NCBI RefSeq assembly: GCF_014203365.1
Contig: NZ_JACHIS010000001.1
Location: 1,612,001-1,676,000, forward strand
Origin: Actinoalloteichus hymeniacidonis
GTDB taxonomy: Bacteria > Actinomycetota > Actinomycetes > Mycobacteriales > Pseudonocardiaceae
DNA: 64,000 nucleotides
Direction of reading: 5' to 3'
Shown: piece after piece, positions 1 through 64,000 of the stretch
Layout of the letters: each line of letters begins with the position of its first letter
Position numbering within the stretch: the first letter of the stretch is position 1
Notes under the pieces: model-generated
What the model saw: only the letters and a program-made list of their open reading frames with translations
The model's database searches: none
Told to the model about the DNA's origin: nothing
Position numbers and translations under genes: made by a program

Positions 1-251
1 AGTTGCTTCTTCGCTTCCCCTAGTGTTATCTGAGATTTGTTTATAGTCGTGGCGTACTCTTCAAGTGCAGACCGGACGAATCCTTCTAGGTGTGCGTAAA
101 GCATTACTATTATCGCACGTTTATGGCTATTCTTGACGCGTGCCGATGAACTGTCGGAGAGCATGTTCCGCAGATCCTTGATTTCGACTCGCCTCCATGT
201 GAGCTCCCCTTCAAGGGCGGCTCTGAGTGACACTAGTGGAGAGGCGGACAC
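1..251 (-). CDS. HEPN-type nuclease-like protein, MAE_28990 family (N-terminal part, cut by window edge)
   Basis: Read on the minus strand, an open frame starts at GTG 251, four bases after the stop of the DUF262 gene, and stays open to base 1 (83 codons). An AAAGGA ribosome-binding site lies 12 bases upstream; a second in-frame GTG at 230 is possible. The product contains the segment ELTWRRVEIKDLRN and, about 30 residues later, AIIVMLYAHLEGFVR. These match the 'R.aiv.lYahwEgFvk' signature of MAE_28990/MAE_18760 HEPN proteins. That family is known as a HEPN-fold RNase group and its members often neighbour DUF262 genes. The catalytic R-x4-6-H motif would lie beyond the left edge, so activity cannot be judged. 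The spacing says it is co-transcribed with the DUF262 gene. A defence or toxin role is inference. Confidence 0.72.
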   Translation of the reverse strand, partial: MSASPLVSLRAALEGELTWRRVEIKDLRNMLSDSSSARVKNSHKRAIIVMLYAHLEGFVRSALEEYATTINKSQITLGEAKKQ

Positions 252-255
252 AGTG

Positions 256-1407
256 TTAGATGTCCTTTTCTATTTCGTTGGCAAAAAACTGCACCCGCGC
301 ACGGTATGCGGGAGCCGTGTTCTTTCCTCCGCCGGTAAACTCGCGAAGTGTCCTATCTCCCTTAATTCTTTCGATGGCACTGCCAAGTTTTTTCATTTGT
401 TCTGTATTGCTTGGATCGAGGCGCTCTAGGATTCCTTGCAAGCCGAAAGCGAAACCCTCGAAATGATATACTGCAAATTGTCCGCGGATTTTTCCTGATG
501 CGTTGACGGAGCCGAAGACTTTCGGTCCTACTGCTTCATTGGATTCTGCTGCTAGGCGTAGAATCTTGAAGGTCTTTTCAAAAGTTGCTGGATCGGCTAC
601 CGGATCCCATGTCTTAATGCTCGGACCATCGGGGTCGGACGCATCCTCCATGTACTCTGTTAGGAATTCGCCAAGCTCGTGCCGGTACTCGTCACCGCGT
701 TTGAGGAAGGCGAGAAACCTCAGCACCAATTCTTCATCGTATCTTTTTTCTTTTTGAGCTTCAGCGACTGTGCTGATGCAGTATTTAAAATCATCGTTAC
801 GGGAAAGTTTGATAACGGTATCGTTAAAATCGGGATTAAGAAGCCTGATTGTGCAGTTGCGAATTTCCTGCTGCTCGAGTGGTTCTCCGCCCGAATTTAG
901 GCGCTTAAACATGTAGTAACGAAGGCGAGCGTCGCTCTCTTTTCGCAGGATCTCTGCGCGTATGAAATTGCGCTTCAGGCGACGCACAAGGGCAGGTGGC
1001 AAGGATTCATAAGTGTGTCCGTTTAGTTCTTCAACTATATCGCAGTCTTCAAGTTTCAGCGGTTGCTGCGCATCGCCTTCTCCAACTTTGAGGAGGCCTC
1101 GGAAATTCAGATATGACGAGACGCGCTGCAGGCCGTCGATGAGTTCATAAACGTTCTCTTCTGTCTCCATCAAAAATATTGGAGGAACCGGGAGCTCCAG
1201 GATTAGTGTTTCAATGAAGCGTGATTGCGCGCCTTCAGTCCAGCGAAATAGCCTTTGATACTCGGGCTGTACAACAAGTTCGCCCGTCGTGTACATATCG
1301 GCAAGCTCGTTGAAAGATAGATCCAACTGACGTGTCCGTACAGAGGAAACTGCATCGTCTACCGAATCGATCAGTTGTACCGTCTCGTCGGCGTTCGCTG
1401 CTGTCAT
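256..1407 (-). CDS. DUF262 (GmrS/ParB-like N-terminal domain) protein
   Basis: 383 residues. The N-terminal half carries the DUF262 pattern: QPEYQRLFRW at about 47-56, PVPPIFLMET at about 73-82, and YELIDGLQRVSS around 88-98, where the usual DGQQR nucleotidase/nuclease-like motif reads DGLQR. The family's FKRLNSGGEPLEQQEIRN element is at about 167-184. DUF262 domains are NTP-sensing or nuclease modules in type IV restriction (GmrSD), SspE and related phage-defence proteins. This one is short and lacks an obvious DUF1524 HNH half, so it probably works with the downstream HEPN gene. Base composition is clearly lower in GC than the rest of the window (stretches such as 730-800 are AT-rich), which suggests recent acquisition. 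The family call is firm; the function is inferred. Confidence 0.87.
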   Translation of the reverse strand: MTAANADETVQLIDSVDDAVSSVRTRQLDLSFNELADMYTTGELVVQPEYQRLFRWTEGAQSRFIETLILELPVPPIFLMETEENVYELIDGLQRVSSYLNFRGLLKVGEGDAQQPLKLEDCDIVEELNGHTYESLPPALVRRLKRNFIRAEILRKESDARLRYYMFKRLNSGGEPLEQQEIRNCTIRLLNPDFNDTVIKLSRNDDFKYCISTVAEAQKEKRYDEELVLRFLAFLKRGDEYRHELGEFLTEYMEDASDPDGPSIKTWDPVADPATFEKTFKILRLAAESNEAVGPKVFGSVNASGKIRGQFAVYHFEGFAFGLQGILERLDPSNTEQMKKLGSAIERIKGDRTLREFTGGGKNTAPAYRARVQFFANEIEKDI

Positions 1408-1638
1408 TGGCGACTCTCTCTTTGAAATTTCAAACCCCGGTCTTGCGTACTCTGTCTATCGTAGACCATGATCTTACGCGGTGATGTTGGGACTTCCCGA
1501 TGGGGAGCCGCAAGTTTCGCTAGCTGCCCATAGGAATGACCTGGTCTTAGTGGTTGCCCTGCTAGTCAGGATTGATCAGTCTGTAGTGTGCAATTTTTAC
1601 TGATGACCAGCTGCGGCATCGACGTAAGTCGAGTAAGG

Positions 1639-2217
1639 CTACTTCTGTTCCTTCGCCGCCTTCTTCGCGGCCTGCTTGGTGGCGCGGACCGCCGCGAGGG
1701 TCTGCGAGTCGACGACGTCGGCGACGCTACGTCGGGCGCCTTCCCCGCCGTAGGCCCCCGCCGCCTCGCGCCAACCTGCGGGTTGGATGCCGCGTTGCTT
1801 GCCCAGCAGCGCCAGGAAGATTCGGGCCTTCTGCTCGCCGAAACCGGGCAGTGCCTGCAACCGAGTCCGCACCTGCTCACCGGTCGGCTCGTCGCGTGTC
1901 CAGATCGCCTCGGGCTCGCCGTCGTAGTGCTCGATCAGATACTGCGCCAGGGCTTGCAGCCTTTTGGCCATCGAGCCGGGGAAGCGGTGGATCGCGGGTG
2001 TCCTGGCGGCGATCTCGGCGAACTCGGTCGGTTCGGCCTCGGCGATCCGCCGAAGATCGAAGCCGTCCATGCGCGCCGCGAGATCTCTCGGCCCCTTGAA
2101 TGCCTTCTCCATCGGAATCTGTTGATCGAGCAACATTCCGCAGAGCAAGGCGAACGGGTCGCGGGCCAGCAGGGCGTCGGCTTCGGAGTCCTGCGCCAGG
2201 CAGAGCGGGCGGGTCAT
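1639..2217 (-). CDS. HhH-GPD-type base-excision DNA repair protein
   Basis: 192 residues. The order of motifs is that of the small actinobacterial HhH-GPD glycosylase-like proteins: LLCGMLLDQQIPMEKAF near the N-terminus, a central helical region, then the helix-hairpin-helix LQALPGFGEQKARIFLALLG around 137-156. Such proteins bind DNA and remove damaged bases; the particular lesion cannot be told. The C-terminus is a Lys/Ala tail (KQAAKKAAKEQK), probably for non-specific DNA contact. It stands alone on the minus strand between the low-GC left end and the first TetR gene, with no visible operon partner. It marks the return to normal high-GC sequence. Confidence 0.85.
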   Translation of the reverse strand: MTRPLCLAQDSEADALLARDPFALLCGMLLDQQIPMEKAFKGPRDLAARMDGFDLRRIAEAEPTEFAEIAARTPAIHRFPGSMAKRLQALAQYLIEHYDGEPEAIWTRDEPTGEQVRTRLQALPGFGEQKARIFLALLGKQRGIQPAGWREAAGAYGGEGARRSVADVVDSQTLAAVRATKQAAKKAAKEQK

Positions 2218-2279
2218 GTCGGACAGCGTCGCATGTCCGTCGGGCTACGCCGGACCACACCGGTTCCGTGTCGCTTTGC

Positions 2280-2855
2280 TCAGTCTGATGGCATCAGCAT
2301 TCGGATGCCTGCGACCACGTCCTGAGCGTCGGGCATCGAGTCTGGGTCGATCATTGCCTGCACGATGTAGCCGGTGACCATGGCGTAGATCGCCGAGCCG
2401 AGGCCTCGGACGGCGGCATCGTCAACGGAATCGGGCGTCTGACCGAGCAACATCGACGCGAACGCGGTTCGTGCCTCCCCGTATCCGGCTGCCAACTTCT
2501 CGCGCATCGCCGGGTCGAACTGGGCTTGGGCGAACGCCTGGATGCTGGCGATGAGCAACGGTCGGTCCTCGGGGATTGCGGCTAGCAACGCTGTGATGAG
2601 GGTTTCGAAGCGTTGGTCCGCGGTTTCATCGTCGGTGGCGGAGCGGACCGCCGCCTCTACGGTGTCGCCCCATTCGCTGGCCGCATCCATCACGGCGGTG
2701 TTCATCAACGCGTCCTTGGATCCGAAGTGGTATCCGATCGATCCGAGGTGGGCGCCGCCAGAGGCCGCCACGATGTCGCGGGCGGTCGTCGCGCTGTAGC
2801 CCTTCTCGATCAGGCACTTCCGTGCCCCGGCGAGTAGGTCGTCCCGTTGGCTCAT
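2280..2855 (-). CDS. TetR family repressor of the divergent efflux gene
   Basis: 191 residues starting at ATG 2855. A longer in-frame extension to 3014 would run through the divergent promoter and into the MFS gene, so it is not used. The N-terminal TetR helix-turn-helix reads GYSATTARDIVAASGG with GSIGYHFGSKDALM (residues 20-52). The rest is an all-helical ligand domain. It is divergent from the MFS pump at 2926, with a 70-base gap holding an inverted repeat of CGTACGTA. The standard arrangement is that the regulator represses both genes until a pump substrate binds. The ligand is unknown. A second, similar TetR/MFS module lies opposite at 4.5-6.8 kb. Confidence 0.88.
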   Translation of the reverse strand: MSQRDDLLAGARKCLIEKGYSATTARDIVAASGGAHLGSIGYHFGSKDALMNTAVMDAASEWGDTVEAAVRSATDDETADQRFETLITALLAAIPEDRPLLIASIQAFAQAQFDPAMREKLAAGYGEARTAFASMLLGQTPDSVDDAAVRGLGSAIYAMVTGYIVQAMIDPDSMPDAQDVVAGIRMLMPSD

Positions 2856-2883
2856 AGCACCCAGCGTAGAGCATTTGAACGGA

Positions 2884-2925
2884 CGTACGTATTGACACGA
2901 ATTTGTACGTACGTACGATCGAACC
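2884..2925 (+). promoter_or_regulatory. TetR operator and leaderless promoter of the first MFS gene
   Basis: Inverted repeat CGTACGTA (2884-2891) and TACGTACG (2906-2913), with a further overlapping copy of TACGTACG at 2910-2917. A TTGACA hexamer sits at 2892-2897 inside the repeat. TACGAT at 2913-2918 fits a TANNNT -10 box and ends seven bases before the A of the ATG at 2926, with no Shine-Dalgarno sequence between. That geometry predicts a leaderless mRNA whose promoter is covered by the repressor site. The TTGACA-TACGAT spacing is short (15 bases). Confidence 0.6.
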
Positions 2926-4434
2926 ATGACGACTTCGACCCAGCGCGCCACCGCGAGGACGTGGTGGGCGCTGCCCTTCTTATTGCTGCCCGCCCTGCTG
3001 ACCTCGATGGACATCTCGGTGCTCTTCGTGGCCTCGCCAGCGATCTCCGAGGCGCTCGCCCCGACGGCGACGCAGTGGCTGTGGATGATGGACGTCTACG
3101 GCTTCGTGATGGCGGGCCTGATGATCACCATGGGCAGCCTCGGTGACCGCATCGGTCGCAGGCGATTGCTGCTCATCGGCGCGGTGCTGTTCGGGACCGC
3201 CTCCACGGTGATCGCCTTCGCCACGACTCCGGAGATGCTCATCGCCGCTCGCGCCCTGCTCGGGGTCGGCGCGGCGACCCTGGCGCCCTCGACGTTGTCC
3301 CTGATCAGGGGGATGTTCCTTGATGCGGGCCAGCGGCGGGCGGCGGTGGGCGCCTGGACGGTCGCCTTCACCGGCGGCGCCGTGGCGGGTCCGATCGTGG
3401 GCGGGGTACTGCTGGAGCACTTCTGGTGGGGATCGGTCTTCCTCATCAACATCCCGGTGATGGTCCTGCTGTTGGCTACGGTCCCCTTCCTGATCGAGGA
3501 ATCGCGCGACCCGAATCCGGGTTCCTTCGACCTGATCAGCGCGGTGCTCAGCCTGATCGCGATCCTGGCCCTGGTCTTCGCCGTCAAACACTTCGTCGAG
3601 TACGGCGTGGATGCGATGTCGATCAGTGCGCTGGTGATCGGAGCGTTGTTCCTCGCTCTTTTCGCGCGACGGCAGAACCGACTCGAGCACCCGCTGATCG
3701 ATCTGGCGCTGTTGCGTAACACCGCGTTCAGCGCCGCGGCCGGGTCGAACGCCGCCGTCTCCTTCGCTGCGGCCGGGCTGGGGCTGCTGACCTTCACCTT
3801 CCTGCAGACGGTGCACGGACTCGGCCCGCTGGCGGCTGCACTCTGGGCCCTGCCGACCTTCGTCGGCACGCTTCTCGGCGCTACCGCAGGTGCCCTGCTG
3901 GCGGCACGGATTCGTCCGTCCGTGCTGTTGGCGATCGGTCTGTTCGTGGGAGCGGCGGGCTTCCTAGTCGTCGCGATGACCCAGCCCAGCTCGCCGCTCC
4001 TGATGTTCGTCGGCGGCTACACCGTGTTGACCTTCGGCATCGGTGTCGTCGGAACACTGGCGAACTCACTCATCCTGGCCACCGCGCCCCCCGGACGCGC
4101 CGGGGCGGCGGCGGGTATCTCCGAGACGGGCAGCGAACTGGGCGCCGCACTCGGCATCGCCACCCTCGGCACGGTGGCCACCGCGGTCTATCGGTCCGGG
4201 ATGGACTCGACCGCCGCCGCCGGTACGCCTGCCGCGGAGACGGTCACGAGTGCCGTCGCCCTCGCACAGGAGGGCAGCGACTTCCGTGAGCTCGCCTTCA
4301 TCGCATATACCGACAGCATCGGTGCCGCGAGCACGGTCGGTGCGGCGATCCTCATCGGCTTGGGGATCTTCGCGGCGATCGCGCTTCGCTCGGTCACCAC
4401 CGATCAGCTCGACGGAGTGGAGCACGAGGACTGA
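2926..4434 (+). CDS. MFS multidrug efflux transporter, DHA2 (14-TMS) family
   Basis: 502 residues with about 14 hydrophobic spans, the size of QacA/SmvA/LfrA-like proton antiporters. Visible signatures are LLTSMDISVLFVASPAI in helix 1, the loop 2-3 motif GSLGDRIGRRRLL (about 66-78), and the antiporter motif C region around AVAGPIVGGVLLEHFWW (about 150-166). Expected role is proton-driven export of cationic or lipophilic drugs across the plasma membrane. It is divergent from a TetR gene and tail to tail with a paralogue of the same family, sharing a hairpin terminator. Start ATG 2926 has no ribosome-binding site and appears leaderless. The substrate cannot be predicted. Confidence 0.9.
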   Translation: MTTSTQRATARTWWALPFLLLPALLTSMDISVLFVASPAISEALAPTATQWLWMMDVYGFVMAGLMITMGSLGDRIGRRRLLLIGAVLFGTASTVIAFATTPEMLIAARALLGVGAATLAPSTLSLIRGMFLDAGQRRAAVGAWTVAFTGGAVAGPIVGGVLLEHFWWGSVFLINIPVMVLLLATVPFLIEESRDPNPGSFDLISAVLSLIAILALVFAVKHFVEYGVDAMSISALVIGALFLALFARRQNRLEHPLIDLALLRNTAFSAAAGSNAAVSFAAAGLGLLTFTFLQTVHGLGPLAAALWALPTFVGTLLGATAGALLAARIRPSVLLAIGLFVGAAGFLVVAMTQPSSPLLMFVGGYTVLTFGIGVVGTLANSLILATAPPGRAGAAAGISETGSELGAALGIATLGTVATAVYRSGMDSTAAAGTPAAETVTSAVALAQEGSDFRELAFIAYTDSIGAASTVGAAILIGLGIFAAIALRSVTTDQLDGVEHED

Positions 4435-4454
4435 TCGGCTTCACCGAGGCGGGG

Positions 4455-4491
4455 GAGTGAGCATGGGGCGTGGCCGGCCTCATGCTCACTC
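4455..4491. terminator. Bidirectional hairpin terminator between the two convergent MFS genes
   Basis: GAGTGAGCATG (4455-4465) is exactly complementary to CATGCTCACTC (4481-4491). The stem extends inward by GGGC/GCCT with one G-U pair, giving 15 pairs and a 7-base loop. There is no U-tract, as is usual in actinobacteria. The stop codon of the minus-strand MFS gene (4486-4488) lies within the stem, so the hairpin can end both transcripts. Confidence 0.75.
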
Positions 4492-6015
4492 GGTCTGCCC
4501 GGTCGGCCGCTGACCCCGCAGCAGCAGCGACACCAGCACCGCCAGTACACCCAGCACCACCCCGCCCGCCAAGGTCGCGGCGGCGAGCCCTTCGACGAAG
4601 GCCTCCCGAACCAGTTCCATCAGCGGCGCGGCCATCTCCGTGGGCATCGTGTTCAGGACGCCCAGGGCGGCGCCGAGACTGGAACCGAGGATCTGTTCGA
4701 GCTCACCGCCAAGGCCGGCCGGAAGCTCGGCCACCACCTCCGCCCGATAGACCAACGATCCCAACGAACCCAGCACGGCGATGCCGAACGCGGCCCCGAG
4801 TTCGTTGGCCGTCTCCGCCAACGCCGAGGCCGACCCCGACTGGCTGGGTGGGGCCGTGGCGACGACGACGTCGGTGGCCAGCGTGGTGATGGGACTGATG
4901 CCGGTCGCGGCGAGCACGGCACCGACGATGATCTGCGCCAATCCGCCGTCGGCGGGCGTCAGGCTTACCACGATCATCCCGGTGGCGGCCAATCCGGCCG
5001 CGACACCGAAGATCGGGCCCGGTCCGACGCGGGCGGCCAACGCCGACGTGGTGATGGCGGCAGCGGCTATCCCGGCGGTGATGGGCAGCATCCACAGCGC
5101 GGCCGTCAGCGGCGAGAAATCCAGGACGAGCTGCAGATGTTGGCTGAGATACAGCGTCAGGCCGACCAGCGAGAACATCGCCAGCGCCCCGGCGAGCACC
5201 GAACCGGTGAAGCGACGGTTGGCGAAGAGCGAGACATCGACCAACGGGGTGGTGAGCCTGCCTTGCCGCCGCAGGAAGACGATGCCCGCCAGAATGCCGA
5301 CCGCGATCGCGATCAGCATCCCAGCGGTGACGGCCAGCTCCTCGGCGCCGGTCTTGACCGCCCAGACGATCGGCAGGATGGCGAGGAAGGACAACGCGAC
5401 GCTGAGCGGGTCGAGCGGGCTCGGGGTGGCGTGTCGGTACTCGGGGATCAGCAGCGGCGCCGCGGCCAACAGCAGCAGGATCACCGGCACGTTGATCAGG
5501 AACACCGAGCCCCAGGGGAAGTACTGAAGCAGTACCCCGCCGATGATCGGGCCCAGCGCCACCCCGCCCGCCAGCGCGGCCGTCCACACCGCGATCGCCC
5601 GGCTGCGTTCGGTCGGATCGTCGAACATGGTTCTGATCAGCGACAGGGTCGACGGCATCAGGGTCGCCCCGCCGATGCCCATCAAGGCGCGGGCGGCGAT
5701 CAGCCATTCCGGGCTGTCGGCGAAGGCGGCCAGTACCGAGGCGGCGCCGAACACCACGGCGCCGATCAGCAGCAGACGTCGACGTCCCACTCGGTCGCCG
5801 AGGCCGCCCATCAGGATCAGCAGACCGGCCAATAAGAAGCCGTAGACGTCCAGGATCCACAGCATCTGGCCGGTGCTCGGCGCCAGATCCTCGGTGATGG
5901 CGGGGATCGCCAGGTGCAGGATCGAGATGTCCATCGAGGTCAACAGGACGGGCAGGGTCAGTACGGCCAGCCCGAGCCAGCGCTTCGGCACCGCTTTCGT
6001 CGAGTTCGATTTCAT
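4486..6015 (-). CDS. MFS multidrug efflux transporter, DHA2 (14-TMS) family, paralogue of the 2926 gene
   Basis: 509 residues from ATG 6015. An AGGGGAACG ribosome-binding site directly precedes this ATG and favours it over an ATG four codons upstream. It shows the same landmarks as its neighbour: LLTSMDISILHLAIPAI in helix 1, GGLGDRVGRRRLL in loop 2-3, and GVALGPIIGGVLLQYFPWGS in the helix 5 region. About 14 membrane spans are visible. It is a DHA2 drug:proton antiporter. It faces a TetR gene at 6112 across a strong operator, and its 3' end meets the first pump. The two are clearly related but far from identical, so this is an old duplication or independent recruitment, not a recent tandem copy. 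Confidence 0.9.
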   Translation of the reverse strand: MKSNSTKAVPKRWLGLAVLTLPVLLTSMDISILHLAIPAITEDLAPSTGQMLWILDVYGFLLAGLLILMGGLGDRVGRRRLLLIGAVVFGAASVLAAFADSPEWLIAARALMGIGGATLMPSTLSLIRTMFDDPTERSRAIAVWTAALAGGVALGPIIGGVLLQYFPWGSVFLINVPVILLLLAAAPLLIPEYRHATPSPLDPLSVALSFLAILPIVWAVKTGAEELAVTAGMLIAIAVGILAGIVFLRRQGRLTTPLVDVSLFANRRFTGSVLAGALAMFSLVGLTLYLSQHLQLVLDFSPLTAALWMLPITAGIAAAAITTSALAARVGPGPIFGVAAGLAATGMIVVSLTPADGGLAQIIVGAVLAATGISPITTLATDVVVATAPPSQSGSASALAETANELGAAFGIAVLGSLGSLVYRAEVVAELPAGLGGELEQILGSSLGAALGVLNTMPTEMAAPLMELVREAFVEGLAAATLAGGVVLGVLAVLVSLLLRGQRPTGQTE

Positions 6016-6030
6016 CGTTCCCCTCATTAT

Positions 6031-6068
6031 GCGTACGGCGTACTCGTCGGAATGGGTACACCGTACGC
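6031..6068. promoter_or_regulatory. TetR operator between the second MFS gene and its regulator
   Basis: GCGTACGGCGTAC (6031-6043) and GTACACCGTACGC (6056-6068) form an inverted repeat, 12 of 13 positions complementary, with a 12-base spacer. It starts 16 bases upstream of the MFS ATG. It lies just before TACGAT (6075-6080), a likely -10 box for the plus-strand TetR gene, so one bound repressor could silence both directions. It differs in sequence from the operator at 2884 although both use CGTAC cores. Confidence 0.7.
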
Positions 6069-6111
6069 CGGCGTTACGATGGACGGCAACCAGGAGGGTG
6101 GTGCCCGGTCG

Positions 6112-6786
6112 ATGAGCAAGGGATCACGAGACGGCCGAGGGCTCAGCAGAGCGCGAATCGTGGCGGTGGCCATCGAGATCGCCGATGCCGATGGGCTCGA
6201 CGCGGTGTCGATGCGGCGCATCGCCGAGCAACTGGGCTCGGGCACCATGTCGCTCTACCGGCACGTCTCCGGCAAGGACGACCTGACCGTGGCGATGGTC
6301 GACACCGTCACCGAGGCCTACGCCTATCCGGATGCCGACGGCCTCGACTGGCGAGCCCGGATGCATCTGCTGGCCAAGCACGACTGGGACATGTACGAAG
6401 CCCATCCCTGGCTGCTCTTCGCCGACCTGACCGCGACGCCGCCGTTCGGCACCGAGGGCCTCAAATCGATGGACTGGGCCCTCGCGGCGCTGGAACCGCT
6501 GGGCATGCCACTGGCCGAATCCGCCCGCGCGATCATGACCATCAACAAGTACCTGCAGGGCAGCGCCCGCTCGGAGCTCGGCGAGCGGCGCGGGCAGCGA
6601 TCGGACCACGGCCCGGAGACCCGTTGGCGCGACCGACTCGCGGAGGTCGACCTGAGCGAGTACCCACGGCTCCAACTGCTCGTCACGCTCGGCGAACCCG
6701 GAACCGGGCGCCCATGGTTCGACTCGGGACTCGATCTCATCCTCGACGGCATCGCCGCGCGCAGCGCCGCTTTCGCCACCGACTAA
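6112..6786 (+). CDS. TetR family regulator (TetR/TetR_C type) of the second MFS pump
   Basis: 224 residues from ATG 6112, with AGGAGG at 6092-6097 (spacing 14, rather long). An in-frame ATG at 6079 is the alternative but overlaps the likely -10 box. The helix-turn-helix is GLDAVSMRRIAEQLGSGTMSLYRHVSGKDDL (residues about 27-57). The 'GTMSLYRHVSGKDDL' form is typical of the TetR subgroup that controls drug pumps and tailoring genes. The C-terminal ligand domain contains HPWLLFADLTATPP. It is divergent from the MFS gene across the operator at 6031-6068, so it very likely represses pump and itself. Confidence 0.87.
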   Translation: MSKGSRDGRGLSRARIVAVAIEIADADGLDAVSMRRIAEQLGSGTMSLYRHVSGKDDLTVAMVDTVTEAYAYPDADGLDWRARMHLLAKHDWDMYEAHPWLLFADLTATPPFGTEGLKSMDWALAALEPLGMPLAESARAIMTINKYLQGSARSELGERRGQRSDHGPETRWRDRLAEVDLSEYPRLQLLVTLGEPGTGRPWFDSGLDLILDGIAARSAAFATD

Positions 6787-6961
6787 CGGGCCACCGCCAC
6801 CCGAATGTCGGGCACTCGGCCAGCGCAACACCGGCCACCATGCCGGTCACCGCGTTCGTCTCATCGGATTGCTGTCGTGCGCAAACAGGTCAATGACCTT
6901 GTCTTTCCTCGGATTCGGTGCGTTGACTTGATCTAGCGCAGCACCACCGAGAGGAGTGCCG

Positions 6962-7276
6962 ATGTCTGATCGAGTCGCCTCGCTGATCCGAACCGTGATC
7001 CCGGTGTGGTGGGGGTCGCTACTGGCCTGGCTGGTGAGCCTCGGCCTGCCAACCGGAGTAATCACCGTCGCCGAGGAGATCGGCCCATTACTGGTCGGCC
7101 TCGCCATCGCGATCTGGTACGCCATCGCGCGCTGGCTGGAGTCGCGACTGCCTCCGTGGCTGGTCCGGGTGCTCTTCGGCACGACCGTGGTCCCCGAGTA
7201 CCACTCGGTGGCCCGACCGCCCAAGGACCTTCCCGCGCCTGAGCAGGGCGCCGCAGGTCAGGGCACCGCAGCATGA
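6962..7276 (+). CDS. Small holin-like membrane protein
   Basis: 104 residues from ATG 6962, with GAGGAG five bases upstream; a GTG at 6956 is in frame but lies inside that ribosome-binding site. Two hydrophobic spans (VWWGSLLAWLVSLGL and GPLLVGLAIAIWYAIARWL) are followed by a Pro-rich soluble tail (VVPEYHSVARPPKDLPAPE). Length, two-helix layout and a charged tail resemble phage holins and the small membrane proteins next to phage tail or lysis genes. Its stop overlaps the next start by four bases (ATGA), so it is translationally coupled to a cell-surface-type SGNH hydrolase. The holin-like label is inference from layout. Confidence 0.7.
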   Translation: MSDRVASLIRTVIPVWWGSLLAWLVSLGLPTGVITVAEEIGPLLVGLAIAIWYAIARWLESRLPPWLVRVLFGTTVVPEYHSVARPPKDLPAPEQGAAGQGTAA

Positions 7277-9075
7277 CCGACCTCGAGGAAAGACCCGGCT
7301 CCGCCGCGACCGGCATCCTGTCCACCGGGCTGTGGGAGTGGCGGCGGCGTCGCATGTTGGCCGAGACCGAGCCGGTCCGGATCGTGTGGGTCGGCTCGTC
7401 CACGGTCGGCGGTTCCGGAGCATCGACCCAGGAGGGCACCGCGACGGCCATCGTCGGTCGGGCGCTCGGTGAGACAGGCACCCACTACCCGGTGACGGGC
7501 ATCGGCGGCTGGACGATGCTGGGCAACCCCGAGGTGGTCTACGCCGACCTGGCCTTGCGGTCGGTGAAACTCATCCGGGGCGACGAGATCCGCCGCACGC
7601 TGCCCGACTCCGACCGCGTCACCGTGCACTACATGCAGGGCGTCGGGGCCACCGAGTTCACCGTCTGGATCGACGACACCGCCTATCGGATCGTGCCGAG
7701 CACCGAGGGCTCGTCACGCCGCGCCGACGGCGAATGGCTCTCACCGCTGCTGCCGCGCGCCGACCATCTCGTTCGGATCGTCACCGAGGGCGCGATCATC
7801 GTCAACGGGGCCTACGCCCATCGCGGCGACCACGGTCGGGGCATCGAGTCCTACAACGCGGGCCGGGGCGGCACCCGGGCGGGCTCGTACGTCGAATCCG
7901 CCGAGCTGGGCCAGATGTGCAGGCGCCTCGGTCGACTCGATCCCGCGCTGATCGTGGTGATCGTCGGCAGCAACGACTATTCGGTGGGTATCTCACCCGA
8001 GGACTACCGCGCCCAGGTCGGTGACCTCATGGAGCGGTTCCGCACCTCGTGTCCGCGTCGTCCCTCGTTCCTGCTGGTTCAGGCCGCGCGACGTTCCGAT
8101 GTCCCCATCCCGGAACATCCATGGCCCGCCTACGGCGACCAGCTCCGGCAACTTGCCGAGCTGACCGACGACACCGCCTACCTCGACGCCTCGCCACACT
8201 GGCCATCCGGGTTGGACGCCGACTCCCTCGGTCTACTGCTGCCCGATCGCATCCACATCAGTGCCGTCGGCCATCGCTGGCTCGCCGAGCTGATCACCAC
8301 CGAGGTCACCGCTCCGATCGCCGCACCCTCCGCGCCCGACAGTGGGAACGAGCCGGTGCCGGGCGGCGATCCGGCTCGACTGTCCGGGGTGATCTCCGCG
8401 TGGCGAGCGGGCACCGTGACCGGCGGATCGGGCACCCCGATCGCGCGATGGGACCCGCATGCGGGCAGCCAGTCGGTGCCACTGACCCAGGAAGCGCCCG
8501 CGTCGCGACCACTGCTGCGCCCGGCGGGGCCCGGCGGTCAGCCCTACGTCGAGTGCAGTCGGGAAGCCGGTCGTTGGTTGCGCACCGCCGATTGGTCGGT
8601 GGCCTACAACCTGCCGATCACCGTGTTGAGCGTGGTCCGACAACCACGGGACACGCTCGGCAACGTCTACAGCGGGCGATCCGGTCGGTATGTCTGGCTC
8701 GGCCACATCACCGGGCAGGACGCCGACGGATACCAGACCACCGGCGCGGGCGGGACTAGTCCGCCGAACTCGGCGCCGGTCTGGGTGGGTGGCTCGCCGG
8801 GCTGGCAGGTGATGGCGCAGGTCCATGCGGGTGCGGCGTCGCGACATCAGCTCTATGGACTGCCGCCGGTGCCGTTCGTCGGCGGCACGGTCGCCGGACT
8901 GCCCGGACTGACGTTGGCCAATAGCTCCACCGGTGGGGCGGGCAGCTGCCACGACCTCGACGTCGCGGAGATCATCGTCATCGCGAGGGCCCTCTCGGCG
9001 GCCGAGGTGACCCAGGCATTGAACTGGTTGGCGCGCTGGTATCGCCTCGACGGTTCGGGGCGCACCGTCGCCTGA
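7273..9075 (+). CDS. SGNH/GDSL-type hydrolase with C-terminal LamG-like domain
   Basis: 600 residues. N-terminal SGNH esterase: block I VWVGSSTVGGSG (about 38-49, nucleophile Ser 42 or 43), block III VIVGSNDY, and block V DRIHISAVGHRW with the Asp-x-x-His pair. The segment from about 375 on (WRAGTVTGGSG through LSAAEVTQALNWLARWYRL) resembles a concanavalin/LamG jelly roll as in phage tail and surface glycan-binding proteins. No signal peptide is evident. Likely activity is deacetylation or ester cleavage on a polysaccharide or glycan. It is coupled to the upstream two-helix protein. The pair could be a domesticated phage lysis/adhesion remnant or a secreted esterase unit; the sequence alone does not decide. 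Confidence 0.75.
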   Translation: MTDLEERPGSAATGILSTGLWEWRRRRMLAETEPVRIVWVGSSTVGGSGASTQEGTATAIVGRALGETGTHYPVTGIGGWTMLGNPEVVYADLALRSVKLIRGDEIRRTLPDSDRVTVHYMQGVGATEFTVWIDDTAYRIVPSTEGSSRRADGEWLSPLLPRADHLVRIVTEGAIIVNGAYAHRGDHGRGIESYNAGRGGTRAGSYVESAELGQMCRRLGRLDPALIVVIVGSNDYSVGISPEDYRAQVGDLMERFRTSCPRRPSFLLVQAARRSDVPIPEHPWPAYGDQLRQLAELTDDTAYLDASPHWPSGLDADSLGLLLPDRIHISAVGHRWLAELITTEVTAPIAAPSAPDSGNEPVPGGDPARLSGVISAWRAGTVTGGSGTPIARWDPHAGSQSVPLTQEAPASRPLLRPAGPGGQPYVECSREAGRWLRTADWSVAYNLPITVLSVVRQPRDTLGNVYSGRSGRYVWLGHITGQDADGYQTTGAGGTSPPNSAPVWVGGSPGWQVMAQVHAGAASRHQLYGLPPVPFVGGTVAGLPGLTLANSSTGGAGSCHDLDVAEIIVIARALSAAEVTQALNWLARWYRLDGSGRTVA

Positions 9076-9529
9076 TCGGGCGACTGCTCGTCGTCTCTGG
9101 CGAACCTCTCCTGCGGCAGAAGCGCCCGGGCCATCGCTGGCACCAGCGAGCGATATCGGCTCGGGCGCTCGGCTGCGGGTAGTGGGCCACCCCCACGCGT
9201 TCCCGCTCGGCCGGTGCCATCGGGCGGATACGGGTGCTGCGTGCCTCCCGGCGTCCGGGCTTTGGTGGCCCCGGCGGTCGGTCCACACCGTAGTCACCCC
9301 ATCGGGATCGCTATTGCACCCATTCCGGGGAATCGCGGTGGTGTCGCGCCTCGGATCGCGGTCCGCGACGCCGGGATCAGCTGCGATGGGCGGAATCGGT
9401 GTCCGCCGCGTTCTTGTTGCCGCACCTGGGGTGCTCGATGAGGATTGACGACGCACCGTTGCTCGGAGCTGCGTCAGGCGCGGTTGCTCCGGGAACCGAT
9501 ATCGCGCCGGTCGACACAGGAGTCGCGAG
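9076..9529. other. Intergenic region, no gene seen
   Basis: 454 bases between the SGNH hydrolase and the sugar porter. Open frames here lack ribosome-binding sites and family features. The sugar-porter ribosome-binding site AGGAG lies at 9518-9522. I find no convincing hairpin, promoter hexamers or repeat. Confidence 0.5.
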
Positions 9530-10957
9530 ATGGCACAAGCTTCCGCCGGGGAGCCGGGCAACGAGGCATCGCTTGCCGGAGCTTCGGCCGAGGGCCGTAG
9601 ACGGGTCTGGCGCTGGGGTTTCGTGATCGCGATCGGCGGTTTCCTCTTCGGCTACGACACCGGGGTCGTCTCGGGCGCGCTGTTGTTCCTGCGGCAGGAG
9701 TTCGATCTCAGTTCCTTCCAACAGGGCAGCGTGGTGAGCGTGCTGCTCATCGGCGCGATCTTCGGCGCGATCGGTGCGGGGCGGACCGCCGACAAGTTGG
9801 GCCGTCGACTCACCCTCGGGTTGGAAGGCGTCATCTTCGTGATCGGCACGTTGATGGCCATGTTCGCGGTCAACTACGAGATGCTGTTGGGCGCCCGGCT
9901 GATCCTGGGCCTGGCGGTGGGTGCCGCCTCGGCGACCGTGCCGATCTATCTCTCGGAGGTGTCCCCGGCGGAGGTTCGAGGCCGGATCCTGAGCCTCAAC
10001 CAGCTGATGATCACGACCGGCATCCTCAGTTCGTACCTGGTCGACCTGGCCTTCTCCAGCACGGAGAACTGGCGCGCCATGTTCGGGACCGGCCTGGTGC
10101 CCGCGATCGCGATGGTGTTGGGCGCGATGTGGTTGCCGGAGTCGCCGCAGTGGTTGATCCGGCGCGGCCGTGTCGACAAGGCGCGCAAAGTGCTCGCCAA
10201 GGTGGCCGACAGGGAGAGCGCGGATCAACTGATCGAGCGGGTCGAGCACCAGGACAAGACCGAGGACGACCAGCAGCGGGGCAAGCCCGCCCGCCACGGC
10301 TGGCGGTTGCTGTTGGCGGCCTCGGCCCGGCCAGCTCTGATCGTGGGGCTCACCATCGCCGCGGTCCAGCAGCTCGGCGGCATCAACACGATCATCTACT
10401 ACGCACCGACCATCATCGAGGAGACCGGCCTCACCGCCTCGAACTCGATCCTCTACTCGGTGTTCATCGGCATCATCAACCTGGTGATGACGGTGGTCGC
10501 GTTGCGGCTGATGGACCGTACCGGCCGTCGAGTCCTGTTGTTGGTCTCGCTGTCGGTGATGATGGTCTCGCTGGTACTGCTGGGCCTCACCTTCGTGCTG
10601 GAGATGCCGCCGCTGCTGTCCCTGGTCTTCATGGTGGTCTACATCGCCGCCTTCGCCTGCGGACTCGGCCCGGTGTTCTGGGTGCTGATCGGCGAGGTGT
10701 TCCCGCCCTCGGTGCGCGCGGTCGGGTCGAGCGCGTCGACCATGGTGAACTGGCTGGCGAACTTCATCGTGGGCCTGGCCTTCCTGCCGGTGGTGGACCT
10801 GATCGGCCAGGGCGAGACGTTCTGGATCTTCGCCGCGATCTGCGCTTTCGGTATCTGGTTCGTCGCCCGCCACGTCCCGGAAACCTCGGGTCGGGAGTTC
10901 GACGAGGTCGACGCGGCGCTGCACGAACGATTCGGCCGTGGGGCGCGCGACCACTGA
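9530..10957 (+). CDS. Sugar porter family MFS transporter (sugar:H+ symporter)
   Basis: 475 residues, 12 membrane spans. Sugar-porter signatures are all present: GGFLFGYDTGVVSGALLF in helix 1, GRTADKLGRRLTL in loop 2-3 (about 83-95), PESPQWLIRRGR before the central loop, QQLGGINTIIYYAPTI in helix 7, and VPETSGREFDEV (a PETKGR variant) after helix 12. By family these import hexoses, pentoses or inositol with protons. AGGAG lies seven bases before ATG 9530. It is monocistronic and ends at a strong bidirectional hairpin before a convergent amidohydrolase. The exact sugar is not readable. Confidence 0.92.
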   Translation: MAQASAGEPGNEASLAGASAEGRRRVWRWGFVIAIGGFLFGYDTGVVSGALLFLRQEFDLSSFQQGSVVSVLLIGAIFGAIGAGRTADKLGRRLTLGLEGVIFVIGTLMAMFAVNYEMLLGARLILGLAVGAASATVPIYLSEVSPAEVRGRILSLNQLMITTGILSSYLVDLAFSSTENWRAMFGTGLVPAIAMVLGAMWLPESPQWLIRRGRVDKARKVLAKVADRESADQLIERVEHQDKTEDDQQRGKPARHGWRLLLAASARPALIVGLTIAAVQQLGGINTIIYYAPTIIEETGLTASNSILYSVFIGIINLVMTVVALRLMDRTGRRVLLLVSLSVMMVSLVLLGLTFVLEMPPLLSLVFMVVYIAAFACGLGPVFWVLIGEVFPPSVRAVGSSASTMVNWLANFIVGLAFLPVVDLIGQGETFWIFAAICAFGIWFVARHVPETSGREFDEVDAALHERFGRGARDH

Positions 10958-10981
10958 GGCAGGTGCGCATCCGTGGGCGGC

Positions 10982-11011
10982 GGGGAGGCGTCGAGGCGCC
11001 GACACCTCCCC
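10982..11011. terminator. Bidirectional terminator between sugar porter and amidohydrolase
   Basis: GGGGAGG (10982-10988) pairs with CCTCCCC (11005-11011), and GTCG (10990-10993) with CGAC (11000-11003). One C-A mismatch lies between them and the loop is six bases (10994-10999). The hairpin sits in the 63-base gap between two convergent stop codons, the expected place for a shared terminator. Confidence 0.78.
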
Positions 11012-11020
11012 GATCCCGGC

Positions 11021-12514
11021 TCAGCTGTACTTGAACAGGTCTTGGTCGAAACCGGCCGCTTCGAACAGGAAATCGCGCGATGTCTCGAGTTCCTGGCGCA
11101 GCGTCGTCAGGTTCGCGTCGAGCATGCGGCCCTGCCATTTGCGGATCTCGCCCGCGACGATCACCGTCTCGACGTTGCTGCGGTCCATCAGCGTGACGAC
11201 CGCTCCGGGCACACTGTTCAGTGGCGCCACGTTGAGCGCGGTGGCGTCGAGCAGGACGATGTCGGCGTCCTTACCCGGCGTGAGCGTGCCGGTCCTGCCA
11301 TCGAGGCCGAGGTGCTGGGCGCCGTTGACGGTCGCGTAACGCAGTACGTCCCGGACGGTGAGGAGTTCCGGCGTGCCCTCGGCGGGGGTCGGGTAGTTGG
11401 TGGGCGGTACGTAATCGCCCTGATCCAGCACCATCTGGTTGACGGCCATGCGCTGCATGCTCATCGCCGAGCGCATGAGCGTGAACGGGTCCGCCGTCAT
11501 CGTCGTCTCGACATCGGAGCTGAGAGAGGGCTCCATCCCGAGTTCCTGCATCTTGAGGATCGGCGGCGTGCCGTGCCGCATGACCATCTCGATCGGGAAC
11601 GAGATCGAGACCTGCGCTCCGGCGTCGCGGAATCGACGCCAGGTGTCATCGGACATGCCGGTCATGTGGATGAACAGATTGTCCGGTCCGACCCGGACCT
11701 TGCCGCTTCCCTGGGCGATCTCATCGTAGAGCGGCCGCATTCCCCAGGAGCCGACGGCGTGTGCGGCGATCTTGACGCCCAGCTCCCGGGCGATCTCCCA
11801 GGAACGGACGTACGACTCCTCGCCGATGTAGAGCTCGCCGCCCATCACCAGGCTGACCAGCTGATCGTCGGAGGAGAACCACTGGTTCTTGAGGCGGTAG
11901 GCGTCCTCGGGATACCGGACCGACGCCCGGTCGTCGCCCTCGAAGAACCCGAACGCCGACCGGCCGCCCGCGTCCACCAGGGCCTGGATCGCCGCATCGG
12001 TGTGTTCGGGGGAGTGATGGATCTGTGAGACGTCCAGGACTGTCGTGACACCCGCATCGAGCTGGGCGATCCGGCCGAACAGTGCGTTGATGTAGACGTC
12101 CTGCGGTCGGTAGGCCTTGGCGAAGCCGCCCAGGATGTGCTGCGCATAGGCCGGGAAGGAACTGGGCGAGCCGGAGCCATCGTCCAGGAGTAAGCCGTTG
12201 GCCAGCAGTGCGCGCTCCGCCGTCTCGAAAAGATGATGGTGGGTGTCGACGAAGCCCGGCATCACGATGCGGCCGCGGGCATCGATCACCTCGGCGTCGG
12301 ATGCGTCGATGCCGGGGCCCACTGCCACGATCCGCTTGCCCTCGATGAGGACATCGGCATTCTCGAAGTTGCCGACGGTCGGATCCATCGACATGACGGC
12401 GCCGCCCTTGATGACGTACCGGCTCCCCGGCCGTCCGGCTGCCTGCGGTATAGACGTCGAGCCTGCCTGCCGGTGCGCGGTAGGAGCGGACTGTCCATCG
12501 TGGTCTTCGGTCAC
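11021..12514 (-). CDS. Amidohydrolase family protein (chlorohydrolase/deaminase-like)
   Basis: 497 residues from GTG 12514, preceded by GAGG at a good distance; the frame extends 50 codons further but that part is unstructured and lacks a start signal. The layout is that of SsnA/TrzA-type metal hydrolases. It has an N-terminal beta-sandwich (YVIKGGAVMSMDP ... IDARGRIVMPGFVDTHHHLFE, metal-binding H-x-H), a TIM barrel with HAVGSW and FIHMTGMSDD, the metal Asp region LSSDVETTM, and the C-terminal TLTPGKDADIVLLD strand. It probably hydrolyses an amine, halide or ring amide of a heterocycle. No catabolic partners adjoin it, so the substrate is open. Confidence 0.87.
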   Translation of the reverse strand: MTEDHDGQSAPTAHRQAGSTSIPQAAGRPGSRYVIKGGAVMSMDPTVGNFENADVLIEGKRIVAVGPGIDASDAEVIDARGRIVMPGFVDTHHHLFETAERALLANGLLLDDGSGSPSSFPAYAQHILGGFAKAYRPQDVYINALFGRIAQLDAGVTTVLDVSQIHHSPEHTDAAIQALVDAGGRSAFGFFEGDDRASVRYPEDAYRLKNQWFSSDDQLVSLVMGGELYIGEESYVRSWEIARELGVKIAAHAVGSWGMRPLYDEIAQGSGKVRVGPDNLFIHMTGMSDDTWRRFRDAGAQVSISFPIEMVMRHGTPPILKMQELGMEPSLSSDVETTMTADPFTLMRSAMSMQRMAVNQMVLDQGDYVPPTNYPTPAEGTPELLTVRDVLRYATVNGAQHLGLDGRTGTLTPGKDADIVLLDATALNVAPLNSVPGAVVTLMDRSNVETVIVAGEIRKWQGRMLDANLTTLRQELETSRDFLFEAAGFDQDLFKYS

Positions 12515-12708
12515 ATCAACCTCGTCTCGGCCGGCATGGTCGTTACTCCCCAAGGGTGTCGGACGCCTACCGGGTCCACGACTATCGGGTACCGGCGGAC
12601 CGAGGTACTGCGTCGTCCTCGAACGCCGCTGTTGCCGAACCTCGAACGTGCACAGCGGCGGCACGGGCGGGCGTCATTCGAACGCGCCGACCAGTCTCGG
12701 CGGCCGAA

Positions 12709-13323
12709 TCAACCCAGCGAGAGGTTGGATCGTTCTGGATGGCGGCGGTCGTAGTGGCGCGCGGCTCGGGCCCTATTGCTGCAGGCGGGTTTGCAGAACT
12801 CCTGACGACCGTGACCTTGCAGGAAATACCGGACGCATCGCGGGGCGGTGCAGGCGCGCAGTCGATCGCGATCTGGACCGGTGAGGAAGTCGAACGCGGC
12901 TCTGGCCAACGTGGCGAGCAGCCGAGTCAGCGGATCGTTGCTCGCCGAGTGCAGCTCGACGGCCGGAGCCGAACCCGAAGACCAGTTCAGGGCGGGTGCC
13001 ACCGGATCGGCAGCCGAGGCCGCATTGAGGATGGCCACCGCATCGGCGATGGGCGGGAGGCGATGCTCGTCGGCGCGACTGGGTCGGCCCGGGACCGTGC
13101 GGGCGAACAGCGCGCGGGTCGCGGAGCGCACGGCGACGACAGCAGACCTGGTCTGCTCATCGGCTGGGATTCGTCCCGGGCCTGCGACTTCCGGCAGGAG
13201 TTCGGCGTGGTCGGCGAGCCACGCGGTCAGCCCGGCCGGATCGGCCAGGTCGTCTGCGACTCCCCCCGCGCCATCGTGCCGGATGGTGCCCGCGAGTTGC
13301 ATCGCCAACTGTCGGCCTGTCAT
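12709..13323 (-). CDS. CGNR zinc-finger / ABATE-domain transcriptional regulator
   Basis: 204 residues from ATG 13323, with AGAGGGGA upstream; the frame continues to 13992 only as an antisense shadow of the metallophosphoesterase. The C-terminal zinc finger reads CTAPRCVRYFLQGHGRQEFC followed by KPACSNRARAARHYDRR, where the eponymous CGNR is CSNR. The preceding region is the ABATE-type stress-responsive domain (DUF1470). Members are predicted ligand-responsive regulators in actinobacteria. It is divergent from the metallophosphoesterase. A CTAACG/CGTTAG inverted repeat lies in the gap. Confidence 0.85.
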   Translation of the reverse strand: MTGRQLAMQLAGTIRHDGAGGVADDLADPAGLTAWLADHAELLPEVAGPGRIPADEQTRSAVVAVRSATRALFARTVPGRPSRADEHRLPPIADAVAILNAASAADPVAPALNWSSGSAPAVELHSASNDPLTRLLATLARAAFDFLTGPDRDRLRACTAPRCVRYFLQGHGRQEFCKPACSNRARAARHYDRRHPERSNLSLG

Positions 13324-13426
13324 CGATCGCCGTCCCCTCTGGTGTGGCGGGTTTGCGGGCTTCGCATCGGGTCGGCGTTGTCGGCCGCGACCAGTGATTC
13401 TCGCGGATACCACTCGACCAGCATCA

Positions 13427-13455
13427 CTAACGCAATACTCGTAGTTTACCGTTAG
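13427..13455. promoter_or_regulatory. Inverted repeat in the CGNR/metallophosphoesterase divergent gap
   Basis: CTAACG (13427-13432) and CGTTAG (13450-13455), spacer 17. On the minus strand TAAACT (13448-13443) inside the spacer fits a TANNNT -10 box for the CGNR gene. This is a possible autoregulatory site. The arms are only six bases, so chance is not excluded. Confidence 0.3.
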
Positions 13456-13537
13456 CCTCTGGGTTCGGTGTGGTGCCCTTCTCGACAACCCGGCCCGGGT
13501 CTGTCGCAGGTCGACTGGAACAGAGAGGACGGCACAC

Positions 13538-14374
13538 ATGGTGCTGTTGGCCCAGATCAGCGATTTACATCTCGATGGGACGGCTCGTGCGATCGAGCGG
13601 GCGGATCGGGTGATGGACCATCTGCGCGCCCTGCCCCGGGCCGTCGACGCGGTACTGGTCACCGGCGACATCGCCGACCGAGGTGATCCCGCCGAATACC
13701 GACAGGCCGCAGAGATCCTGACCTGCGAGAGCCCGGTCCTGGTATGTCCGGGCAACCACGATGAGCGACGGGCGTTCCGCAGCGGCCTGCTCGGGAAGCT
13801 CGGCGCTCCACTCGGCGCCGCAGCCGAATCCGCAGCGCGCGACACCGAATCCGCGCCGATCAACCAACTCCACCGGATCGGCGACGCGGCGATCGTGCTG
13901 CTGGACTCGACCATCCCCGGTAGTCCCGACGGCCTGCTGACTCCCGACACGCTCGACTGGTTGACCTCCACCCTGGACGACCTCGGCGGCACGGTTCCCG
14001 TGCTGCTGGCGCTGCATCATCCGCCCGTCGATCTACACCATCCGCTGCCGGACAGGTACCCGCTGCGCAGGCGAGAGGATCTCGCCGAGGTCCTGGCTGG
14101 CCGACCCGAGGTGGTGGCCATCCTCGGCGGTCACGCACACACCGCAGCCACCTCGATGTTCGCAGCTAGGCCGGTGATCCTGGCTCCTGCGGTGACCTGG
14201 ACGCTGCGGATGCCGTGGGAAGGGGATTCGCCGGTGGACCTGGCTGCACCGCCCGCCCTCGCCTTCCACGTGCTCGAGGACTGGCGCCTCACCACCCACT
14301 TCCGAATCCTCGCCTCGCCCGCCTCCGAGCGCGGCCGGGTCGGTAGCGCCGGCCGACGAGACCAGGCGCCGTGA
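13538..14374 (+). CDS. Metallophosphoesterase, CpdA/Icc (3',5'-cyclic nucleotide phosphodiesterase-like)
   Basis: 278 residues. All five metallophosphoesterase blocks are visible: SDLHLD (D-x-H, residues 8-13), VTGDIADRG, CPGNHDERR, LALHHPP, and GGHAHTA (G-H-x-H). The compact size and the order with GNHDERR are those of CpdA/Rv0805-like enzymes. Those hydrolyse cAMP and other phosphodiesters with a binuclear metal centre in the cytoplasm. The gene overlaps the following LysE-type exporter by four bases (GTGA), so the two are co-translated. A true cAMP role is a family-based guess; many relatives are non-specific. Confidence 0.87.
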   Translation: MVLLAQISDLHLDGTARAIERADRVMDHLRALPRAVDAVLVTGDIADRGDPAEYRQAAEILTCESPVLVCPGNHDERRAFRSGLLGKLGAPLGAAAESAARDTESAPINQLHRIGDAAIVLLDSTIPGSPDGLLTPDTLDWLTSTLDDLGGTVPVLLALHHPPVDLHHPLPDRYPLRRREDLAEVLAGRPEVVAILGGHAHTAATSMFAARPVILAPAVTWTLRMPWEGDSPVDLAAPPALAFHVLEDWRLTTHFRILASPASERGRVGSAGRRDQAP

Positions 14375-15000
14375 TCTCGCCCGCCGCCATCATGGGTTTC
14401 GCGCTGGCCGTCCTGCCGCTGATCGTGACGCCGGGCGCGAGCCTGACCCTGCTGGCTCAACGCGTCGCAACCGGCGGACTGCGCAAAGGCCTGCCGGTGA
14501 TCCTGGGAACCGCGACCGGGCTGTACCTGCATGCGTCCTTGGCGATACTCGGCCTCTCCGCGCTGATCATCGGCTCCAGTCGCTTATTCCTCGTGGTGCG
14601 ATTCCTCGGCGCGATCTACCTGATCGGGCTGGGCGTCTGGACCTGGCGACAGGCAACCCGACCACCCAATGTCTCGACGTCGATGCCTGCGACACCGTCC
14701 GACAGGGCGCCAAGCACCTACGTTCCGGCCGTGTTGGCCAATGTGCTGAACCCCAAAGCGGCCTCGATCCCGCTGAGCATCACGCCGCAGTTCCTCGACC
14801 CCGACGCCTCGGTCGGCGGGCAGATCCTGCTGTTCACCACCATGCACGCCCTGTTGTCGGCCTGCTGGTTGTTGTTGTGGACTCTCATCCTCGGCCGGGG
14901 CGCGGGCCTGCTCCATTCGGCTCGTGCGAAGGCGATGTTCAATCGGGCAGCGGGCGCGATGTTGCTGGCGTTGGGACTACGTGCAGCGGTTGGTGAGTAG
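14371..15000 (+). CDS. LysE/RhtB family exporter
   Basis: 209 residues from GTG 14371, overlapping the stop of the metallophosphoesterase. The N-terminus ALAVLPLIVTPGASLTLLAQRVATGG has the RhtB/LysE 'PGp' loop, and about six hydrophobic spans follow. KAASIPLSITPQFLDP matches the conserved 'NPKaalFfls.lPQFv' region. Family members export amino acids, homoserine lactone or related small solutes from the cytoplasm. Translational coupling with a phosphodiesterase is unusual and gives no clear hint to the substrate. Confidence 0.85.
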   Translation: MISPAAIMGFALAVLPLIVTPGASLTLLAQRVATGGLRKGLPVILGTATGLYLHASLAILGLSALIIGSSRLFLVVRFLGAIYLIGLGVWTWRQATRPPNVSTSMPATPSDRAPSTYVPAVLANVLNPKAASIPLSITPQFLDPDASVGGQILLFTTMHALLSACWLLLWTLILGRGAGLLHSARAKAMFNRAAGAMLLALGLRAAVGE

Positions 15001-15120
15001 CGGACCCTGAGGACGTTTCCTCGACGCGTCCACTGCTCGCCGTGGCAGTCGGTGCGTCGAGCACGCGACCGCCACGGCACCACGGCATCGACGTAGGCTG
15101 CGTCCGCCATTCGGCGCAGT

Positions 15121-15437
15121 CGACTACGTCGAGCGGGCTATGCCGCGAATGCATCACGACCGACCGAATCTGGCACTGTTGTCGGTATCGGATCGCCGGG
15201 CATGATGAGTCGTAACGGGCAACGAAGCCCGGTGGGCATCGATCGTGCGGCAGGGGCGGATCACGATCGGGCCTACACATTTCGACGGATCGGGCTGCCA
15301 TAACCGATGGTGGCCGTGCGCGAGGACGCGGCGGCCTCCCGATCCGACTGGGGTGCGGTCTTCGAGGTACGCGAGTAATCCGCGTCATCGAGGACTGCTG
15401 ATCGACGGACCGACTACGTCCGAGCTATGCCGCGAAT
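15121..15437 (+). repeat. Imperfect direct repeat pair in the AfsA upstream region
   Basis: CGACTACGTC followed by GCTATGCCGCGAAT occurs at 15121-15149 (6-base insert between the two blocks) and again at 15411-15437 (3-base insert), 290 bases apart. The 24 matching bases in two blocks exceed chance expectation. Function unknown; they may be duplicated protein-binding sites or remnants of a duplicated leader. Confidence 0.6.
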
Positions 15438-15510
15438 CCACCGCTGGATCGTCGGTGCGCCCTGCGGTTCACCGGTTCTCGTGTTCAGCCGTGCGCGAGA
15501 CGGCTTATCA

Positions 15511-15537
15511 CCGGTTCACGTCCACATTGTGAACCGG
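15511..15537. promoter_or_regulatory. Palindromic operator upstream of the AfsA-like gene
   Basis: CCGGTTCAC (15511-15519) and GTGAACCGG (15529-15537) are perfect inverted arms with a 9-base spacer, ending 30 bases before the AfsA start codon. A partial extra copy (GCGGTTCACCGGTTC) lies about 45 bases upstream. It is well placed for a repressor site. It does not obviously match the usual butyrolactone-receptor ARE consensus, so the binding protein is unknown. Confidence 0.65.
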
Positions 15538-15566
15538 CGATGTGACGTGCCAAGGAGTAGAAGACA

Positions 15567-16421
15567 ATGGCGGAATCCACACCGGAGATGACCCGAGATT
15601 CCCATCTCGTCGCCGAGGGAATGTCGGATAGACGAGCAGCCTGCGTTGTCGGCGACAGATTCATCGCACTCACCGAGATCGAGGAAGTCCAGACGGTCAG
15701 CCAGTTCGTCGCTGCCCTGCGGCGCGGCGAACCCGTGCCGGAGCGCGTCCTAGCCGTCCAGGGCGTCTCGCAGTTCGAGCTGGACTACCTGCGCGAAGAG
15801 TTGAACAAACGGCAGGCGGCGGGCACCGAGATCGTGCCGCCGGTCTCGCCTCGCCTGGGCCGGGGCATCGTGCACAAGCAGCGCGAACCCAACGTCCTGC
15901 TCGCCGATCTGACCGCGACCGGGCCCGCCTCCTACACCGCGGGCCTGTGGTTGCACGTGGACAACGAGTTGTTCGGCGATCACCAGACCGGACAACACGT
16001 TCAAGGCATCGTCATCATCGAGGCATTACGACAGATGTTCATCGCCGTCTTCGAGATGGAATACGGACGACGGCATCAGGACCGCGATTTCTACGTGGTC
16101 TGGGATTCGATCGACATCACCTTCCTGTCATTTCTGTTCCCACTCCCCGCCACGATTCACTGCGACATCGTCGAAGCCGACCTCTCCGACGAATCCAGGG
16201 CCGGCTATCGGATGCGGATGCGGGTGCTGCAGAGCGAGGTATGCGCGGCCGAGGCCACCGTGCGGTTCGGCGGCTACGACCACGACCGGATCGAGGCGGC
16301 CGAAGCCAAGCGGGCTCGCCGTGCCGTGCACGACTTCCTGCGCAGTCGGATCGCCCCGGCCCAACCGGTCGCCCCCGCGCAGCCGGTCGCCCCCGCGCAG
16401 CCGGTGGGGGTGACCTCATGA
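15567..16421 (+). CDS. AfsA/ScbA-like hot-dog protein (butyrolactone/butenolide-type synthase candidate)
   Basis: 284 residues, ATG 15567, AAGGAG nine bases upstream. The AfsA hot-dog signature is clear: GIVHKQREPNVLLAD (100-114), then LFGDHQTGQHVQGIVIIEALRQMFIAV (135-161), and a second half with VVWDSIDITFLSFLFPLP. A-factor synthase and MmfL-type proteins join a beta-ketoacyl thioester to dihydroxyacetone phosphate. This protein has one clear copy of the domain, not an obvious tandem, so it may be a divergent branch with another condensation. The C-terminus ends in three repeats of AQPVAP. The gene opens an operon with phosphatase, small protein and ketosynthase III, which would supply the acyl donor and remove the phosphate. 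Confidence 0.85.
   Translation: MAESTPEMTRDSHLVAEGMSDRRAACVVGDRFIALTEIEEVQTVSQFVAALRRGEPVPERVLAVQGVSQFELDYLREELNKRQAAGTEIVPPVSPRLGRGIVHKQREPNVLLADLTATGPASYTAGLWLHVDNELFGDHQTGQHVQGIVIIEALRQMFIAVFEMEYGRRHQDRDFYVVWDSIDITFLSFLFPLPATIHCDIVEADLSDESRAGYRMRMRVLQSEVCAAEATVRFGGYDHDRIEAAEAKRARRAVHDFLRSRIAPAQPVAPAQPVAPAQPVGVTS
16351..16404 (+). repeat. 18-base tandem repeat (three units) in the AfsA C-terminus
   Basis: Three consecutive 18-base units (16351-16368, 16369-16386, 16387-16404) each encode APAQPV. Units two and three differ by one base, the first by a few more, so the last duplication is recent. The repeat codes a flexible Pro/Ala tail and is probably length-variable between strains. Confidence 0.85.
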
Positions 16422-17101
16422 GCGGATCCGCCCGAGTGGCCGCGGTGTTCGACGTCGATGAGACCGTGCTGTCGGTCAAGAGCATGGTGGACTTCCTGCG
16501 GTTCTACCTCGACGAGACCGAGATCCCCGCGGGTTCGAAGCAGGCGGGTCTGCTCGCGGAGTTCCAGGCGGCGCTGACGGACGACCGCGAGCCACGGGAG
16601 CAGCTGAACCGGCGCTACTACCGGGTGTACACCGGCGAACGAGCCGATCGACTGCGCGAGCTCGGCGCCAGATGGTTCGCGCAACGCCGGGCCGCACCCG
16701 GCTTCGTCAACGCCCGGATCGTGGCCACCCTGCTGCGCCATCGACTCGCCGGACACCTGGTGGTGGCCGTATCGGGATCGTTCGGGGCCTGCCTCGAACC
16801 GCTTCGGGCCGCCCTGGGCATCGACCACGTGCTCTGCACCGAACCGATCGTCGACGTCGACGGCCGCCACACCGGGGAGATCGTCAGAAGCCTCATCGGC
16901 GACGGTAAACCCGCCGCACTGCGCAGGCTGGCGGCGGCGGAGAACATCGCGCTGCCGTTGAGCTTCGGCTATGCCGATCACATCAGCGACGTGCCGTTGC
17001 TCGAACTCGTCGGACATCCCGTCGCGGTCCACCCGGACGCCCGCCTCGCCGCACATGCTCAGCGGCTCGGCTGGGCCCGGATCTCACCAGCACCGCGGTG
17101 A
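16418..17101 (+). CDS. HAD-superfamily phosphatase, HAD-IB (SerB-like)
   Basis: 227 residues from ATG 16418, which overlaps the AfsA stop (ATGA). Catalytic loop AAVFDVDETVLS (Asp 12 nucleophile, Asp 14 acid), motif II VVAVSGSFGA, motif III Lys in IGDGKPAALRRL, and motif IV FGYADHISDVPLLEL. The pattern and the helical cap after motif I are those of HAD-IB phosphoserine-phosphatase-like enzymes. In this operon the natural role is removal of the phosphate left from a dihydroxyacetone-phosphate-derived intermediate, as MmfP does in methylenomycin furan synthesis. That assignment is inference from context. A longer upstream reading frame overlapping AfsA is a shadow. Confidence 0.87.
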   Translation: MSGSARVAAVFDVDETVLSVKSMVDFLRFYLDETEIPAGSKQAGLLAEFQAALTDDREPREQLNRRYYRVYTGERADRLRELGARWFAQRRAAPGFVNARIVATLLRHRLAGHLVVAVSGSFGACLEPLRAALGIDHVLCTEPIVDVDGRHTGEIVRSLIGDGKPAALRRLAAAENIALPLSFGYADHISDVPLLELVGHPVAVHPDARLAAHAQRLGWARISPAPR

Positions 17102-17295
17102 TGGCGGCCGGGTACTGCACCTGCGGTTGTGCCGTCGCCGCGTGGTCGCTGGGCGCGCCATCGGTGCCCACTGCGCGCGAGGTCGGCCTCACCGTCGCCG
17201 ACCTGAGCGGGCGGCCGCCTTCGCCTCGCATCCACAACCCCGGGCTCGATCCAAGCGCCTTCGATGAACTCGATGAGCTGGAGGACCACCGATGA
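17101..17295 (+). CDS. 64-residue protein of unknown function inside the AfsA operon
   Basis: Start ATG 17101 overlaps the HAD stop (TGATG) and its own stop overlaps the ketosynthase start (ATGA), so it is translationally coupled on both sides, strong evidence that it is a real gene. It begins MAAGYCTCGCAVAAW, with a CxCxC cluster that could bind metal or form a thiol site. It continues with a Pro-rich middle (SGRPPSPRIHNPGLDP) and an acidic end (FDELDELED). There is no membrane span and no acyl-carrier DSL motif. I do not recognise the family. It could be a scaffold or metal-carrying accessory for the synthase or ketosynthase. Confidence 0.75.
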   Translation: MAAGYCTCGCAVAAWSLGAPSVPTAREVGLTVADLSGRPPSPRIHNPGLDPSAFDELDELEDHR

Positions 17296-18305
17296 CCATG
17301 ACGTTGCCGACCAACACCCTGCCGGACCGGCTCACCACCGAGGTCGGCACGCTGGGCTGGGGCTGCTATCTGCCCGACCGACTCGTGACCAACGACGAGG
17401 TCGCCCGCCCCGCAGGCGTGGACGCGAGCTGGATCGAGCGCAAGACCGGCATTCGGCTACGCAGACGGGCCGCCTCGCACGAGGCCGCGTCCGACCTGGC
17501 CACCGACGCGGCCCGGCACGCACTGGCGCAAGCGGGCGTGCGGGCGGAGGACCTCACGGCGATCGTCCTGGCCACCTCCACCCCGGACCATCCACAGCCG
17601 CCCACCGCCTGCCTGGTTCAGGAGAGACTCGGCGCCACCTCGGCGGCCGCCTTCGACCTCAACGCCGTGTGCAGCGGATTCGTCTTCGCCCTCGGGGTGG
17701 CGCGGGACATGCTCGCGGCCACCGGCGGTCTGGCGTTGGTCATCGGTGTCGACGTCTACTCGCGCATCCTGGACCCCGCCGACCGCAAGACCGCGATCCT
17801 CTTCGGCGACGGGGCCGGTGCCGCGATCCTCGGACCGGTTCCCGGTGGTCGAGGCGTGCAGGCGATCCGCCTGCTCAGCACCGGCAGCGAGAACCAACTG
17901 ATCCGGGTGCCCGCGGGCGGCAGTCGGATTCCGGCGACCGAGGAATCCGTTCGCGCCGGTCAACACTGGTTCACCATGGACGGTCGAGGCGTGCGCGACT
18001 TCGTCGAGGAACGGGTGCCCGCCGCGTTGACCTCCTTCCTGACCGACTCGGGAGTGGCACCCGGCGAGGTGCGACACCTGGTGACCCACCAGGCCAACGG
18101 TCGGATGATCGACGAGCTCGTTCCCCGCCTCGGCCTGCCCGCAGCCGAGGTCCACCAGAGTGTGCAGCGCTACGGCAATACCGGAGCCGCCTCCATTCCG
18201 ATCACCCTCGCCGAGGCCGCCGATTCCATCGAACCGGGCGACGTGGTGCTGCTCGCCGGGTTCGGCGGCGGGATGGCGATGGGATTCGCGCTGTTGCGCT
18301 GGTGA
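17292..18305 (+). CDS. Beta-ketoacyl-ACP synthase III (KAS III / FabH-like)
   Basis: 337 residues, ATG 17292 (an ATG two codons later is possible). The catalytic triad is intact: Cys 127 in NAVCSGF, His 266 in VTHQANGRMID, Asn 296 in RYGNTGAASIP. The KAS III GDGAGAAILG motif is at about 172-181. The enzyme condenses an acyl-CoA starter with malonyl-ACP. It is not beside other fab genes but coupled to an AfsA-like synthase, so it most likely makes the beta-ketoacyl substrate for that enzyme. It differs from the methylenomycin furan locus, which relies on shared fatty-acid synthase. Other secondary-metabolism KAS III roles (acyl transfer) remain possible. Confidence 0.92.
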   Translation: MTMTLPTNTLPDRLTTEVGTLGWGCYLPDRLVTNDEVARPAGVDASWIERKTGIRLRRRAASHEAASDLATDAARHALAQAGVRAEDLTAIVLATSTPDHPQPPTACLVQERLGATSAAAFDLNAVCSGFVFALGVARDMLAATGGLALVIGVDVYSRILDPADRKTAILFGDGAGAAILGPVPGGRGVQAIRLLSTGSENQLIRVPAGGSRIPATEESVRAGQHWFTMDGRGVRDFVEERVPAALTSFLTDSGVAPGEVRHLVTHQANGRMIDELVPRLGLPAAEVHQSVQRYGNTGAASIPITLAEAADSIEPGDVVLLAGFGGGMAMGFALLRW

Positions 18306-18353
18306 TCGAGCCGGTGCGGCCGAGACTCGCACGTCGTCGAACCGGGCGCCTGC

Positions 18354-18379
18354 GCGTTCGAACAGCGTGGTTCGAACGC
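18354..18379. promoter_or_regulatory. Hairpin/double palindrome between the ketosynthase and the flavin monooxygenase
   Basis: GCGTTCGAAC (18354-18363) and GTTCGAACGC (18370-18379) are perfect arms with a 6-base loop. Each arm also contains the self-complementary octamer GTTCGAAC. It may be a transcription terminator for the four-gene operon or a dimer-of-dimers operator for the monooxygenase. The mycobacterial LexA box TCGAAC-N4-GTTCGA is similar, but here the spacer is six. Confidence 0.6.
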
Positions 18380-18494
18380 CCCGGCGCCTTCGAGTGCCGC
18401 CGGTTTCCCGTTCCGGCGGACGAATGAGGACACCCCGATCGGGTCGACCGATGTCGGGCATCGAACAAGCTCCACTGGCGAGGGAGAGAAAGCC

Positions 18495-20018
18495 ATGGAC
18501 GTCAACGCACACCCCGAGGTGTTGGTGATCGGAGCGGGCCCCAGCGGCCTGCTCGCCGCCTGTGAGCTGCTGCGCCGGGGCATCGGTGTGCGGCTCGTCG
18601 ACGCGGCCACCGCCCCGGTGAGCTATTCCAAGGCATTGTTGTTGTGGCCACGCACCGTCGACGTCCTCGAGAACCTCGGTGCGGGCCCGGCCGTGGAGAA
18701 ACACAGCGTCCGGATCAACTCGTTCCGCTACTACTCCGCGAAACGACAACTCGCCGACGTGCGGTTTCCCCCGGAACTGGCCGCGCGAGCGCTGCCGCAG
18801 CGCTACACCGAGGACATCCTGCGCGAGAGGCTGACCGCGCTCGGCGGCACCATCGAATACGGCGTCCGATTACTGGCCCTGGACCGGATGGACTTCTCCG
18901 GCGATCCCGCCGCCACCGACGGCGTCACCGCCGTGTTGGAACACGCCGACGGCCGGGTCGAACGCTGCACGGCCGACTGGCTGATCGGCGCGGACGGAGC
19001 GGGCAGTGCGGTGCGAGCCCAGCTCGGTCTGGCCTTCACCGGTTCCACCTATGCCAGCCGGTTCGTCCTCGGCGACGCTCACATCGAGGGCGGCCTTGCC
19101 GACGACGAGGCGCACTACTTCCAGTCGCCCGCAGGCGTGTTGGTGGTGGTGGCCCTGCCCGACGGGCTGTTCCGTTTCTTCGCCAGTGCACCGCCGGAGC
19201 AGCAGAACGGCCGGGTGGACCTGCCCCTGATCCAACGCATCGTCGACGAACGCGGGCCCGGCGGCATCCGACTCGTCGACCCGCAGTGGCTCAGCGGCTT
19301 TCGGGTGCACCGCAGGCAGGCCGACCGGTTCCAGCTGGGCCGGGTCTTCCTGGTGGGCGATGCCGCCCACGTGCACAGTCCGGCGGGCGGCCAGGGACTC
19401 AACACCGGTCTGCAGGACGGCCACAACCTCGCGTGGAAACTCGCCTCGGTGATCCACGACGAGGCCCCGATGTCGCTGTTGACCAGCTACGGCCCCGAAC
19501 GGCACACGGTTGCGGCGCAGGTGGTGCGGGATACCGACATCCAGACCCAGGCGTGGATGGCCCGAAACCCAGCGATCGTGGCGGGCCGGGACCTGCTGTT
19601 CCGGGCCGCGGACCGAGTGGGCCTCATCGAACGCGGCTATCTACCGATCATGGCGGGCAGGCGGTGGCGCTACCGGCCTGCGGATTCGGTCGCATTGCTG
19701 GCGCCGCAGCCCAACGAGGACCGGGGCGCACTACGGGTAGGAACCGCAGCCGGTCCGATCCTGCTGTCGCCCAAGGACGGACAACGGGACCTGCGGTGGA
19801 CCCTGCTGACCGAGGGCGTGTCCTGCCCGCCGCCTGCCCCCTCGGTCCGGGTGCTGCCCGCTCAAGGTAGGTGGGCGAACCTGTCGGGCTGCGCGCGGAC
19901 CGCCTTCGTGCTGGTGCGCCCGGACGGCGTGATCGCCGCACGAGGCCGGTCCGCCGAACTGACGAGGGCGTGTCGGTGGGTGGCGGATTTGTTGGAGGTC
20001 CCACAGACGCCGATGTAG
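18495..20018 (+). CDS. FAD-dependent monooxygenase, group A aromatic-hydroxylase type
   Basis: 507 residues. FAD-binding GxGxxG at 13-18 (VIGAGPSGLLAACEL), the DG motif LIGADGAGSAVR (164-174), and the GD motif VFLVGDAAHVHSPAGGQGLN (284-303) define the PF01494 family. The last ~110 residues resemble the thioredoxin-like C-terminal domain of phenol-hydroxylase-type members (LPAQGRWANLSGC ... FVLVRPDGVIAARG). It uses NAD(P)H and oxygen to hydroxylate, epoxidise or perform Baeyer-Villiger oxidation. It lies 189 bases after the ketosynthase on the same strand, beyond a hairpin, so it may belong to the locus as tailoring enzyme but could have its own promoter. AGGGAGAG precedes the ATG. Confidence 0.9.
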   Translation: MDVNAHPEVLVIGAGPSGLLAACELLRRGIGVRLVDAATAPVSYSKALLLWPRTVDVLENLGAGPAVEKHSVRINSFRYYSAKRQLADVRFPPELAARALPQRYTEDILRERLTALGGTIEYGVRLLALDRMDFSGDPAATDGVTAVLEHADGRVERCTADWLIGADGAGSAVRAQLGLAFTGSTYASRFVLGDAHIEGGLADDEAHYFQSPAGVLVVVALPDGLFRFFASAPPEQQNGRVDLPLIQRIVDERGPGGIRLVDPQWLSGFRVHRRQADRFQLGRVFLVGDAAHVHSPAGGQGLNTGLQDGHNLAWKLASVIHDEAPMSLLTSYGPERHTVAAQVVRDTDIQTQAWMARNPAIVAGRDLLFRAADRVGLIERGYLPIMAGRRWRYRPADSVALLAPQPNEDRGALRVGTAAGPILLSPKDGQRDLRWTLLTEGVSCPPPAPSVRVLPAQGRWANLSGCARTAFVLVRPDGVIAARGRSAELTRACRWVADLLEVPQTPM

Positions 20019-20043
20019 GCCAGCGAGATTCGGATGGGAGAGC

Positions 20044-20547
20044 TCATTCTCGGTAATGGTGTGAGAACTCCCAGGGCAGAAAGTCCTCGTCGGAGAAGAG
20101 CGCGTGGTAGACGCGGACATTCTCGGGGTCGGTGTAGTCGAGGGACATGGCCAGCGGTTGTTCAAGGGTCTCGCGATGCGGCAACGAGAATCCGTGGCTG
20201 GTGAGGAGAGCGATGACCTGCTGCTCCGTCGTATCGAGGTCGGTGGTCGACGGATGCAGCAGTCGTTCCCAGACGTCGCTGGTCCTGGCGAAGATCGCAA
20301 AAGGTGCGATCAACGACAGCTCCAGCGCCCATTCCTGGCCGCCGTGGGCGAGGAGATAGCCGAGACACACCATGTGATTGGAGTCGGTGTAGTCGGTCAA
20401 CAGAACGCCATCGAGGTGCGACACCTCGTCGATCAGGTCGGCATAGGGATTCGCACGCAGGCGCCTGCGTGGACGCGCGAGATCGGGACGGGTGAGGTCC
20501 CCGCCGTAGGCTCTGCTGATCAACTCGGTCAGGGTGGCATCGGTCAT
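20044..20547 (-). CDS. Hypothetical protein, candidate immunity protein
   Basis: 167 residues. No family is recognised with confidence. The middle is a soluble alpha/beta stretch rich in acidic and aromatic residues (LDGVLLTDYTDSNHMVCLGYLLAHGGQEWALEL, quoted in part by position 46-78), without membrane span or signal. Its start overlaps the stop of the upstream gene by four bases (ATGA), the usual tight coupling of toxin and immunity. The upstream product ends in a nuclease-like domain. I therefore propose an immunity role. That is inference from position, size and acidity. Confidence 0.6.
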   Translation of the reverse strand: MTDATLTELISRAYGGDLTRPDLARPRRRLRANPYADLIDEVSHLDGVLLTDYTDSNHMVCLGYLLAHGGQEWALELSLIAPFAIFARTSDVWERLLHPSTTDLDTTEQQVIALLTSHGFSLPHRETLEQPLAMSLDYTDPENVRVYHALFSDEDFLPWEFSHHYRE

Positions 20548-21206
20548 ACTTCTGGCTCGCTGTCTCGGGAGATCTCGGGGCCGCTGGGATGTCCGTGTAG
20601 GCGACCCTTGCGGTCGAGATGGACACGGACACGTGTTTGGTACCTGCCCGAACTGCTGACTCCGACCGGCACACCGAAATCACGGTCTCGGACGTAGGGG
20701 CGCTTGGAAGGTGTTCCCGAGAACCACGTCTGCATGGTCAGTCGATGTGCCGACTCGGCGTCAAAGAACGCCGACCCGCCATCCTCGCTCCGTATCCGCT
20801 CGGCGTACTCGCGTGTCCCGAGAACATGGCGCGCCTGCTTCTGCTTACTGACTCCCCTCGGTTGCTGCCGCTCCTCGAGGGAGGAAAGCGCCTCGGGATC
20901 GGAGTAGCCCGATGTAGGCACAGCCGTGGTCATCGAACCTTCGACTCCGAGTGAGGCGATTAGGTACTCGGTTACTCCTGCATCGACTGCGCCCCAGTGG
21001 CCTGCGGCTCGGCGAAGAGCATCGCGGGCGCTCACGAAGTGGATGACAGCTTCTTTCAGAGCGGAGTTGGTTGATTCAACTGCCAGATTCTGGGCGCGAC
21101 GTACTGCCTCGTCGACCGTGTGCGCTAGATCCAACGCGGGCGCAACAGGCAGTTCTTGTCGAACCCTGATGAGGGTTTGGGCGACATCCTCGGTCGATGC
21201 CCCCAT
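20544..21206 (-). CDS. Candidate polymorphic toxin (helical N-terminal region plus C-terminal toxin-like domain)
   Basis: 220 residues from ATG 21206, which overlaps the stop of the upstream gene (TGATG); the longer frame to 21266 would overlap that gene's coding part. Residues 1-95 are Ala-rich helices with the look of WXG/LXG-type secretion modules (ASTEDVAQTLIRVRQ ... AGHWGAVDAGVTEYL). After a short linker, the C-terminal ~85 residues (from HVLGTREYAERI on) contain GGSAFFDAESAHRLTMQTW, RDRDFGVPVG, and QTRVRVHLDRKGRLHGHPSG. This is the compact basic/His-containing architecture of secreted nuclease toxins. The exact toxin family is unidentified. The downstream overlapping gene would be its immunity partner. 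Confidence 0.62.
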   Translation of the reverse strand: MGASTEDVAQTLIRVRQELPVAPALDLAHTVDEAVRRAQNLAVESTNSALKEAVIHFVSARDALRRAAGHWGAVDAGVTEYLIASLGVEGSMTTAVPTSGYSDPEALSSLEERQQPRGVSKQKQARHVLGTREYAERIRSEDGGSAFFDAESAHRLTMQTWFSGTPSKRPYVRDRDFGVPVGVSSSGRYQTRVRVHLDRKGRLHGHPSGPEISRDSEPEV

Positions 21207-21457
21207 CACAGCATCTCCACGTAGGCAAGCAAGGCGCGTTGACCATTCTGAAGTGCCTCGGTACACACCAGGATCTCCTGGTCTGCCAACGTTGCCCGAG
21301 TCTGCGCTGCAAGCGCCGTTTCGGACGCAGTACCCGTGAACGTCTGCCCGAGGACGCCGGGAACATGCGCACTGTGATTGCGTAAATCAAGCGCTGTCAT
21401 GGGGTCGGCCAGCTCCAAGATTCCCGCCAGCTCTGTTTGTAGTGCGGCGACCGACAC
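21206..21457 (-). CDS. Small helical protein, possible export partner of the toxin candidate
   Basis: 83 residues from GTG 21457, chosen because GGGGGT lies just upstream; an ATG six codons earlier (21475) has no ribosome-binding site. The product is nearly all helix with no Cys and no membrane span (VAALQTELAGILELADPMTAL ... LVCTEALQNGQRALLAYVEML), similar in size to WXG100/ESX secretion partners but without a WXG motif. It is coupled to the toxin candidate by a one-base overlap. A chaperone or co-secreted partner role is inference. Confidence 0.55.
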   Translation of the reverse strand: MSVAALQTELAGILELADPMTALDLRNHSAHVPGVLGQTFTGTASETALAAQTRATLADQEILVCTEALQNGQRALLAYVEML

Positions 21458-21628
21458 GGCACCCCCTGTGATCATCTGGATACTACGAGTGGAGATTCTA
21501 GTCGGGAAGTTCTCCGACCGAGCTGGGCTTTCTCGCAGGCGCTGAGGAATGCAGGCCGCTCAGGTCTCGGGTGGAGCTGAGCGGCCAGCTCGGGCGCACT
21601 CCGCGATTCGCACACTTCTGCCAGTAGG

Positions 21629-22021
21629 TCAGCCGGATTCTTGGCTGCTCTCATCGTCGTCGTTCAGGGCCGTGGCCATCGTTGGGTCGTGCCAGATGAT
21701 GCGGGCGCTGATGTGGTCGGCGTGGTTGCGGAAGCCGCGTAGGGCGTTCTCTGGTTTGTCGAGCACCATGCGGCAGGTCCGGTCGGTGGAGACGAGTTCG
21801 GTGTGGTCTGGGAAGGCGAATCCCCAGGCTGCGATACGTGCGTCGACGCGTTCGCCGTACTCCTGGACGACGGCGAAGAGTCGGGGTGCTTCGTCGGCGA
21901 CGGTCTCGGCGAGGATCCGGACGAAGGTGGGCTCGTCGCACATGGGTTGGCGTGATGCGGCGTTTGCTGTGATCGATTCGGATTTGGTGGAAATTTCATT
22001 CTTCGACGGCTGCGCGGTCAT
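21629..22021 (-). CDS. Conserved hypothetical protein, divergent from the DUF5753 regulator
   Basis: 130 residues from ATG 22021, with AAGGAG five bases upstream; the in-frame GTG at 22027 overlaps that site. No known domain is recognised. The product is soluble with an aromatic/acidic core (ILAETVADEAPRLFAVVQEYGERVDARIAAWGFAF, about residues 37-71). It lies back to back with the XRE/DUF5753 gene across two GGGAAACCC sites and is probably a regulated target. Similar small genes commonly neighbour DUF397/DUF5753 systems in actinobacteria. Confidence 0.65.
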   Translation of the reverse strand: MTAQPSKNEISTKSESITANAASRQPMCDEPTFVRILAETVADEAPRLFAVVQEYGERVDARIAAWGFAFPDHTELVSTDRTCRMVLDKPENALRGFRNHADHISARIIWHDPTMATALNDDDESSQESG

Positions 22022-22095
22022 TCGCACTCCTTGTCATGCGACTCGATCGTGTCAACGATCTCCCCGTTACGGTCCCGGTAGCGGTAGCTTGAATT

Positions 22096-22125
22096 GGGAA
22101 ACCCAATCATCTCAACGGGAAACCC
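22096..22125. promoter_or_regulatory. Paired GGGAAACCC operator
   Basis: GGGAAACCC occurs at 22096-22104 (within the larger palindrome ATTGGG-AAA-CCCAAT) and again at 22117-22125. The copies are exactly 21 bases apart, two helical turns on the same DNA face. They lie in the divergent gap between the 130-residue gene and the XRE/DUF5753 gene, the expected place for autoregulation by that repressor. Confidence 0.7.
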
Positions 22126-22170
22126 ACTTTTTCACTCCGACGGATGTAAACCTTGATCAAATTGGGGAGC

Positions 22171-23043
22171 GTGGTCGCGTTGACCTCGGGTGTCAGTCCA
22201 ACCTTGCGGCTCTGGCAGGTCGCCGAGTCGTGCAAGAACTACCGCGACGCGGCGGGCCTGACGATCGAGGAGGCCGCCGAACGACTGCGGTCACGCTCGG
22301 CGCGTTGGTCGCGATCCAAGATCCAACGGCTGGAGACCCGGCTCTACGCGCCGCAACCTACCGAGATCGAGCAGCTGACCGCTGGTTATGGCGTGCCGGC
22401 GGACGAAGCAGCGGCGCTGGTACAGATGGCGCGTGAGGCTCGCCAGAAGGGTTGGTGGCAGACAAGCGCCATTCCGAAACATTTCCAGACCTTTGTAGGG
22501 CTGGAGGCGGCAGCGACCGAGATTCGGCAGTTCGACCTAGCCTTGATCCCCGGATTGCTCCAGACATCCGACTACGCGCGAGCGCTCATGGCAGCGATTG
22601 AACCAGCGACACCACCCGATGTTCTGGAACACCTGGTGGCGGGACGAATGTCCAGGCAACAAGTCCTGACGCGTGCTGATCCTCCGCACCTGTCGGTGAT
22701 CATGAGCGAAGCAGTCCTGCATTGCCAGGTAGGTTCCCGGCGGGTATGGCGCGGCCAGCTGGAACGCCTGCTCGAAGCGATCGATTCGCAGAACATCGTC
22801 ATACAGATTCTTCCGTTCACCGCAGGTCCGCATCCCGGTCTGGAGGGCTCCTTCGAGGTCCTGTCCTTGCCGGATCTCGCCTGTGATGTCGGCTTCGCCG
22901 AAGGCACGATCGGAAGCCTGTACATGGAGAGTCCAGAAGACGTCCGCCGCTGTGTGATGCGGTTCGCGACGTTGAGCACAGTCGCATTGCTGCCGGACGC
23001 CTCTGCGGCCCTTGTGTCCTCCGTGCTCAAGGAATATCAATAG
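22171..23043 (+). CDS. Helix-turn-helix XRE regulator with DUF5753 (Scr1/WhiJ-like)
   Basis: 290 residues if GTG 22171 is used; a TTG at 22153 would add six residues, and neither has a good ribosome-binding site. The N-terminal XRE HTH is YRDAAGLTIEEAAERLRSRSARWSRSKIQRLE. The DUF5753 domain follows with GWWQTSAIPKHFQTFVGLEAAA, LIPGLLQTSDYARALM, and ILPFTAGPHPGLEGSFEVL. Such proteins pair with small DUF397 proteins, which antagonise or modulate them, in development and antibiotic control (WhiJ, Scr1/Scr2 systems). The DUF397 gene is 37 bases downstream. The GGGAAACCC pair upstream is the probable binding site. Confidence 0.9.
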   Translation: MVALTSGVSPTLRLWQVAESCKNYRDAAGLTIEEAAERLRSRSARWSRSKIQRLETRLYAPQPTEIEQLTAGYGVPADEAAALVQMAREARQKGWWQTSAIPKHFQTFVGLEAAATEIRQFDLALIPGLLQTSDYARALMAAIEPATPPDVLEHLVAGRMSRQQVLTRADPPHLSVIMSEAVLHCQVGSRRVWRGQLERLLEAIDSQNIVIQILPFTAGPHPGLEGSFEVLSLPDLACDVGFAEGTIGSLYMESPEDVRRCVMRFATLSTVALLPDASAALVSSVLKEYQ

Positions 23044-23080
23044 GACTGTAGGCGGAAGGCCGATCGAACAGGTGGAATCC

Positions 23081-23281
23081 ATGTATTACTGGCGGAAGTC
23101 CAGCAGAAGTGGCGCAGGCAACGGCGGTGGACAGTGTGTCGAGATCGGGTGCACCTCAGATGGTCGGTTTGCCATCCGTGACAGCAAAGCACCAGCAACC
23201 GGGCTGCTGTCACTCACCAGCGTGCAGTCTTCCGAATTCTTGGCCAGCGCGAAAGCGGGAAGGTTCGATCTCCCTCGCTGA
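23081..23281 (+). CDS. DUF397 protein, partner of the DUF5753 regulator
   Basis: 66 residues from ATG 23081, GGTGGA four bases upstream. It shows the full DUF397 pattern: YWRKSSRSGAGNGGGQCVEIG, then FAIRDSKAP, then SSEFLASAKAGRFDLP. Members are small effector or anti-regulator proteins (Scr2-like) acting on the upstream XRE/DUF5753 protein. It is the second gene of that pair. Confidence 0.93.
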   Translation: MYYWRKSSRSGAGNGGGQCVEIGCTSDGRFAIRDSKAPATGLLSLTSVQSSEFLASAKAGRFDLPR

Positions 23282-23396
23282 GTTGCTGGGAAAGACCAGC
23301 TGTCCTGGTATCTGAGATCGCCCACCCACCACCGCACGCCGGCCGCCCGAGGCTGGGGGATGGGACGGGCGACCGGCGCGGTGGGGGAGATGCGGG

Positions 23397-23810
23397 TCAA
23401 CGCCCCGCGCTCACCCCGCTGGTGTGCCACGCCTCGGCGGCGGCGCGCACGGTCTGACCGGCGGTGAGTCCGCCTGCGGCCGCGGCCCGGTTGACCGCCG
23501 ACACCACGCCGTGGCGCCAGGTGTCGTCGGCGTCGCCGATGCGGCCGGTGTTGTGGTCGACGACGGCACAGGCGATCGCGCCTGCGTCGAGTAGGTCGAG
23601 GGCCGCCGCCCCCGCCCGGTCCTTACCCATGCCCGCGTCGTTGAAGAAGATCAGTCCGGGGAGGAATCGGGTTCCCCATTCCGCCGAGCTGCTGCCGCCG
23701 TGCGAACCGGTGACGGCCACCGCGCCTCGGTCGTCGACGTCGAGCGAGCTGACGGAGTCCACCAGTACCACGGGCGCGCCCGTCGCGTCCTGCACTGTCG
23801 TCCGAAGCAT
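23397..23810 (-). CDS. Conserved hypothetical protein of the phosphotriesterase operon
   Basis: 137 residues from ATG 23810 with GGAAGG six bases upstream; the frame extends further only as a shadow of the aldo-keto reductase. Features: a small alpha/beta protein with TGSHGG, FFNDAGMGKDRAGAAALDLL, VVDHNTGRIGDADDTW and a C-terminal helical part. The Gly/Asp-rich loops suggest a nucleotide, metal or small-ligand site. I do not recognise the family. It is the last gene of the MFS, phosphotriesterase, aldo-keto reductase operon, 40 bases downstream, so it probably acts in the same catabolic route. Confidence 0.72.
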   Translation of the reverse strand: MLRTTVQDATGAPVVLVDSVSSLDVDDRGAVAVTGSHGGSSSAEWGTRFLPGLIFFNDAGMGKDRAGAAALDLLDAGAIACAVVDHNTGRIGDADDTWRHGVVSAVNRAAAAGGLTAGQTVRAAAEAWHTSGVSAGR

Positions 23811-23850
23811 ATCTGTCCTTCCGATCGAATTCGGTCGCGGGCGATGGGTG

Positions 23851-24840
23851 TCAGAACCGGGTGCCCACCGGGGCGGGCAGCCCGTCGAGTTCGGCGAGAT
23901 CACCGGGGGAGAGCTCGATGCGCAACGCGCCGAGGTTCTCGGTGAGGTGATCGACCCGGGTACAGCCGGGGATCGCGACCAGGTTCGGGTCCTGGGCGAG
24001 CACCCAGGCCAGCGCCACCTGCGACGGCGCCGCGTCGTGCCTGCGGGCCACCGCTTCCACCCCTTCGAGGATGCGCATGTTCTGTTGCAGCGCACCGTCC
24101 TGGAATCGGGGCATGGCGGCGCGGAAGTCCGTGTCGGACAGTGCCGAGGTCTCGCGGACCGCGCCCGCGAGGAAACCCCGGCCCAACGGGGAGAAGGCGA
24201 TGAAGCCGACCCCGTGCGACACACACCACGGCAGCACCTCGGTCAGCGTGTCGCGGGACCATAGCGAGAGTTCCGATTGCAGGCTGGCGATCGGCGCGAC
24301 GGCCGCCGCGCGCTCCAGGTCGCTCACGCCGGCCTCGGAGAGCCCGATGTGGAGTGCCTTGCCCGCCGCCTGGAGCTCGGCCATCGCGCCCCAGCTCTCC
24401 TCGATCGGCACCTGCGGGTCGACGCGATGCAGCTGGTACAGGTCGACGTGGTCCACGCCGAGCCTGCTGAGACTGCCGTCGATCGAGGCGCGGATGTGCT
24501 CGGGGGTGCCGTTGGGGGTGACCTTCACCTTCTTGGGATACAGCGTCATATCGGGCACCAGCCCACACTTGGTGGCCAGCGTGATCTCGTCCCGGCGGCC
24601 GCGCAGGGCCTTGCCGACCAGTACCTCGTTGGTGAACGGTCCATACAGATCGGCGGTGTCGATGAGGGTGACCCCGTTGTCGACGGCGGCCTGGATGACG
24701 CGCACGGACTCCGCGTCGTCGCGGGAACTCTCGTCGTAGACCCAGCTCATCCCCATGCAGCCGAGGCCGAGCGGGGTGACCTCCAGTCCACTGCGGCCCA
24801 GGGTGCGGCGGCGGGCGGTGCGGGTGCTGTCCACGTTCAC
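23851..24840 (-). CDS. Aldo/keto reductase
   Basis: 329 residues. TIM-barrel AKR signatures: GLGCMGMSWVYD, LIDTADLYGPFTNEVLVGKAL with catalytic Asp and Tyr, ATKCG with the Lys, LYQLHRVDP with the His, and the cofactor segment AIPGCTRVDHLTENLGAL near the C-terminus. It belongs to the AKR13-like group that reduces aldehydes or sugar ketones with NADPH. Its start overlaps the phosphotriesterase stop by four bases (ATGA), so it probably processes the product of that hydrolase, for example an aldehyde or hydroxyacid released from a lactone. The substrate is inference. Confidence 0.9.
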   Translation of the reverse strand: MNVDSTRTARRRTLGRSGLEVTPLGLGCMGMSWVYDESSRDDAESVRVIQAAVDNGVTLIDTADLYGPFTNEVLVGKALRGRRDEITLATKCGLVPDMTLYPKKVKVTPNGTPEHIRASIDGSLSRLGVDHVDLYQLHRVDPQVPIEESWGAMAELQAAGKALHIGLSEAGVSDLERAAAVAPIASLQSELSLWSRDTLTEVLPWCVSHGVGFIAFSPLGRGFLAGAVRETSALSDTDFRAAMPRFQDGALQQNMRILEGVEAVARRHDAAPSQVALAWVLAQDPNLVAIPGCTRVDHLTENLGALRIELSPGDLAELDGLPAPVGTRF

Positions 24841-25874
24841 TGTTGTCCTCTCGCTGCGGTGTCGGTTTGGGCGGCCGCGAGGGCCGCCGCAGGCTTGCGT
24901 TGTCGCGTGCTCGCACCCGCGAAGATGCGGCGGGGGTTGTCGACGAGCATCGTGTGCACGTCCTGATCGGTGACGCCCAGCCGTTGCAGCGCCGGGATCA
25001 CGTCGTCGTGGATGTGGGTGTACTCCCAGCGGGGGAACAGCTCGGGCCGTCGATCCGGCGCGAGATAGTCGATGAAGCAGCAGGTGTCGTGCGAGAGCAC
25101 CATCCGGTCGGCATGACCTCGGCGGACCATCTCGGCGACGATGGCGATGCGTTGCTCCAGTGACGCGATCGGGTCCATGCCGAAGCGGTCCATGCCCAGA
25201 TAGCAGCCCTTGTCGACCAGTCCGAGCAGATAGTCGACGTTGTCGGTGTCGCCGGAGTGACCGATGATCACCTTCTCCGGGTCGACCCCCTCGGCGACGA
25301 GCAGATCCAGGACCTGGCCGCCATTGCCGATCACCGAATTGGTGTGGGTGGTGATCGGGGCACCCGTCTCGGCGTGGGCCTGGGCGCTGGCCCGCAGGAT
25401 CTCCTCGGTCGCCGGGGAGAGTTCGGCGTCCTCGTGCGCGGCCTTGATGACGGCGGCGCGAACACCGGTGTCGCCGATGCCCTCGGTGATGTCGCGGACG
25501 AACAGCTCCGTCATCGGATCCGGGCCGCCGAACAGGGTGCCGGGACCCTGGTAGAAGAAGTACGGCGGCATCTCCCGATAGGCGTAGACGCCCGTCGCGA
25601 CCAGGATGTTCACCGGGCTCTGCGCGGCGATCCTGGCGATGCGGGGGATGTAACGGCCCTGACCGAGGGCGGTCACGTCGACCACCGTGCGCACGCCGCG
25701 CTGGTAGGCGGCCTGCAGCCGCGCGACGGCGTCGGCGACTCGCTCCTCCTCATCCCAGTCGAGGTGGTAGTTCTGCTGCAGTTCGGAACTGAGCACGAAG
25801 ATGTGTTCGTGCATCAGGGTCACACCCAGTTCCGCTGCGGGCACGGACCCGCGCGCGGTGGGGACAGTCGACAC
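24837..25874 (-). CDS. Phosphotriesterase-family metal hydrolase (lactonase-like)
   Basis: 345 residues. Binuclear metal ligands of the family are visible: LMHEHIF (H-x-H), VIKAAH (carboxylated Lys), THTNS (His), IGHSGDTDN (His), and LSHDTCCFIDY (Asp). The family includes organophosphatases and phosphotriesterase-like lactonases acting on acyl-homoserine and other lactones, and PhnP/Php-type proteins. Operon company (AKR, MFS, LysR) argues for catabolism of an imported lactone or ester and not housekeeping. Quorum-quenching of butyrolactones is possible but unproven. Coupled downstream to the AKR. Confidence 0.88.
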   Translation of the reverse strand: MSTVPTARGSVPAAELGVTLMHEHIFVLSSELQQNYHLDWDEEERVADAVARLQAAYQRGVRTVVDVTALGQGRYIPRIARIAAQSPVNILVATGVYAYREMPPYFFYQGPGTLFGGPDPMTELFVRDITEGIGDTGVRAAVIKAAHEDAELSPATEEILRASAQAHAETGAPITTHTNSVIGNGGQVLDLLVAEGVDPEKVIIGHSGDTDNVDYLLGLVDKGCYLGMDRFGMDPIASLEQRIAIVAEMVRRGHADRMVLSHDTCCFIDYLAPDRRPELFPRWEYTHIHDDVIPALQRLGVTDQDVHTMLVDNPRRIFAGASTRQRKPAAALAAAQTDTAARGQQ

Positions 25875-25904
25875 GTCGCCTCCAATTCGGGGGATGGTTG
25901 AAGA

Positions 25905-27194
25905 TCAGTGCGATCCGACGGCGTCTGAATCGGGCAGCCGGGGTGCGGCCCCGGCCGTGGCAGGCGCGGACCGGCGAGCTGCGGCTTCGGTCCGGCGACG
26001 GCGCAGCAGATCGGTGAGCCACAGGACGACGGCGACGGCGATCATCGCGGCGGCCACCGCGCACGCTCCGGCCCAACCGCCGTACTGGTAGGCCAGCGCA
26101 CCCGACGCGGTGCCTGCGGACCCGCCGACGAAGTAGCTGGTCATGTAGACCGTGGTCAGCCGGGCGGGGGCCTGGTCGGCGAGCCGGTAGACCTCGCTCT
26201 GGTTGAGCAGGTGGACGCCCTGGATTCCGAAGTCCATCAGCACGATGCCCAACAGCAGCGGGACGACGTGGACACCGCCCGCATAGACCAGCCCGAACGA
26301 GGCCAGGGTGAGCACGAGCAGCGTGATCGTCGCGGGTGCCTGCAGGCCTCGGTCGGCGAGTCGGCCCACGCGGGCGGCGGCCAGCACACCGCCGAGTCCG
26401 GCCAACCCGAGCAACCCGATGCCGGTCTCGCTCCAGTTGTACGGCTCGCCCGCGGTCAGGAACGCCGCCGAGGTCCAGATCGCGTTGAACGCCCCGTAGC
26501 AGAGCGCGCCATAGAGCGACCTGCGGCGAAGCACCGGCTGGGTGGCGATCAGGGTGCGCAGCGAGCCGAGCAGGCGCAGATAGGGCACGGTCGAATCCGG
26601 CGGCCGGTTCGGCAGGGCGCGGTGCAGTGCGACCCCGCTGAGCAGCATCAGGATGGCGGCGACCGCGAAGACCGAACGCCAGCCCGCCAGGTCCGCCAGC
26701 ATCCCGGAGACGGTTCGCGACAGCAGGACACCGGTGAGCATCCCGGTCATCAGCGTGCCGACCACCCGGCCGCGTCGGTCGCCGCTGAGTACTGCCAGAT
26801 AGGCCACCAACACCTGCACCAGCACCGTGGTGACGCCGACGGCGATCGCGGATCCGGTCAACACGGCGAGGTTCGGCGCCAGGGTCATGATCACCAGGCC
26901 TGCGGAGGTGAGCACCGTCAGGACGACCACCAGCCTGCGGCGACGCAGCACGTCGGCGAGCGGGAGCAACAACAGCAGGCCGAGGGCGTAGCCGACGTGC
27001 ATCGCCGACAGCGACGAACCCGCCTCGCCGACTCCGGCGTCGAACTCGCGACCGATGGTGTCGAGCAGGGGTTGCAGGTAGTAGAGGTTCCCGACCGTGA
27101 CGCCGCAGATGATCGTCAGCAGCCACAGCATCGGGATCGGGGCGGAACCGCCTGCGCGGTCGTCGGGCGGGACTGCTCGACGGTCGTCTGACAT
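25905..27194 (-). CDS. MFS transporter (12-TMS, YnfM/AraJ-like)
   Basis: 429 residues with 12 hydrophobic spans. Visible features: ICGVTVGNLYYLQPLLDTIG in helix 1, the loop 2-3 motif LADVLRRRRLVV, LLSRTVSGMLADLAGWRSVF in the helix 5-6 region, and a cytosolic Arg-rich C-terminus (LLRRRRTEAAARR). It is the first gene of a four-gene minus-strand operon with phosphotriesterase (30-base gap), AKR and a hypothetical gene, so it may import or export their substrate. A TGATTCGAATCA palindrome and a TATAGT -10 box lie just upstream. The direction of transport cannot be told. Confidence 0.87.
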   Translation of the reverse strand: MSDDRRAVPPDDRAGGSAPIPMLWLLTIICGVTVGNLYYLQPLLDTIGREFDAGVGEAGSSLSAMHVGYALGLLLLLPLADVLRRRRLVVVLTVLTSAGLVIMTLAPNLAVLTGSAIAVGVTTVLVQVLVAYLAVLSGDRRGRVVGTLMTGMLTGVLLSRTVSGMLADLAGWRSVFAVAAILMLLSGVALHRALPNRPPDSTVPYLRLLGSLRTLIATQPVLRRRSLYGALCYGAFNAIWTSAAFLTAGEPYNWSETGIGLLGLAGLGGVLAAARVGRLADRGLQAPATITLLVLTLASFGLVYAGGVHVVPLLLGIVLMDFGIQGVHLLNQSEVYRLADQAPARLTTVYMTSYFVGGSAGTASGALAYQYGGWAGACAVAAAMIAVAVVLWLTDLLRRRRTEAAARRSAPATAGAAPRLPDSDAVGSH

Positions 27195-27638
27195 CGCAGC
27201 ATCCTGACTACTATAAGAACCTTGATTCGAATCAGAACCTAAGGCAGTTCGGGATGTTGGTCAACCCCGCACGAGGTTGCTGGAACGTGTCCGGTGGGTG
27301 TCCATAACAATGTTCCGATTCCCGATGTGCCTGCTGATCGGCGGTGGCGCCAGCTCATCGAATACGGCCAGAATGTGGCCGACCAGCGCCGACACCGAGT
27401 AGTTTTCTACCTACTCCTCAGATAGCCGGGCTACTGGTGCGTGGGGCGGATCGATGACGCCGAATCGTGGGCGGATCGGCCGGGTGCATGTCGCGTGCGA
27501 TTAGCACCGACGAGTTTCGATCGTCAAACGGTCGAACGGTGACTTGCGTCGTGTGTGATGTGCACAAACTCGGTGGGAAAGTCGGCCGTTCCGCGTATCG
27601 TGAGGTTACCGTGACAACTACCGGCGGAAGGACTTCTG
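27195..27638. other. Divergent intergenic region between the MFS operon and LysR gene
   Basis: 444 bases, lower in GC than the flanking genes. It contains the MFS-operon promoter and palindrome at 27210-27234, and at the other end the LysR ribosome-binding site GGAAGGA (27626-27632). I find no gene in it. Confidence 0.6.
27210..27234 (-). promoter_or_regulatory. Promoter and palindromic operator of the MFS-phosphotriesterase operon
   Basis: On the minus strand TATAGT (27215-27210) is a near-consensus -10 box, 16 bases from the MFS start codon. TGATTCGAATCA (27223-27234), a perfect 12-base palindrome, lies where the spacer and -35 would be. A protein bound there would block RNA polymerase. 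This argues for a repressor in addition to, or instead of, the divergent LysR protein. Confidence 0.62.
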
Positions 27639-28610
27639 GTGGACTTGGAGACCCGTCATCTGAAACTGCTCCAGATAATCGCCGAGGAAGGCAGTTTTAG
27701 ACGAGCAGCGCAGCGGTTGGGTGCGTCGCAGCCCGCTTTGTCGCGGCAGATCTCGAGACTGGAGAAGTCGCTGGGCGCCACCCTGCTCGACCGTGCGGCC
27801 AACGGTGTGCGCCTGACCCCGGCGGGGCAACTGGTTGTCGAGGCATCCAGAAAAGTGCACTCCGAGATGGGAAGTCTGCTTACCAGTATTAGTGCTCTGA
27901 TCGGACGCGGTGGCAGCCCGCTGCGGCTGGTGGCATCGCTCAACCCGGCGGTCACAGTCGGCAGGCTGATGGCCGATGGTCATCCGCTGGAGATCATGCG
28001 TCATCCCGATGCCGAGGCGCTCGAAATGGTCGAACGCGGTCGGGCCGATGTGGCATTGGTGGTGGAGGATCCGTTATCTCGTTTCCAGCTCAAGGAGAGT
28101 CTGGGAATGGCCACCATCATGCGAACCCCATTATGGCTGTGCGCGCTACCCGGCCGGCCAGAATTGGCGGTGGATAAGGTGGCGCTGGCTGGCTTGAATA
28201 ATGCGCCGTGGATACTTCCGGAATCGGGCTCCTCTCGCTCCATCGTCGAGCGGCTTTGTCTGGCGGCCGGCTATCTGCCGGATCCGATTCTTATCGGTGA
28301 TGATGACGTGGTGATCTCCGGATTAGCGGCCGGGGTTGGAATCGCCTTGCGTGGGCCGTTGTTCGGATTGGCGACGAATCGAGACCTGGCGACCAGGCCG
28401 CTGGAGGAGGAGGCGTTGGAGCATAAAATCTGCGTGTGGCGCCGAGACCGCGTGGCGGAAAGCCTGGTGAGAACGGTGGTGGAGGCTCTGCAACAGCAAC
28501 ATGTGGCGCTCGCCAAGCGCCATCCGGAGTATTGGCGTTGGATCCAGGAGCACCCGGAGGCGATCCCCGAGTACTCCGTATCGCCCATCCAACCGGCGGG
28601 TACGCGGTGA
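27639..28610 (+). CDS. LysR family transcriptional regulator
   Basis: 323 residues from GTG 27639, GGAAGGA six bases upstream. N-terminal LysR HTH: HLKLLQIIAEEGSFRRAAQRLGASQPALSRQISRLEKSLG (about residues 7-46). The effector domain is compact (VEDPLSRFQLKESLGMATIM ... SGLAAGVGIALRG). It is divergent from the MFS/phosphotriesterase/AKR operon and is its likely activator. Codon use is less GC-rich than its neighbours, which may mark a separately acquired regulator. Confidence 0.88.
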   Translation: MDLETRHLKLLQIIAEEGSFRRAAQRLGASQPALSRQISRLEKSLGATLLDRAANGVRLTPAGQLVVEASRKVHSEMGSLLTSISALIGRGGSPLRLVASLNPAVTVGRLMADGHPLEIMRHPDAEALEMVERGRADVALVVEDPLSRFQLKESLGMATIMRTPLWLCALPGRPELAVDKVALAGLNNAPWILPESGSSRSIVERLCLAAGYLPDPILIGDDDVVISGLAAGVGIALRGPLFGLATNRDLATRPLEEEALEHKICVWRRDRVAESLVRTVVEALQQQHVALAKRHPEYWRWIQEHPEAIPEYSVSPIQPAGTR

Positions 28611-28960
28611 AGGAGGCCGCATTGACCCGCCCGAACTGGTCCGTAGCGAAGGCCTGCGTTCTTCCCGCAGTCCCATCCGGACTCCTCGCCTCGGCTGAGC
28701 CGCCGCGACTCCGGACCGCTCACCGATCCTCACCCGACGGCACCCGATGCGTATCCGTGCGCGCGCCGCGCATCACACGCAGTAGATCTACGCGCACTAC
28801 CGACCATGAAGGGCAGAACCAGGTGATTGCGCACAAGCTCCGATTCCGCCGGGACGGCGCTTATTGTCGGTTCCGTGCCTGAAGCGCATTAGGACTCTGT
28901 TATTCCACCGAGCCCGAATGGCTATCACGGCTCTGTGCATCGGCCCCCTAGACTGGGCAT
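28611..28960. other. Intergenic region, no gene seen
   Basis: 350 bases between LysR and MarR genes. Open frames here carry no start signal or domain. The only feature I can support is the MarR -10 box at its right end. Confidence 0.5.
28949..28960 (+). promoter_or_regulatory. Leaderless -10 element of the MarR gene
   Basis: TAGACT (28949-28954) fits TANNNT and places the transcription start at about base 28961, the A of the ATG. There is no Shine-Dalgarno sequence. No clear -35 is visible. Confidence 0.6.
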
Positions 28961-29422
28961 ATGACGCTGTCGATCAGTGATCGGATCGGACATCACCTCA
29001 AGCGGGTCGATCAGGAGCTGATCGCCGCCAAGAGCGCGGTATTGAACCCGCACGGCCTGACCGTCCCGCAGTACACGGTGCTGCTGGCCCTCTTCCAGGA
29101 ACCCGGTCTGTCCGGCGCGGCGCTCGCGCGACGGTGCCTGGTCACGCCGCAGACCATGTCGACGGTCATCGCGACCCTGGAGGGCAAGGGACTGGTCGAC
29201 CGGCAGAGCCATCCGGTGCACACCCACGTGCAGGAGGTACGGCTGAGCCGGAAGGGGCGCACCGTGCTGGCCAAGGCCGACGAGGCTGCGGTCGAGGTCG
29301 AGCGGACCATCGCGGGGCGATTCACCGCCGAGGAGAGCGCTCTGCTGCTGGAGTTCCTCGGACGCTGCTCCGGCGCCCTCGGCGAGGTACGCAAACCGCC
29401 GCGCGGCTCCGCAGCACGGTAG
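28961..29422 (+). CDS. MarR family transcriptional regulator
   Basis: 153 residues. Winged-helix MarR domain: LTVPQYTVLLALFQEPGLSGAALARRCLVTPQTMSTVIATLEGKGLVDRQ with the wing HPVHTHVQEVRLSRKGRTVL. It is a dimeric repressor that typically responds to phenolics, oxidants or antibiotics. No divergent target is adjacent: the next gene downstream is convergent and the upstream 350 bases are empty. It may control only itself or distant genes. It appears leaderless. Confidence 0.9.
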   Translation: MTLSISDRIGHHLKRVDQELIAAKSAVLNPHGLTVPQYTVLLALFQEPGLSGAALARRCLVTPQTMSTVIATLEGKGLVDRQSHPVHTHVQEVRLSRKGRTVLAKADEAAVEVERTIAGRFTAEESALLLEFLGRCSGALGEVRKPPRGSAAR

Positions 29423-29462
29423 GTGCTCCGGCGCCCGGCGACTCAGTGCCGACGGCCGCCGG

Positions 29463-30767
29463 TCAGAAGTAGCACCGCGCCACCGAGAGCACCGTGTCGT
29501 CGTCGGAGGCGATGACCGCGGCCAGCCATCGATCGTGTGCGGTGCACGGGTGCGAGATTCCGAGCCGCACGAGGTCGGAGGGGCCGACCTCGGCGGTCGG
29601 CGGCACGGTGACGAAGGCGTGCTGGTCGTTGAGCGCCGTCACAGTCCACCCCGTCGCCTGCCGAGCGCGGCCCCCGGTGTGGTCCCGCGCCTCGACCGGG
29701 ATGGGGAGGCCCTGATCGAAATTCAGGTCGCGTCGACCGGCACCGAGAATGACTAGCTGCGGCTCCGGCCTGCTCAACACCGGTGCCCACACCTCGATCG
29801 ACGGAGTGAGTCGCCGGTCGCCGTCGTGGTCGGGGTTGGCGCCGTCCAAGGGGGACCGCTCGTGGTAGATGCCGTGATCGTGGGTCAGGTACGCACCCGG
29901 CCGGGCGATCAACCGCACCGGCTTCGGCCCGCCGATCCCGCCGAGTTCGGCGGCCACCACGTCGAAGTAGAAGCTGCCACCGGCCGAGACGACGTGTTCG
30001 GCGAGTCGGTCGTCGGCGTCGGGCAGCACGAGTTCCATGGCGGCCCGCACCGAGCGGAGGAAATCGGCCACCTCGGACAGACCCTCGGTGCCCCTGCTGT
30101 GGCTCACCGAGCCCTCATAGCCGGAGACCCCGGCCAACGCGAGCCGATCGGTGCCCAGAACGGCGTCCCGCACCGCCGCCACCGAGGTCAGATCGCGGCA
30201 GCCTGCCCTGCCGTCGGCGTGTCCCACCTCGATCAACACGGGCAGCGGCCGCGCGGACGGGCTGTCCGCGAGCGCGTCGGCCAGCACGGCGACGCCCGCA
30301 GGCGAATCGACGTAGCAGTAGAAATCCCTGGCCTGATCCTCGGCGAGCCAGCCTGCGACCTGCCGGGCGAAGTCGCGGTCGACCAGTTCGTTGGCCAGCA
30401 GAATGCGTTGGTGGCCTGCGGCCATGAACACCCTGGCCTGATAGGGATTCGCGACGGTGACACCCCAGGCGCCCGCCCGCATCGCGTAGTCGGCCAGCTC
30501 CGGGGACATGGTGGTCTTGAGATGCGGTGCCAGCGACATCCCATGCTGGGCGGTGTAGTCGGCCATCAGCTCGGCGTTGTGCCGGAGGGCCGAATCCCGC
30601 AGGACCAATTGTGGCCAGCTGAATCCCGCCTCGAACAGATTCCGACCGCGCACGTCGAGTTCGGCGAACCGCTGCCCGGCCGCCTCGGCGGGCATGCCCT
30701 TGAACCGCCAGCCGATCGGTCCGTCGTCGAGTAGGGCGGGGTTCGGGATGTCGGCTCTCGCGGTCAC
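29463..30767 (-). CDS. D-serine dehydratase / D-threonine aldolase-like PLP enzyme (fold-type III)
   Basis: 434 residues from GTG 30767 with AGGGAG seven bases upstream; the frame runs on to 31511 only as antisense of the kinase gene. It has the alanine-racemase-type N-terminal barrel with PLP lysine in LAPHLKTTMSPELA, VANPYQARVFMAAG and GHADGRAGC. The C-terminal 'D-ser dehydratase-like' domain ends with ISHPCTAHDRW, whose His/Cys can bind zinc. Known members deaminate D-serine or split D-threonine. It is divergent from the PfkB/IclR/glucarate unit across a strong palindrome and may share its control, perhaps for D-amino acids or beta-hydroxy amino acids. Confidence 0.87.
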   Translation of the reverse strand: MTARADIPNPALLDDGPIGWRFKGMPAEAAGQRFAELDVRGRNLFEAGFSWPQLVLRDSALRHNAELMADYTAQHGMSLAPHLKTTMSPELADYAMRAGAWGVTVANPYQARVFMAAGHQRILLANELVDRDFARQVAGWLAEDQARDFYCYVDSPAGVAVLADALADSPSARPLPVLIEVGHADGRAGCRDLTSVAAVRDAVLGTDRLALAGVSGYEGSVSHSRGTEGLSEVADFLRSVRAAMELVLPDADDRLAEHVVSAGGSFYFDVVAAELGGIGGPKPVRLIARPGAYLTHDHGIYHERSPLDGANPDHDGDRRLTPSIEVWAPVLSRPEPQLVILGAGRRDLNFDQGLPIPVEARDHTGGRARQATGWTVTALNDQHAFVTVPPTAEVGPSDLVRLGISHPCTAHDRWLAAVIASDDDTVLSVARCYF

Positions 30768-30903
30768 TCGTGTCTCCCTGTCCGGCGGTGGCTGTCTCAG
30801 GCGGCGCAGGAGTCCACGCGGTGCGGGGGCTACTGCTGTCGACGGGCTCCTGATGGCGGCTGGCCGGCCGCGCACGGCCGACGCAGGGATGGGAATCCAA
30901 GCC

Positions 30904-30920
30904 GTTGCACCTGGTGCAAC
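30904..30920. promoter_or_regulatory. 17-base palindromic operator between the D-amino-acid enzyme and the PfkB kinase
   Basis: GTTGCACCTGGTGCAAC is a perfect palindrome around the central T (8-base arms). A half-site CGTTGCG follows at 30924-30930, and TATTCT (30931-30936) could be the -10 box of the kinase. The GTTGCA..TGCAAC form resembles LacI- or GntR-type sites. The IclR regulator two genes on is the nearest candidate binder. It serves both divergent genes by position. Confidence 0.68.
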
Positions 30921-31058
30921 GACCGTTGCGTATTCTGCTCGACCAGTTGTAGCGTCGGCGAACATCGCGGTCAAGGGCATCGGCACCGCGCGTGGATCGC
31001 CATCGGCGGTGCCGGTTGGCGGCGATGACCACATCGGGGCGAACTCGGGAGACGGTCG

Positions 31059-32108
31059 ATGGCAGCAGCCCAGCCGAGCGCGTTGTGCGTCGGTGAGTCG
31101 ATGATCGTGCTGGTGCCGGAGGGCGGCGGCCCGCTGGAGGAGAACGCCCTGTTCCGCCGGTCCGCAGGCGGCGCGGAGTCCAATGTGGCGGGCATGCTCG
31201 CGTGCCTGGGCGTCCGGACGTCGTGGCTGTCCCGGCTCGGCGCGGACGGATTCGGCAGACATGTCCTGGCCGAGGTCGCGGCCAGAGGGGTCGACGTCTC
31301 GGGGGTCGAACTCGATCCGGTGCGCCCGACCGGCCTCTACGTCAAGGAACTCGATGGCAGCGCGGGTGTGGCCGCCCCGCCCGGGCAGGACGCCGTCGCC
31401 CGACGGCGGATGCACTACTACCGCTCCGGTTCGGCCGCCTCCGCGATGGCACCCGAGCTGGTGTCCAGCGGTCCGCCGCGTGCCCTGCTCGCCGCCGCCG
31501 ACCTGGTGCACGTCAGCGGCATCACCGCCGCCTTATCGGACTCGGCCGCCGAACTGGTCGGAGCGCTGTTACGCCGACCTCGTGACGGCCGTCCCGGTGA
31601 CGGATTGGTGAGCTTCGATCTCAACTGGCGGCCCGCCCTGTGGCGGGATCGCGACCCCTCGGTGTTGGCCGAACTGTGCGATCTCGCCGATGTGGTGCTG
31701 GTGGGCTCCGACGAGGCCGAGACGGTGTTGGGCACCGCCGATCCGGTGCGCCTGCGGGAGATCCTGCCCAACCCGACATCGTTGGTGATCAAGAACGACG
31801 CGCACGAGGCCGCCGTGGTGGACCGCGAGGGCAGGGTGACCGCAGTGCCCGCGCTGCGCGTCGAGGTCGTCGACTCGATCGGCGCCGGGGACGCCTTCGC
31901 GGCCGGTTACCTCGCGGCGATGCTGCGGGGCGAGTCGGCACCGCGCAGTCTGCGGCTTGGTCATCTGTGTGCGGCCCTGGTGTTGACCGTCGCGGAGGAT
32001 CACGGCCCGCCCCCGGCGGCCGCGGTCATCGAGACCATGCTGAACTGCACCGACGAGGAATGGGCGGCCGCCGAGGTATCGGCGGGAGCGGTTCGCCTGC
32101 GGCGATAG
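31059..32108 (+). CDS. PfkB-family sugar kinase, 2-keto-3-deoxygluconate kinase-like
   Basis: 349 residues from ATG 31059, GGGAGA five bases upstream. PfkB landmarks: GESMIVLVPEGGGPL at the N-terminus, SAGGAESNVAGMLACLGVRTSWLSRLGADGFG (signature 1 region), SFDLNWRPALW, SDEAETVLG, and the anion-hole motif DSIGAGDAFAAGYLAAML with the catalytic Asp. The best fit is KdgK-like kinases for 2-keto-3-deoxy sugar acids, in agreement with the downstream IclR and glucarate dehydratase genes. It phosphorylates with ATP in the cytoplasm. Fructokinase or another hexose specificity cannot be excluded. Confidence 0.87.
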   Translation: MAAAQPSALCVGESMIVLVPEGGGPLEENALFRRSAGGAESNVAGMLACLGVRTSWLSRLGADGFGRHVLAEVAARGVDVSGVELDPVRPTGLYVKELDGSAGVAAPPGQDAVARRRMHYYRSGSAASAMAPELVSSGPPRALLAAADLVHVSGITAALSDSAAELVGALLRRPRDGRPGDGLVSFDLNWRPALWRDRDPSVLAELCDLADVVLVGSDEAETVLGTADPVRLREILPNPTSLVIKNDAHEAAVVDREGRVTAVPALRVEVVDSIGAGDAFAAGYLAAMLRGESAPRSLRLGHLCAALVLTVAEDHGPPPAAAVIETMLNCTDEEWAAAEVSAGAVRLRR

Positions 32109-32169
32109 CCATCGGCGGGCGCTGCGTCGTCGGCCGTCGCCGGGCGTGGGACTTGCAGGAGCGGTGAAG

Positions 32170-32952
32170 TTGAGTCAGAGCGTGTCCAAGGCGTTGCGCA
32201 TCCTGGTCGAGCTCGGTGCGGGGCAGCGTTCGCTCGCCGAATTGGCCGACCGGCTCGACGTGCACAAGAGCACCGTGTTGCGGTTGTTACGCACCATGCA
32301 GGACGAGCGTTTCGTGTTTCGCGACGACGCGCATCGCTACCACCTGGGCTCACGATTGTTCGCCCTGTCCAGCCTTGCCCTGGAGCAACGCGAGGTTCGC
32401 CGCATCGCCGCCGCGCATCTCGCCGAGCTGAACCGGCGGACCGGGCAGACCGTGCACCTCGCGGCGTTGGAGGGCGACGAGGTGGTCTACGTCGACAAGT
32501 ACGACTCGCGCCAGCCGGTGCGGATGTACTCCCGGATCGGGCTGACCGCGCCGCTGAACTGCGCGGCGGTGTCGAAGGTGATCCTGGCCGGGCTGCCTGC
32601 CGAGCAACGCGCGCAGCTGGTGTCGGCCATCGATTTCGTGCGGTTCACCGAGCGGACGATCACCGAGGTCGACGCCTTCCACACCGAGCTCGACGAGGTG
32701 GCCAGGCGCGGTTACGCGGTCGACCGGGCGGAACACGAGTCGTTCATCAACTGCATCGGCGCGCCGGTCCGTGACGCGGGTGGTCGGGTCGTGGCCGCCG
32801 CGTCGATCTCGGTGCCCGATGTCGTCCTCGGGTACGACCGACTGCTGGAGCTGTTGCCCGAGCTGTTGGCCACGGCGGCGGCGGTCTCGGCGGAGTGCGG
32901 GTTCCTGGAGATTGAGCAGACCTCGCCGCCGGGCACGTCTCTCGCCCGATGA
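32170..32952 (+). CDS. IclR family transcriptional regulator
   Basis: 260 residues from TTG 32170, eight bases after AGGAG; the in-frame GTGs at 32164 and 32146 sit too close to or before that site. IclR winged helix: SQSVSKALRILVELGAGQRSLAELADRLDVHKSTVLRLLRTM. The effector domain carries VYVDKYDSRQPVRMYSRIG, PLNCAAVSKVILAGLP, and SFINCIGAPVRDAGGRVVAAASIS, with the family ligand-pocket pattern. It follows the kinase on the same strand and precedes glucarate dehydratase. Likely role: sensing a sugar acid or keto-acid to control these genes, with the box at 32988 as possible site. Confidence 0.9.
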   Translation: MSQSVSKALRILVELGAGQRSLAELADRLDVHKSTVLRLLRTMQDERFVFRDDAHRYHLGSRLFALSSLALEQREVRRIAAAHLAELNRRTGQTVHLAALEGDEVVYVDKYDSRQPVRMYSRIGLTAPLNCAAVSKVILAGLPAEQRAQLVSAIDFVRFTERTITEVDAFHTELDEVARRGYAVDRAEHESFINCIGAPVRDAGGRVVAAASISVPDVVLGYDRLLELLPELLATAAAVSAECGFLEIEQTSPPGTSLAR

Positions 32953-32987
32953 CGCGATAGTCGCCACTGTCTCCAATTCTGTCTGAC

Positions 32988-33019
32988 GTCTACCCATGTG
33001 GACAACTCGTGGTTAGACT
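32988..33019 (+). promoter_or_regulatory. Promoter and shared sugar-acid box upstream of glucarate dehydratase
   Basis: GTCTACCCAT (32988-32997) followed by GTGGAC (32998-33003) forms an imperfect palindrome. The same ten bases plus GAC occur upstream of the ABC-importer operon at 46533-46542. TAGACT (33014-33019) fits a -10 box, so the element covers the -35 position. The match between two distant promoters supports a common regulator. Confidence 0.6.
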
Positions 33020-33088
33020 GCGCCGAAAGGCCGCCGGCCGACCGCCGCCGACGAGATTTCGTCGCTCGATTCTCGACAGGAGTCCAGG

Positions 33089-34378
33089 GTGTCCGAGAGC
33101 GTGATCACCGAGCCGCACCGCATCAGCGAGGTCCGGGTGACCCCGGTCGCCTTCCGCGATCTACCGCTGCTCAACGTGGTCGGTGTCCACGAACCCTTCG
33201 CGCTGCGGGCGATCATCGAGGTGGTCACCGATTCCGGACTCATCGGTCTCGGCGAGACCTACGGCGACGCCGGACACCTGAAGCGACTCCAACTGGCCGC
33301 CGCGCAACTCGTCGGCGTCGACGTGTGGAACATCAACGAGATCGCCACCCGCATCCGCACCGCCCTGGCCGCCGACTCCTCCAAGGCGGGCCACGGCATG
33401 AGCGGCATGGTGACCGGCAGCAGCACCGCCGACCGGGTGCTGTCGCCCTTCGAGGTCGCCTGCCTGGACATCCAGGGCAAGGCCATCGGCAGGCCGGTCA
33501 GCGACCTACTCGGGGGCGCCGTTCGAGACCGCGTCGAGTACAGCGCCTACCTCTTCTACAAGTGGGCGGGCCACCCCGGCCAGGACGACGACCACTGGGG
33601 CGAGGCACTGAACCCCGACCAGATCGTCGACCAGGCCCGGCGCATGATCGCCGAGTACGGCTTCAACGCCATCAAGCTCAAGGGCGGTGTCTTCGCCCCC
33701 GAGGAGGAGGCCGAGGCCATCCTGGCGCTGCGCGCCGCCTTCCCCGACCACCCGCTGCGCATCGACCCCAACGGGGCCTGGAGCGTCGAGTCCTCCATCG
33801 GAGTCGGCCGGAAACTGGCCGGTGTCCTGGAATACCTGGAGGACCCGACCCCTGGCATCGAGGGCATGGCCGAGGTCGCCCGCGAGGTACCCATGCCGTT
33901 GGCGACCAACATGTGTGTCGTCGCCTTCGACCACGTCAAGCCCGCCGTGGCCCAGCAGGCCGTCGGCGTGATCCTCTCCGACCACCACTTCTGGGGCGGG
34001 CTCGGTCGATCCAGAGTCCTCGCGGGCATCTGCGACACCTTCGACATGGGCCTGTCCATGCACTCGAACTCCCACCTGGGCATCAGCCTCGCCGCGATGA
34101 CACACCTCGCGGCGGCCACCCCGAACCTCAATTACGCGTGCGATACCCACTGGCCGTGGAAGTCGGCGGACGACGACGTGATCGTGCCCGGCGCGCTGAA
34201 CTTCGAGCAGGGCGCGGTGGCCGTGCCGACCGGCCCGGGCCTCGGCGTCGAGCTGGACCGCGATGCCCTGGCCCGACTGCACGAGCAGTACCTCGCCAGC
34301 GGAATCCGGGAGCGCGACGACACCGGATACATGCGCCGCTTCCAGCCAGACTTCGACCCCAGCGCGCCCCGCTGGTGA
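33089..34378 (+). CDS. gudD: Glucarate dehydratase-like enolase-superfamily enzyme
   Basis: 429 residues from GTG 33089, AGGAG eight bases upstream. It resembles GudD: VTPVAFRDLPLLNVVGVHEPFALRAIIEV at the N-terminus, the K-x-K base pair in AIKLKGGVF, metal ligands RIDPNGAW, YLEDPT and NMCV, and the second catalytic base in SMHSNSHLGISL. WPWKSADDDVI near the C-terminus is also typical of glucarate dehydratases. It dehydrates D-glucarate or L-idarate to 5-keto-4-deoxyglucarate, the substrate of the KdgD-like enzyme encoded at 47588. A GC-rich hairpin follows it. The gene symbol is assigned by motif, not by alignment. Confidence 0.88.
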   Translation: MSESVITEPHRISEVRVTPVAFRDLPLLNVVGVHEPFALRAIIEVVTDSGLIGLGETYGDAGHLKRLQLAAAQLVGVDVWNINEIATRIRTALAADSSKAGHGMSGMVTGSSTADRVLSPFEVACLDIQGKAIGRPVSDLLGGAVRDRVEYSAYLFYKWAGHPGQDDDHWGEALNPDQIVDQARRMIAEYGFNAIKLKGGVFAPEEEAEAILALRAAFPDHPLRIDPNGAWSVESSIGVGRKLAGVLEYLEDPTPGIEGMAEVAREVPMPLATNMCVVAFDHVKPAVAQQAVGVILSDHHFWGGLGRSRVLAGICDTFDMGLSMHSNSHLGISLAAMTHLAAATPNLNYACDTHWPWKSADDDVIVPGALNFEQGAVAVPTGPGLGVELDRDALARLHEQYLASGIRERDDTGYMRRFQPDFDPSAPRW

Positions 34379-34405
34379 GTCGCTGACCAGCGATACCGCT
34401 CGTCG

Positions 34406-34432
34406 GCGGCCGGCCCTAGGCAGGCCGGTCGC
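34406..34432 (+). terminator. Hairpin after the glucarate dehydratase gene
   Basis: GCGGCCGGCC (34406-34415) pairs with GGCCGGTCGC (34423-34432) at nine of ten positions plus a G-U pair, with a 7-base loop. No U-tract follows. It lies in the 82-base gap before the hydroxyacid dehydrogenase and could terminate or attenuate transcription into it. Confidence 0.65.
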
Positions 34433-34460
34433 TGTGGCAACCCAGGAAGGACCCCCGGCG

Positions 34461-35450
34461 ATGAAGATCGTCCTGACCGACCCCGTGCTGACCCGGTTCT
34501 TCACCCCCGAGCTCACCTCGGCGGGCGCCGACGGGCATGACTGGCGGCTGCTCGCGGGACGGCCCGACGACGAGGTCGCCGAGGAACTCGCCGACGCCGA
34601 TGTGCTGGTGGCCTCCCGGATGACACCGGAGATGGCGCGGCGGGCAGGCAGGCTGCGGCTCGTGCACGTCACCGGGGCCGGGTACGACCGCATCCCGCTG
34701 GACGCCCTGGCACCCGGTGTGACGGTCTGCAACACCTTCCACCACGGCCGATCCATCGCCGAACACGTCGTGATGGTGACGATGATGCTGTCGCGTCGGG
34801 TGCTTCCCGCCGATCGGCGATTCCGCGCGGGCGAGTGGCGTTCCGTGGTGTTGGACGACTCCGTGCCGTTGGGGGTCGGCCTCGCCGGCCGCACGGTGGG
34901 CGTCGTCGGACTCGGTGAGATCGGCCAACAGGTCGTGCGCGCCACCACGGCGCTGGGCATGCGGGCGCGCGCGGTCCGCCGCAATCCGCAGGCCCCGTTG
35001 CCCGATGATCTGCGGCTGGATCACGTGGGCGGCGACGACGAACTCGACGCGCTCCTCGGTGCCTCCGACGTCGTGGTCATCACCGTGCCCCTGTCGACGG
35101 CGACCACCGGCCTCATCGATGCGGACCGGATCGCCGCCATGCGACCCACCGCGCTGCTGGTCAACGTCGCGCGCGGACCGATCGTCGACGAGGACGCGCT
35201 GTATGCGGCGCTGGAGCAGCGTCGGATCGGCGGTGCAGCCCTGGACGTGTGGTGGTCGCATCCCAAGGACGGCGTCGGAACCCGAGGCCACACCCGGCCA
35301 TTCGACGGCTTGGACAACGTGGTGCTCACGCCACACCACTCCGGACACACCGCCGAGACCTTCGGCGGTCGAGCCGCCGAGATCGCCGCCAACATCGCCC
35401 GCCTCGCCGAGGGCGCGCCACTGACGAATGTGGTCCGCGCAGGCGAATGA
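34461..35450 (+). CDS. D-isomer-specific 2-hydroxyacid dehydrogenase
   Basis: 329 residues from ATG 34461 with AGGAAGG ten bases upstream. Rossmann motif TVGVVGLGEIGQQV, the signature LLVNVARGPIVDEDALYAAL with the catalytic Arg, and the His/Glu region VVLTPHHSGHTAETFGG. The substrate-domain start MKIVLTDPVLTRFF is family-typical. It interconverts a 2-keto acid and a D-2-hydroxyacid with NAD(P). Position after glucarate dehydratase suggests a role with hydroxy- or keto-sugar acids. It ends three bases from the convergent menC-like gene with no terminator between. Confidence 0.88.
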   Translation: MKIVLTDPVLTRFFTPELTSAGADGHDWRLLAGRPDDEVAEELADADVLVASRMTPEMARRAGRLRLVHVTGAGYDRIPLDALAPGVTVCNTFHHGRSIAEHVVMVTMMLSRRVLPADRRFRAGEWRSVVLDDSVPLGVGLAGRTVGVVGLGEIGQQVVRATTALGMRARAVRRNPQAPLPDDLRLDHVGGDDELDALLGASDVVVITVPLSTATTGLIDADRIAAMRPTALLVNVARGPIVDEDALYAALEQRRIGGAALDVWWSHPKDGVGTRGHTRPFDGLDNVVLTPHHSGHTAETFGGRAAEIAANIARLAEGAPLTNVVRAGE

Positions 35451-35453
35451 GGC

Positions 35454-36458
35454 TCAGTCCATGATGGACTGATTCGCCAGCACCGCGCGGACCCGACGCA
35501 ACCGATCCCGCCACCAGACCACCCGGTCGGGGTCGGTCACCGCGTAGGCGGCGAGCAACGCGGGGTCGGGTACTCGCGGCGTGTGCGGCACGGGTAGGAA
35601 ACCGTCCACCGGACGCAGTGACTCCGGCTCGTCGACGAGGTCCCCGGTCAACAGGGACAGGGTGCCGAGGCCGCAGGCGAGGTCCAGGGTGGGCAGTGCT
35701 CCCGCGAGGGCCAGCTGGGCGCCGAGGCCGACGCTGGTCTCCAACGCCGAGGAGATCACGCACGGCAACCCGGCCGCCTCGGCCACCCGCAACGCGCGCC
35801 GAACCCCGCCCAGCGGGGTGCACTTGAGCACCGCGACATCGGCCGCGCCCGCCACCGCGACCCGCAGCGGATCCGCCGCGCGTCGGATGGATTCGTCGGC
35901 GGCGATGCGCACCGAGACCCGCCGCCGCACCTGGGCGAGTTCCTCGATGATTCGGCACGGCTGCTCGACGTACTCCAGGCCGTCCGCCGCCTTGTCGAGC
36001 GAGGCGATGGCGGTGACCGCCTGATCGACATCCCAGACCGCGTTGGCGTCCACCCGGATCGCTCCACCGGGCCCGAGCGCATCCCGTACCGCCGCCACCC
36101 GCGCCAGGTCCTCGGCCAGCGAGTCGGGATGGTCGGCCACCTTGATCTTCGCGGTCCGACAGCCCGAGCCCGAGGCGATCTGGTGGGCGCGCTCCGGACC
36201 CACCGCCGGAATCGTGCAGTTGATCGGGATGCGGTCGCGCACCGGAGTCGGCCACTCTGTCGTGCACTGTTCGACGGCGGTGGCCAGCCAGCCTGCGGCC
36301 TCCTCGTCGTCGTACTCGGGGAACGGACAGAACTCGCCCCAGCCCGCCGGACCCTCGAACACCATCCCCTCGCGCACGGTGATGCCCCGGAACCGGGTGC
36401 GCATCGGGATGGCGTAGACGTGGGCGTTGGCGAAGTCGATCTCGGCGGTGTTGGTCAC
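35454..36458 (-). CDS. menC: o-Succinylbenzoate synthase (MenC)
   Basis: 334 residues from GTG 36458 with AGGAAG eight bases upstream; the longer frame upstream is non-coding by composition. Actinobacterial MenC pattern: FANAHVYAIPMRTRFRGITVREGMVFEGPAGWGEFCPF at the N-terminus, K-x-K in AKIKVADHP, metal Asp in IRVDANAVWDVDQA, Glu in YVEQPC, Asp in IAADES, and Lys in VLKCTPLGGVRRAL. It converts SHCHC to o-succinylbenzoate in menaquinone synthesis. No other men genes are here, which is common in actinobacteria. Its 3' end abuts the convergent hydroxyacid dehydrogenase. Other muconate-cycloisomerase roles are less likely given the size and N-terminus. Confidence 0.88.
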   Translation of the reverse strand: MTNTAEIDFANAHVYAIPMRTRFRGITVREGMVFEGPAGWGEFCPFPEYDDEEAAGWLATAVEQCTTEWPTPVRDRIPINCTIPAVGPERAHQIASGSGCRTAKIKVADHPDSLAEDLARVAAVRDALGPGGAIRVDANAVWDVDQAVTAIASLDKAADGLEYVEQPCRIIEELAQVRRRVSVRIAADESIRRAADPLRVAVAGAADVAVLKCTPLGGVRRALRVAEAAGLPCVISSALETSVGLGAQLALAGALPTLDLACGLGTLSLLTGDLVDEPESLRPVDGFLPVPHTPRVPDPALLAAYAVTDPDRVVWWRDRLRRVRAVLANQSIMD

Positions 36459-36984
36459 CAGGCGGCTTCCTCGGTTCGGCGGCGGGCCTGCCTCGGTGTC
36501 GATGGCGACGAACCTGCGTGGGTGCTGGGCGAGGCTGTGCACGCCGGAGACTCGGGCATCGAGGCGTGCCCAGTGTGCCGTTTCGAACAAATCGACACGC
36601 CAGGTGGTCGGTGGCCGCCGCCTGTCTCGGCTCTGGGCGTCCACCGCCCGGAGTGGCTGCTGCGGCGCCGACCGACGACCGCCGATCGGGTCGACGACCG
36701 CAGCAGTATCGATTCTCGGACCTTTCCAGCGATGCCCGGACATGAATGACCGGCTCGGCGGTAGCACTATTGATCGCGGCCGTCTCGGGTAGTGCATGGT
36801 CAGCGAAAGTGGAATCCGCTTTCCGTACCGACGAGTATCCCGGGGAATGCCTGTCCGGTGGGGGTTCCTCGGCAGTGAATTCGATGCGAGCGCCCCGACG
36901 TGCATTGCCGATCTCGCCGCGAGTTCGGTCGGTCGAGAAGGGAGGGATTGTCCGATTTGGGATCATTGGGTGCGATTATGCTGT
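36459..36984. other. Intergenic region upstream of menC
   Basis: 526 bases between the menC start and the end of the zinc-ribbon gene, both on the minus strand. Several open frames exist on both strands but none has a ribosome-binding site, coding-like composition or a recognisable product. The menC promoter should be here; I cannot point to convincing hexamers. Confidence 0.5.
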
Positions 36985-37257
36985 CTAGCCGAAGAGGTTC
37001 GCCACCGCCAGCCACCCCGCCGTGAAGAGGGCTGGGACAGCGGCAACGGCGAGCGCGACGACCGCGCAACCGCTCTGGGTGGAACCTCTCGACGCGCTCG
37101 GCCCATCGATGGTCTTCTTCAGGTGTTTCACGGCCGGATCGTTGTCGTCGTCGTAGTCGCCCTCCATATAGTTGACCATCTTCGCGATACACAGTGAGCA
37201 GAGTTTTCCCGAGCCGGCGGAAATGCTGTCACCGCAACTGGTGCAGGATGTCATCAT
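36985..37257 (-). CDS. Small zinc-ribbon membrane protein, hypothetical
   Basis: 90 residues. The N-terminus MTSCTSCGDSISAGSGKLC is followed by SLC, giving CxxC-x13-CxxC, a treble-clef zinc ribbon. A short acidic stretch (YMEGDYDDDNDPAV) precedes a single C-terminal hydrophobic span (CAVVALAVAAVPALFTAGWLAV), so it should be a tail-anchored protein with a cytosolic zinc domain. Family not recognised. The start may be the first or second Met. No operon partner is visible. Confidence 0.65.
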   Translation of the reverse strand: MMTSCTSCGDSISAGSGKLCSLCIAKMVNYMEGDYDDDNDPAVKHLKKTIDGPSASRGSTQSGCAVVALAVAAVPALFTAGWLAVANLFG

Positions 37258-37511
37258 GCCTCCTCATGATTCCGCGACAGCCCGAAATATAGATCGTCGA
37301 TGGAATCGGTGCGGATGTTTTCGCGGGAAAATCGACTTCCGTCCCTGGGGTTACGCCGTATGGGCGCGACCTCGAATCCGAGTCGACGAGCGTGTCATGG
37401 TCGACACTGTGCATACCGTCGTTCAACCCGCATCGCGGGAGCGGGTCGTTGTGAAACCGTGGGACACCACCGGAGATCCTCCGGACACCCACCTACTACA
37501 GAACGAGAAGC

Positions 37512-38468
37512 ATGTCTGCCGACCACGACAACGCCGCAGCCCCACCCGACCTCGCCGCCGTAGTCCTCACGGTGATCCGAGGCGCCGACCTGCGGACCAC
37601 CGCGGCCGACATCGGACTGCACCTCGCAGAACTCGACGAAGCCGTGCAGGCCTACCAGGCGGCGGGGCGTGCGGCGTTGGAACGACGAGCCGAAGGCGAG
37701 TGGTACGGGGTCCGGATCTCGTTTCTCGACGCCACCTTCAGTCAGAAGATCGTCGTGCGCTGGGTGGCGCCCGCATTGGACCGACTCCAGGCCGATGGAG
37801 CTATCCGGGGGTGGTGGTTCTCGTCGGATCGCCTGGCCTGGACGCTGTGGCTGCACCGTGCCGACATCACGGTCGTCGATGGGGTGCTGGACGACCTCGC
37901 CGACGATCTGCGCATCGTCGACTGGGTGCCGACGGTGTACGAACCGGAGCTCGCCGCCTTCGGCGGCTTCACTGGGCTGAACGTGGTGCACGATCTTTAC
38001 TGCGCCGACAGCCGTGGCGTTCTCGACCACGCCCGCCGTAAGGACGTCAGTGTCGATCGGCGTCAGCTCTCGATCATGTTGCTCGATGGGTTGTTCAGCG
38101 CGGCTCGACTCGACGAGTTCGAACGCGCCGACGTCTTCGAGCGGGTCCGTCGGCTGATTCCGGACGCCACCACCTTCCGCAAGGAGCAGCCCGAATCCCT
38201 GCGCGACCTGATGTTCTTTCCCGGCGCGCGAGCGGCGGAGATGTTCGCACCCGACGGTTCGCTCGCGTACGCGGCGCCCTGGCTCGCGGCGTTCCAGGCC
38301 GCCGGTTCCCGACTCGCCGATGACGAGGAACAGGGCTGGATGAACCGGGGCCGCCGCGCCATCCTCGCCCGGATCGTGCTGTCGCACTGGAACCGGCTCG
38401 CCTTCTCGGCTTCCGGGCAGCGGGCGCTAGCCGATGCGGCGGCGCTGTCCCGGCCGTCTCGGCGCTGA
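37512..38468 (+). CDS. Stand-alone thiopeptide-type bacteriocin biosynthesis protein (SpaB_C / LanB C-terminal domain)
   Basis: 318 residues. After a short helical N-terminus ending in AYQAAGRAALERRAEGEW, the SpaB_C domain reads WYGVRISFLDATF, then IRGWWFSSDRLAWTLWLH, then WVPTVYEPELAAFGGFTGL and LYCADSRGVLDHARR. This is the signature of the glutamate-elimination half of split LanB dehydratases and of the [4+2] enzymes of thiopeptides. No LanB N-terminal half, cyclodehydratase or precursor peptide is found within several kilobases. It is therefore an orphan or serves a pathway elsewhere. It ends at a bidirectional hairpin. Confidence 0.85.
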   Translation: MSADHDNAAAPPDLAAVVLTVIRGADLRTTAADIGLHLAELDEAVQAYQAAGRAALERRAEGEWYGVRISFLDATFSQKIVVRWVAPALDRLQADGAIRGWWFSSDRLAWTLWLHRADITVVDGVLDDLADDLRIVDWVPTVYEPELAAFGGFTGLNVVHDLYCADSRGVLDHARRKDVSVDRRQLSIMLLDGLFSAARLDEFERADVFERVRRLIPDATTFRKEQPESLRDLMFFPGARAAEMFAPDGSLAYAAPWLAAFQAAGSRLADDEEQGWMNRGRRAILARIVLSHWNRLAFSASGQRALADAAALSRPSRR

Positions 38469-38472
38469 AACA

Positions 38473-38518
38473 TGGTGCCCGGCCCAGGTCGGCCAAGGCC
38501 GGCTCGGGTCGGGCACCA
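38473..38518. terminator. Bidirectional terminator between the SpaB_C gene and the SRPBCC gene
   Basis: TGGTGCCCG (38473-38481) pairs exactly with CGGGCACCA (38510-38518). GCCC (38482-38485) and GGGT (38506-38509) extend the stem by four with one G-U pair, and the loop holds an inner GGCC..GGCC pair. It lies between convergent stop codons. Confidence 0.75.
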
Positions 38519-38535
38519 CGCTCGGTTCGGAGGCG

Positions 38536-39009
38536 TTACTCGGCGCGCAACGTCGCGGCGAGTCGATCCATCGAGTCCCGGACCCCGTGCTCCATGCCGC
38601 TGGCGATGGTGGCGTCGCGGTCCTCGACGGAGCCGAACACGGATCGAGTGCGCAGCCGGGTGCGCCCGCCGAGATCGGTCAGCTCGGTGGTCTCCAGGCT
38701 GACGTGCCCCGGCGCGCCGTCGAACTCGAAGGTCTTGATGATCAGCCCGGCATCGACGGTGTGGAAGACACCACGGAAGCCGTATTCGCCGTCCGCATCC
38801 CGGTGGATGTAGCGGTAGGTGCCTGCGGGGCGCGCGTCGTACTCGACGACATCGATGTCCATCTCGTTCGGCCCGAGCCAGCGGGCGACGAGATCGGGCT
38901 CGGTGGAGGCCCGGAAGACCTGGGCGGGCGTCGCGTCGAATTCCCGCTCGATGTCGATGAACGCGGTGTCGGGCTCGGCGGTGATGGTGGTGCCGTGATT
39001 CTCGGTCAT
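38536..39009 (-). CDS. SRPBCC / AHSA1-like domain protein
   Basis: 157 residues from ATG 39009, which overlaps the ArsR stop (ATGA) and has GAAGGAG upstream. AHSA1/START-like pattern: IDIEREFDATPAQVFRASTEPDLVARWLGP, YDARPAGTYRYIHRD, and the C-terminal helix ASGMEHGVRDSMDRLAATL. These proteins form a hydrophobic cavity that binds a lipophilic ligand. Pairing with an ArsR regulator is very common in actinobacteria and implies ligand-linked control. The ligand is unknown. Confidence 0.9.
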   Translation of the reverse strand: MTENHGTTITAEPDTAFIDIEREFDATPAQVFRASTEPDLVARWLGPNEMDIDVVEYDARPAGTYRYIHRDADGEYGFRGVFHTVDAGLIIKTFEFDGAPGHVSLETTELTDLGGRTRLRTRSVFGSVEDRDATIASGMEHGVRDSMDRLAATLRAE

Positions 39010-39353
39010 TGCTGCTCCTTCATGGTGTGCAGAACGGAATCGAGCTGACGGTGGCGCCGCTCGGTGGCGAGGCGGTAGGTGTCGAGCCAGCCGGTCAGGC
39101 GCTCCAGGGCGGCCGGATCGAGATGGCAGGGCCGTCGCTGGCCGTCGCGGGTTCGGGTGATCAGACCCGCGGTCTCCAACACCTGGATGTGTCGGGAGAC
39201 GGCCTGTTTGGTGATCGAGAACGGCTCGGCGAGCTCGTTCACCGTGGCATCGCTGCGGGACAGTCGAGCGATCAACGCGCGGCGGATCGGATCGCCGAGC
39301 GCGGCGAACGCCCGGTCCAGCCACTCCTCTTCATCAACATCCACCTTTGTCAA
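39006..39353 (-). CDS. ArsR family repressor
   Basis: 115 residues if TTG 39353 is the start; GTG 39344 is the alternative. Winged helix: ALGDPIRRALIARLSRSDATVNELAEPFSITKQAVSRHIQVLETAGLITRTRDGQRRPCHLD. It lacks the CxC arsenite site of ArsR itself, as usual for members paired with AHSA1-like genes. It is the first gene of a two-gene operon and reads out of a near-perfect inverted repeat, so it is likely autoregulated. Confidence 0.9.
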   Translation of the reverse strand: MTKVDVDEEEWLDRAFAALGDPIRRALIARLSRSDATVNELAEPFSITKQAVSRHIQVLETAGLITRTRDGQRRPCHLDPAALERLTGWLDTYRLATERRHRQLDSVLHTMKEQQ

Positions 39354-39384
39354 CCAATCTGTTGTTCAACAACTTGGTTGACAA
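39347..39384. promoter_or_regulatory. ArsR operator
   Basis: TTGTCAACCAA (39347-39357) and TTGGTTGACAA (39374-39384) are perfect 11-base inverted arms. Between them lies GTTGTTCAACAAC, itself a palindrome. The left arm overlaps the first codons of the arsR gene and the right arm its promoter, a classic autorepressor position. Confidence 0.82.
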
Positions 39385-39435
39385 TAGGGCGCGGTGCGGC
39401 CGTCGTCAAGACGAGAGCCGGGTGACCGCCGGGCG

Positions 39436-39987
39436 CTACGAATCGAGCGGCGTCGGCCGGTCTGCAGCGTTGCTCAGCCGAATGCCACTGAACCCGAGGG
39501 TGCTCGCGGCGACGTCCTCCCAGAAACCCCACAGGTTGTCGAGGATCCGAAGTTGAATTCCCGCCGCCTGATGCAGCGCGAGCAGATCGCCAACCAGCTC
39601 CGGCGGGCCCAACGGTTCCACGGGCTCGACCGAGACCACCGCACTCGGCGTCGGTTCACCGAAGGGCACGAAGTGGTCGGCGGGAAACCGATAGGCGAAC
39701 AGCTCGACGCTGAGGAACTCGGCTACCCAGCGGTACTCGATCGCATGGACCCGTTCACCGCCGCCGGGACCCAGGATCCGCTCCCGATCGGCAGGAGTGC
39801 TGGTAGGCAGCGTCCACGCCAGGGCCCGTGGGCAATTGCGGGGAAACCAGTAATCCGGGGCGCGGAGATAGTCGACCGCCCAGACATAGGCCTCCGGCTG
39901 CCGTGCCGTCGGGGCGACGTGGGGCACGAAGCGGGTGATAGTGGGGTCCTCGGAGAAGTGCAGCACCTGACCAGGCTCGGGTCGCAT
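39436..39987 (-). CDS. DUF6886 family protein
   Basis: 183 residues. It matches the DUF6886 pattern: VLHFSEDPTITRFVPHVAPT at the N-terminus, PEAYVWAVDYLRAPDYWFPRNCPRA in the middle, then WVAEFLSVELFAYRFPADHFVPFGEP. The function of the family is unknown. The conserved His, Trp and Arg residues suggest an enzymatic or nucleotide-related fold. It is monocistronic on the minus strand, upstream of and facing away from the ArsR pair. Confidence 0.82.
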   Translation of the reverse strand: MRPEPGQVLHFSEDPTITRFVPHVAPTARQPEAYVWAVDYLRAPDYWFPRNCPRALAWTLPTSTPADRERILGPGGGERVHAIEYRWVAEFLSVELFAYRFPADHFVPFGEPTPSAVVSVEPVEPLGPPELVGDLLALHQAAGIQLRILDNLWGFWEDVAASTLGFSGIRLSNAADRPTPLDS

Positions 39988-40098
39988 GGTTCCTGTCTAA
40001 CGCACCCGATGATCGCGCTGTTCTCACCGACGGCGGTGTGCCCACCCGAATCCGCCTGCTGGGGGACGGCGCCCCCGGCTACGCGACCCGAAGCCGCT

Positions 40099-40815
40099 TC
40101 AGACGAACTGCTGCACGATCAACACCAGCGCACCCACCACCGACACCACCGTCACGATCGCCTTGGTGCGCTTGACGTCGAGCTTGCGGGCGAAGAAGCG
40201 CGAGAGCAGCACGCCGATCGCGGTGACGGGCAGCAACAACGCGGTATGCGAGACGATCTCGCTGGTGACCTGGCCAGCCGCCGCCAACGCGGCGAGGCTC
40301 ATGATCGAGCCGACCAGGAAGAACGCGCCCATCGTGCCGCGTAAGGCCGCCCCGGCCTTGCTCTGCCACACCATCGCCATCGGCGGCCCACCGATGGAGG
40401 TCGCGGTGCCCATCAGACCCGAGGCGGCACCGGCCGTCACGACCGCCAGCCGGGTCGGTTCCGGCGCGAAGCCCCGGATCGAGACGAACACGCCCAATAA
40501 GACCACCCCGGCCAACACCAGGTTCAGTATTCGCGTGGGTAACACCGCGACCAGCGCCGCACCGGCGATCACCCCGGGCACCCGCCCGAGTAACGCCCAG
40601 CCGGTGCCACGCAGGTCCAGCTCGCTCCGGTCCAACAGCACGATGGACAGGGTGACCCCGGTGGCCAGCAGCATCACGCCAGCAGGCACCAGGCTCGGTT
40701 CGATCAACGCCATCACCGGGCCTGCCAACATGCCCAGTCCGAAACCGATCGATGCTTGCAGGAACGACCCCAACAGGACGATCACCGCGAGCATGACCAG
40801 CTCGACGGTGCTCAC
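40099..40815 (-). CDS. TauE/SafE family membrane transporter, coupled to the ABC operon
   Basis: 238 residues from GTG 40815, overlapping the stop of the upstream ATPase (GTGA); a longer frame to 40857 would run into that gene. Eight or so hydrophobic spans and the TauE/SafE repeats LLGSFLQASIGFGLGMLAGPVMALIEPSLVPAGVML and ASGLMGTATSIGGPPMAMVWQ are evident. Family members export sulfite or sulfoacetate or move organic anions. Here it is the last, translationally coupled gene of an Opp/Dpp-type importer operon linked to sugar-acid catabolism. It may move a carboxylate, not sulfite. That is inference. Confidence 0.87.
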   Translation of the reverse strand: MSTVELVMLAVIVLLGSFLQASIGFGLGMLAGPVMALIEPSLVPAGVMLLATGVTLSIVLLDRSELDLRGTGWALLGRVPGVIAGAALVAVLPTRILNLVLAGVVLLGVFVSIRGFAPEPTRLAVVTAGAASGLMGTATSIGGPPMAMVWQSKAGAALRGTMGAFFLVGSIMSLAALAAAGQVTSEIVSHTALLLPVTAIGVLLSRFFARKLDVKRTKAIVTVVSVVGALVLIVQQFV

Positions 40816-41936
40816 GAGTGGGTGGGCGCGCCCGAAGCGTCCAGGGGGAAATGGCACAGACCGAGGTGCTCGGCGGCGGAATCAGTGGAAGTCGACACTG
40901 TCGGCACCGTACTCCCCGCCACGTCACCAGCGGTTTCCGACCCGGCTAGTCGCAGCGGCACCCGAACCGGCCCCGGCTCGACCTCGGCACACCGTGCCGC
41001 CGCATGTGCACAGCGGGTACGGAACCGACATCCCGACGGCGGATCCAGCGGCGAGGGCACCTCGCCCTCCAACAGGATGCGCTTGCGGCCCGTTCCCTCC
41101 TCGGGGCGGTCCAGCGTCGGCGCCGCCGACATCAAGGCCGCCGTGTACGGGTGGATCGGCCGGTCGAAGACCTCCTCGGTCGGGCCCTGCTCGATGACCT
41201 TCCCCAGGTACATCACCGACACCCGGTCGGCGACGTGCCGCACCACCGACAGGTCGTGCGAGATGAAGACGTAGGAGACGCCCAGCTGCTCCTGCAGATC
41301 GGTGAGCAGATTGAGCACCTGCGCCTGCACCGACAGGTCCAGCGCGGACACCGGTTCATCGCAGACGATGATCTCCGGATCCAACGCCAATGCCCTGGCG
41401 ATCCCGATCCGCTGCCGCTGCCCGCCGGAGAACTCCTGCGGATACCGCTCGGCATCGCCCTGCCGCAGGCCCACCAGGTCGAGCAGCTCGCGGACGCGGG
41501 CGGCGCGGGCCGAGGCCGTCGGCATCACATCGCGGTGGGTCCGCCACGGCTCACCGATGATGTCGGCGGCGGTCATCCGCGCGTTCAACGAGGCGTAGGG
41601 GTCCTGGAACACCATCTGCACCCGGCGCCGCCAGGCCAGCAGCTCCTTGCCCTTCAACGCGAAGGGGTCGACACCGCCGAACGTCAGGGTGCCGGAATCG
41701 GGGCGCTCCAACAGCAGCAGTACCCGGGCCAGCGTCGACTTGCCGCAGCCGGACTCGCCGACCAAGCCGAGCGTCTCGCCGCGACCCAACCGCAGGTCGA
41801 CGCCGTCCAACGCCTTCAGCCTGTTGTTGCCCGCCTTGTTCTTGGCCACCCGGAAGGTCTTGGTGATCCCGGTGGCCGACAGCAGTGGGGCCGCTGCCCC
41901 GTCGCCCCGTGATGGGAGGGTCGCGGTCTCAGACAC
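40812..41936 (-). CDS. ABC transporter ATPase, OppF/DppF type
   Basis: 374 residues. Walker [19 protein letters not shown]-loop QMVFQDPYASLN, signature SGGQRQRIGIARALALDPEIIVCDEPVSALD with Walker B, and the H-loop FISHDLSVV. The Opp/Dpp C-terminal extension is present (IHPYTAALMSAAP, then SPLDPPSGCRFRTRCAHAAARC, the Cys motif of iron-sulphur-binding OppF/DppF proteins). It overlaps OppD by eight bases and energises import with it. Confidence 0.93.
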   Translation of the reverse strand: MSETATLPSRGDGAAAPLLSATGITKTFRVAKNKAGNNRLKALDGVDLRLGRGETLGLVGESGCGKSTLARVLLLLERPDSGTLTFGGVDPFALKGKELLAWRRRVQMVFQDPYASLNARMTAADIIGEPWRTHRDVMPTASARAARVRELLDLVGLRQGDAERYPQEFSGGQRQRIGIARALALDPEIIVCDEPVSALDLSVQAQVLNLLTDLQEQLGVSYVFISHDLSVVRHVADRVSVMYLGKVIEQGPTEEVFDRPIHPYTAALMSAAPTLDRPEEGTGRKRILLEGEVPSPLDPPSGCRFRTRCAHAAARCAEVEPGPVRVPLRLAGSETAGDVAGSTVPTVSTSTDSAAEHLGLCHFPLDASGAPTHS

Positions 41937-42945
41937 GGGCTAGCTCCTCCGAGAAGTGGCACGCGGCGGCGCGATCGGGTCCGGCCGATTCGAGGACCGG
42001 ACGTTCCGCCCTGCATCGCTGCTGAACCATCGGGCATCGGGCCTGGAACACGCATCCGCTGGGGATGGCGGCGAGCTGCGGCGGACTGCCCGGCACCGAG
42101 GGAAGCCGTTCGCCCTTGACGGCCCGCTCCGGAACGGAGTCCAGCAGCCCTCGGGTGTAGGGATGGCGGGGGCTCGCGAACACCTCGGCGACCGGTCCGG
42201 TCTCCACGACGTTGCCCGCGTACATCACCGCCACGTCGTCGGCGTGTTCCGCGACGACGGCGAGGTCGTGGGTGATCAACACGACCGCCATGTCCTGCTT
42301 GACCTGCAGATCCTTGAGCAGTGCCATGATCTGCGCCTGCACGGTGACATCCAGCGCGGTCGTCGGCTCGTCGGCGATCAGCACCCTCGGATTCAACGCC
42401 ACGGCCATGGCGATCAGCAGCCGTTGCCGCATCCCACCGGAGAACTGGTGCGGGTAGGACCGAGCCCGAACATGCGGTTCGGGGATACCGACCAGATCCA
42501 TCAGCTCGATGGCCTTCGCACGGGCTTCCTTGCGGGACGCGCCCTGGTGAATACGGAAGGGCTCGCCGAGCTGGGCGCCGACGGTCTGCACCGGGTTCAT
42601 CGCCGTCAGCGCGTCCTGGAAGACGATGGACAACACCGGACCGGCCAGTTTGCGGCGCTCCTTGCGGTCCAGATCGACGACGTCGGTACCCACGACCCGG
42701 ATCGCACCGCCGGTCACCTCGGCGACCGGGTCGAGCAGCCCGACCACCGCCTGCGCGGTGATCGACTTCCCGCAGCCGGACTCGCCGAGCAACGCCAGGG
42801 TGCGGCCGGAATGCGCGGTGAAACTCACCTGGTCGACGGCGCGAACCTCGCCGTCGGTGGTGCGCAGACCGACGCTGAGCTTGTCTACCTCCAACGCCGC
42901 CCGACCGGTGGTCGTGGTGGGAGCGGCGGAACGGGTGGCACTCAT
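41929..42945 (-). CDS. ABC transporter ATPase, OppD/DppD type
   Basis: 338 residues from ATG 42945, which overlaps the permease stop (ATGA); the longer frame is an antisense/offset shadow of the permease. Walker [20 protein letters not shown]-loop [13 protein letters not shown], signature [33 protein letters not shown]-loop [22 protein letters not shown], and the C-terminal [13 protein letters not shown] with [14 protein letters not shown]. It forms the heterodimeric motor with the downstream OppF-type subunit. Confidence 0.93.
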
Positions 42946-43916
42946 GCGGTGACCTCTCCGGCGGCGGGTCCGCGGCCGCGCTTGGCCCGCGGGAGGGTGA
43001 GCCGCCATCGCTGGCCGGGATCGGTGGCGATCCGAACCCAGGCGGCGAGGATGGTGGCCGAGACGGTGGTGATGACGATGGCGATACCGGGCAGCACCGC
43101 GATCCACCAGGCGGTCTGGAGATACTGCCTGCCCTGGGCGACCATCAGTCCCCAGCTCACCTCGGGCGGCTGGATGCCGATCCCGAGGAAGCTCAGCGAG
43201 GACTCGGTGAGCATCACGAAGCAGAAGTCCAGGGTGGCGACCGTCAGCAGGGTGGGCAGCGCGATCGGCGCAACGTGTCGGAAGATGGTCGGCCCGGTCT
43301 TGGTGCCGAAGGTGCGAGCCGCGTCGACGAACAACCGGCTCTTCAGCTCGGCGGCCTCGGCGCGGGCGGTCCGCAGGTAGATGGGGATGCGGGCCACCGC
43401 CAGGATCGCCACGATGTTGGCCACGCTCGGTTCGAACACGTAGAGCACGACCACGGCCAGCAGCAGCGATGGGAAGCTCAGGATGATGTCGGCGATCCGC
43501 ATCGACACGTTCTCCCGCCAGCCACCCCGGTAGCCGGCCCACATGCCCCACGACGAGCCGATCAGCAGCGACAACACCACGGCGGGAATCGCGACCGACA
43601 GCGTGGTGCCGCCCGCCTCGATCAGCCGGGCCAACACACTGCGGCCGAGGACGTCGGTGCCCAGCAGACCGAAGAATCCGTGGTCGAAGGACGGCGGACG
43701 CAGCGAAGCGGAGAGGTCCTGGCGGACGGCGCGGTCGCCGAGGAACAGCGGCGCCGCCGCCGAGACCAACAGCACCCCGCCGAGCACCACGGCCGCCACG
43801 GCGGCGAAGGAGTCCCGGCCGAGCATGGTCCACCAACTGGTGCGGCGGGCGGCGGGCGGAGCGGGCTCGGCCCGCGCCGGATCGTCGCGAGTCTGGTCTT
43901 CGGTTCTCTCAGACAT
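42942..43916 (-). CDS. ABC transporter permease, OppC/DppC type
   Basis: 324 residues with a cytosolic N-terminus of about 35 residues, then six hydrophobic spans. Conserved OppC elements: GRSVLARLIEAGGTTLSVAIPAVVLSLLIGSSWGMWAGYRGG, the cytoplasmic EAA loop RTARAEAAELKSRLFVDAARTFGTKTGPTIFRHVAP, and SSLSFLGIGIQPPEVSWGLMVAQGRQYL near the end. It pairs with the OppB-type permease to form the membrane channel. Confidence 0.93.
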   Translation of the reverse strand: MSERTEDQTRDDPARAEPAPPAARRTSWWTMLGRDSFAAVAAVVLGGVLLVSAAAPLFLGDRAVRQDLSASLRPPSFDHGFFGLLGTDVLGRSVLARLIEAGGTTLSVAIPAVVLSLLIGSSWGMWAGYRGGWRENVSMRIADIILSFPSLLLAVVVLYVFEPSVANIVAILAVARIPIYLRTARAEAAELKSRLFVDAARTFGTKTGPTIFRHVAPIALPTLLTVATLDFCFVMLTESSLSFLGIGIQPPEVSWGLMVAQGRQYLQTAWWIAVLPGIAIVITTVSATILAAWVRIATDPGQRWRLTLPRAKRGRGPAAGEVTA

Positions 43917-43931
43917 CGAGTGGCTCCTTCC

Positions 43932-44861
43932 TCACGCGGGCACGGATTGGCGGACACGGTTGTCGAGCAGGGCGTAGCAGACGTCGATGAGGATGTTCAG
44001 CACGAAGATCGTCACGGCGGTCAACAACACGGCCGCCTGAAGCACGGCGAAGTCGCGTTGCAGGATCGAGTCGATCATCAGCTTGCCGATTCCCGGCCAA
44101 CCGAAGATGGTCTCGACGACCACCGCGCCGTTGACCAGGCCGATGGTGAGATCGCCCGCCACGGTCAACGCCGGAACCGAGGCATTGCGCAAGGCGTGCC
44201 CGAACACCACCCGGGACTCGCTGGCCCCCTTACTGCGGGCCACCTTGACGTAGGGCGCGGACAGCGCGGCCACCATCGCACCGCGTACCACCTGCACCAA
44301 CACGCCGAACGGGCGAATCAGCAGGGTTGCGATGGGCAGGATCCACACCTCGATGCCGCCGTCGACCCCGGAGGTCGGCAGCCATTCCAAGCCGACGCCC
44401 AGGATCAGCACGCCCATGATGGCGAACCAGAAGTCCGGGATGCTGGCCGCGGTCATGGACAGGAAGCTCGCGGACCGGTCGGCGGGCGAGTTCGGCCGGT
44501 AGGCGGCCAGACTGCCTAGCAGCACCGCGCCGACGATGGCGATCACCATCGTCACGGCGGCCAGCTGCAGAGTGGCGGGGAACGCCGCGAGCACCATCTC
44601 GCCCGCGGGCTGGCCGGTGCGCAGCGAGACGCCGAAGTCGAGGCGGACGACCTGGCCGAGGTAGTCCAACAGCTGGATGTAGATCGGCTGGTCGAATCCG
44701 TTGGCCGCCGAGAACGCGGCGCGTTGCTCGGCCGTGGCGCTCACCGGCAGATACAGGTTCACGGGATTGCCGGTGAGCCGAGCCAGGCAGAACACGCCGA
44801 GGACGACGACGACCAGGGGGATCGCGCTGGAGACGATGCGTTTGCGCAGGAAGGTCAACAT
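43932..44861 (-). CDS. ABC transporter permease, OppB/DppB type
   Basis: 309 residues. N-terminal span FLRKRIVSSAIPLVVVVLGVFCL, the DppB-type periplasmic region GFDQPIYIQLLDYLGQVVRLDFGVSL, the EAA loop YVKVARSKGASESRVVFGHALRNASVPALTV, and a last segment FGWPGIGKLMIDSILQRDFAVLQAAVLLTAVTIFVLNILIDVCYALLDNRVR (only partly quoted families are needed: it is the usual DppB C-terminus). About six spans. It lies 11 bases after the binding-protein gene and 15 before the OppC-type gene. Confidence 0.92.
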   Translation of the reverse strand: MLTFLRKRIVSSAIPLVVVVLGVFCLARLTGNPVNLYLPVSATAEQRAAFSAANGFDQPIYIQLLDYLGQVVRLDFGVSLRTGQPAGEMVLAAFPATLQLAAVTMVIAIVGAVLLGSLAAYRPNSPADRSASFLSMTAASIPDFWFAIMGVLILGVGLEWLPTSGVDGGIEVWILPIATLLIRPFGVLVQVVRGAMVAALSAPYVKVARSKGASESRVVFGHALRNASVPALTVAGDLTIGLVNGAVVVETIFGWPGIGKLMIDSILQRDFAVLQAAVLLTAVTIFVLNILIDVCYALLDNRVRQSVPA

Positions 44862-44872
44862 GGTCGGTCCTC

Positions 44873-46453
44873 TCAGCGCTGCGACCGGATGTCGGCGAGA
44901 CGCATCTCGTCCCCGGTGGCGGAGTTCGGCTCGTAGGACACCCGAGGGGAGATGCCCAGCAACCCCTGCATGTGGGCGAGGTGGGCGTACTGGGCGACGG
45001 ACTCGTTCTGCTCGGCGAACACCTCCGCGAACGCGTCCTGTCGCTCGTCGTCGAGGGCCTCGTCGGCCTCGGCGACCTGTTCGTCCAGCGCATCGGTGCC
45101 GAAGGTGGACTGCGGGCCGTCGGAGATCAGGTATTGGCTGGTGGTGAAGCCCGCGTCACCGGCCTGATTGCCGTGCATGATCAGCAGCGCGACCGGCCCG
45201 ACGTCCTCGGGGAACGGGCGGAGCTGATATTCCAGGTGGGCGGCGGTGTCGGCCATCTGGATCTTCACCTGTAGGCCGATCTCCGCCAGCTGGTATTGCA
45301 GGGCCTCGGCGGTCTCGGCCACCCTCGGGAACATGTCGTTGCGAGCGATCAGCGTGATCTCGCGGTCGACCGGGACGCCGTCGTCGGCGGCCTCCTCGAC
45401 CAATGCCCGGGCGGCCTCCGGATCGGCCGGTGCGGCCGTCAACTCGGGGTTGTAGCCGACGACGCCCTCCGGTACGAGTTGCGCGGCCGGTTGCGCCAGA
45501 CCATCGAATAGGGCATCGACGATGCCGTGTCGGTCGACGGCCAATCCGATGGCCTTGCGCACCCGCAGGTCGTCCAACGGCGCCTGGGTGCCGTCCAATC
45601 GCAGGGCGGTGGTCTCGTTGTTGGGGTACGGCAGCGAGTTCTCCTCGGTGGCGTCCTCCGGGTTGAGCGCCGTGGCAATGTCGGCCTCGTCGGTGGCGAT
45701 CATCGCCGCGCGCACACTGGACTCGGACCGCCAGACGTAGCGGACCCGCCCGAAGTCCGGGGCCTCGCCCCAGTAGTCGTCGTGACGCTGCAGGTTGATG
45801 GAGACGCCGGTCTCCCAGGAGGCCACCGCGTACGGGCCGGTGCCGATGGGTTCGCGGACCTTGGCCTCGGTGCTGGTGGTGCGCGGCACGACCTCGATGA
45901 AGCTCAACCGCAACGGAAGGATCGGGTCGGGACGCGCGGTGGTGATGGTCAGCGTCGTGTCGTCGACGACCTCGATACCTAAGTCGTCGTCACCGAAGAC
46001 GTAGCCCTCGACGTTGCAGGCCAACGTGGAGTTGACGGCGCGGTCGATGGAGAAGGCGGCATCCTCGGCGGTGAACTCGGCACCATCGTGGAAGGTGACG
46101 TCGTCGCGGACCTGCAGGGTCCACTCGGTGTCGGAGTCCTGCTCCCATTCGGTGGCCAACAGTGGTTCCAGCTCACCGGTGGTCGGATCGCGCTCGATCA
46201 GCGGTTCGCTGATGTTGGAGCGGGTGACGACGCCCGTGGACGTCAGTGATGCCTCGCAGGGTTCCAGGGTCGGCGGTTCCTGAGCGAGCACGATGCGCAG
46301 GGAGTCCCCGGCGTCGCCCGCGTCACCCGCGCTGTCGCTGTTGGCCACGGAGCACGCGGTCGTGGCCGTGCAAGCGAGAACCAGCATCGCGGCGAGTCCG
46401 CTCTTGGCTCGGGACCGTCCGATGTGGACGGGGCGGTGCACGGAAGACAGCAT
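44873..46453 (-). CDS. ABC transporter substrate-binding lipoprotein (SBP family 5)
   Basis: 526 residues from ATG 46453, GGAGAGA just upstream; an extension to 46522 lacks a start signal. Signal peptide with lipobox LACTATTAC (Cys about residue 34), then an acidic linker. Family-5 features: VLAQEPPTLEPCEASLTSTGV, ISEPLIERDPTTGELEPLLATEWEQ, VTFHDGAEFTAEDAAFSIDRA, REPIGTGPYAVASWE, and RVRYVWRSESSVRAAMI. This family binds di- or oligopeptides, nickel, or sugars and sugar acids. The regulatory box and neighbours favour a sugar acid or oligosaccharide here, but that is inference. It is the first gene of a six-gene operon ending with the TauE gene. Confidence 0.92.
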   Translation of the reverse strand: MLSSVHRPVHIGRSRAKSGLAAMLVLACTATTACSVANSDSAGDAGDAGDSLRIVLAQEPPTLEPCEASLTSTGVVTRSNISEPLIERDPTTGELEPLLATEWEQDSDTEWTLQVRDDVTFHDGAEFTAEDAAFSIDRAVNSTLACNVEGYVFGDDDLGIEVVDDTTLTITTARPDPILPLRLSFIEVVPRTTSTEAKVREPIGTGPYAVASWETGVSINLQRHDDYWGEAPDFGRVRYVWRSESSVRAAMIATDEADIATALNPEDATEENSLPYPNNETTALRLDGTQAPLDDLRVRKAIGLAVDRHGIVDALFDGLAQPAAQLVPEGVVGYNPELTAAPADPEAARALVEEAADDGVPVDREITLIARNDMFPRVAETAEALQYQLAEIGLQVKIQMADTAAHLEYQLRPFPEDVGPVALLIMHGNQAGDAGFTTSQYLISDGPQSTFGTDALDEQVAEADEALDDERQDAFAEVFAEQNESVAQYAHLAHMQGLLGISPRVSYEPNSATGDEMRLADIRSQR

Positions 46454-46505
46454 CGTCTCTCCGGGAGTCGTGGTGGGTGCTGATCGGGCCGGTCTGGCGC
46501 CAGAG

Positions 46506-46546
46506 TGTCTACAAACGCGCACTTGGTCTGTATGGGTAGACAGACC
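46506..46546. promoter_or_regulatory. Composite operator upstream of the ABC-importer operon
   Basis: GGTCTGT (46525-46531) and ACAGACC (46540-46546) are perfect inverted arms with an 8-base spacer. TGTCTAC (46506-46512) and GTAGACA (46536-46542) form a second, overlapping inverted pair. Read on the minus strand the site contains GTCTACCCAT followed three bases later by GAC, the same element found at 32988-33003 before glucarate dehydratase. It starts 53 bases upstream of the binding-protein start codon. Confidence 0.68.
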
Positions 46547-46585
46547 GTAGGCTTGAGGCCAAAGGCCGTCAAGAGTTCGACCGGA

Positions 46586-47476
46586 TCAGAGCGCAGTCAG
46601 TCGGAGCAGCGCAGCCAGCGCCGGATCGTCGTGGTCGCTACGCCATGCACACTGCGCCTCGACGAGGTCGGGCGCAAGACCCGCAATCTCGGTGAAGGCC
46701 AGATTGGGCAGTCGCAGGCGCGAGGACGACCTCGGCACGAGTGCCACCCCCAGGCCCGCGTCCACCAGTGCCAGCAGGCTCTGCACCTGGCCGATCCGCT
46801 GCACGTAGCGTGGCTCCACGCCGGCGTTGCGGAACACCGTGATGACGAGTTCGTGCAGGTAACGGGCCTCGACGGGGCTGTAGGTGATGACGGCGTGCTC
46901 GGCGACGTCGGCCAGGGTCGGCGGCCTGCCCAGCGTGGTCAGGGGATGCCCGCCGGGGCAGGCCAGCACCAGGCTCTCGGCGTGGACGCGTCGGACGCTG
47001 AGCACATCGGTGGCGGCCACGCCTCGGACCAGTCCGACGCTCAACTCGCCCGCCAGCAGGGCCTCCACCTGGTCCCTGGTCACCATCTCGGTGAGCGTGA
47101 GTCGGACGGCGGGCAACCGGGTGTTGGCGACCTTGATCCAGCTGCCCAACACGGTCAACGCCGTGACCGCGGTGAAACCGATGTGCAACGAACCCGTGGC
47201 CCCGTCGGCGGCGTGCTGAGCTGCCGATGGCGCGGCATCGGCCAGATTCAGGATGCGCCGGGCCTCGGTCAGGAAGGCCTCGCCCGCCGGGGTGGGCAAC
47301 ACGGCGCGGGTGGTCCGGACGAGCAGGTCGACGCCCAGCGAACGCTCCAACTTCTGGACCTGGCGACTCAACGGCGGCTGCGTCATCTGCAAGCGCGCCG
47401 CGGCCCGCCCGAAGTGGGCTTCCTCGGCCACGGCGACGAAGCCTCGGAGCTGCTCCAACGTGAACGGTGCGGCCAT
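46586..47476 (-). CDS. LysR family regulator, divergent from the KdgD gene
   Basis: 296 residues. LysR HTH: TLEQLRGFVAVAEEAHFGRAAARLQMTQPPLSRQVQKLERSLGVDLLVR. The C-terminal effector domain has HIGFTAVTALTVLGSWI, LVRGVAATDVLSVRRVHAE and ALVDAGLGVALVPRSSSRL. It is placed divergently to the dehydratase/dehydrogenase pair at 47588 and upstream of the importer operon, so it can control both sides. Likely inducer: glucarate or its keto product, by context only. AGGAGG precedes the ATG at 47476. Confidence 0.9.
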   Translation of the reverse strand: MAAPFTLEQLRGFVAVAEEAHFGRAAARLQMTQPPLSRQVQKLERSLGVDLLVRTTRAVLPTPAGEAFLTEARRILNLADAAPSAAQHAADGATGSLHIGFTAVTALTVLGSWIKVANTRLPAVRLTLTEMVTRDQVEALLAGELSVGLVRGVAATDVLSVRRVHAESLVLACPGGHPLTTLGRPPTLADVAEHAVITYSPVEARYLHELVITVFRNAGVEPRYVQRIGQVQSLLALVDAGLGVALVPRSSSRLRLPNLAFTEIAGLAPDLVEAQCAWRSDHDDPALAALLRLTAL

Positions 47477-47498
47477 CGAAACCTCCTCGATGCAGAGA

Positions 47499-47537
47499 AG
47501 GTATCAGTCAATGCGTTAATCGTGTTAGACAGGTATC
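47499..47537. promoter_or_regulatory. Direct repeat AGGTATC pair in the LysR/KdgD divergent gap
   Basis: AGGTATC at 47499-47505 and 47531-47537, 32 bases (about three turns) apart, flank GTGTTAGACA, a possible -10 region for the dehydratase gene. Such spacing fits the recognition and activation sites of a LysR tetramer. Seven-base repeats can occur by chance, so the support is moderate. Confidence 0.4.
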
Positions 47538-47587
47538 GGGGAACTCCCTAGCCTCGGCGGGAGTCCCCCGACACTGGAGCCTGAGCC

Positions 47588-48508
47588 ATGACGCTGTACA
47601 CCCCAGAGGAACTGCGGACCACCCTCGGCACGGGCCTGCTGTCCTTCCCGGTCACGCACGCGACAGCGGAGTTGGCCTTCGACGAGGACGGCTACCGCGA
47701 CCACATCGCTTGGCTCGGCTCGTACGCCGCTTCGGGCCTGTTCGCCGCAGGTGGCACCGGTGAATTCTTCTCCCTCGTCCCCGACGAGGTCGGCCGCATC
47801 GTGCGCGCCGCCGTCGCCGCGATGCCCGGGGACAAGCCGGTCATCGCACCCGCCGGCTACGGCACCGCCCAGGCCGTCGCGATGGCCCGCGACGCCGAGG
47901 CCGCAGGCGCGCACGGCGTGTTCCTGCTGCCGCCCTACCTCACCGAACTGTCCCAGGACGGCCTGGTCGAGCACGTCAAGGCGGTCTGCGCGGCCACCTC
48001 GCTCGGTGTGGTCGTGTACCACCGGGCCAACGCCGCCTTCGGCTTCGACGCCGTGCAACGACTCGCCGACGAATGCCCGAACTTCATCGGGTTCAAGGAC
48101 GGCATCGGCGACGTCGACCTCATGACCCGCATCTACGCGCGGCTGGGCGACCGCCTGCTGTCCATCGGCGGACTGCCCACCGCCGAGACCTACGCGCTGC
48201 CCTACCTCGAGATGGGTGTCACCACCTACTCGTCGGCGATCTTCAACTTCCTGCCGGAGTGGGCCGTGGAGTTCTACGCCGCCGTGCGCGCCAGGGACGC
48301 CGAGACGGTGTACCGCAAGCTCGACGAGTTCGTGCTGCCCTACCTCGACATCCGCAATCGTCGGGCAGGCTATGCGGTGTCCATCGTCAAGGCAGGCTTG
48401 ACCGTCATCGGTCGCAGCGCCGGGCCGGTCCGGCCGCCGCTGACCGACCTGACCTCGGCCGAACTCGACGACCTCACCGCACTCGTGACGAAGGTGACCA
48501 AGGCATGA
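47588..48508 (+). CDS. kdgD: 5-Dehydro-4-deoxyglucarate dehydratase (KdgD-like, DHDPS family)
   Basis: 306 residues. DHDPS-type barrel with [31 protein letters not shown] at the N-terminus and [11 protein letters not shown] in place of the GTTGE motif. The catalytic Tyr is in [11 protein letters not shown] and the Schiff-base Lys in [14 protein letters not shown]. The 'LLSFPVTH' and 'GTGEFFSL' forms distinguish KDG-dehydratase/decarboxylase from dapA. It turns 5-keto-4-deoxyglucarate into 2-oxoglutarate semialdehyde, CO2 and water. It is coupled by ATGA to the semialdehyde dehydrogenase and divergent from LysR. Confidence 0.93.
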
Positions 48509-50130
48509 CCTCTTCGACCGACGCTTCCGCCACCGCGACCCTCACCGGCTCGATGCTCATCGGCTCCCAGGACGTCCACGGCGAGCAGGGCACCGTGTTC
48601 GGCGTGAACCCGCGCACCGGCCAATCCCTGGAACCGGCCTACGGGCTGGGCGGCGCCGCCGAGGTGGCCCGCGCCACCCGGCTCGCCAAGGAGGCCTTCG
48701 GCGTCTACCGGGCGACCTCCCTGGAGAAGCGCGCCGCCTTCCTCGACACCGCCGCGGGCAACATCGACGCCCTCGGCGACGTCCTCGTCGAGCGGGTCGT
48801 CGCCGAGAGCGGCATCCCCGAGGCCCGAGTACGCGGTGAACTGGCGCGCACCGTCAACCAGCTGCGCCTCTTCGCCACCACCGTGCGGGCAGGCGACTGG
48901 CTCGGCGTCCGACTCGACACCCCCAACGCCGACCGGGTCCCGCTGCCCAAGCCGGACCTGCGCCAGCGCAAGGTGCCGCTCGGCCCGGTGGCCGTGTTCG
49001 CCGCCAGCAACTTCCCGCTCGCGTTCTCGGTGGCAGGCGGCGACACCGCCTCCGCCCTGGCCGCCGGTGCGCCCGTGGTGGTCAAGGCACACAGCAGCCA
49101 CCCCGGCACCTCGGAATTAGTCGGCCGCGCCATCCGGGCCGCCGTCGCCGAGCACGGACTCCCCGAGGGCACCTTCTCGCTGCTCTTCGGCGCGGGCCGC
49201 GAACTGGGCACGGCCCTGGTTCAGGACCCCGCGATCGCGGCAGTCGGGTTCACCGGCTCCCGCTCCGGCGGGCTGGCCCTGGTCGCCGCCGCAGCGCAAC
49301 GAGCGGTGCCGATCCCGGTCTACGCCGAGATGTCCAGCGTCAACCCGGTCGTGCTGCTCCCCGGCGCGCTGGCCGAACGCGGTGCCGACCTGGGCCGCGA
49401 GTTCATCGTCTCGGTCACCACCGGCGCAGGACAGCTGTGCACCAGCCCCGGCCTGGTCTTCGCGGTGGCGGGCGAGGGCGAGGACACCGGCTTCGACGAG
49501 TTCGTCGCCGCCGCCAGGGCCGCGGTCGGACTGGCGCCGGCCGCGCCGATGCTGACCACCGGAATCCAGCAGGCCTACCAGCAGGGCGTGGAGCAGCTCG
49601 CCGCGCGGCCCGGCGTCACCGAGGTGGCGAGCGGACCGACCGACGAGGAGATCGCGGCCTGCGGACAGGTGGGTCTCTACACCACCGACGGCGCGACCTT
49701 CCTCGCCGACGAATCGCTGCGGGACGAGATCTTCGGTGCGACCTCGCTGATCGTGCGGGTGCGCGACCTCGACCAGCTCCACGAGATCCTCACCTCCCTC
49801 GAAGGTCAGCTCACCGCCACCGTGCACGCCCAGGAGAGCGACCACCCGGTCGTCGCCGACCTGCTGCCGGTGTTGGAGGTGCTGGCCGGTCGGGTGCTCT
49901 TCGGCGGCTGGCCCACCGGCGTGGAGGTCGGCAACGCCGTCGTGCACGGCGGGCCGTTCCCCGCGACCTCGGCGCCTGCCACCACCTCGGTCGGCACCCT
50001 GGCGATCGAGCGATTCCTGCGCCCGGTGAGCTACCAGAACGTCCCGGACGCCCTGTTGCCCGTCGAGCTTCGACGGGAGAACACCCTCGGCCTCTGGCGT
50101 CGGATCGACGGCGAACTCGGCCGCGACTGA
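48505..50130 (+). CDS. Aldehyde dehydrogenase, 2-oxoglutarate-semialdehyde (2,5-dioxovalerate) type
   Basis: 541 residues from ATG 48505 (overlap with the KdgD stop; the longer frame is a shadow). Long ALDH form with [21 protein letters not shown] at the N-terminus, [34 protein letters not shown] in the cofactor fold, catalytic Glu in YAEMSSVNP, and catalytic Cys in [13 protein letters not shown]. This matches the KGSADH-III type found in glucarate/galactarate operons. It oxidises 2-oxoglutarate semialdehyde to 2-oxoglutarate with NAD(P), completing the route into the TCA cycle. Confidence 0.92.
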
Positions 50131-50310
50131 CGACGGCATCGGCCGAAGCGAACTCGCAGGCGGCGATGGTAGTCATCTACTGTCGCCGCCTGCGCCCCAA
50201 TTCCAGGTGTGGCCCCGCCGCCCTCGCCCGACCGGACTGCGGACAGCGACCGGCGGGAGCGCCGACGACTCCCTGCGGCCCACGCCGATGAAGAACGCAA
50301 GGAGATCGAC

Positions 50311-51273
50311 GTGACGGCCACTCCGACATCCGAGGGCATCGTTCTACAGACCATCCCGCTGCTGCCCTCGTTGACGGCCTCGCTCGCCGCGAACCACCGC
50401 ACCGTGGTGCTGTCCGAACAGGACGATCCGGCCGCCTTCCTCGCCGAGCGCGGCGCCGAGGTGGTCGCGGTCGTCACCACCGCTCGGATCGGGGTCAGCC
50501 ACGAACTGATGGACGCGCTGCCCAACCTCGGCGCGATCGTGCACTTCGGCGTGGGCTACGAGACCACCGACGTCGCCCGCGCCCGCAGCAGGGGCATCGA
50601 CGTCTCCAACACCCCCGACGTCCTCACCGACTGCGTCGCCGACCTCGCCGTCGGCGCGCTGATCGACGTGATGCGCAAACTCAGCGCCGCCGACCGCTAT
50701 GTGCGCCGAGGCGACTGGAAACCCGGCGCCTATCCGCTCACCACCAAGGTGAGCGGCAAGCGGATCGGCATCCTCGGCCTGGGCCGGATCGGCCAGGCCG
50801 TCGCCCGCCGACTGACCGGCTTCGACGCCGAGATCGTCTACCACTCCCGCCGCCCGGTGGCCGAGGCCTCCTACCGGTACGTCGATTCGGCGACCACGCT
50901 GGCCGCCGAGTCCGACGTCGTGGTGGTGACCGCGGCAGGCGGGGCGAGCACCCGTGGTCTGGTCTCCGAAGAGGTGCTGACCGCCCTCGGGCCGCAGGGC
51001 TTCCTGGTCAACGTCGCCCGAGGCAGCGTCGTCGACGAACCGGCCCTGGTGGCAGCGCTGGTGGCGGGCCGCATCGCGGGCGCGGCACTGGACGTCTTCG
51101 TCGACGAACCCAACGTTCCCGCCGAGTTGCTCGGGCTCGATTCGGTCGTGCTGCTGCCACACATCGCCAGCGGCACCACCGAGACCCGCGAGGCCATGGG
51201 CGATCTGGCCTTCCGCAACCTGCACCACTTCATGGCCGAGGGCACCCTGCTGACTCCGGTGCCGACCAGCTGA
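50311..51273 (+). CDS. D-isomer-specific 2-hydroxyacid dehydrogenase
   Basis: 320 residues from GTG 50311, AAGGAG six bases upstream. Rossmann motif RIGILGLGRIGQAVARRL, signature FLVNVARGSVVDEPALVAALVAGRIAGAALDVF with catalytic Arg, and the Glu/His region DEPNVPAEL ... VVLLPHIASGTTETREAMG. It resembles GhrB/hydroxypyruvate-glyoxylate reductases. It follows the KdgD/ALDH pair at 180 bases, so it may reduce a keto-acid by-product of sugar-acid catabolism. It is the second such enzyme in the window, only distantly similar to the one at 34461. Confidence 0.9.
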   Translation: MTATPTSEGIVLQTIPLLPSLTASLAANHRTVVLSEQDDPAAFLAERGAEVVAVVTTARIGVSHELMDALPNLGAIVHFGVGYETTDVARARSRGIDVSNTPDVLTDCVADLAVGALIDVMRKLSAADRYVRRGDWKPGAYPLTTKVSGKRIGILGLGRIGQAVARRLTGFDAEIVYHSRRPVAEASYRYVDSATTLAAESDVVVVTAAGGASTRGLVSEEVLTALGPQGFLVNVARGSVVDEPALVAALVAGRIAGAALDVFVDEPNVPAELLGLDSVVLLPHIASGTTETREAMGDLAFRNLHHFMAEGTLLTPVPTS

Positions 51274-51309
51274 CCGGGCGACCTCGGCGGCTCGGCGGCG
51301 TTCGCGCGG

Positions 51310-52869
51310 TCAGTCGCCGTGGTCGTGGCCGCCGTGCTGCGGCACCCGACCGATCTCCTCATCCTCGCCCAGCACCACGAACTGCCCCATCATCCCCTCG
51401 TCCTCGTGCGTCAGAAGATGGCAGTGGAACATGTAGGGCACATTCGGATCGGTGTGGTCGCTGAACCGCATCGCCAACCGATAGCGCAGATCCGGCACCA
51501 ACAGCACGGTGTCCTTCCACCCGCGCAGCTGCGGCGGCGGCTCGACGCCATCGACGTCCACCACCTGGAACTGCACGTCATGCACGTGGAAGTTGTGCAG
51601 ATAGCCGTTGTGGTTGGTGACCTCCCAGACCTCGGTGTCTCCCTCGCGAACCCCGAAGTCGATGCGGTCCATCTGCATCTGCTGTCCGTTGATGCTGCGT
51701 CCCTCCAGATCGAAGGTGCGCACCTCGGCGACGTTCTCGGTACCGAGATCGGGCGCGGGCGCCAACGTCTCGGGGATCTCGGTCTCATCGGCCAGGGCAT
51801 CGGCGGCCCGGAACTGGACGATGTCGAGCTCGTCCTGCTCCCCACTGAGCCGATCGGCTGTCTGGTCGCCGAGGTCGAACTCGGCCGCATACGACCGCAG
51901 CTCGACGGTATCGCCCGGTTCGAAGGCCACCACGATCTCCGCGCGTTCACCCGCCGACAACTGGATTCGATCGGTCTCCCATGCTTCGGGGAGCAGCCCG
52001 CCGTCGGTACCGATGAGCTGGAATGGTCGATCATCGGAGAAACCGAAGTTGTACATCCGCGCATTCGAGGCATTGAGTAACCGCAAGCGCACCAGTCGGG
52101 TCGTCACCTCCCGATAGGGGCCATGGGAACCATTGACCAGAATCTCGTCGCCGAGAGTTCCCGAGGTGCTGCCCAACGGAATGGAGTCGTCGAACTGATT
52201 GTCCGCATCGAACTTTCGGTCCTGCACGATCAGCGGGATATCGTCGACGCCATAGTCCGCAGGAAGATTCAGGCTCGCGGTGTTCTCGTCGTCGAGAATG
52301 AACATGCCCGCCACCCCGCGATAGGTGTGCGCCGCGGTCTTGCCGTGCACGTGCGGGTGATACCAGAGCGTCGAGGCGGGCTGGTCCACCGTCCAATGCG
52401 GACGCCAGGTCTCGCCCGGCATGATCGGTTGGTGCGGGCCGCCGTCCATCTCGGCAGGCAGCCGCATCCCATGCCAGTGGATCGAGGTCTCCTCGTCGAC
52501 ATCGTTGGTGACGGCGAACTCGACCCGTTCCCCACGTTGCGCGCGGATCGTCGGGCCCAGGAACGTGCCGTTGACGCCCCAGGTGTCGGTCGCACCGCCC
52601 GCCACGAACTCGGTCGCACCGGACTGAATGGTCAGGTCGAACACCCGCGCACCGGAATCGTCCTGCTCCGATTCGGCCAGCGGCGGAATCGTCAGCTCGG
52701 TATCGAAATCGACAGCGCCGACCGTATCGATTCTAGCCTGGAGAAAATAGATCCCGGCGGCGCCGAGCGTCCCGGCGAACAGTGCCGCCATCGTGATTAG
52801 ACTCCATCGCGCCCAGCGCCTACGGGGACGCTCGGATCTCGTTTTCGGGGTCACGGAATTCCTTTCCAT
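51310..52869 (-). CDS. Multicopper oxidase (CueO/laccase-like), membrane-anchored or exported
   Basis: 519 residues. The N-terminus is RPRRRWARWSLITMAALFAGTLGAAGIYF: basic, with one hydrophobic span and no lipobox, so an uncleaved anchor or signal. Copper ligands are complete: SIHWHGM, LWYHPHVHGKT, LHNFHVHDVQF, and YMFHCHLLTHEDEGMMG (type 1, 2 and 3 centres, with Met as axial ligand). The C-terminus is His-rich (HGGHDHGD), perhaps metal-binding. It oxidises Cu(I), Mn or phenolics using oxygen, outside the membrane. It is convergent with the hydroxyacid dehydrogenase at 36 bases without a clear terminator. Confidence 0.93.
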   Translation of the reverse strand: MERNSVTPKTRSERPRRRWARWSLITMAALFAGTLGAAGIYFLQARIDTVGAVDFDTELTIPPLAESEQDDSGARVFDLTIQSGATEFVAGGATDTWGVNGTFLGPTIRAQRGERVEFAVTNDVDEETSIHWHGMRLPAEMDGGPHQPIMPGETWRPHWTVDQPASTLWYHPHVHGKTAAHTYRGVAGMFILDDENTASLNLPADYGVDDIPLIVQDRKFDADNQFDDSIPLGSTSGTLGDEILVNGSHGPYREVTTRLVRLRLLNASNARMYNFGFSDDRPFQLIGTDGGLLPEAWETDRIQLSAGERAEIVVAFEPGDTVELRSYAAEFDLGDQTADRLSGEQDELDIVQFRAADALADETEIPETLAPAPDLGTENVAEVRTFDLEGRSINGQQMQMDRIDFGVREGDTEVWEVTNHNGYLHNFHVHDVQFQVVDVDGVEPPPQLRGWKDTVLLVPDLRYRLAMRFSDHTDPNVPYMFHCHLLTHEDEGMMGQFVVLGEDEEIGRVPQHGGHDHGD

Positions 52870-53092
52870 GCCAAGGATTCATCGCACGGAGAAACGCGTG
52901 CGGGAGAAGGGAGAAGGGCAGGCTCGACCAGGGCGGGTCGCCCGGGGATCGCGGTCGATCGTGCGAGAGGAGCTACCCGGCCCGAAGAACGGGCCGACGC
53001 GGCCGGTCGGCTCGACAGCGGCTACGCAGCGAGCCGACCGGGTGTCGCAAGAACAGGTGTTCGGTCAGCGGTGGATATTCTCGGTCCGAGTC

Positions 53093-54220
53093 CTAACGCG
53101 AGCCGGCCGTCAGGGTCGCGACGATCTCGGCGGGCGTGGGTCGAAGCTCGTTGTCCGCCGCCACCTGCGCGGCCCTGGTGTGCAGCTGCTCATCCTGTAG
53201 GGCACGGGCCACCGCCTCGCTGGTCTCGTCCGCCGAGCCCGCCACCAACGCCACGCCCGCCGCAGCCGCCCGGGCCGCGTTGATCGGCTGGTCGGCGCCC
53301 TGCGGCCACAACACCAGCGGGATGCCACGGCTCAGCGTGCCCAGCACCGTCCCGGAACCACCGGCGGCCACCACCAACGTGACGTCCTTCAGCAGCTCCT
53401 CCAACGGCGCGAACGGCACGAACCGAACCTCACCACGACCGGTGACCTCCGGCGACTCCTCCAGAACGACCCCGAGCGTGGCCAGCACGTTGACATCGGC
53501 CTGCGCGACCGCCGAGCAGAGCGCAGCCAAGGTCGACGCCTCGGAGAACACCGTCCCCAGGGTGAGCAACACGGTGGGCTTCGACGGATCGGTGAAGCGG
53601 GGGAGCTCGATGCCCGAAGGGTTCGGCCTGCGATGGGCGCCCACCCGAACCGGGAGCACCGGAATCTCGCTGACCCACTCCGGGTCCTGCAACGCAGCCG
53701 GACAGGTATCGAGGTAGCCGGCGGCGGGTACGGGCTTCACGCCCGCGCGCTCGTAGTGCGGCAGCACGGATCGGTCGATCTCACCGGCCAGCACTGCGGG
53801 GAGCGCGGGCCCGATGCCGACCTGGTACCAGGGCAGTTCCATTCGCGCGGCGATCATCGGTCCGACGGTGTCGAAGAGTTCGGCGACGATCAGATCCGGT
53901 GCCCACGTCGAGGCCGCCGAGAGGCCGTTCTCCGCGTCGAGGATCAGGCGGGTGTTACCGAAGACCTCGCCGATCACCTCGGGGGTCGGGTGGAAGGGAT
54001 CGCCGCCGGACCGGCGGGCCGCCTCGGCGATATGGTCCTCCGCTTCGGCGCAGACCCCCAGGAGTTCGACCTCGGCGGCCAGTTCGTTCGCCGCCAGCGG
54101 CCGGACGCCCTCGCTGGTTAAGAGGGCAACGTCGTGACCTGCATCGACAGCCGCCTGCATCAGCGGCGCCAACGGCAGGATGTGCCCGTAGGCGGAGACG
54201 GCACTGAAGAGCATTCGCAT
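53093..54220 (-). CDS. UGT/MGT-like glycosyltransferase (GT1)
   Basis: 375 residues. N-terminal MRMLFSAVSAYGHILPLAPLMQAAVDAGHDVALLTSEGV (acceptor domain with the usual His). The C-terminal nucleotide-sugar domain has VLLTLGTVFSEASTLAALC, RFVPFAPLEELLKDVTLVV, and AAGGSGTVLGTLSRGIPLVLWPQGADQPINA. The customary 'HGG' of the donor site reads AGG, so donor binding may be altered. Such enzymes glycosylate macrolides or other lipophilic small molecules, often for self-resistance. No biosynthetic cluster adjoins, so a detoxification or resistance role is plausible. It lies downstream of a TetR-controlled oxidoreductase on the same strand. Confidence 0.87.
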   Translation of the reverse strand: MRMLFSAVSAYGHILPLAPLMQAAVDAGHDVALLTSEGVRPLAANELAAEVELLGVCAEAEDHIAEAARRSGGDPFHPTPEVIGEVFGNTRLILDAENGLSAASTWAPDLIVAELFDTVGPMIAARMELPWYQVGIGPALPAVLAGEIDRSVLPHYERAGVKPVPAAGYLDTCPAALQDPEWVSEIPVLPVRVGAHRRPNPSGIELPRFTDPSKPTVLLTLGTVFSEASTLAALCSAVAQADVNVLATLGVVLEESPEVTGRGEVRFVPFAPLEELLKDVTLVVAAGGSGTVLGTLSRGIPLVLWPQGADQPINAARAAAAGVALVAGSADETSEAVARALQDEQLHTRAAQVAADNELRPTPAEIVATLTAGSR

Positions 54221-54286
54221 GTGTTGGGCTCCGGGTTCGGAATTCGAGCATCATCGGCTGCGAACGTGGTGAGTCCACCAGTCCGC

Positions 54287-54307
54287 AAGATCAAGTGTCC
54301 TGATCTT
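54287..54307. promoter_or_regulatory. Inverted repeat between the oxidoreductase and the glycosyltransferase
   Basis: AAGATCA (54287-54293) and TGATCTT (54301-54307) are perfect arms with a 7-base loop, extendable outward by GC/TGC. It may be a terminator of the oxidoreductase transcript (both genes read leftward) or an operator of the glycosyltransferase. Confidence 0.5.
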
Positions 54308-54355
54308 TGCTCGCGTCTGCATCGCGCCGCCGTACCGACTGCCTTCGGGGGTCGG

Positions 54356-55393
54356 CTACGCGACGATGACGACCTTGCCCGCGACGGTGCGCGACTCGGC
54401 CAGCTGCAGCGCGGACGCGGCCTGGTTCAAGGGGAACTCCGCGGCGATCTGCGGGGTGAGCACCCCCTCGGCCACCAGCCGGAGCACCGTGGTGAGGTCG
54501 CCGCGCAGCCGAGCTCGGAAGGTATCCAGGTCCCGCCTACCCGCCCAGAAGTTGTAGAAGTAGGCGTTCTTGCCGTTGGGCAGCGCGTTCCACATCCCCA
54601 GCCGGGCGAAGGACTGCAACACCGGGAGCTGCGAATTGCCGGCGACGTCCTTGGTCGCCGCCGTGCCGTAGGAGACCAGCGTCCCGCCCCTGCGCACCAG
54701 CTTCCATGATTCGGTGAGGCCGGGTCCGCCGACGTGGTCGAACACGGCGTCCACGCCTTCGGGGGCGAGCGCCCGAATCCGCTGGTACATGTCCGGTTCC
54801 CGATAGTCCACGGGCGTCGCACCCAGCTCGCGCAGCAGGTCGTGATGCCGTGTCGACGCCGTCCCGATCACCGTGATTCCCGCCTGCCGGGCCAACTGCA
54901 CGAGCAGTGAACCGACACCGCCGTTGGCGCCGAGCACCACGATCGCGCCGCCTTCGGCGACCTTGGCGGTGCGATGCAACATCTGCCACGCCGTGACCCC
55001 GTTGACCGCGACGGCCTCGGCGGCGGCCGAGCCCACCTCGTCCGGTACCGCGACCAGATCGGCGGCGTCGAGCAGCAGATGGCTGGCCCAACCGCCGATC
55101 TTGGTGACGGCGGCGTATCGGTGGCCGACCATCGCGGCGTCGCCCCGCGCTCCGACGGCCGTCACCGTGCCGACGACGTCGTAGCCGAGGACGAAGGGAT
55201 ACGGCGGCTGGTCGTAGTACTTGCCGCGTCGCATCTGCTGCTCGGCGAACGACACCCCGGTCGCCTCCATCCGCAGGGCGACCTGACCGGCGGCGGGTGC
55301 GGGCAGATCGCGTTCGGTGACCTGCAGTCCGGTCGGCTCGACTTCACCGGGCAACACGATCTCGGTGGTGCGGGTAAGCGCGGTGCTGGTCAT
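54356..55393 (-). CDS. Zinc-type medium-chain dehydrogenase/quinone oxidoreductase
   Basis: 345 residues. MDR fold with an N-terminal GroES-like domain (RGKYYDQPPYPFVLGYDVVGTVTAVG) and NADPH-binding GGAIVVLGANGGVGSLLVQLARQAGITVIGTAS. No structural or catalytic zinc cysteines are visible, so it is the zinc-independent quinone-oxidoreductase (QOR) type. It reduces quinones or enones with NADPH. It is divergent from a TetR gene across an operator, the common arrangement for electrophile-stress genes. Confidence 0.9.
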   Translation of the reverse strand: MTSTALTRTTEIVLPGEVEPTGLQVTERDLPAPAAGQVALRMEATGVSFAEQQMRRGKYYDQPPYPFVLGYDVVGTVTAVGARGDAAMVGHRYAAVTKIGGWASHLLLDAADLVAVPDEVGSAAAEAVAVNGVTAWQMLHRTAKVAEGGAIVVLGANGGVGSLLVQLARQAGITVIGTASTRHHDLLRELGATPVDYREPDMYQRIRALAPEGVDAVFDHVGGPGLTESWKLVRRGGTLVSYGTAATKDVAGNSQLPVLQSFARLGMWNALPNGKNAYFYNFWAGRRDLDTFRARLRGDLTTVLRLVAEGVLTPQIAAEFPLNQAASALQLAESRTVAGKVVIVA

Positions 55394-55422
55394 GACGGAC
55401 GCTCCTGGGTCGGACTCGAATG

Positions 55423-55436
55423 CTTACAGGCGTAAG
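55423..55436. promoter_or_regulatory. TetR operator between quinone oxidoreductase and its regulator
   Basis: CTTAC (55423-55427) and GTAAG (55432-55436) with a 4-base spacer; further half-sites are CCGTAAGG at 55444-55451 and GTGTAACC around 55490. TAAGCT (55478-55483) could be the -10 box of the tetR gene. The repeated GTAAG elements cover the divergent promoters. Confidence 0.55.
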
Positions 55437-55503
55437 GCTACGACCGTAAGGTCACGTACCGCAAGAGCTAACGGCTATAAGCTTTCAGGTGTAACCTCAG
55501 GGG

Positions 55504-56139
55504 ATGGCTGATGACTCGGGCACGACTCCGACGCGGACCCGCAACCGTCGAGGTGAGGGGGGCCGACTGCGCGACGAGATCGTCGCCGCAGCCACGGAAC
55601 TGCTCGACGAGACCGGCGATGAAAGTGCCATCACCCTGCGCTCGGTCGCCCGCCGCGCCGGGATCGCCGCCCCGTCGATCTACCGACACTTCCCCGATCA
55701 GCCGAACATCATGCTCGCCGTGGTCCAACAGATCTTCGCCGAACTCGCCGCGAAACTGCACGTCGCGGCGGCCGAAGCAGGCGACGACCCCCGCCGCCGC
55801 CTGTTCGCCGTCTGCGATTGCTACCTGGATTACGCCCAGCAGCGGCCCGGCCGCTACCGCGTCATGTTCGGCGGCGTATGGATGCCCGCCCTGAGCGAGA
55901 CCTCCGTGACCGCCGACGACATGGCCGCCCTCGGCGACGAATGCATGGGCCTACTCGGCACGGTGCTCGGCGAATGCGTCGCCGCAGGCTATTCCACGAG
56001 CAACGACCTGGCCGTCGACACCGTCGCGCTGTGGTTGGGACTGCACGGCCTCGCCCACCAACGCGCGGTGACCGTCGCCTTCCCCTGGCCCCAGGACATC
56101 GCCGAACGCGTCATCACGTCCCTGGCCCACCTGGAGTGA
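55504..56139 (+). CDS. TetR family regulator of the divergent quinone oxidoreductase
   Basis: 211 residues. Typical TetR/AcrR HTH: GGRLRDEIVAAATELLDETGDESAITLRSVARRAGIAAPSIYRHFPDQPNIMLAVV. The C-terminal part has the 'WHG' type TetR domain (DYAQQRPGRYRVMFGGVWM, then LGLHGLAHQRAVTVAFPWP). It is divergent from the MDR oxidoreductase with a GTAAG operator in the gap. It probably senses an electrophile or quinone. CAGGGG sits unusually close to the ATG. Confidence 0.9.
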   Translation: MADDSGTTPTRTRNRRGEGGRLRDEIVAAATELLDETGDESAITLRSVARRAGIAAPSIYRHFPDQPNIMLAVVQQIFAELAAKLHVAAAEAGDDPRRRLFAVCDCYLDYAQQRPGRYRVMFGGVWMPALSETSVTADDMAALGDECMGLLGTVLGECVAAGYSTSNDLAVDTVALWLGLHGLAHQRAVTVAFPWPQDIAERVITSLAHLE

Positions 56140-56187
56140 GGGGTGGGTACGTCGGACCGGGGAGTTATGTGCGGCCAGACGTGTCTG

Positions 56188-57642
56188 CTAAGCCGCAGAA
56201 TGAAGGAACGAGTGAATCCGTTGCCGTAGTTCGATGATCTCCGGGGCGGGGGCGAAAGGGGCGGCTACGGCATCGAGTACTCGTAGGCGAGCACGGCCAC
56301 GGGTCGAGGAGAGCTCAGCGATTGCGCTCACTGCCTGATGACCGGTGGCGACTGCCGCCGTCAGATCGCCGTTCCGAAAATGTGTGCATGCCAACGGTGC
56401 CAGCACCATGGCACGACTTCGTTCGTGGTCGGCGCTGTACTCGTCCACGGCGAAGGTCAGCTGATCTGCGGCTTCGGCCGCGAACTCGGGGCGGTTCAAC
56501 GAGAGTAGATAAAGGGCGTGGCCCTGCTGCGCAGTGATCTCTGCGTCCGTGACGAACGAGGCCCACGGCGGCACCGCGCCGGGTTCGGTGCGCCCGTATA
56601 GCTCCTGTGATTGGCTGATCGCGCGAACTGCGGCCTGCGGCTCGTCCAGTGAAGCCCGGCACCACCCGAGCACGGTTGATATGTATCCCTCGGTGATCAC
56701 GTTGACCGGAAACTGTCGATTCGAGGCCGTCGCCGAAGCGAGCTGCGTCAACCGAAGGGCCTCGTCTGGGCGTTGGAGATGCAGGGCTTGATGCGCCATG
56801 TCGAGCAGAAGCCCGACAGCAAGGTCCGCAGCCCGAGGGTGGTTCGCGCTGTGCTGAGCTTCGGCAAGCGCAAAGGCCCACAAACGACGCGCCGTGTTGT
56901 GATCATCGACGTCGTAGGCCATCCAACCTGCCGTCGAGGCGAGTTCCGCCGTGGCTACGACGAGGCGTGTCTGAACCGCAGGGGAGCAGATGGCATCTCT
57001 CAGTCGTCGAACCTGCTGAAGTTGGGCGATCGCTGCTGCTCGACAGAACCCACCGCCATGGGCGAGGTCGAGGCGACGGAAACCGTCGGTCATGGCTTCG
57101 ATCGCATCGACATCGGCTGCCCCGATGCGTGATCGGGGAACCGGTTCGGTACTCCAAGGGAGCAGTTCGCCAAGCCGCGAGATCTCCGGATGCAGGTTTG
57201 ATCCGAGCGCGGCCGCTGTGACCAGGTTGAGGAAGTCTCGGCGTTCCAACCAACTCGCCTCCTTGACATGAGCATTATCGAGTTCATCGGGTCGGCTTGG
57301 GAATCCGAAACGCTGAGCTGGGATACGCAGGGCAGTGGCCATCCGGGCAGCCAGCTTCACATGCGTGAGTCTGCGTTCACCACGCTCGACGGCGGAAACT
57401 CGAGACTGAGAGAGTCCGAGCAAATCGGCGAGTTCCAGTTGCGACATCCCGGTGTGGCTCCGCACGGCGAGGAACACAGCCCCGAAGTCGTAGTGGGCCA
57501 GCGCTGTGCGCATACCCGGATCATCGAAGAACCCCGGGGGAATCGGCTTGCACACGCTCAACTCGGCCACGTACGTGCTGCACGCCGTACTGGTGTGTGT
57601 CGATGCTCCACAGAACTGGCAGTGCTTTCGTCGGCTGCTCAC
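56188..57642 (-). CDS. XRE-family regulator with large helical (TPR-like) C-terminal domain
   Basis: 484 residues from GTG 57642. The N-terminus carries Cys pairs (HCQFCGASTHTSTAC), a possible zinc knuckle. The XRE HTH is FLAVRSHTGMSQLELADLLGLSQSRVSAVERGERRLT (about 57-93). From residue 150 on the protein is a chain of helices of TPR character (ADLAVGLLLDMAHQALHLQRPDEALRLTQLA, YISTVLGWCRASLDEPQAAVRAISQSQELYG). It matches actinobacterial XRE-TPR regulators and recalls peptide-sensing RRNPP proteins. It faces a 39-codon peptide gene and a modifying-enzyme gene across a 302-base gap with an inverted repeat. Peptide sensing is inference. Confidence 0.87.
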   Translation of the reverse strand: MSSRRKHCQFCGASTHTSTACSTYVAELSVCKPIPPGFFDDPGMRTALAHYDFGAVFLAVRSHTGMSQLELADLLGLSQSRVSAVERGERRLTHVKLAARMATALRIPAQRFGFPSRPDELDNAHVKEASWLERRDFLNLVTAAALGSNLHPEISRLGELLPWSTEPVPRSRIGAADVDAIEAMTDGFRRLDLAHGGGFCRAAAIAQLQQVRRLRDAICSPAVQTRLVVATAELASTAGWMAYDVDDHNTARRLWAFALAEAQHSANHPRAADLAVGLLLDMAHQALHLQRPDEALRLTQLASATASNRQFPVNVITEGYISTVLGWCRASLDEPQAAVRAISQSQELYGRTEPGAVPPWASFVTDAEITAQQGHALYLLSLNRPEFAAEAADQLTFAVDEYSADHERSRAMVLAPLACTHFRNGDLTAAVATGHQAVSAIAELSSTRGRARLRVLDAVAAPFAPAPEIIELRQRIHSFLHSAA

Positions 57643-57944
57643 GGTCTACCGCCGTTGCTTAGTCGAGACGCGGGAATTCATACCGTATCGGCTGTGGCCG
57701 CCCAACGTCCGCACTGTACGAGCAAATCCCGTTCTCGAAGGTTGGACGCTCGGAGAAGCCCCGATGGGGCTAGACCCAATGGGCGTCGAAACTCCCGTAT
57801 CCAACGGTGATCATGGAGTGCATGGCTGGATCTCGATTACTTAGGCTTGTTCTCCGACCTATCGACGATGGGCACCCTGTGCGTCGATGAGTTGTGACCA
57901 CACGCAACTTATCCGTGATTCAACCAGAATGGAGGTGAAACCAC
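57643..57944. other. Divergent control region between the XRE regulator and the peptide gene
   Basis: 302 bases. It holds a small GCCCC/GGGGC hairpin (57758-57770), the inverted repeat at 57890-57909 and the strong ribosome-binding site GGAGGTGA (57931-57938) of the peptide gene. I see no further gene and no convincing promoter hexamers. Confidence 0.55.
57890..57909. promoter_or_regulatory. Candidate XRE operator upstream of the peptide gene
   Basis: AGTTGTG (57890-57896) and CGCAACT (57903-57909) are complementary at six of seven positions with a 6-base spacer. The site lies 35 bases before the peptide start codon, within reach of its promoter. The short dyad is typical of XRE sites. Confidence 0.5.
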
Positions 57945-58064
57945 ATGGCCGAGATGGAAGACCTCTTCGACAGTCCGCCTATCATCGAGACCGTTGAGGC
58001 AGTCGAGCGTTACCTGCGCAAGCCTGCTGGAAGCGAAGACCAGGGGTACAAGGACGAGGATTGA
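57945..58064 (+). CDS. 39-residue peptide, candidate RiPP precursor or signal peptide
   Basis: ATG 57945 has an excellent ribosome-binding site, GGAGGTGA, six bases upstream, which marks this short frame as translated. The product begins MAEMEDLFDSPPIIETVEAV and continues ERYLRKPAG then SEDQGYKDED. The first 26 residues look like an amphipathic leader; the tail after KPA is Gly/Asp/Glu/Lys-rich. A core starting at that Gly would have Asp at position 9, the spacing of a lasso-type isopeptide ring, but the tail is too short for threading and there is no Thr at -2. It lies 52 bases before a cyclase-like gene in the same operon. The frame is not long enough to appear in ordinary ORF screens. Confidence 0.75.
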   Translation: MAEMEDLFDSPPIIETVEAVERYLRKPAGSEDQGYKDED

Positions 58065-58116
58065 CGGACCGGGGGTGAGTCGGCAGTACCGGCTCGCCCC
58101 CGAACCTGGAGGTTGT

Positions 58117-59643
58117 GTGCTCAAGCTTCAGCTGGCGATCGTGCCCGATCGGCCGCTCTGGTCGTGGTCGTCCGGACGATGGACGGCTCGATGTGGCTGG
58201 ATAGAGCCGCTCAGTAACCCAGCCCTCGAATCGCTGCTCGTGACGGATGGGGTCCGAACAGCCGTGATAGTTCGGGAGCGAATGCCGGATACGGCGCCAT
58301 GGCAAGGACCGATCAGCCGCATCAAGCCTGAAAACTGGGTGAACGCTCTCGACCAACTGCGGCGTACCTCGGTCGAGTTCGTCGTGGTCGAATTCGAATG
58401 GCCTGCTATTCGGTTGCATGCCGGAGCGTGGGGCACCGCTCCGCTGTATCTGGCTGCTCGCGACAGCCGCCTGCATGCATCATGGGATTTCGACGATCTG
58501 CGGCCACATATTGTCTCGTCCGAACTTGATTTCCGCGAACTCAGTCGACTCTTGACACGGCGGCACCGCTACACCCGGAACACCATAGCCCGATCGGTCG
58601 TTCAACTCACAGAACGATCTTCTGTCGAGTTTCGAGCGGGCAGCCTGGAATCCTGCTATCCGCAAGCTGCTCCTCGATATCGGGCACGGAGTGTCGGTCC
58701 TGACGCTCCGGTTCTCGATGCGTTCGACTCACTGCTCGGTCAGGCGGTGCGCCGCCGTGAAGTGACCAGCGAGAGTGCGGTCGCGGAACTCTCGGGCGGA
58801 CTGGACTCGGCTTTGGTCGCGTTGACCTTGGCTGCGGGAAGTCCTGGTCTAGCAAGCTATGGCCTGAGTATCGAGGGAGAAGCAGCAGCCCAGCAACGCC
58901 GTCGACGCGCTGAACTCGTCCGGTTTCGCTCATTGCGTGATGTGTCGATCCCGGCGTGCCGGCCATTCGATCCAGCTGGTCCCAGGGCTGCGAACCCAGG
59001 CGAAGAGCCCTATGCCGAGGCCCTACATCGGATTCTCATGACGTCGTCGGAGCCCGTTGTGTTCACCGGCATCGGCGGCGACGAGATGCTTGCGTTACGG
59101 AGTGCCGAACGGTCCGATTTCGGCCGCCGGTGTGCGCAGAAACCACCACGCTGGCTAGGACACCGAGCACGAGAACAGCTTCCGTCGATCGACGAGGATC
59201 TAGCGCCGGTCAGCGTCCTTCACGAGACATCCTTGTTGGCCTTCGCCTGCCGCAACCCGATCTTTCTCCGCGCCGGTAGGTGGCCGGTCTCCCCGTTGTG
59301 CGATCCGGAGCTGGTCTTGTTCGGGCAATGGTTGCCTATGGATTGGCGGGTTTCGAAGCGGTTGGCGCGGGTCTGGCTCGAGCGACTCGGCCTGAGTAAT
59401 GACGTGGTCTATCCGGCGCTGCGGGAGAACTTCGCGGGTGTGATGCAGCGTGGATTACGTCTCGGTGGACTGTCGTTAGCGAAGCAGGTGATCGAGGAGT
59501 CGGTATTGGTGGACTTGGGTCTCGTCGACGGCGACGCGATGCGCGCCGCCGTCGACGAAGCCGAGATCGAGGCGGTGATCGATACCTCGTTGTACGATTT
59601 CCTCGCGGTGGAGCGAGGCCTACGCAGTCTGCTCGGTGCCTGA
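58117..59643 (+). CDS. Asparagine-synthetase-like amide-forming enzyme lacking the glutaminase Cys (lasso-cyclase-like)
   Basis: 508 residues from GTG 58117, GGAGG four bases upstream. The synthetase domain has the PP-loop ELSGGLDSALVALTL (226-231) and the second nucleotide motif VFTGIGGDEM (316-324). The N-terminus, MLKLQLAIVPDRP, has no Cys 2, but the segment HAGAWGTAPLYLAARDSRLHASWDFDDL (101-128) keeps the shape of a degenerate glutaminase domain. This combination is seen in lasso-peptide cyclases and beta-lactam synthetases, which activate a carboxylate with ATP and close an amide intramolecularly. There is no McjB protease or RRE protein nearby, so if the 39-residue peptide is its substrate the system is not a standard lasso pathway. 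It converges on dnaE with only 17 bases between. Confidence 0.82.
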   Translation: MLKLQLAIVPDRPLWSWSSGRWTARCGWIEPLSNPALESLLVTDGVRTAVIVRERMPDTAPWQGPISRIKPENWVNALDQLRRTSVEFVVVEFEWPAIRLHAGAWGTAPLYLAARDSRLHASWDFDDLRPHIVSSELDFRELSRLLTRRHRYTRNTIARSVVQLTERSSVEFRAGSLESCYPQAAPRYRARSVGPDAPVLDAFDSLLGQAVRRREVTSESAVAELSGGLDSALVALTLAAGSPGLASYGLSIEGEAAAQQRRRRAELVRFRSLRDVSIPACRPFDPAGPRAANPGEEPYAEALHRILMTSSEPVVFTGIGGDEMLALRSAERSDFGRRCAQKPPRWLGHRAREQLPSIDEDLAPVSVLHETSLLAFACRNPIFLRAGRWPVSPLCDPELVLFGQWLPMDWRVSKRLARVWLERLGLSNDVVYPALRENFAGVMQRGLRLGGLSLAKQVIEESVLVDLGLVDGDAMRAAVDEAEIEAVIDTSLYDFLAVERGLRSLLGA

Positions 59644-59660
59644 GCTTCCCGGAGAGCGGC

Positions 59661-62600
59661 TCACGACACCACCGTCAGACCGGGGATCGCCTTCAGCTCG
59701 GCGGCGAAGGCGCCGCTGAACTCGACCGGGTACTTCTCGACCTCGTAGGTCTCCTCGGCGTCGTTGTGCACCAGGACCAACCGCAACGGGGCATCGCCCC
59801 GGTGGGCCAGCAGGGTGCTGCGCAGTTCGCCGACGACGTCGCGGGTCAGTCGGTGGGCCTCGGCCCGCAACATCACGGCAGGTGCCACCCCGGGATTGGT
59901 CTCGGCCGCGCTGATGTCGAGCTGGACCACACCCGAGCCGAAGATCGACATCTTGTCCTCGCGCCAGTTCACCCGGCCCTTGACCGCGACCGAGGAGTCG
60001 GGGATCAGATCCTCGTGCAGGACGCTGTAACTCTTGTGGAAGAACAGCACCTCGATTGCGGAATCCAGGTCCTCGATGGTGACGATCGCCCACGGCTCGC
60101 CCTGCTTGTTCACCCGGCGATCGACGCTGGAGATCATCCCGGCGACGACGACCTCACCCTCCTTCGGCGCCTCGTTCACAATGGTCGCGATCGCCTTCGG
60201 CGCGTGCTTGCGCAGGATGCGTTCCGCACCGTCCAAGGGATGCGCCGACACGTAGAGGCCCAACATCTCCCGTTCGTAGGCGAGTAGCTGCTTACGCGGC
60301 CATTCGTCCGAGGAGAAGTTGAGGTGGGCCAACGGCGAGGCCTCGGCGGACGCACCGCCGTCCTCGTCTCCGCCACCGAACAGGTCGAACTGGCCGAGCG
60401 CCTCCTGGCGCTTGAGCCCGATCACGGCATCGACCGCCGCCTCGTGATGTTCGAAAAGGGAGCGACGCGAGGTATCGAAGGAGTCGAAGGCACCTGCCTT
60501 GACCAGTGATTCGATAACCCGCTTGTTACAGGCCACGATCTCGGCCTTATCCAGGAAATCGGTGAACGAGGTGTATCGGCCCTTTTCCTTGCGGCGAGAG
60601 ACGATCGATTGCACGACGTTGGCGCCCACGTTCCGTACCGCGCCCAAGCCGAAGCGGATGTCCTTGCCGACGGCGGCGAAGTGCAACCCGGAGTCGTTCA
60701 CATCCGGTGCGAGGACCTTGATGCCCAAGCGCCTGCACTCCGCCAGGTACACGGCGGACTTGTCCTTGTCGCCGCCGATGGACGTGAGTTGAGCTGCCAT
60801 GAACTCAGTCGGGTAGTTGGCTTTGAGGAAAGCGGTCCAGTACGCCACGAGCCCGTAACCGGCGGTATGGGACTTGTTGAACGCATAGCCCGCGAAGGGC
60901 AACATGACGTCCCAGAGCGTCTGGATCGACTCCTCCGAGTAGCCGTTGCCGAGCATCCCCTTGTTGAACTTCTCGAACTCCTGCTCCAAGACCTCTTTCT
61001 TCTTCTTACCCATGGCCCGTCGCAGCAGGTCCGCGCCACCCAGGGTGTATCCGGCGAGCTGCTGGGCGATGGCCATGACCTGCTCTTGGTAGACCAACAG
61101 GTGGTAGGTCTCACCCAGAATCGGCTCCAGAGCGTCCTTCAGCTCCGGGTGGATGGGCGTGATCTTCTGCCTGCCGTTCGAGCGCTCGGCGTAGTTGATG
61201 TGCGCGTTCGCGGCCATCGGACCGGGTCGGTACAGGGCGATCACAGCGGCAATGTCACCGAAGTGTTTGGGTTGCATACGGCGCAGCAGGTCCCGCATCG
61301 CGGCACCGTCGAGCTGGAACACGCCCAGGGTGTCGCCCCGACTCAGCAGCTCATAGGACGCCTTGTCGTCGAGTCCCAGGGTCTCGAGGTCGATCTGGAT
61401 CCCGTGGTTGCGTTCGACTTCCTTGATCGTGTCGTCGATGACCGTCAGGGTGCGCAGCCCGAGGAAGTCCATCTTCAACAGGCCGATGTCCTCGCAAGCC
61501 GGGTAATCCCAGCCGGTGATGATCGACCCGTCATCGCGCTTCCACAGCGGGATGACGTCGAGCAGCGGCTGCGAGGAGAGGATCACCGCACAGGCGTGCA
61601 CGCCCGCGTTACGGGTGAGACCCTCCAAACCTCGGGCGGTCTCGAAAATGGTCGAGACCTCCTGATCGCTCTGGATCAGAGAACGGATCTCACTGGCTTC
61701 CGCATATCGCTCGTGACTGGGGTCGACAATGCCTGCCAGCGGGATGTCCTTGGCTGCTACCGGCGGGGGGAGCGCCTTGGAGATCCGGTCGGCGATGCTG
61801 AATCCGGGCTGGCCGTAGTGGACGCGGGCGGCATCCTTGATGGCGGCCTTGGTCTTGATGGTGCCGTAGGTGATGACCTGTGCGACGTTCTCCGCGCCCC
61901 ATTTCTCGACCGTGTAGTCCATGACCTCGCCGCGCCTGCGCTCGTCGAAGTCGAGGTCGATGTCGGGCATCGAGATGCGCTCGGGGTTCAGGAACCGTTC
62001 GAACAGTAGAGAGTGCTCGATCGGGTCGAGGTCGGTGATCCGCAGGATGTAGGCCACGAGCGATCCGGTGGCAGAACCCCGGCCCGGACCCACGGCGATC
62101 TTCTGGTCCTTGGCCCACCGGACAAGGTCGCCGACCACCAGGAAGTAGGCCGGGAATCCCATCTGGGCGATGACGCCGAGTTCCCGCTCGATGCGGTCCT
62201 GGTACTCCTGGGTCAATCCGTTCGGAAAGCGGGCTGGCGTGAACTGTTCGACCTCGGCCCGTAGAACGCTGTTCTCCGTCTCTCCCTCAGCGAGCGGGAA
62301 CCGGGGCATTCGGTCGACATGGGCGTAGACCTCGTCGTAGGACTCGACACGCTCGGCGATGAGCAGCGTGCTATCCGTGGCGCCGGGTACCTCGGTGTCC
62401 CAGTAGGCCCGCATCTCATCGGCGGACTTCAGGTAGTAGCCGTCGCCGTCGAACTTGAAGCGGGTCGGGTCGGTGAGGGTTTTACCCGACTGGACGCAGA
62501 GCAACGCGCCGTGGGTATCGGCTTGATCTTGCGTGACATAGTGCGAGTCGTTGGTTGCCAACGGCTTCAGTCCGAGTTCGCGACCGATGTGCAACAGGCC

Positions 62601-63227
62601 CTCGCGCACCGATCGCTCGATGGGCAGCCCGTGGTCCATCAACTCCAGAAAGAAGTTCTCGGCGCCGAAGATGTCCCGATAGTCCGACGCCGCCTGCATC
62701 GCCTCGCGCGGCTGGCCCAGCCGCAGCCGGGTCTGCACCTCGCCGGAGGGACAGCCGGTGGTGGCGATGATCCCCTCGGCGTGCTCTGAGATGAGTTCCC
62801 GGTCCATTCGGGGCTTGCGGTAGTAGCCCTCGTAAGAAGCCAGACTCGAAAGCTTGAACAGGTTGCGCAGCCCGGTGGCGTTGCCCGCGAGCATCGTCAT
62901 GTGTGTGTAGGCGCCCGCGCCGGAGACGTCGCCGCCCTCACCGGATTGGTCGCTGGAGCGCTGGTTGCTCTCACCCCAGAACACCGGCTTTTTGTGAAAG
63001 CGGCTCACCGGGGCGATGTAGGCCTCGATACCGATGATCGGCTTGATGTCCCGCTTCTTCGCCTGCCGGTAAAACTCGGCCGATCCGTACATGTTGCCGT
63101 GGTCGGTCATACCGACGGCGGGCATACCCAGCCGCTCGGCCTCGGCGAACAGCGGCGCTACCTTGGCGGCTCCGTCCAGCATCGAGTACTCGGTGTGGAC
63201 GTGTAGATGGACGAACGAGTCGGACAC
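59661..63227 (-). CDS. dnaE: DNA polymerase III subunit alpha
   Basis: 1188 residues from GTG 63227 (AGGGAG upstream); the frame extends to 63410 but through the hairpin region. Domains in order: PHP ([21 protein letters not shown]), palm with active-site acids [33 protein letters not shown] and [13 protein letters not shown], fingers ([48 protein letters not shown]), a tandem HhH ([18 protein letters not shown]), and an OB fold ([26 protein letters not shown]). It is the main replicative polymerase subunit (DnaE1 type). It is the only clear essential housekeeping gene in the window besides menC. The convergent neighbour is the asparagine-synthetase-like gene. Confidence 0.98.
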
Positions 63228-63610
63228 AACTCTCCCTGGCGGCGAGGAACGGGCGAGGCTGTACCGCCGCGCGTGCGGGAAGAGAGGTCGGCCGAGGGGT
63301 CCCCGCGTGCGCGGGGGCAGACGTGTAGACGGCTGGGGGCGGGCACCGATTCCTCCCCGCGTGCGCGGGGCTAACGGTTCATCCTGTCTTACGACGTCGA
63401 GCCTCCGCATAAGGGCCCGGCATTTTCCTCAAAGGGTGCGCTGACCTGTGATGACGTCTGTCTCGGCGTGTTGCGCTCAGGTCCCCGAGCACGGGTTCGT
63501 GGCGTGCGGGGAACCCTGGGGTTCTTGGCCACATGCTCCACGGCGTGCCGGTGGTGCCGTGCTCTGGCCGGTAACCATGCAGCTGGACGAGGGGATATCT
63601 CGCCGACGCC
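63228..63610. other. Region upstream of dnaE, no gene seen
   Basis: 383 bases. It contains the dnaE ribosome-binding site (AGGGAGAG), two GC hairpins at 63301-63370 and, to the right, the 3' flank of the hydrolase gene. Open frames at 63448-63896 on the plus strand are antisense to the hydrolase or lack start signals. Confidence 0.55.
63301..63370. repeat. Two identical CCCCGCGTGCGCGGGG hairpins upstream of dnaE
   Basis: The 16-base sequence occurs at 63301-63316 and 63355-63370, 54 bases apart. It forms a six-pair stem with a GTGC loop. It equals the stem-loop core of many actinobacterial type I-E CRISPR repeats. The flanks of the two copies do not agree and the 54-base period does not fit the 60-61 of such arrays, and no cas gene is in view. 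Either a decayed array remnant or a pair of structural elements in the dnaE leader. Confidence 0.6.
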
Positions 63611-64000
63611 CTACCCCGCTCCGACCACTCCCCGCAGAATCTCCCCCGCTCGCTTCCACAGCAGCGATCCGCCCTCGTCGGGTAGTTCGCTGCGCTGGGC
63701 GTTGGGCAGTCGCTCGGCGAGGGTGCGGCCGAGGTCGGGGGAGTGGGTGGGGTTGGTGTCGTGGGCGCCGAACCAGAGCGTCACGGGGACGGTGATCTCG
63801 GCCGGGTCGAATGGCCAGCGGGACATGGAGAGCAGGGTGTCGCGGGCGTATCCCGCCGGGCCTTGGGCGAAGCCCTCGGCCAGCGCCCGGCGGTAGGCGG
63901 CGTCGAATTCGGGGGCGGTGTAGACGGCGCGGTCCACCGGACCGCTCATCTGAGTCACCATCTCGCGCATCGACGTCGCATCGGCGAAACCGGCGAAGGA
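63611..64000 (-). CDS. Alpha/beta hydrolase (C-terminal part, cut by window edge)
   Basis: The frame is open from the right edge to a stop at 63611 (129 codons visible). It includes the cap-like segment YRRALAEGFAQGPAGYARDTLLSMSRWPF and the C-terminal strand VPVTLWFGAHDTNPTHSPDLGRTLAERLP with the acid Asp. The usual catalytic His position reads LPDEGGSLLWKRAGEIL, with Gly-Gly in place of Gly-His, as in one actinobacterial subgroup. It may be a non-catalytic or unusual hydrolase. The N-terminal nucleophile is outside the window. It lies upstream of dnaE on the same strand. Confidence 0.82.
   Translation of the reverse strand, partial: SFAGFADATSMREMVTQMSGPVDRAVYTAPEFDAAYRRALAEGFAQGPAGYARDTLLSMSRWPFDPAEITVPVTLWFGAHDTNPTHSPDLGRTLAERLPNAQRSELPDEGGSLLWKRAGEILRGVVGAG

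Follow-up and report, generated by a model that had tools for sequence, protein, structure and literature searches.

A conserved Actinoalloteichus operon with a single-hot-dog AfsA-type protein, a dedicated KAS III and a roaming cysteine motif, likely for a butenolide- or furan-type metabolite

The window, a 64-kb stretch of the Actinoalloteichus hymeniacidonis genome, contains five genes on the + strand. They encode an AfsA-type protein with a single hot-dog and an N-terminal α/β domain (284 aa, 15567..16421), an HAD-IB phosphatase (227 aa, 16418..17101), a 64-residue protein (17101..17295 from its ATG, or 65 residues if GTG 17098 is the start), a dedicated KAS III (337 aa, 17292..18305) and a group A flavin monooxygenase (507 aa, 18495..20018). 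The ORF coordinates confirm the claim of the initial annotation that the first four genes overlap start to stop, and a gap of 189 nucleotides separates the end of the KAS III gene from the start of the monooxygenase gene. The dedicated KAS III, the new small protein and the monooxygenase just downstream, which had also been noted, are upheld by ORFs, family scores and shared gene order. The operon contains neither an ACP gene nor a ketoreductase gene, and no decarboxylase gene. The AfsA gene is preceded by the ribosome-binding site AAGGAG (15552..15557, + strand), and just 5' of this site lies an inverted repeat, CACCGGTTCAC-n9-GTGAACCGG (15509..15537, unstranded), which is a candidate operator or 5' hairpin. 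The repeat has one match in the window and none in 100 shuffles, and this is its sole occurrence in the 6.3-Mb genome. At the related locus L031 both arms are changed with the pairing retained, and at L032 one pair is broken.

The order of the five genes is identical in both other Actinoalloteichus species compared (three species of the genus in total), and it recurs on a Pseudonocardia draft contig that has apparent frameshifts. Therefore, the conserved-neighbourhood check that had been proposed for the gene set indicates more than a chance arrangement. The monooxygenase gene adjoins the core in Actinoalloteichus and Pseudonocardia. In a survey of 80 loci, the monooxygenase was matched at only 10, and a HAD match was missing from 31 within the sequence stretches covered, some of which were short. 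Seven second copies of genomes already included (L113, L114, L115, L124, L038, L206 and L222) were dropped before counting, both here and in the 103-locus motif survey below. A literature search found no characterised pathway with the set AfsA, HAD, small protein, KAS III and monooxygenase. An AfsA-related/HAD-IB/DUF2165 set from Chromobacterium subtsugae is similar in that, by its description, an AfsA-related protein adjoins an HAD-IB protein, whereas KAS III, the monooxygenase and the cysteine motif described below are unmentioned in the accessible part of that report (PMC12114271). DUF2165 also adjoins Actinopolyspora and Nocardiopsis relatives of the locus.

The three enzymes that accompany the AfsA-type protein have intact motifs. 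The phosphatase carries FDVDET (residue 11), VSGSF (118), GDGK (161) and YADHISD (185), and it scores 105 bits with PF12710 (cut-off 27) and 137 bits with TIGR01490 (cut-off 98). The KAS III has the Cys-His-Asn motifs AVCSGF (125), THQAN (265) and YGNTGA (294). It reaches 322 bits with NF006829 (cut-off 249) and 286 bits with TIGR00747 (fabH), below the cut-off of 292, and is distinct from the fab-operon enzyme. The monooxygenase contains GAGPSG (13), GADGAG (165) and GDAAH (288) and scores 231 bits with PF01494 (cut-off 22).

The AfsA-type protein matches PF03756 (AfsA) with 68 bits, above the gathering cut-off of 24, in one stretch of residues 102–234. Its AlphaFold model (pLDDT 88) comprises the N-terminal α/β domain and one FabZ-like hot-dog, and the structure matches of the model are restricted to residues 94–239. 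The single clear hot-dog copy reported earlier is thus borne out by both Pfam and the model. Residues E152 and R155, the Glu and Arg of the EAxRQ helix, are invariant in 24 of 24 aligned sequences; work on ScbA reportedly assigned a catalytic role to this pair. The PF03756 hot-dog, the Glu and Arg, and the phosphatase partner are shared with the AfsA/ScbA/BarX γ-butyrolactone synthases (NF041195), whereas those enzymes contain two hot-dogs in place of one hot-dog and an N-terminal α/β domain. The NF041195 match spans part of the model and scores 32.2 bits against a curated cut-off of 200, which is strict, since a full-length control protein with two hot-dogs from the same genome (P0006) also falls below it at 175 bits. 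Across 15 related genomes, the single-hot-dog protein scores 26–52 bits in ten and goes unreported at E 1e-5 in the other five; seven of the 15 hold an over-cut-off NF041195 protein besides their single-hot-dog one. Membership in ScbA/BarX was rejected because the protein has one hot-dog instead of two repeats over about 290 residues and scores far below the cut-off. The butyrolactone-synthase type proposed in the initial annotation therefore fails for the two-hot-dog ScbA/BarX model, and with respect to this model the protein shows what that annotation had named as a refutation, a position outside the butyrolactone synthases. The locus has an AfsA-type core that is probably butenolide-forming.

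The 64-residue protein consists of the N-terminal motif CTCGCAVAAWSLG (codons 17116..17154, + strand), a variable linker and the acidic C-terminus GLDPSAFDELDELEDHR. The family profile scan gave nothing above family cut-offs, and solved structures gave no match (best E 0.4). The motif, CxCGCA(V/L)AxWS, is free-standing here; in relatives it is located on the C-terminus of HAD, the N-terminus of KAS III, or an ORF behind KAS III. It shares one open frame with HAD in ten loci and with KAS III in five, the latter counted by open frame rather than by start codon, and the motif of L033 was listed apart from the KAS III fusions owing to frameshifts there. All matches of two motif patterns in 103 loci adjoin HAD or KAS III, with both patterns written after matches had been seen and many of the loci close kin. 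L109 and L110, which were fetched for the motif only, are outside the 103 loci. L108, fetched because of the motif, is inside and biases the frequency in loci without AfsA, which is 1 of 19 with L108 and 0 of 18 without it. Of the 28 loci that combine a single-hot-dog AfsA with a KAS III, 10 lack the strict motif (among these, L140 carries a degenerate version), so not every such locus requires it. Explaining the distribution of the motif label on the KAS III tree takes six changes, at least four of them by well-supported branches; the tree therefore falls short of one origin with later fusions. A short DNA pattern of the motif was rejected as a genome-wide marker, since across 390 family genomes it gave 30 sites and its backwards control about 85, so that it did not outperform the control. 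Nine of the 30 sites are at AfsA loci and one (L108) is at KAS III, and for the remaining 20 the surrounding 1.5 kb holds no match to AfsA, HAD or KAS III. The short pattern is thus specific only beside the cluster.

The compact gene set probably converts a fatty-acid-like starter and a sugar phosphate into a small lactone or furan. We consider it fairly likely that the product is a small oxygenated metabolite of butenolide or furan type. The analysis itself establishes which genes are present, their intact motifs, the predicted fold, the conservation and the placement of the cysteine motif, and from the enzyme families we infer the following steps. The dedicated KAS III would form a short β-ketoacyl thioester by condensing an acyl-CoA and malonyl-ACP, and it probably uses the housekeeping ACP because the operon lacks an ACP gene. 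The single-hot-dog AfsA protein would join the thioester to the phosphate of a ketose, for which dihydroxyacetone phosphate (DHAP) is the likeliest candidate, to form a phosphorylated butenolide. HAD would then strip the phosphate, and the group A monooxygenase would oxidise the product. The free-standing Cys/Trp motif of the 64-residue protein may link HAD to KAS III, whether or not a metal takes part, or handle the thiol-reactive intermediate; in relatives this motif is built into one of the two enzymes, HAD or KAS III. From its placement we infer that the motif is a docking or metal/thiol element of an enzyme complex. We know of no assayed enzyme of the single-hot-dog AfsA subfamily, and the ketose phosphate substrate is therefore transferred from relatives. 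A phosphorylated butenolide synthase, the GdsF domain of the gladiostatin PKS, is AfsA-like by description and condenses 3-keto thioesters with DHAP, according to the accessible part of the report (PMC7756379); GdsF is a PKS-tethered domain, whereas the protein described here is a separate enzyme beside KAS III. The product may be either a signal or an antibiotic-like compound.

An antibiotic-type pathway resembling those of methylenomycin and the Streptomyces ambofaciens GI-9 island, in which the KAS III product is joined to a pentulose (phosphate) rather than DHAP and then oxidised, is an unlikely alternative. As far as the accessible parts of the two reports go, KAS III is proposed to supply the butenolide-forming enzyme in both systems, and flavin oxidation follows later. 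In the methylenomycin proposal, MmyC makes acetoacetyl-MmyA and MmyD joins the pentulose (PMC12593393), and GI-9 has a KAS III, ACP, AvrD, aldo/keto reductase, carboxymuconolactone decarboxylase and FAD monooxygenase (PMC11195616). Relatives of the AfsA protein also have genes for a carboxymuconolactone decarboxylase, a tautomerase and an aldo/keto reductase nearby, and a dedicated KAS III, as looked for in a methylenomycin/syringolide-type (AvrD/MmyD) cluster, is present here. However, both known systems have an AvrD-type condensing enzyme, their own ACP and more tailoring genes, whereas the enzyme here is AfsA-type and the operon is without an ACP or decarboxylase gene. The AfsA protein matches PF03756 alone (Pfam, E up to 1) and MmyD is described as AvrD-like (PMC12593393); the methylenomycin core was therefore rejected as a direct homologue.

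It is likewise doubtful that the operon belongs to a true autoregulator system, in which a TetR-type, possibly divergent, receptor encoded elsewhere would sense a butenolide signal. The AfsA-type core is present, and a TetR-family gene occurs in 15 of the clustered relative loci (one annotated representative has TetR_N and PF17926). However, the AfsA protein falls outside the ScbA/BarX model, and no ArpA/ScbR-type receptor exceeds the cut-off in the complete genome (best NF041196 score 58 bits versus 150), a further difference from the AfsA/ScbA/BarX systems. The reported lack of an adjacent ArpA-type receptor gene thus extends to the whole genome. Of the new autoregulator variant suggested initially, the AfsA-type core, phosphatase, KAS III, small protein and monooxygenase are supported, but the hormone role is not. 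In Chromobacterium, the AfsA-related/HAD-IB/DUF2165 genes and an efflux pump are co-expressed according to the accessible part of the account (PMC12114271), and an exported product fits at least equally.

For the motif itself, we speculate, as a quite unlikely reading, that it is a new kind of exchangeable thiol (or metal-thiolate) tether. Its cysteines would transiently bind the thiol-reactive butenolide intermediate and hand it on among the three enzymes, namely KAS III, the single-hot-dog synthase and the phosphatase. If true, the tether would account for the motif occurring by itself, at the end of HAD or at the start of KAS III, and nearly always in this gene set. That the 64-residue protein is a ribosomal peptide precursor with cysteines modified by neighbouring enzymes is very improbable: it is short and Cys-rich with a conserved N-terminal core and a hypervariable middle, but the same motif is in frame with HAD or KAS III in the fusion loci, and no peptide-modifying enzyme or protease family was found among the window ORFs scanned.

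The findings indicate a separate branch of AfsA proteins with one hot-dog and an α/β domain, which is often accompanied by a KAS III of its own and occurs across many actinomycete genera. One 'butyrolactone' cluster is listed for A. hymeniacidonis in the accessible part of a published survey (PMC5168871), and it is either the locus at 15567 or the second AfsA locus; such a label cannot distinguish the single-hot-dog branch from hormone synthases. Synthases with two hot-dogs also occur beside this combination of KAS III, phosphatase and monooxygenase, so that how the two AfsA architectures relate can be tested directly. The roaming cysteine motif marks pathway enzymes that work together and provides a sequence handle for further clusters.

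The initial annotation had proposed a set of five overlapping or closely spaced genes, and both the positions and the overlaps were borne out by the sequence and by ORF reading. The AfsA (15567–16421), HAD (16418–17101), small-protein (17101–17295), KAS III (17292–18305) and monooxygenase (18495–20018) genes are all located on the forward strand of a complete, 6.3-Mb genome. The HAD gene starts inside the end of the AfsA gene, base 17101 is common to the HAD stop codon and the ATG of the small ORF, and the KAS III start overlaps the small-ORF stop; a gap of 189 nt separates KAS III from the monooxygenase start. According to a motif pattern search, the HAD, KAS III and monooxygenase proteins each keep their catalytic motifs. 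The operon is real, conserved and of the butenolide type, and belongs to a distinct AfsA branch. The literature searches made found no characterised pathway that matches it. The C-terminus of the AfsA protein ends in a tandem PAQPVA repeat (16355–16410), which is missing from both sister species.

An inverted repeat at 15509–15537, immediately 5' of the ribosome-binding site, occurs once in the whole genome and may serve as an operator or form a hairpin in the leader. In one sister species (L031), both arms are changed relative to the window with pairing kept, and in the other (L032) one pair is broken. Compared to shuffled sequences, a clear excess of RNA folding was found only in L031 (z of −3.7, versus −1.6 in the window and −0.4 in L032).

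Relatives of the AfsA protein are encoded in 51 of 390 family genomes, including the window's own (E 1e-10). A single alignment-based scan of genome contigs gave 38 AfsA loci from Streptomyces, Kitasatospora, Nocardiopsis, Nocardia, Glycomyces, Actinoplanes, Catenulispora and other genera. Among 80 distinct loci with single-hot-dog AfsA, a HAD match is present in 49, a KAS III with 49% or more identity in 28, both of these in 27, and a monooxygenase match in ten. A recurrent protein of about 208 residues, without a Pfam or NCBIfam match, is encoded near AfsA, HAD and KAS III in relatives (L145:10590–11216, +, and 17 other loci) and did not turn up in the window stretch that was clustered. A DUF2165 membrane protein adjoins AfsA and HAD at L112:5330–5950 (−), with cluster members also in L121, L125, L127, L136 and L144; a quorum-regulated gene set of Chromobacterium likewise has DUF2165 beside AfsA-related and HAD genes (PMC12114271). 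On the megaplasmid of the alphaproteobacterium Ruegeria pomeroyi DSS-3 (L071), an AfsA-related protein neighbours HAD-IB, tautomerase, aldo/keto reductase and carboxymuconolactone decarboxylase genes. The HAD, KAS III and small-ORF reading frames appear to be frameshifted in the draft contig of Pseudonocardia sp. CNS-139 (L033/L113).

The operon KAS III is dedicated, since its only other match in the genome (E 1e-15, 35% identity) is located among malonyltransferase, ACP and KAS genes. Its clade was found in 26 of 394 class-wide genomes, the window's own counted (E 1e-85). The loci of the 25 others comprise three with single-hot-dog AfsA (two already among the earlier loci), four with two-hot-dog AfsA and HAD, and 18 with no AfsA within the stretch examined. 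Three of the four two-hot-dog loci encode a 55% identical monooxygenase. In a KAS III tree of 66 rows calculated by a quick method, the window, the two sister species and Pseudonocardia form one group (SH-aLRT 99). The two AfsA types look exchangeable within one pathway, because the two-hot-dog clusters are nested among single-hot-dog ones (forks 85–93). In loci L214, L217 and L221 (family f19), a parallel counterpart of the window's pathway combines two-hot-dog AfsA, HAD and KAS III with the divergent 55% identical monooxygenase. The window's genome has a second AfsA, with two hot-dogs, at 674–676 kb (L111:7423–8526, −), adjoining an SDR and two ketosynthase-like genes. In L137, a two-hot-dog AfsA (about 1748–2638, 303 bits) is, judged by coordinates, about 7 kb or less from a single-hot-dog one.

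The label of a hormone locus, also given by the initial annotation, is unsupported: the best ScbR-family score in the whole genome is 58 bits against a cut-off of 150, and this search gave no sign of a classical hormone receptor. Matches below the cut-off occur at 78 places in the genome; such matches are common, and 13 of 14 control genomes also give them.

The small protein keeps its N-terminus (CxCGCAVAAWSLG) and C-terminus (GLDPxAFDELDELEDHR) in three species of the genus, whereas its middle is variable and its total length ranges from 64 to about 125 residues. Comparison of the window with L031 shows six silent differences and one residue change across the 13 codons of the motif. The N-terminal cysteine motif, CxCGCA(V/L)AxWS, roams among relatives, which is newly noticed. 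It is in frame with the KAS III N-terminus in L034–L037 and L108 (start codons not determined), forms the HAD C-terminal tail in L112, L125, L126, L127, L135, L136, L137, L138, L144 and L212, and occupies a separate ORF immediately after KAS III in L129, L130, L133 and L141. The L033 copy comes before KAS III; apparent frameshifts in this stretch were left uncorrected. The strict motif is present in 18 of the 28 loci that combine single-hot-dog AfsA with KAS III, in none of four with two-hot-dog AfsA, and in one of the 19 loci without AfsA; this last locus had been included on account of its motif. The motif label requires six changes on the KAS III tree, at least four by starred branches. Less strict Cys/Trp variants of the motif at the N-terminus of KAS III in L134 and L145 are outside these counts. 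The motif-bearing KAS III of L108 (8756–9865, +) has no AfsA nearby and neighbours crotonyl-CoA carboxylase/reductase, an MFS pump and a P450; the AfsA of that genome, with two hot-dogs, is about 90 kb away on the same contig.

In six frames of 103 loci (3,331,677 residues, close kin included), all 16 and all 18 matches of two motif patterns, both defined post hoc with the matches already known, adjoin HAD or KAS III. Reversed and scrambled control patterns gave 0, 0, 0 and 2 matches, none in such a position. The short DNA pattern of the motif is not specific genome-wide, with 30 sites versus about 85 for a backwards control, and 20 of the 30 have no AfsA, HAD or KAS III nearby.

A pathway can be proposed by analogy. 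AfsA-like enzymes join 3-keto thioesters to DHAP to give phosphorylated butenolides (PMC7756379), and the KAS III MmyC is the proposed source of the short 3-keto thioester of methylenomycin (PMC12593393). The operon KAS III would similarly supply a short 3-keto thioester directly, which the AfsA-type enzyme would join to a phosphorylated ketose, most likely DHAP, forming a phosphorylated butenolide. HAD would remove the phosphate, and the monooxygenase would perform an oxidation step. The three cysteines within five residues of the motif suggest metal or thiol chemistry. Some species have the motif as a free protein, and others have it fused to one or the other of two partner enzymes; this placement is most simply explained if the motif holds the partner enzymes together.
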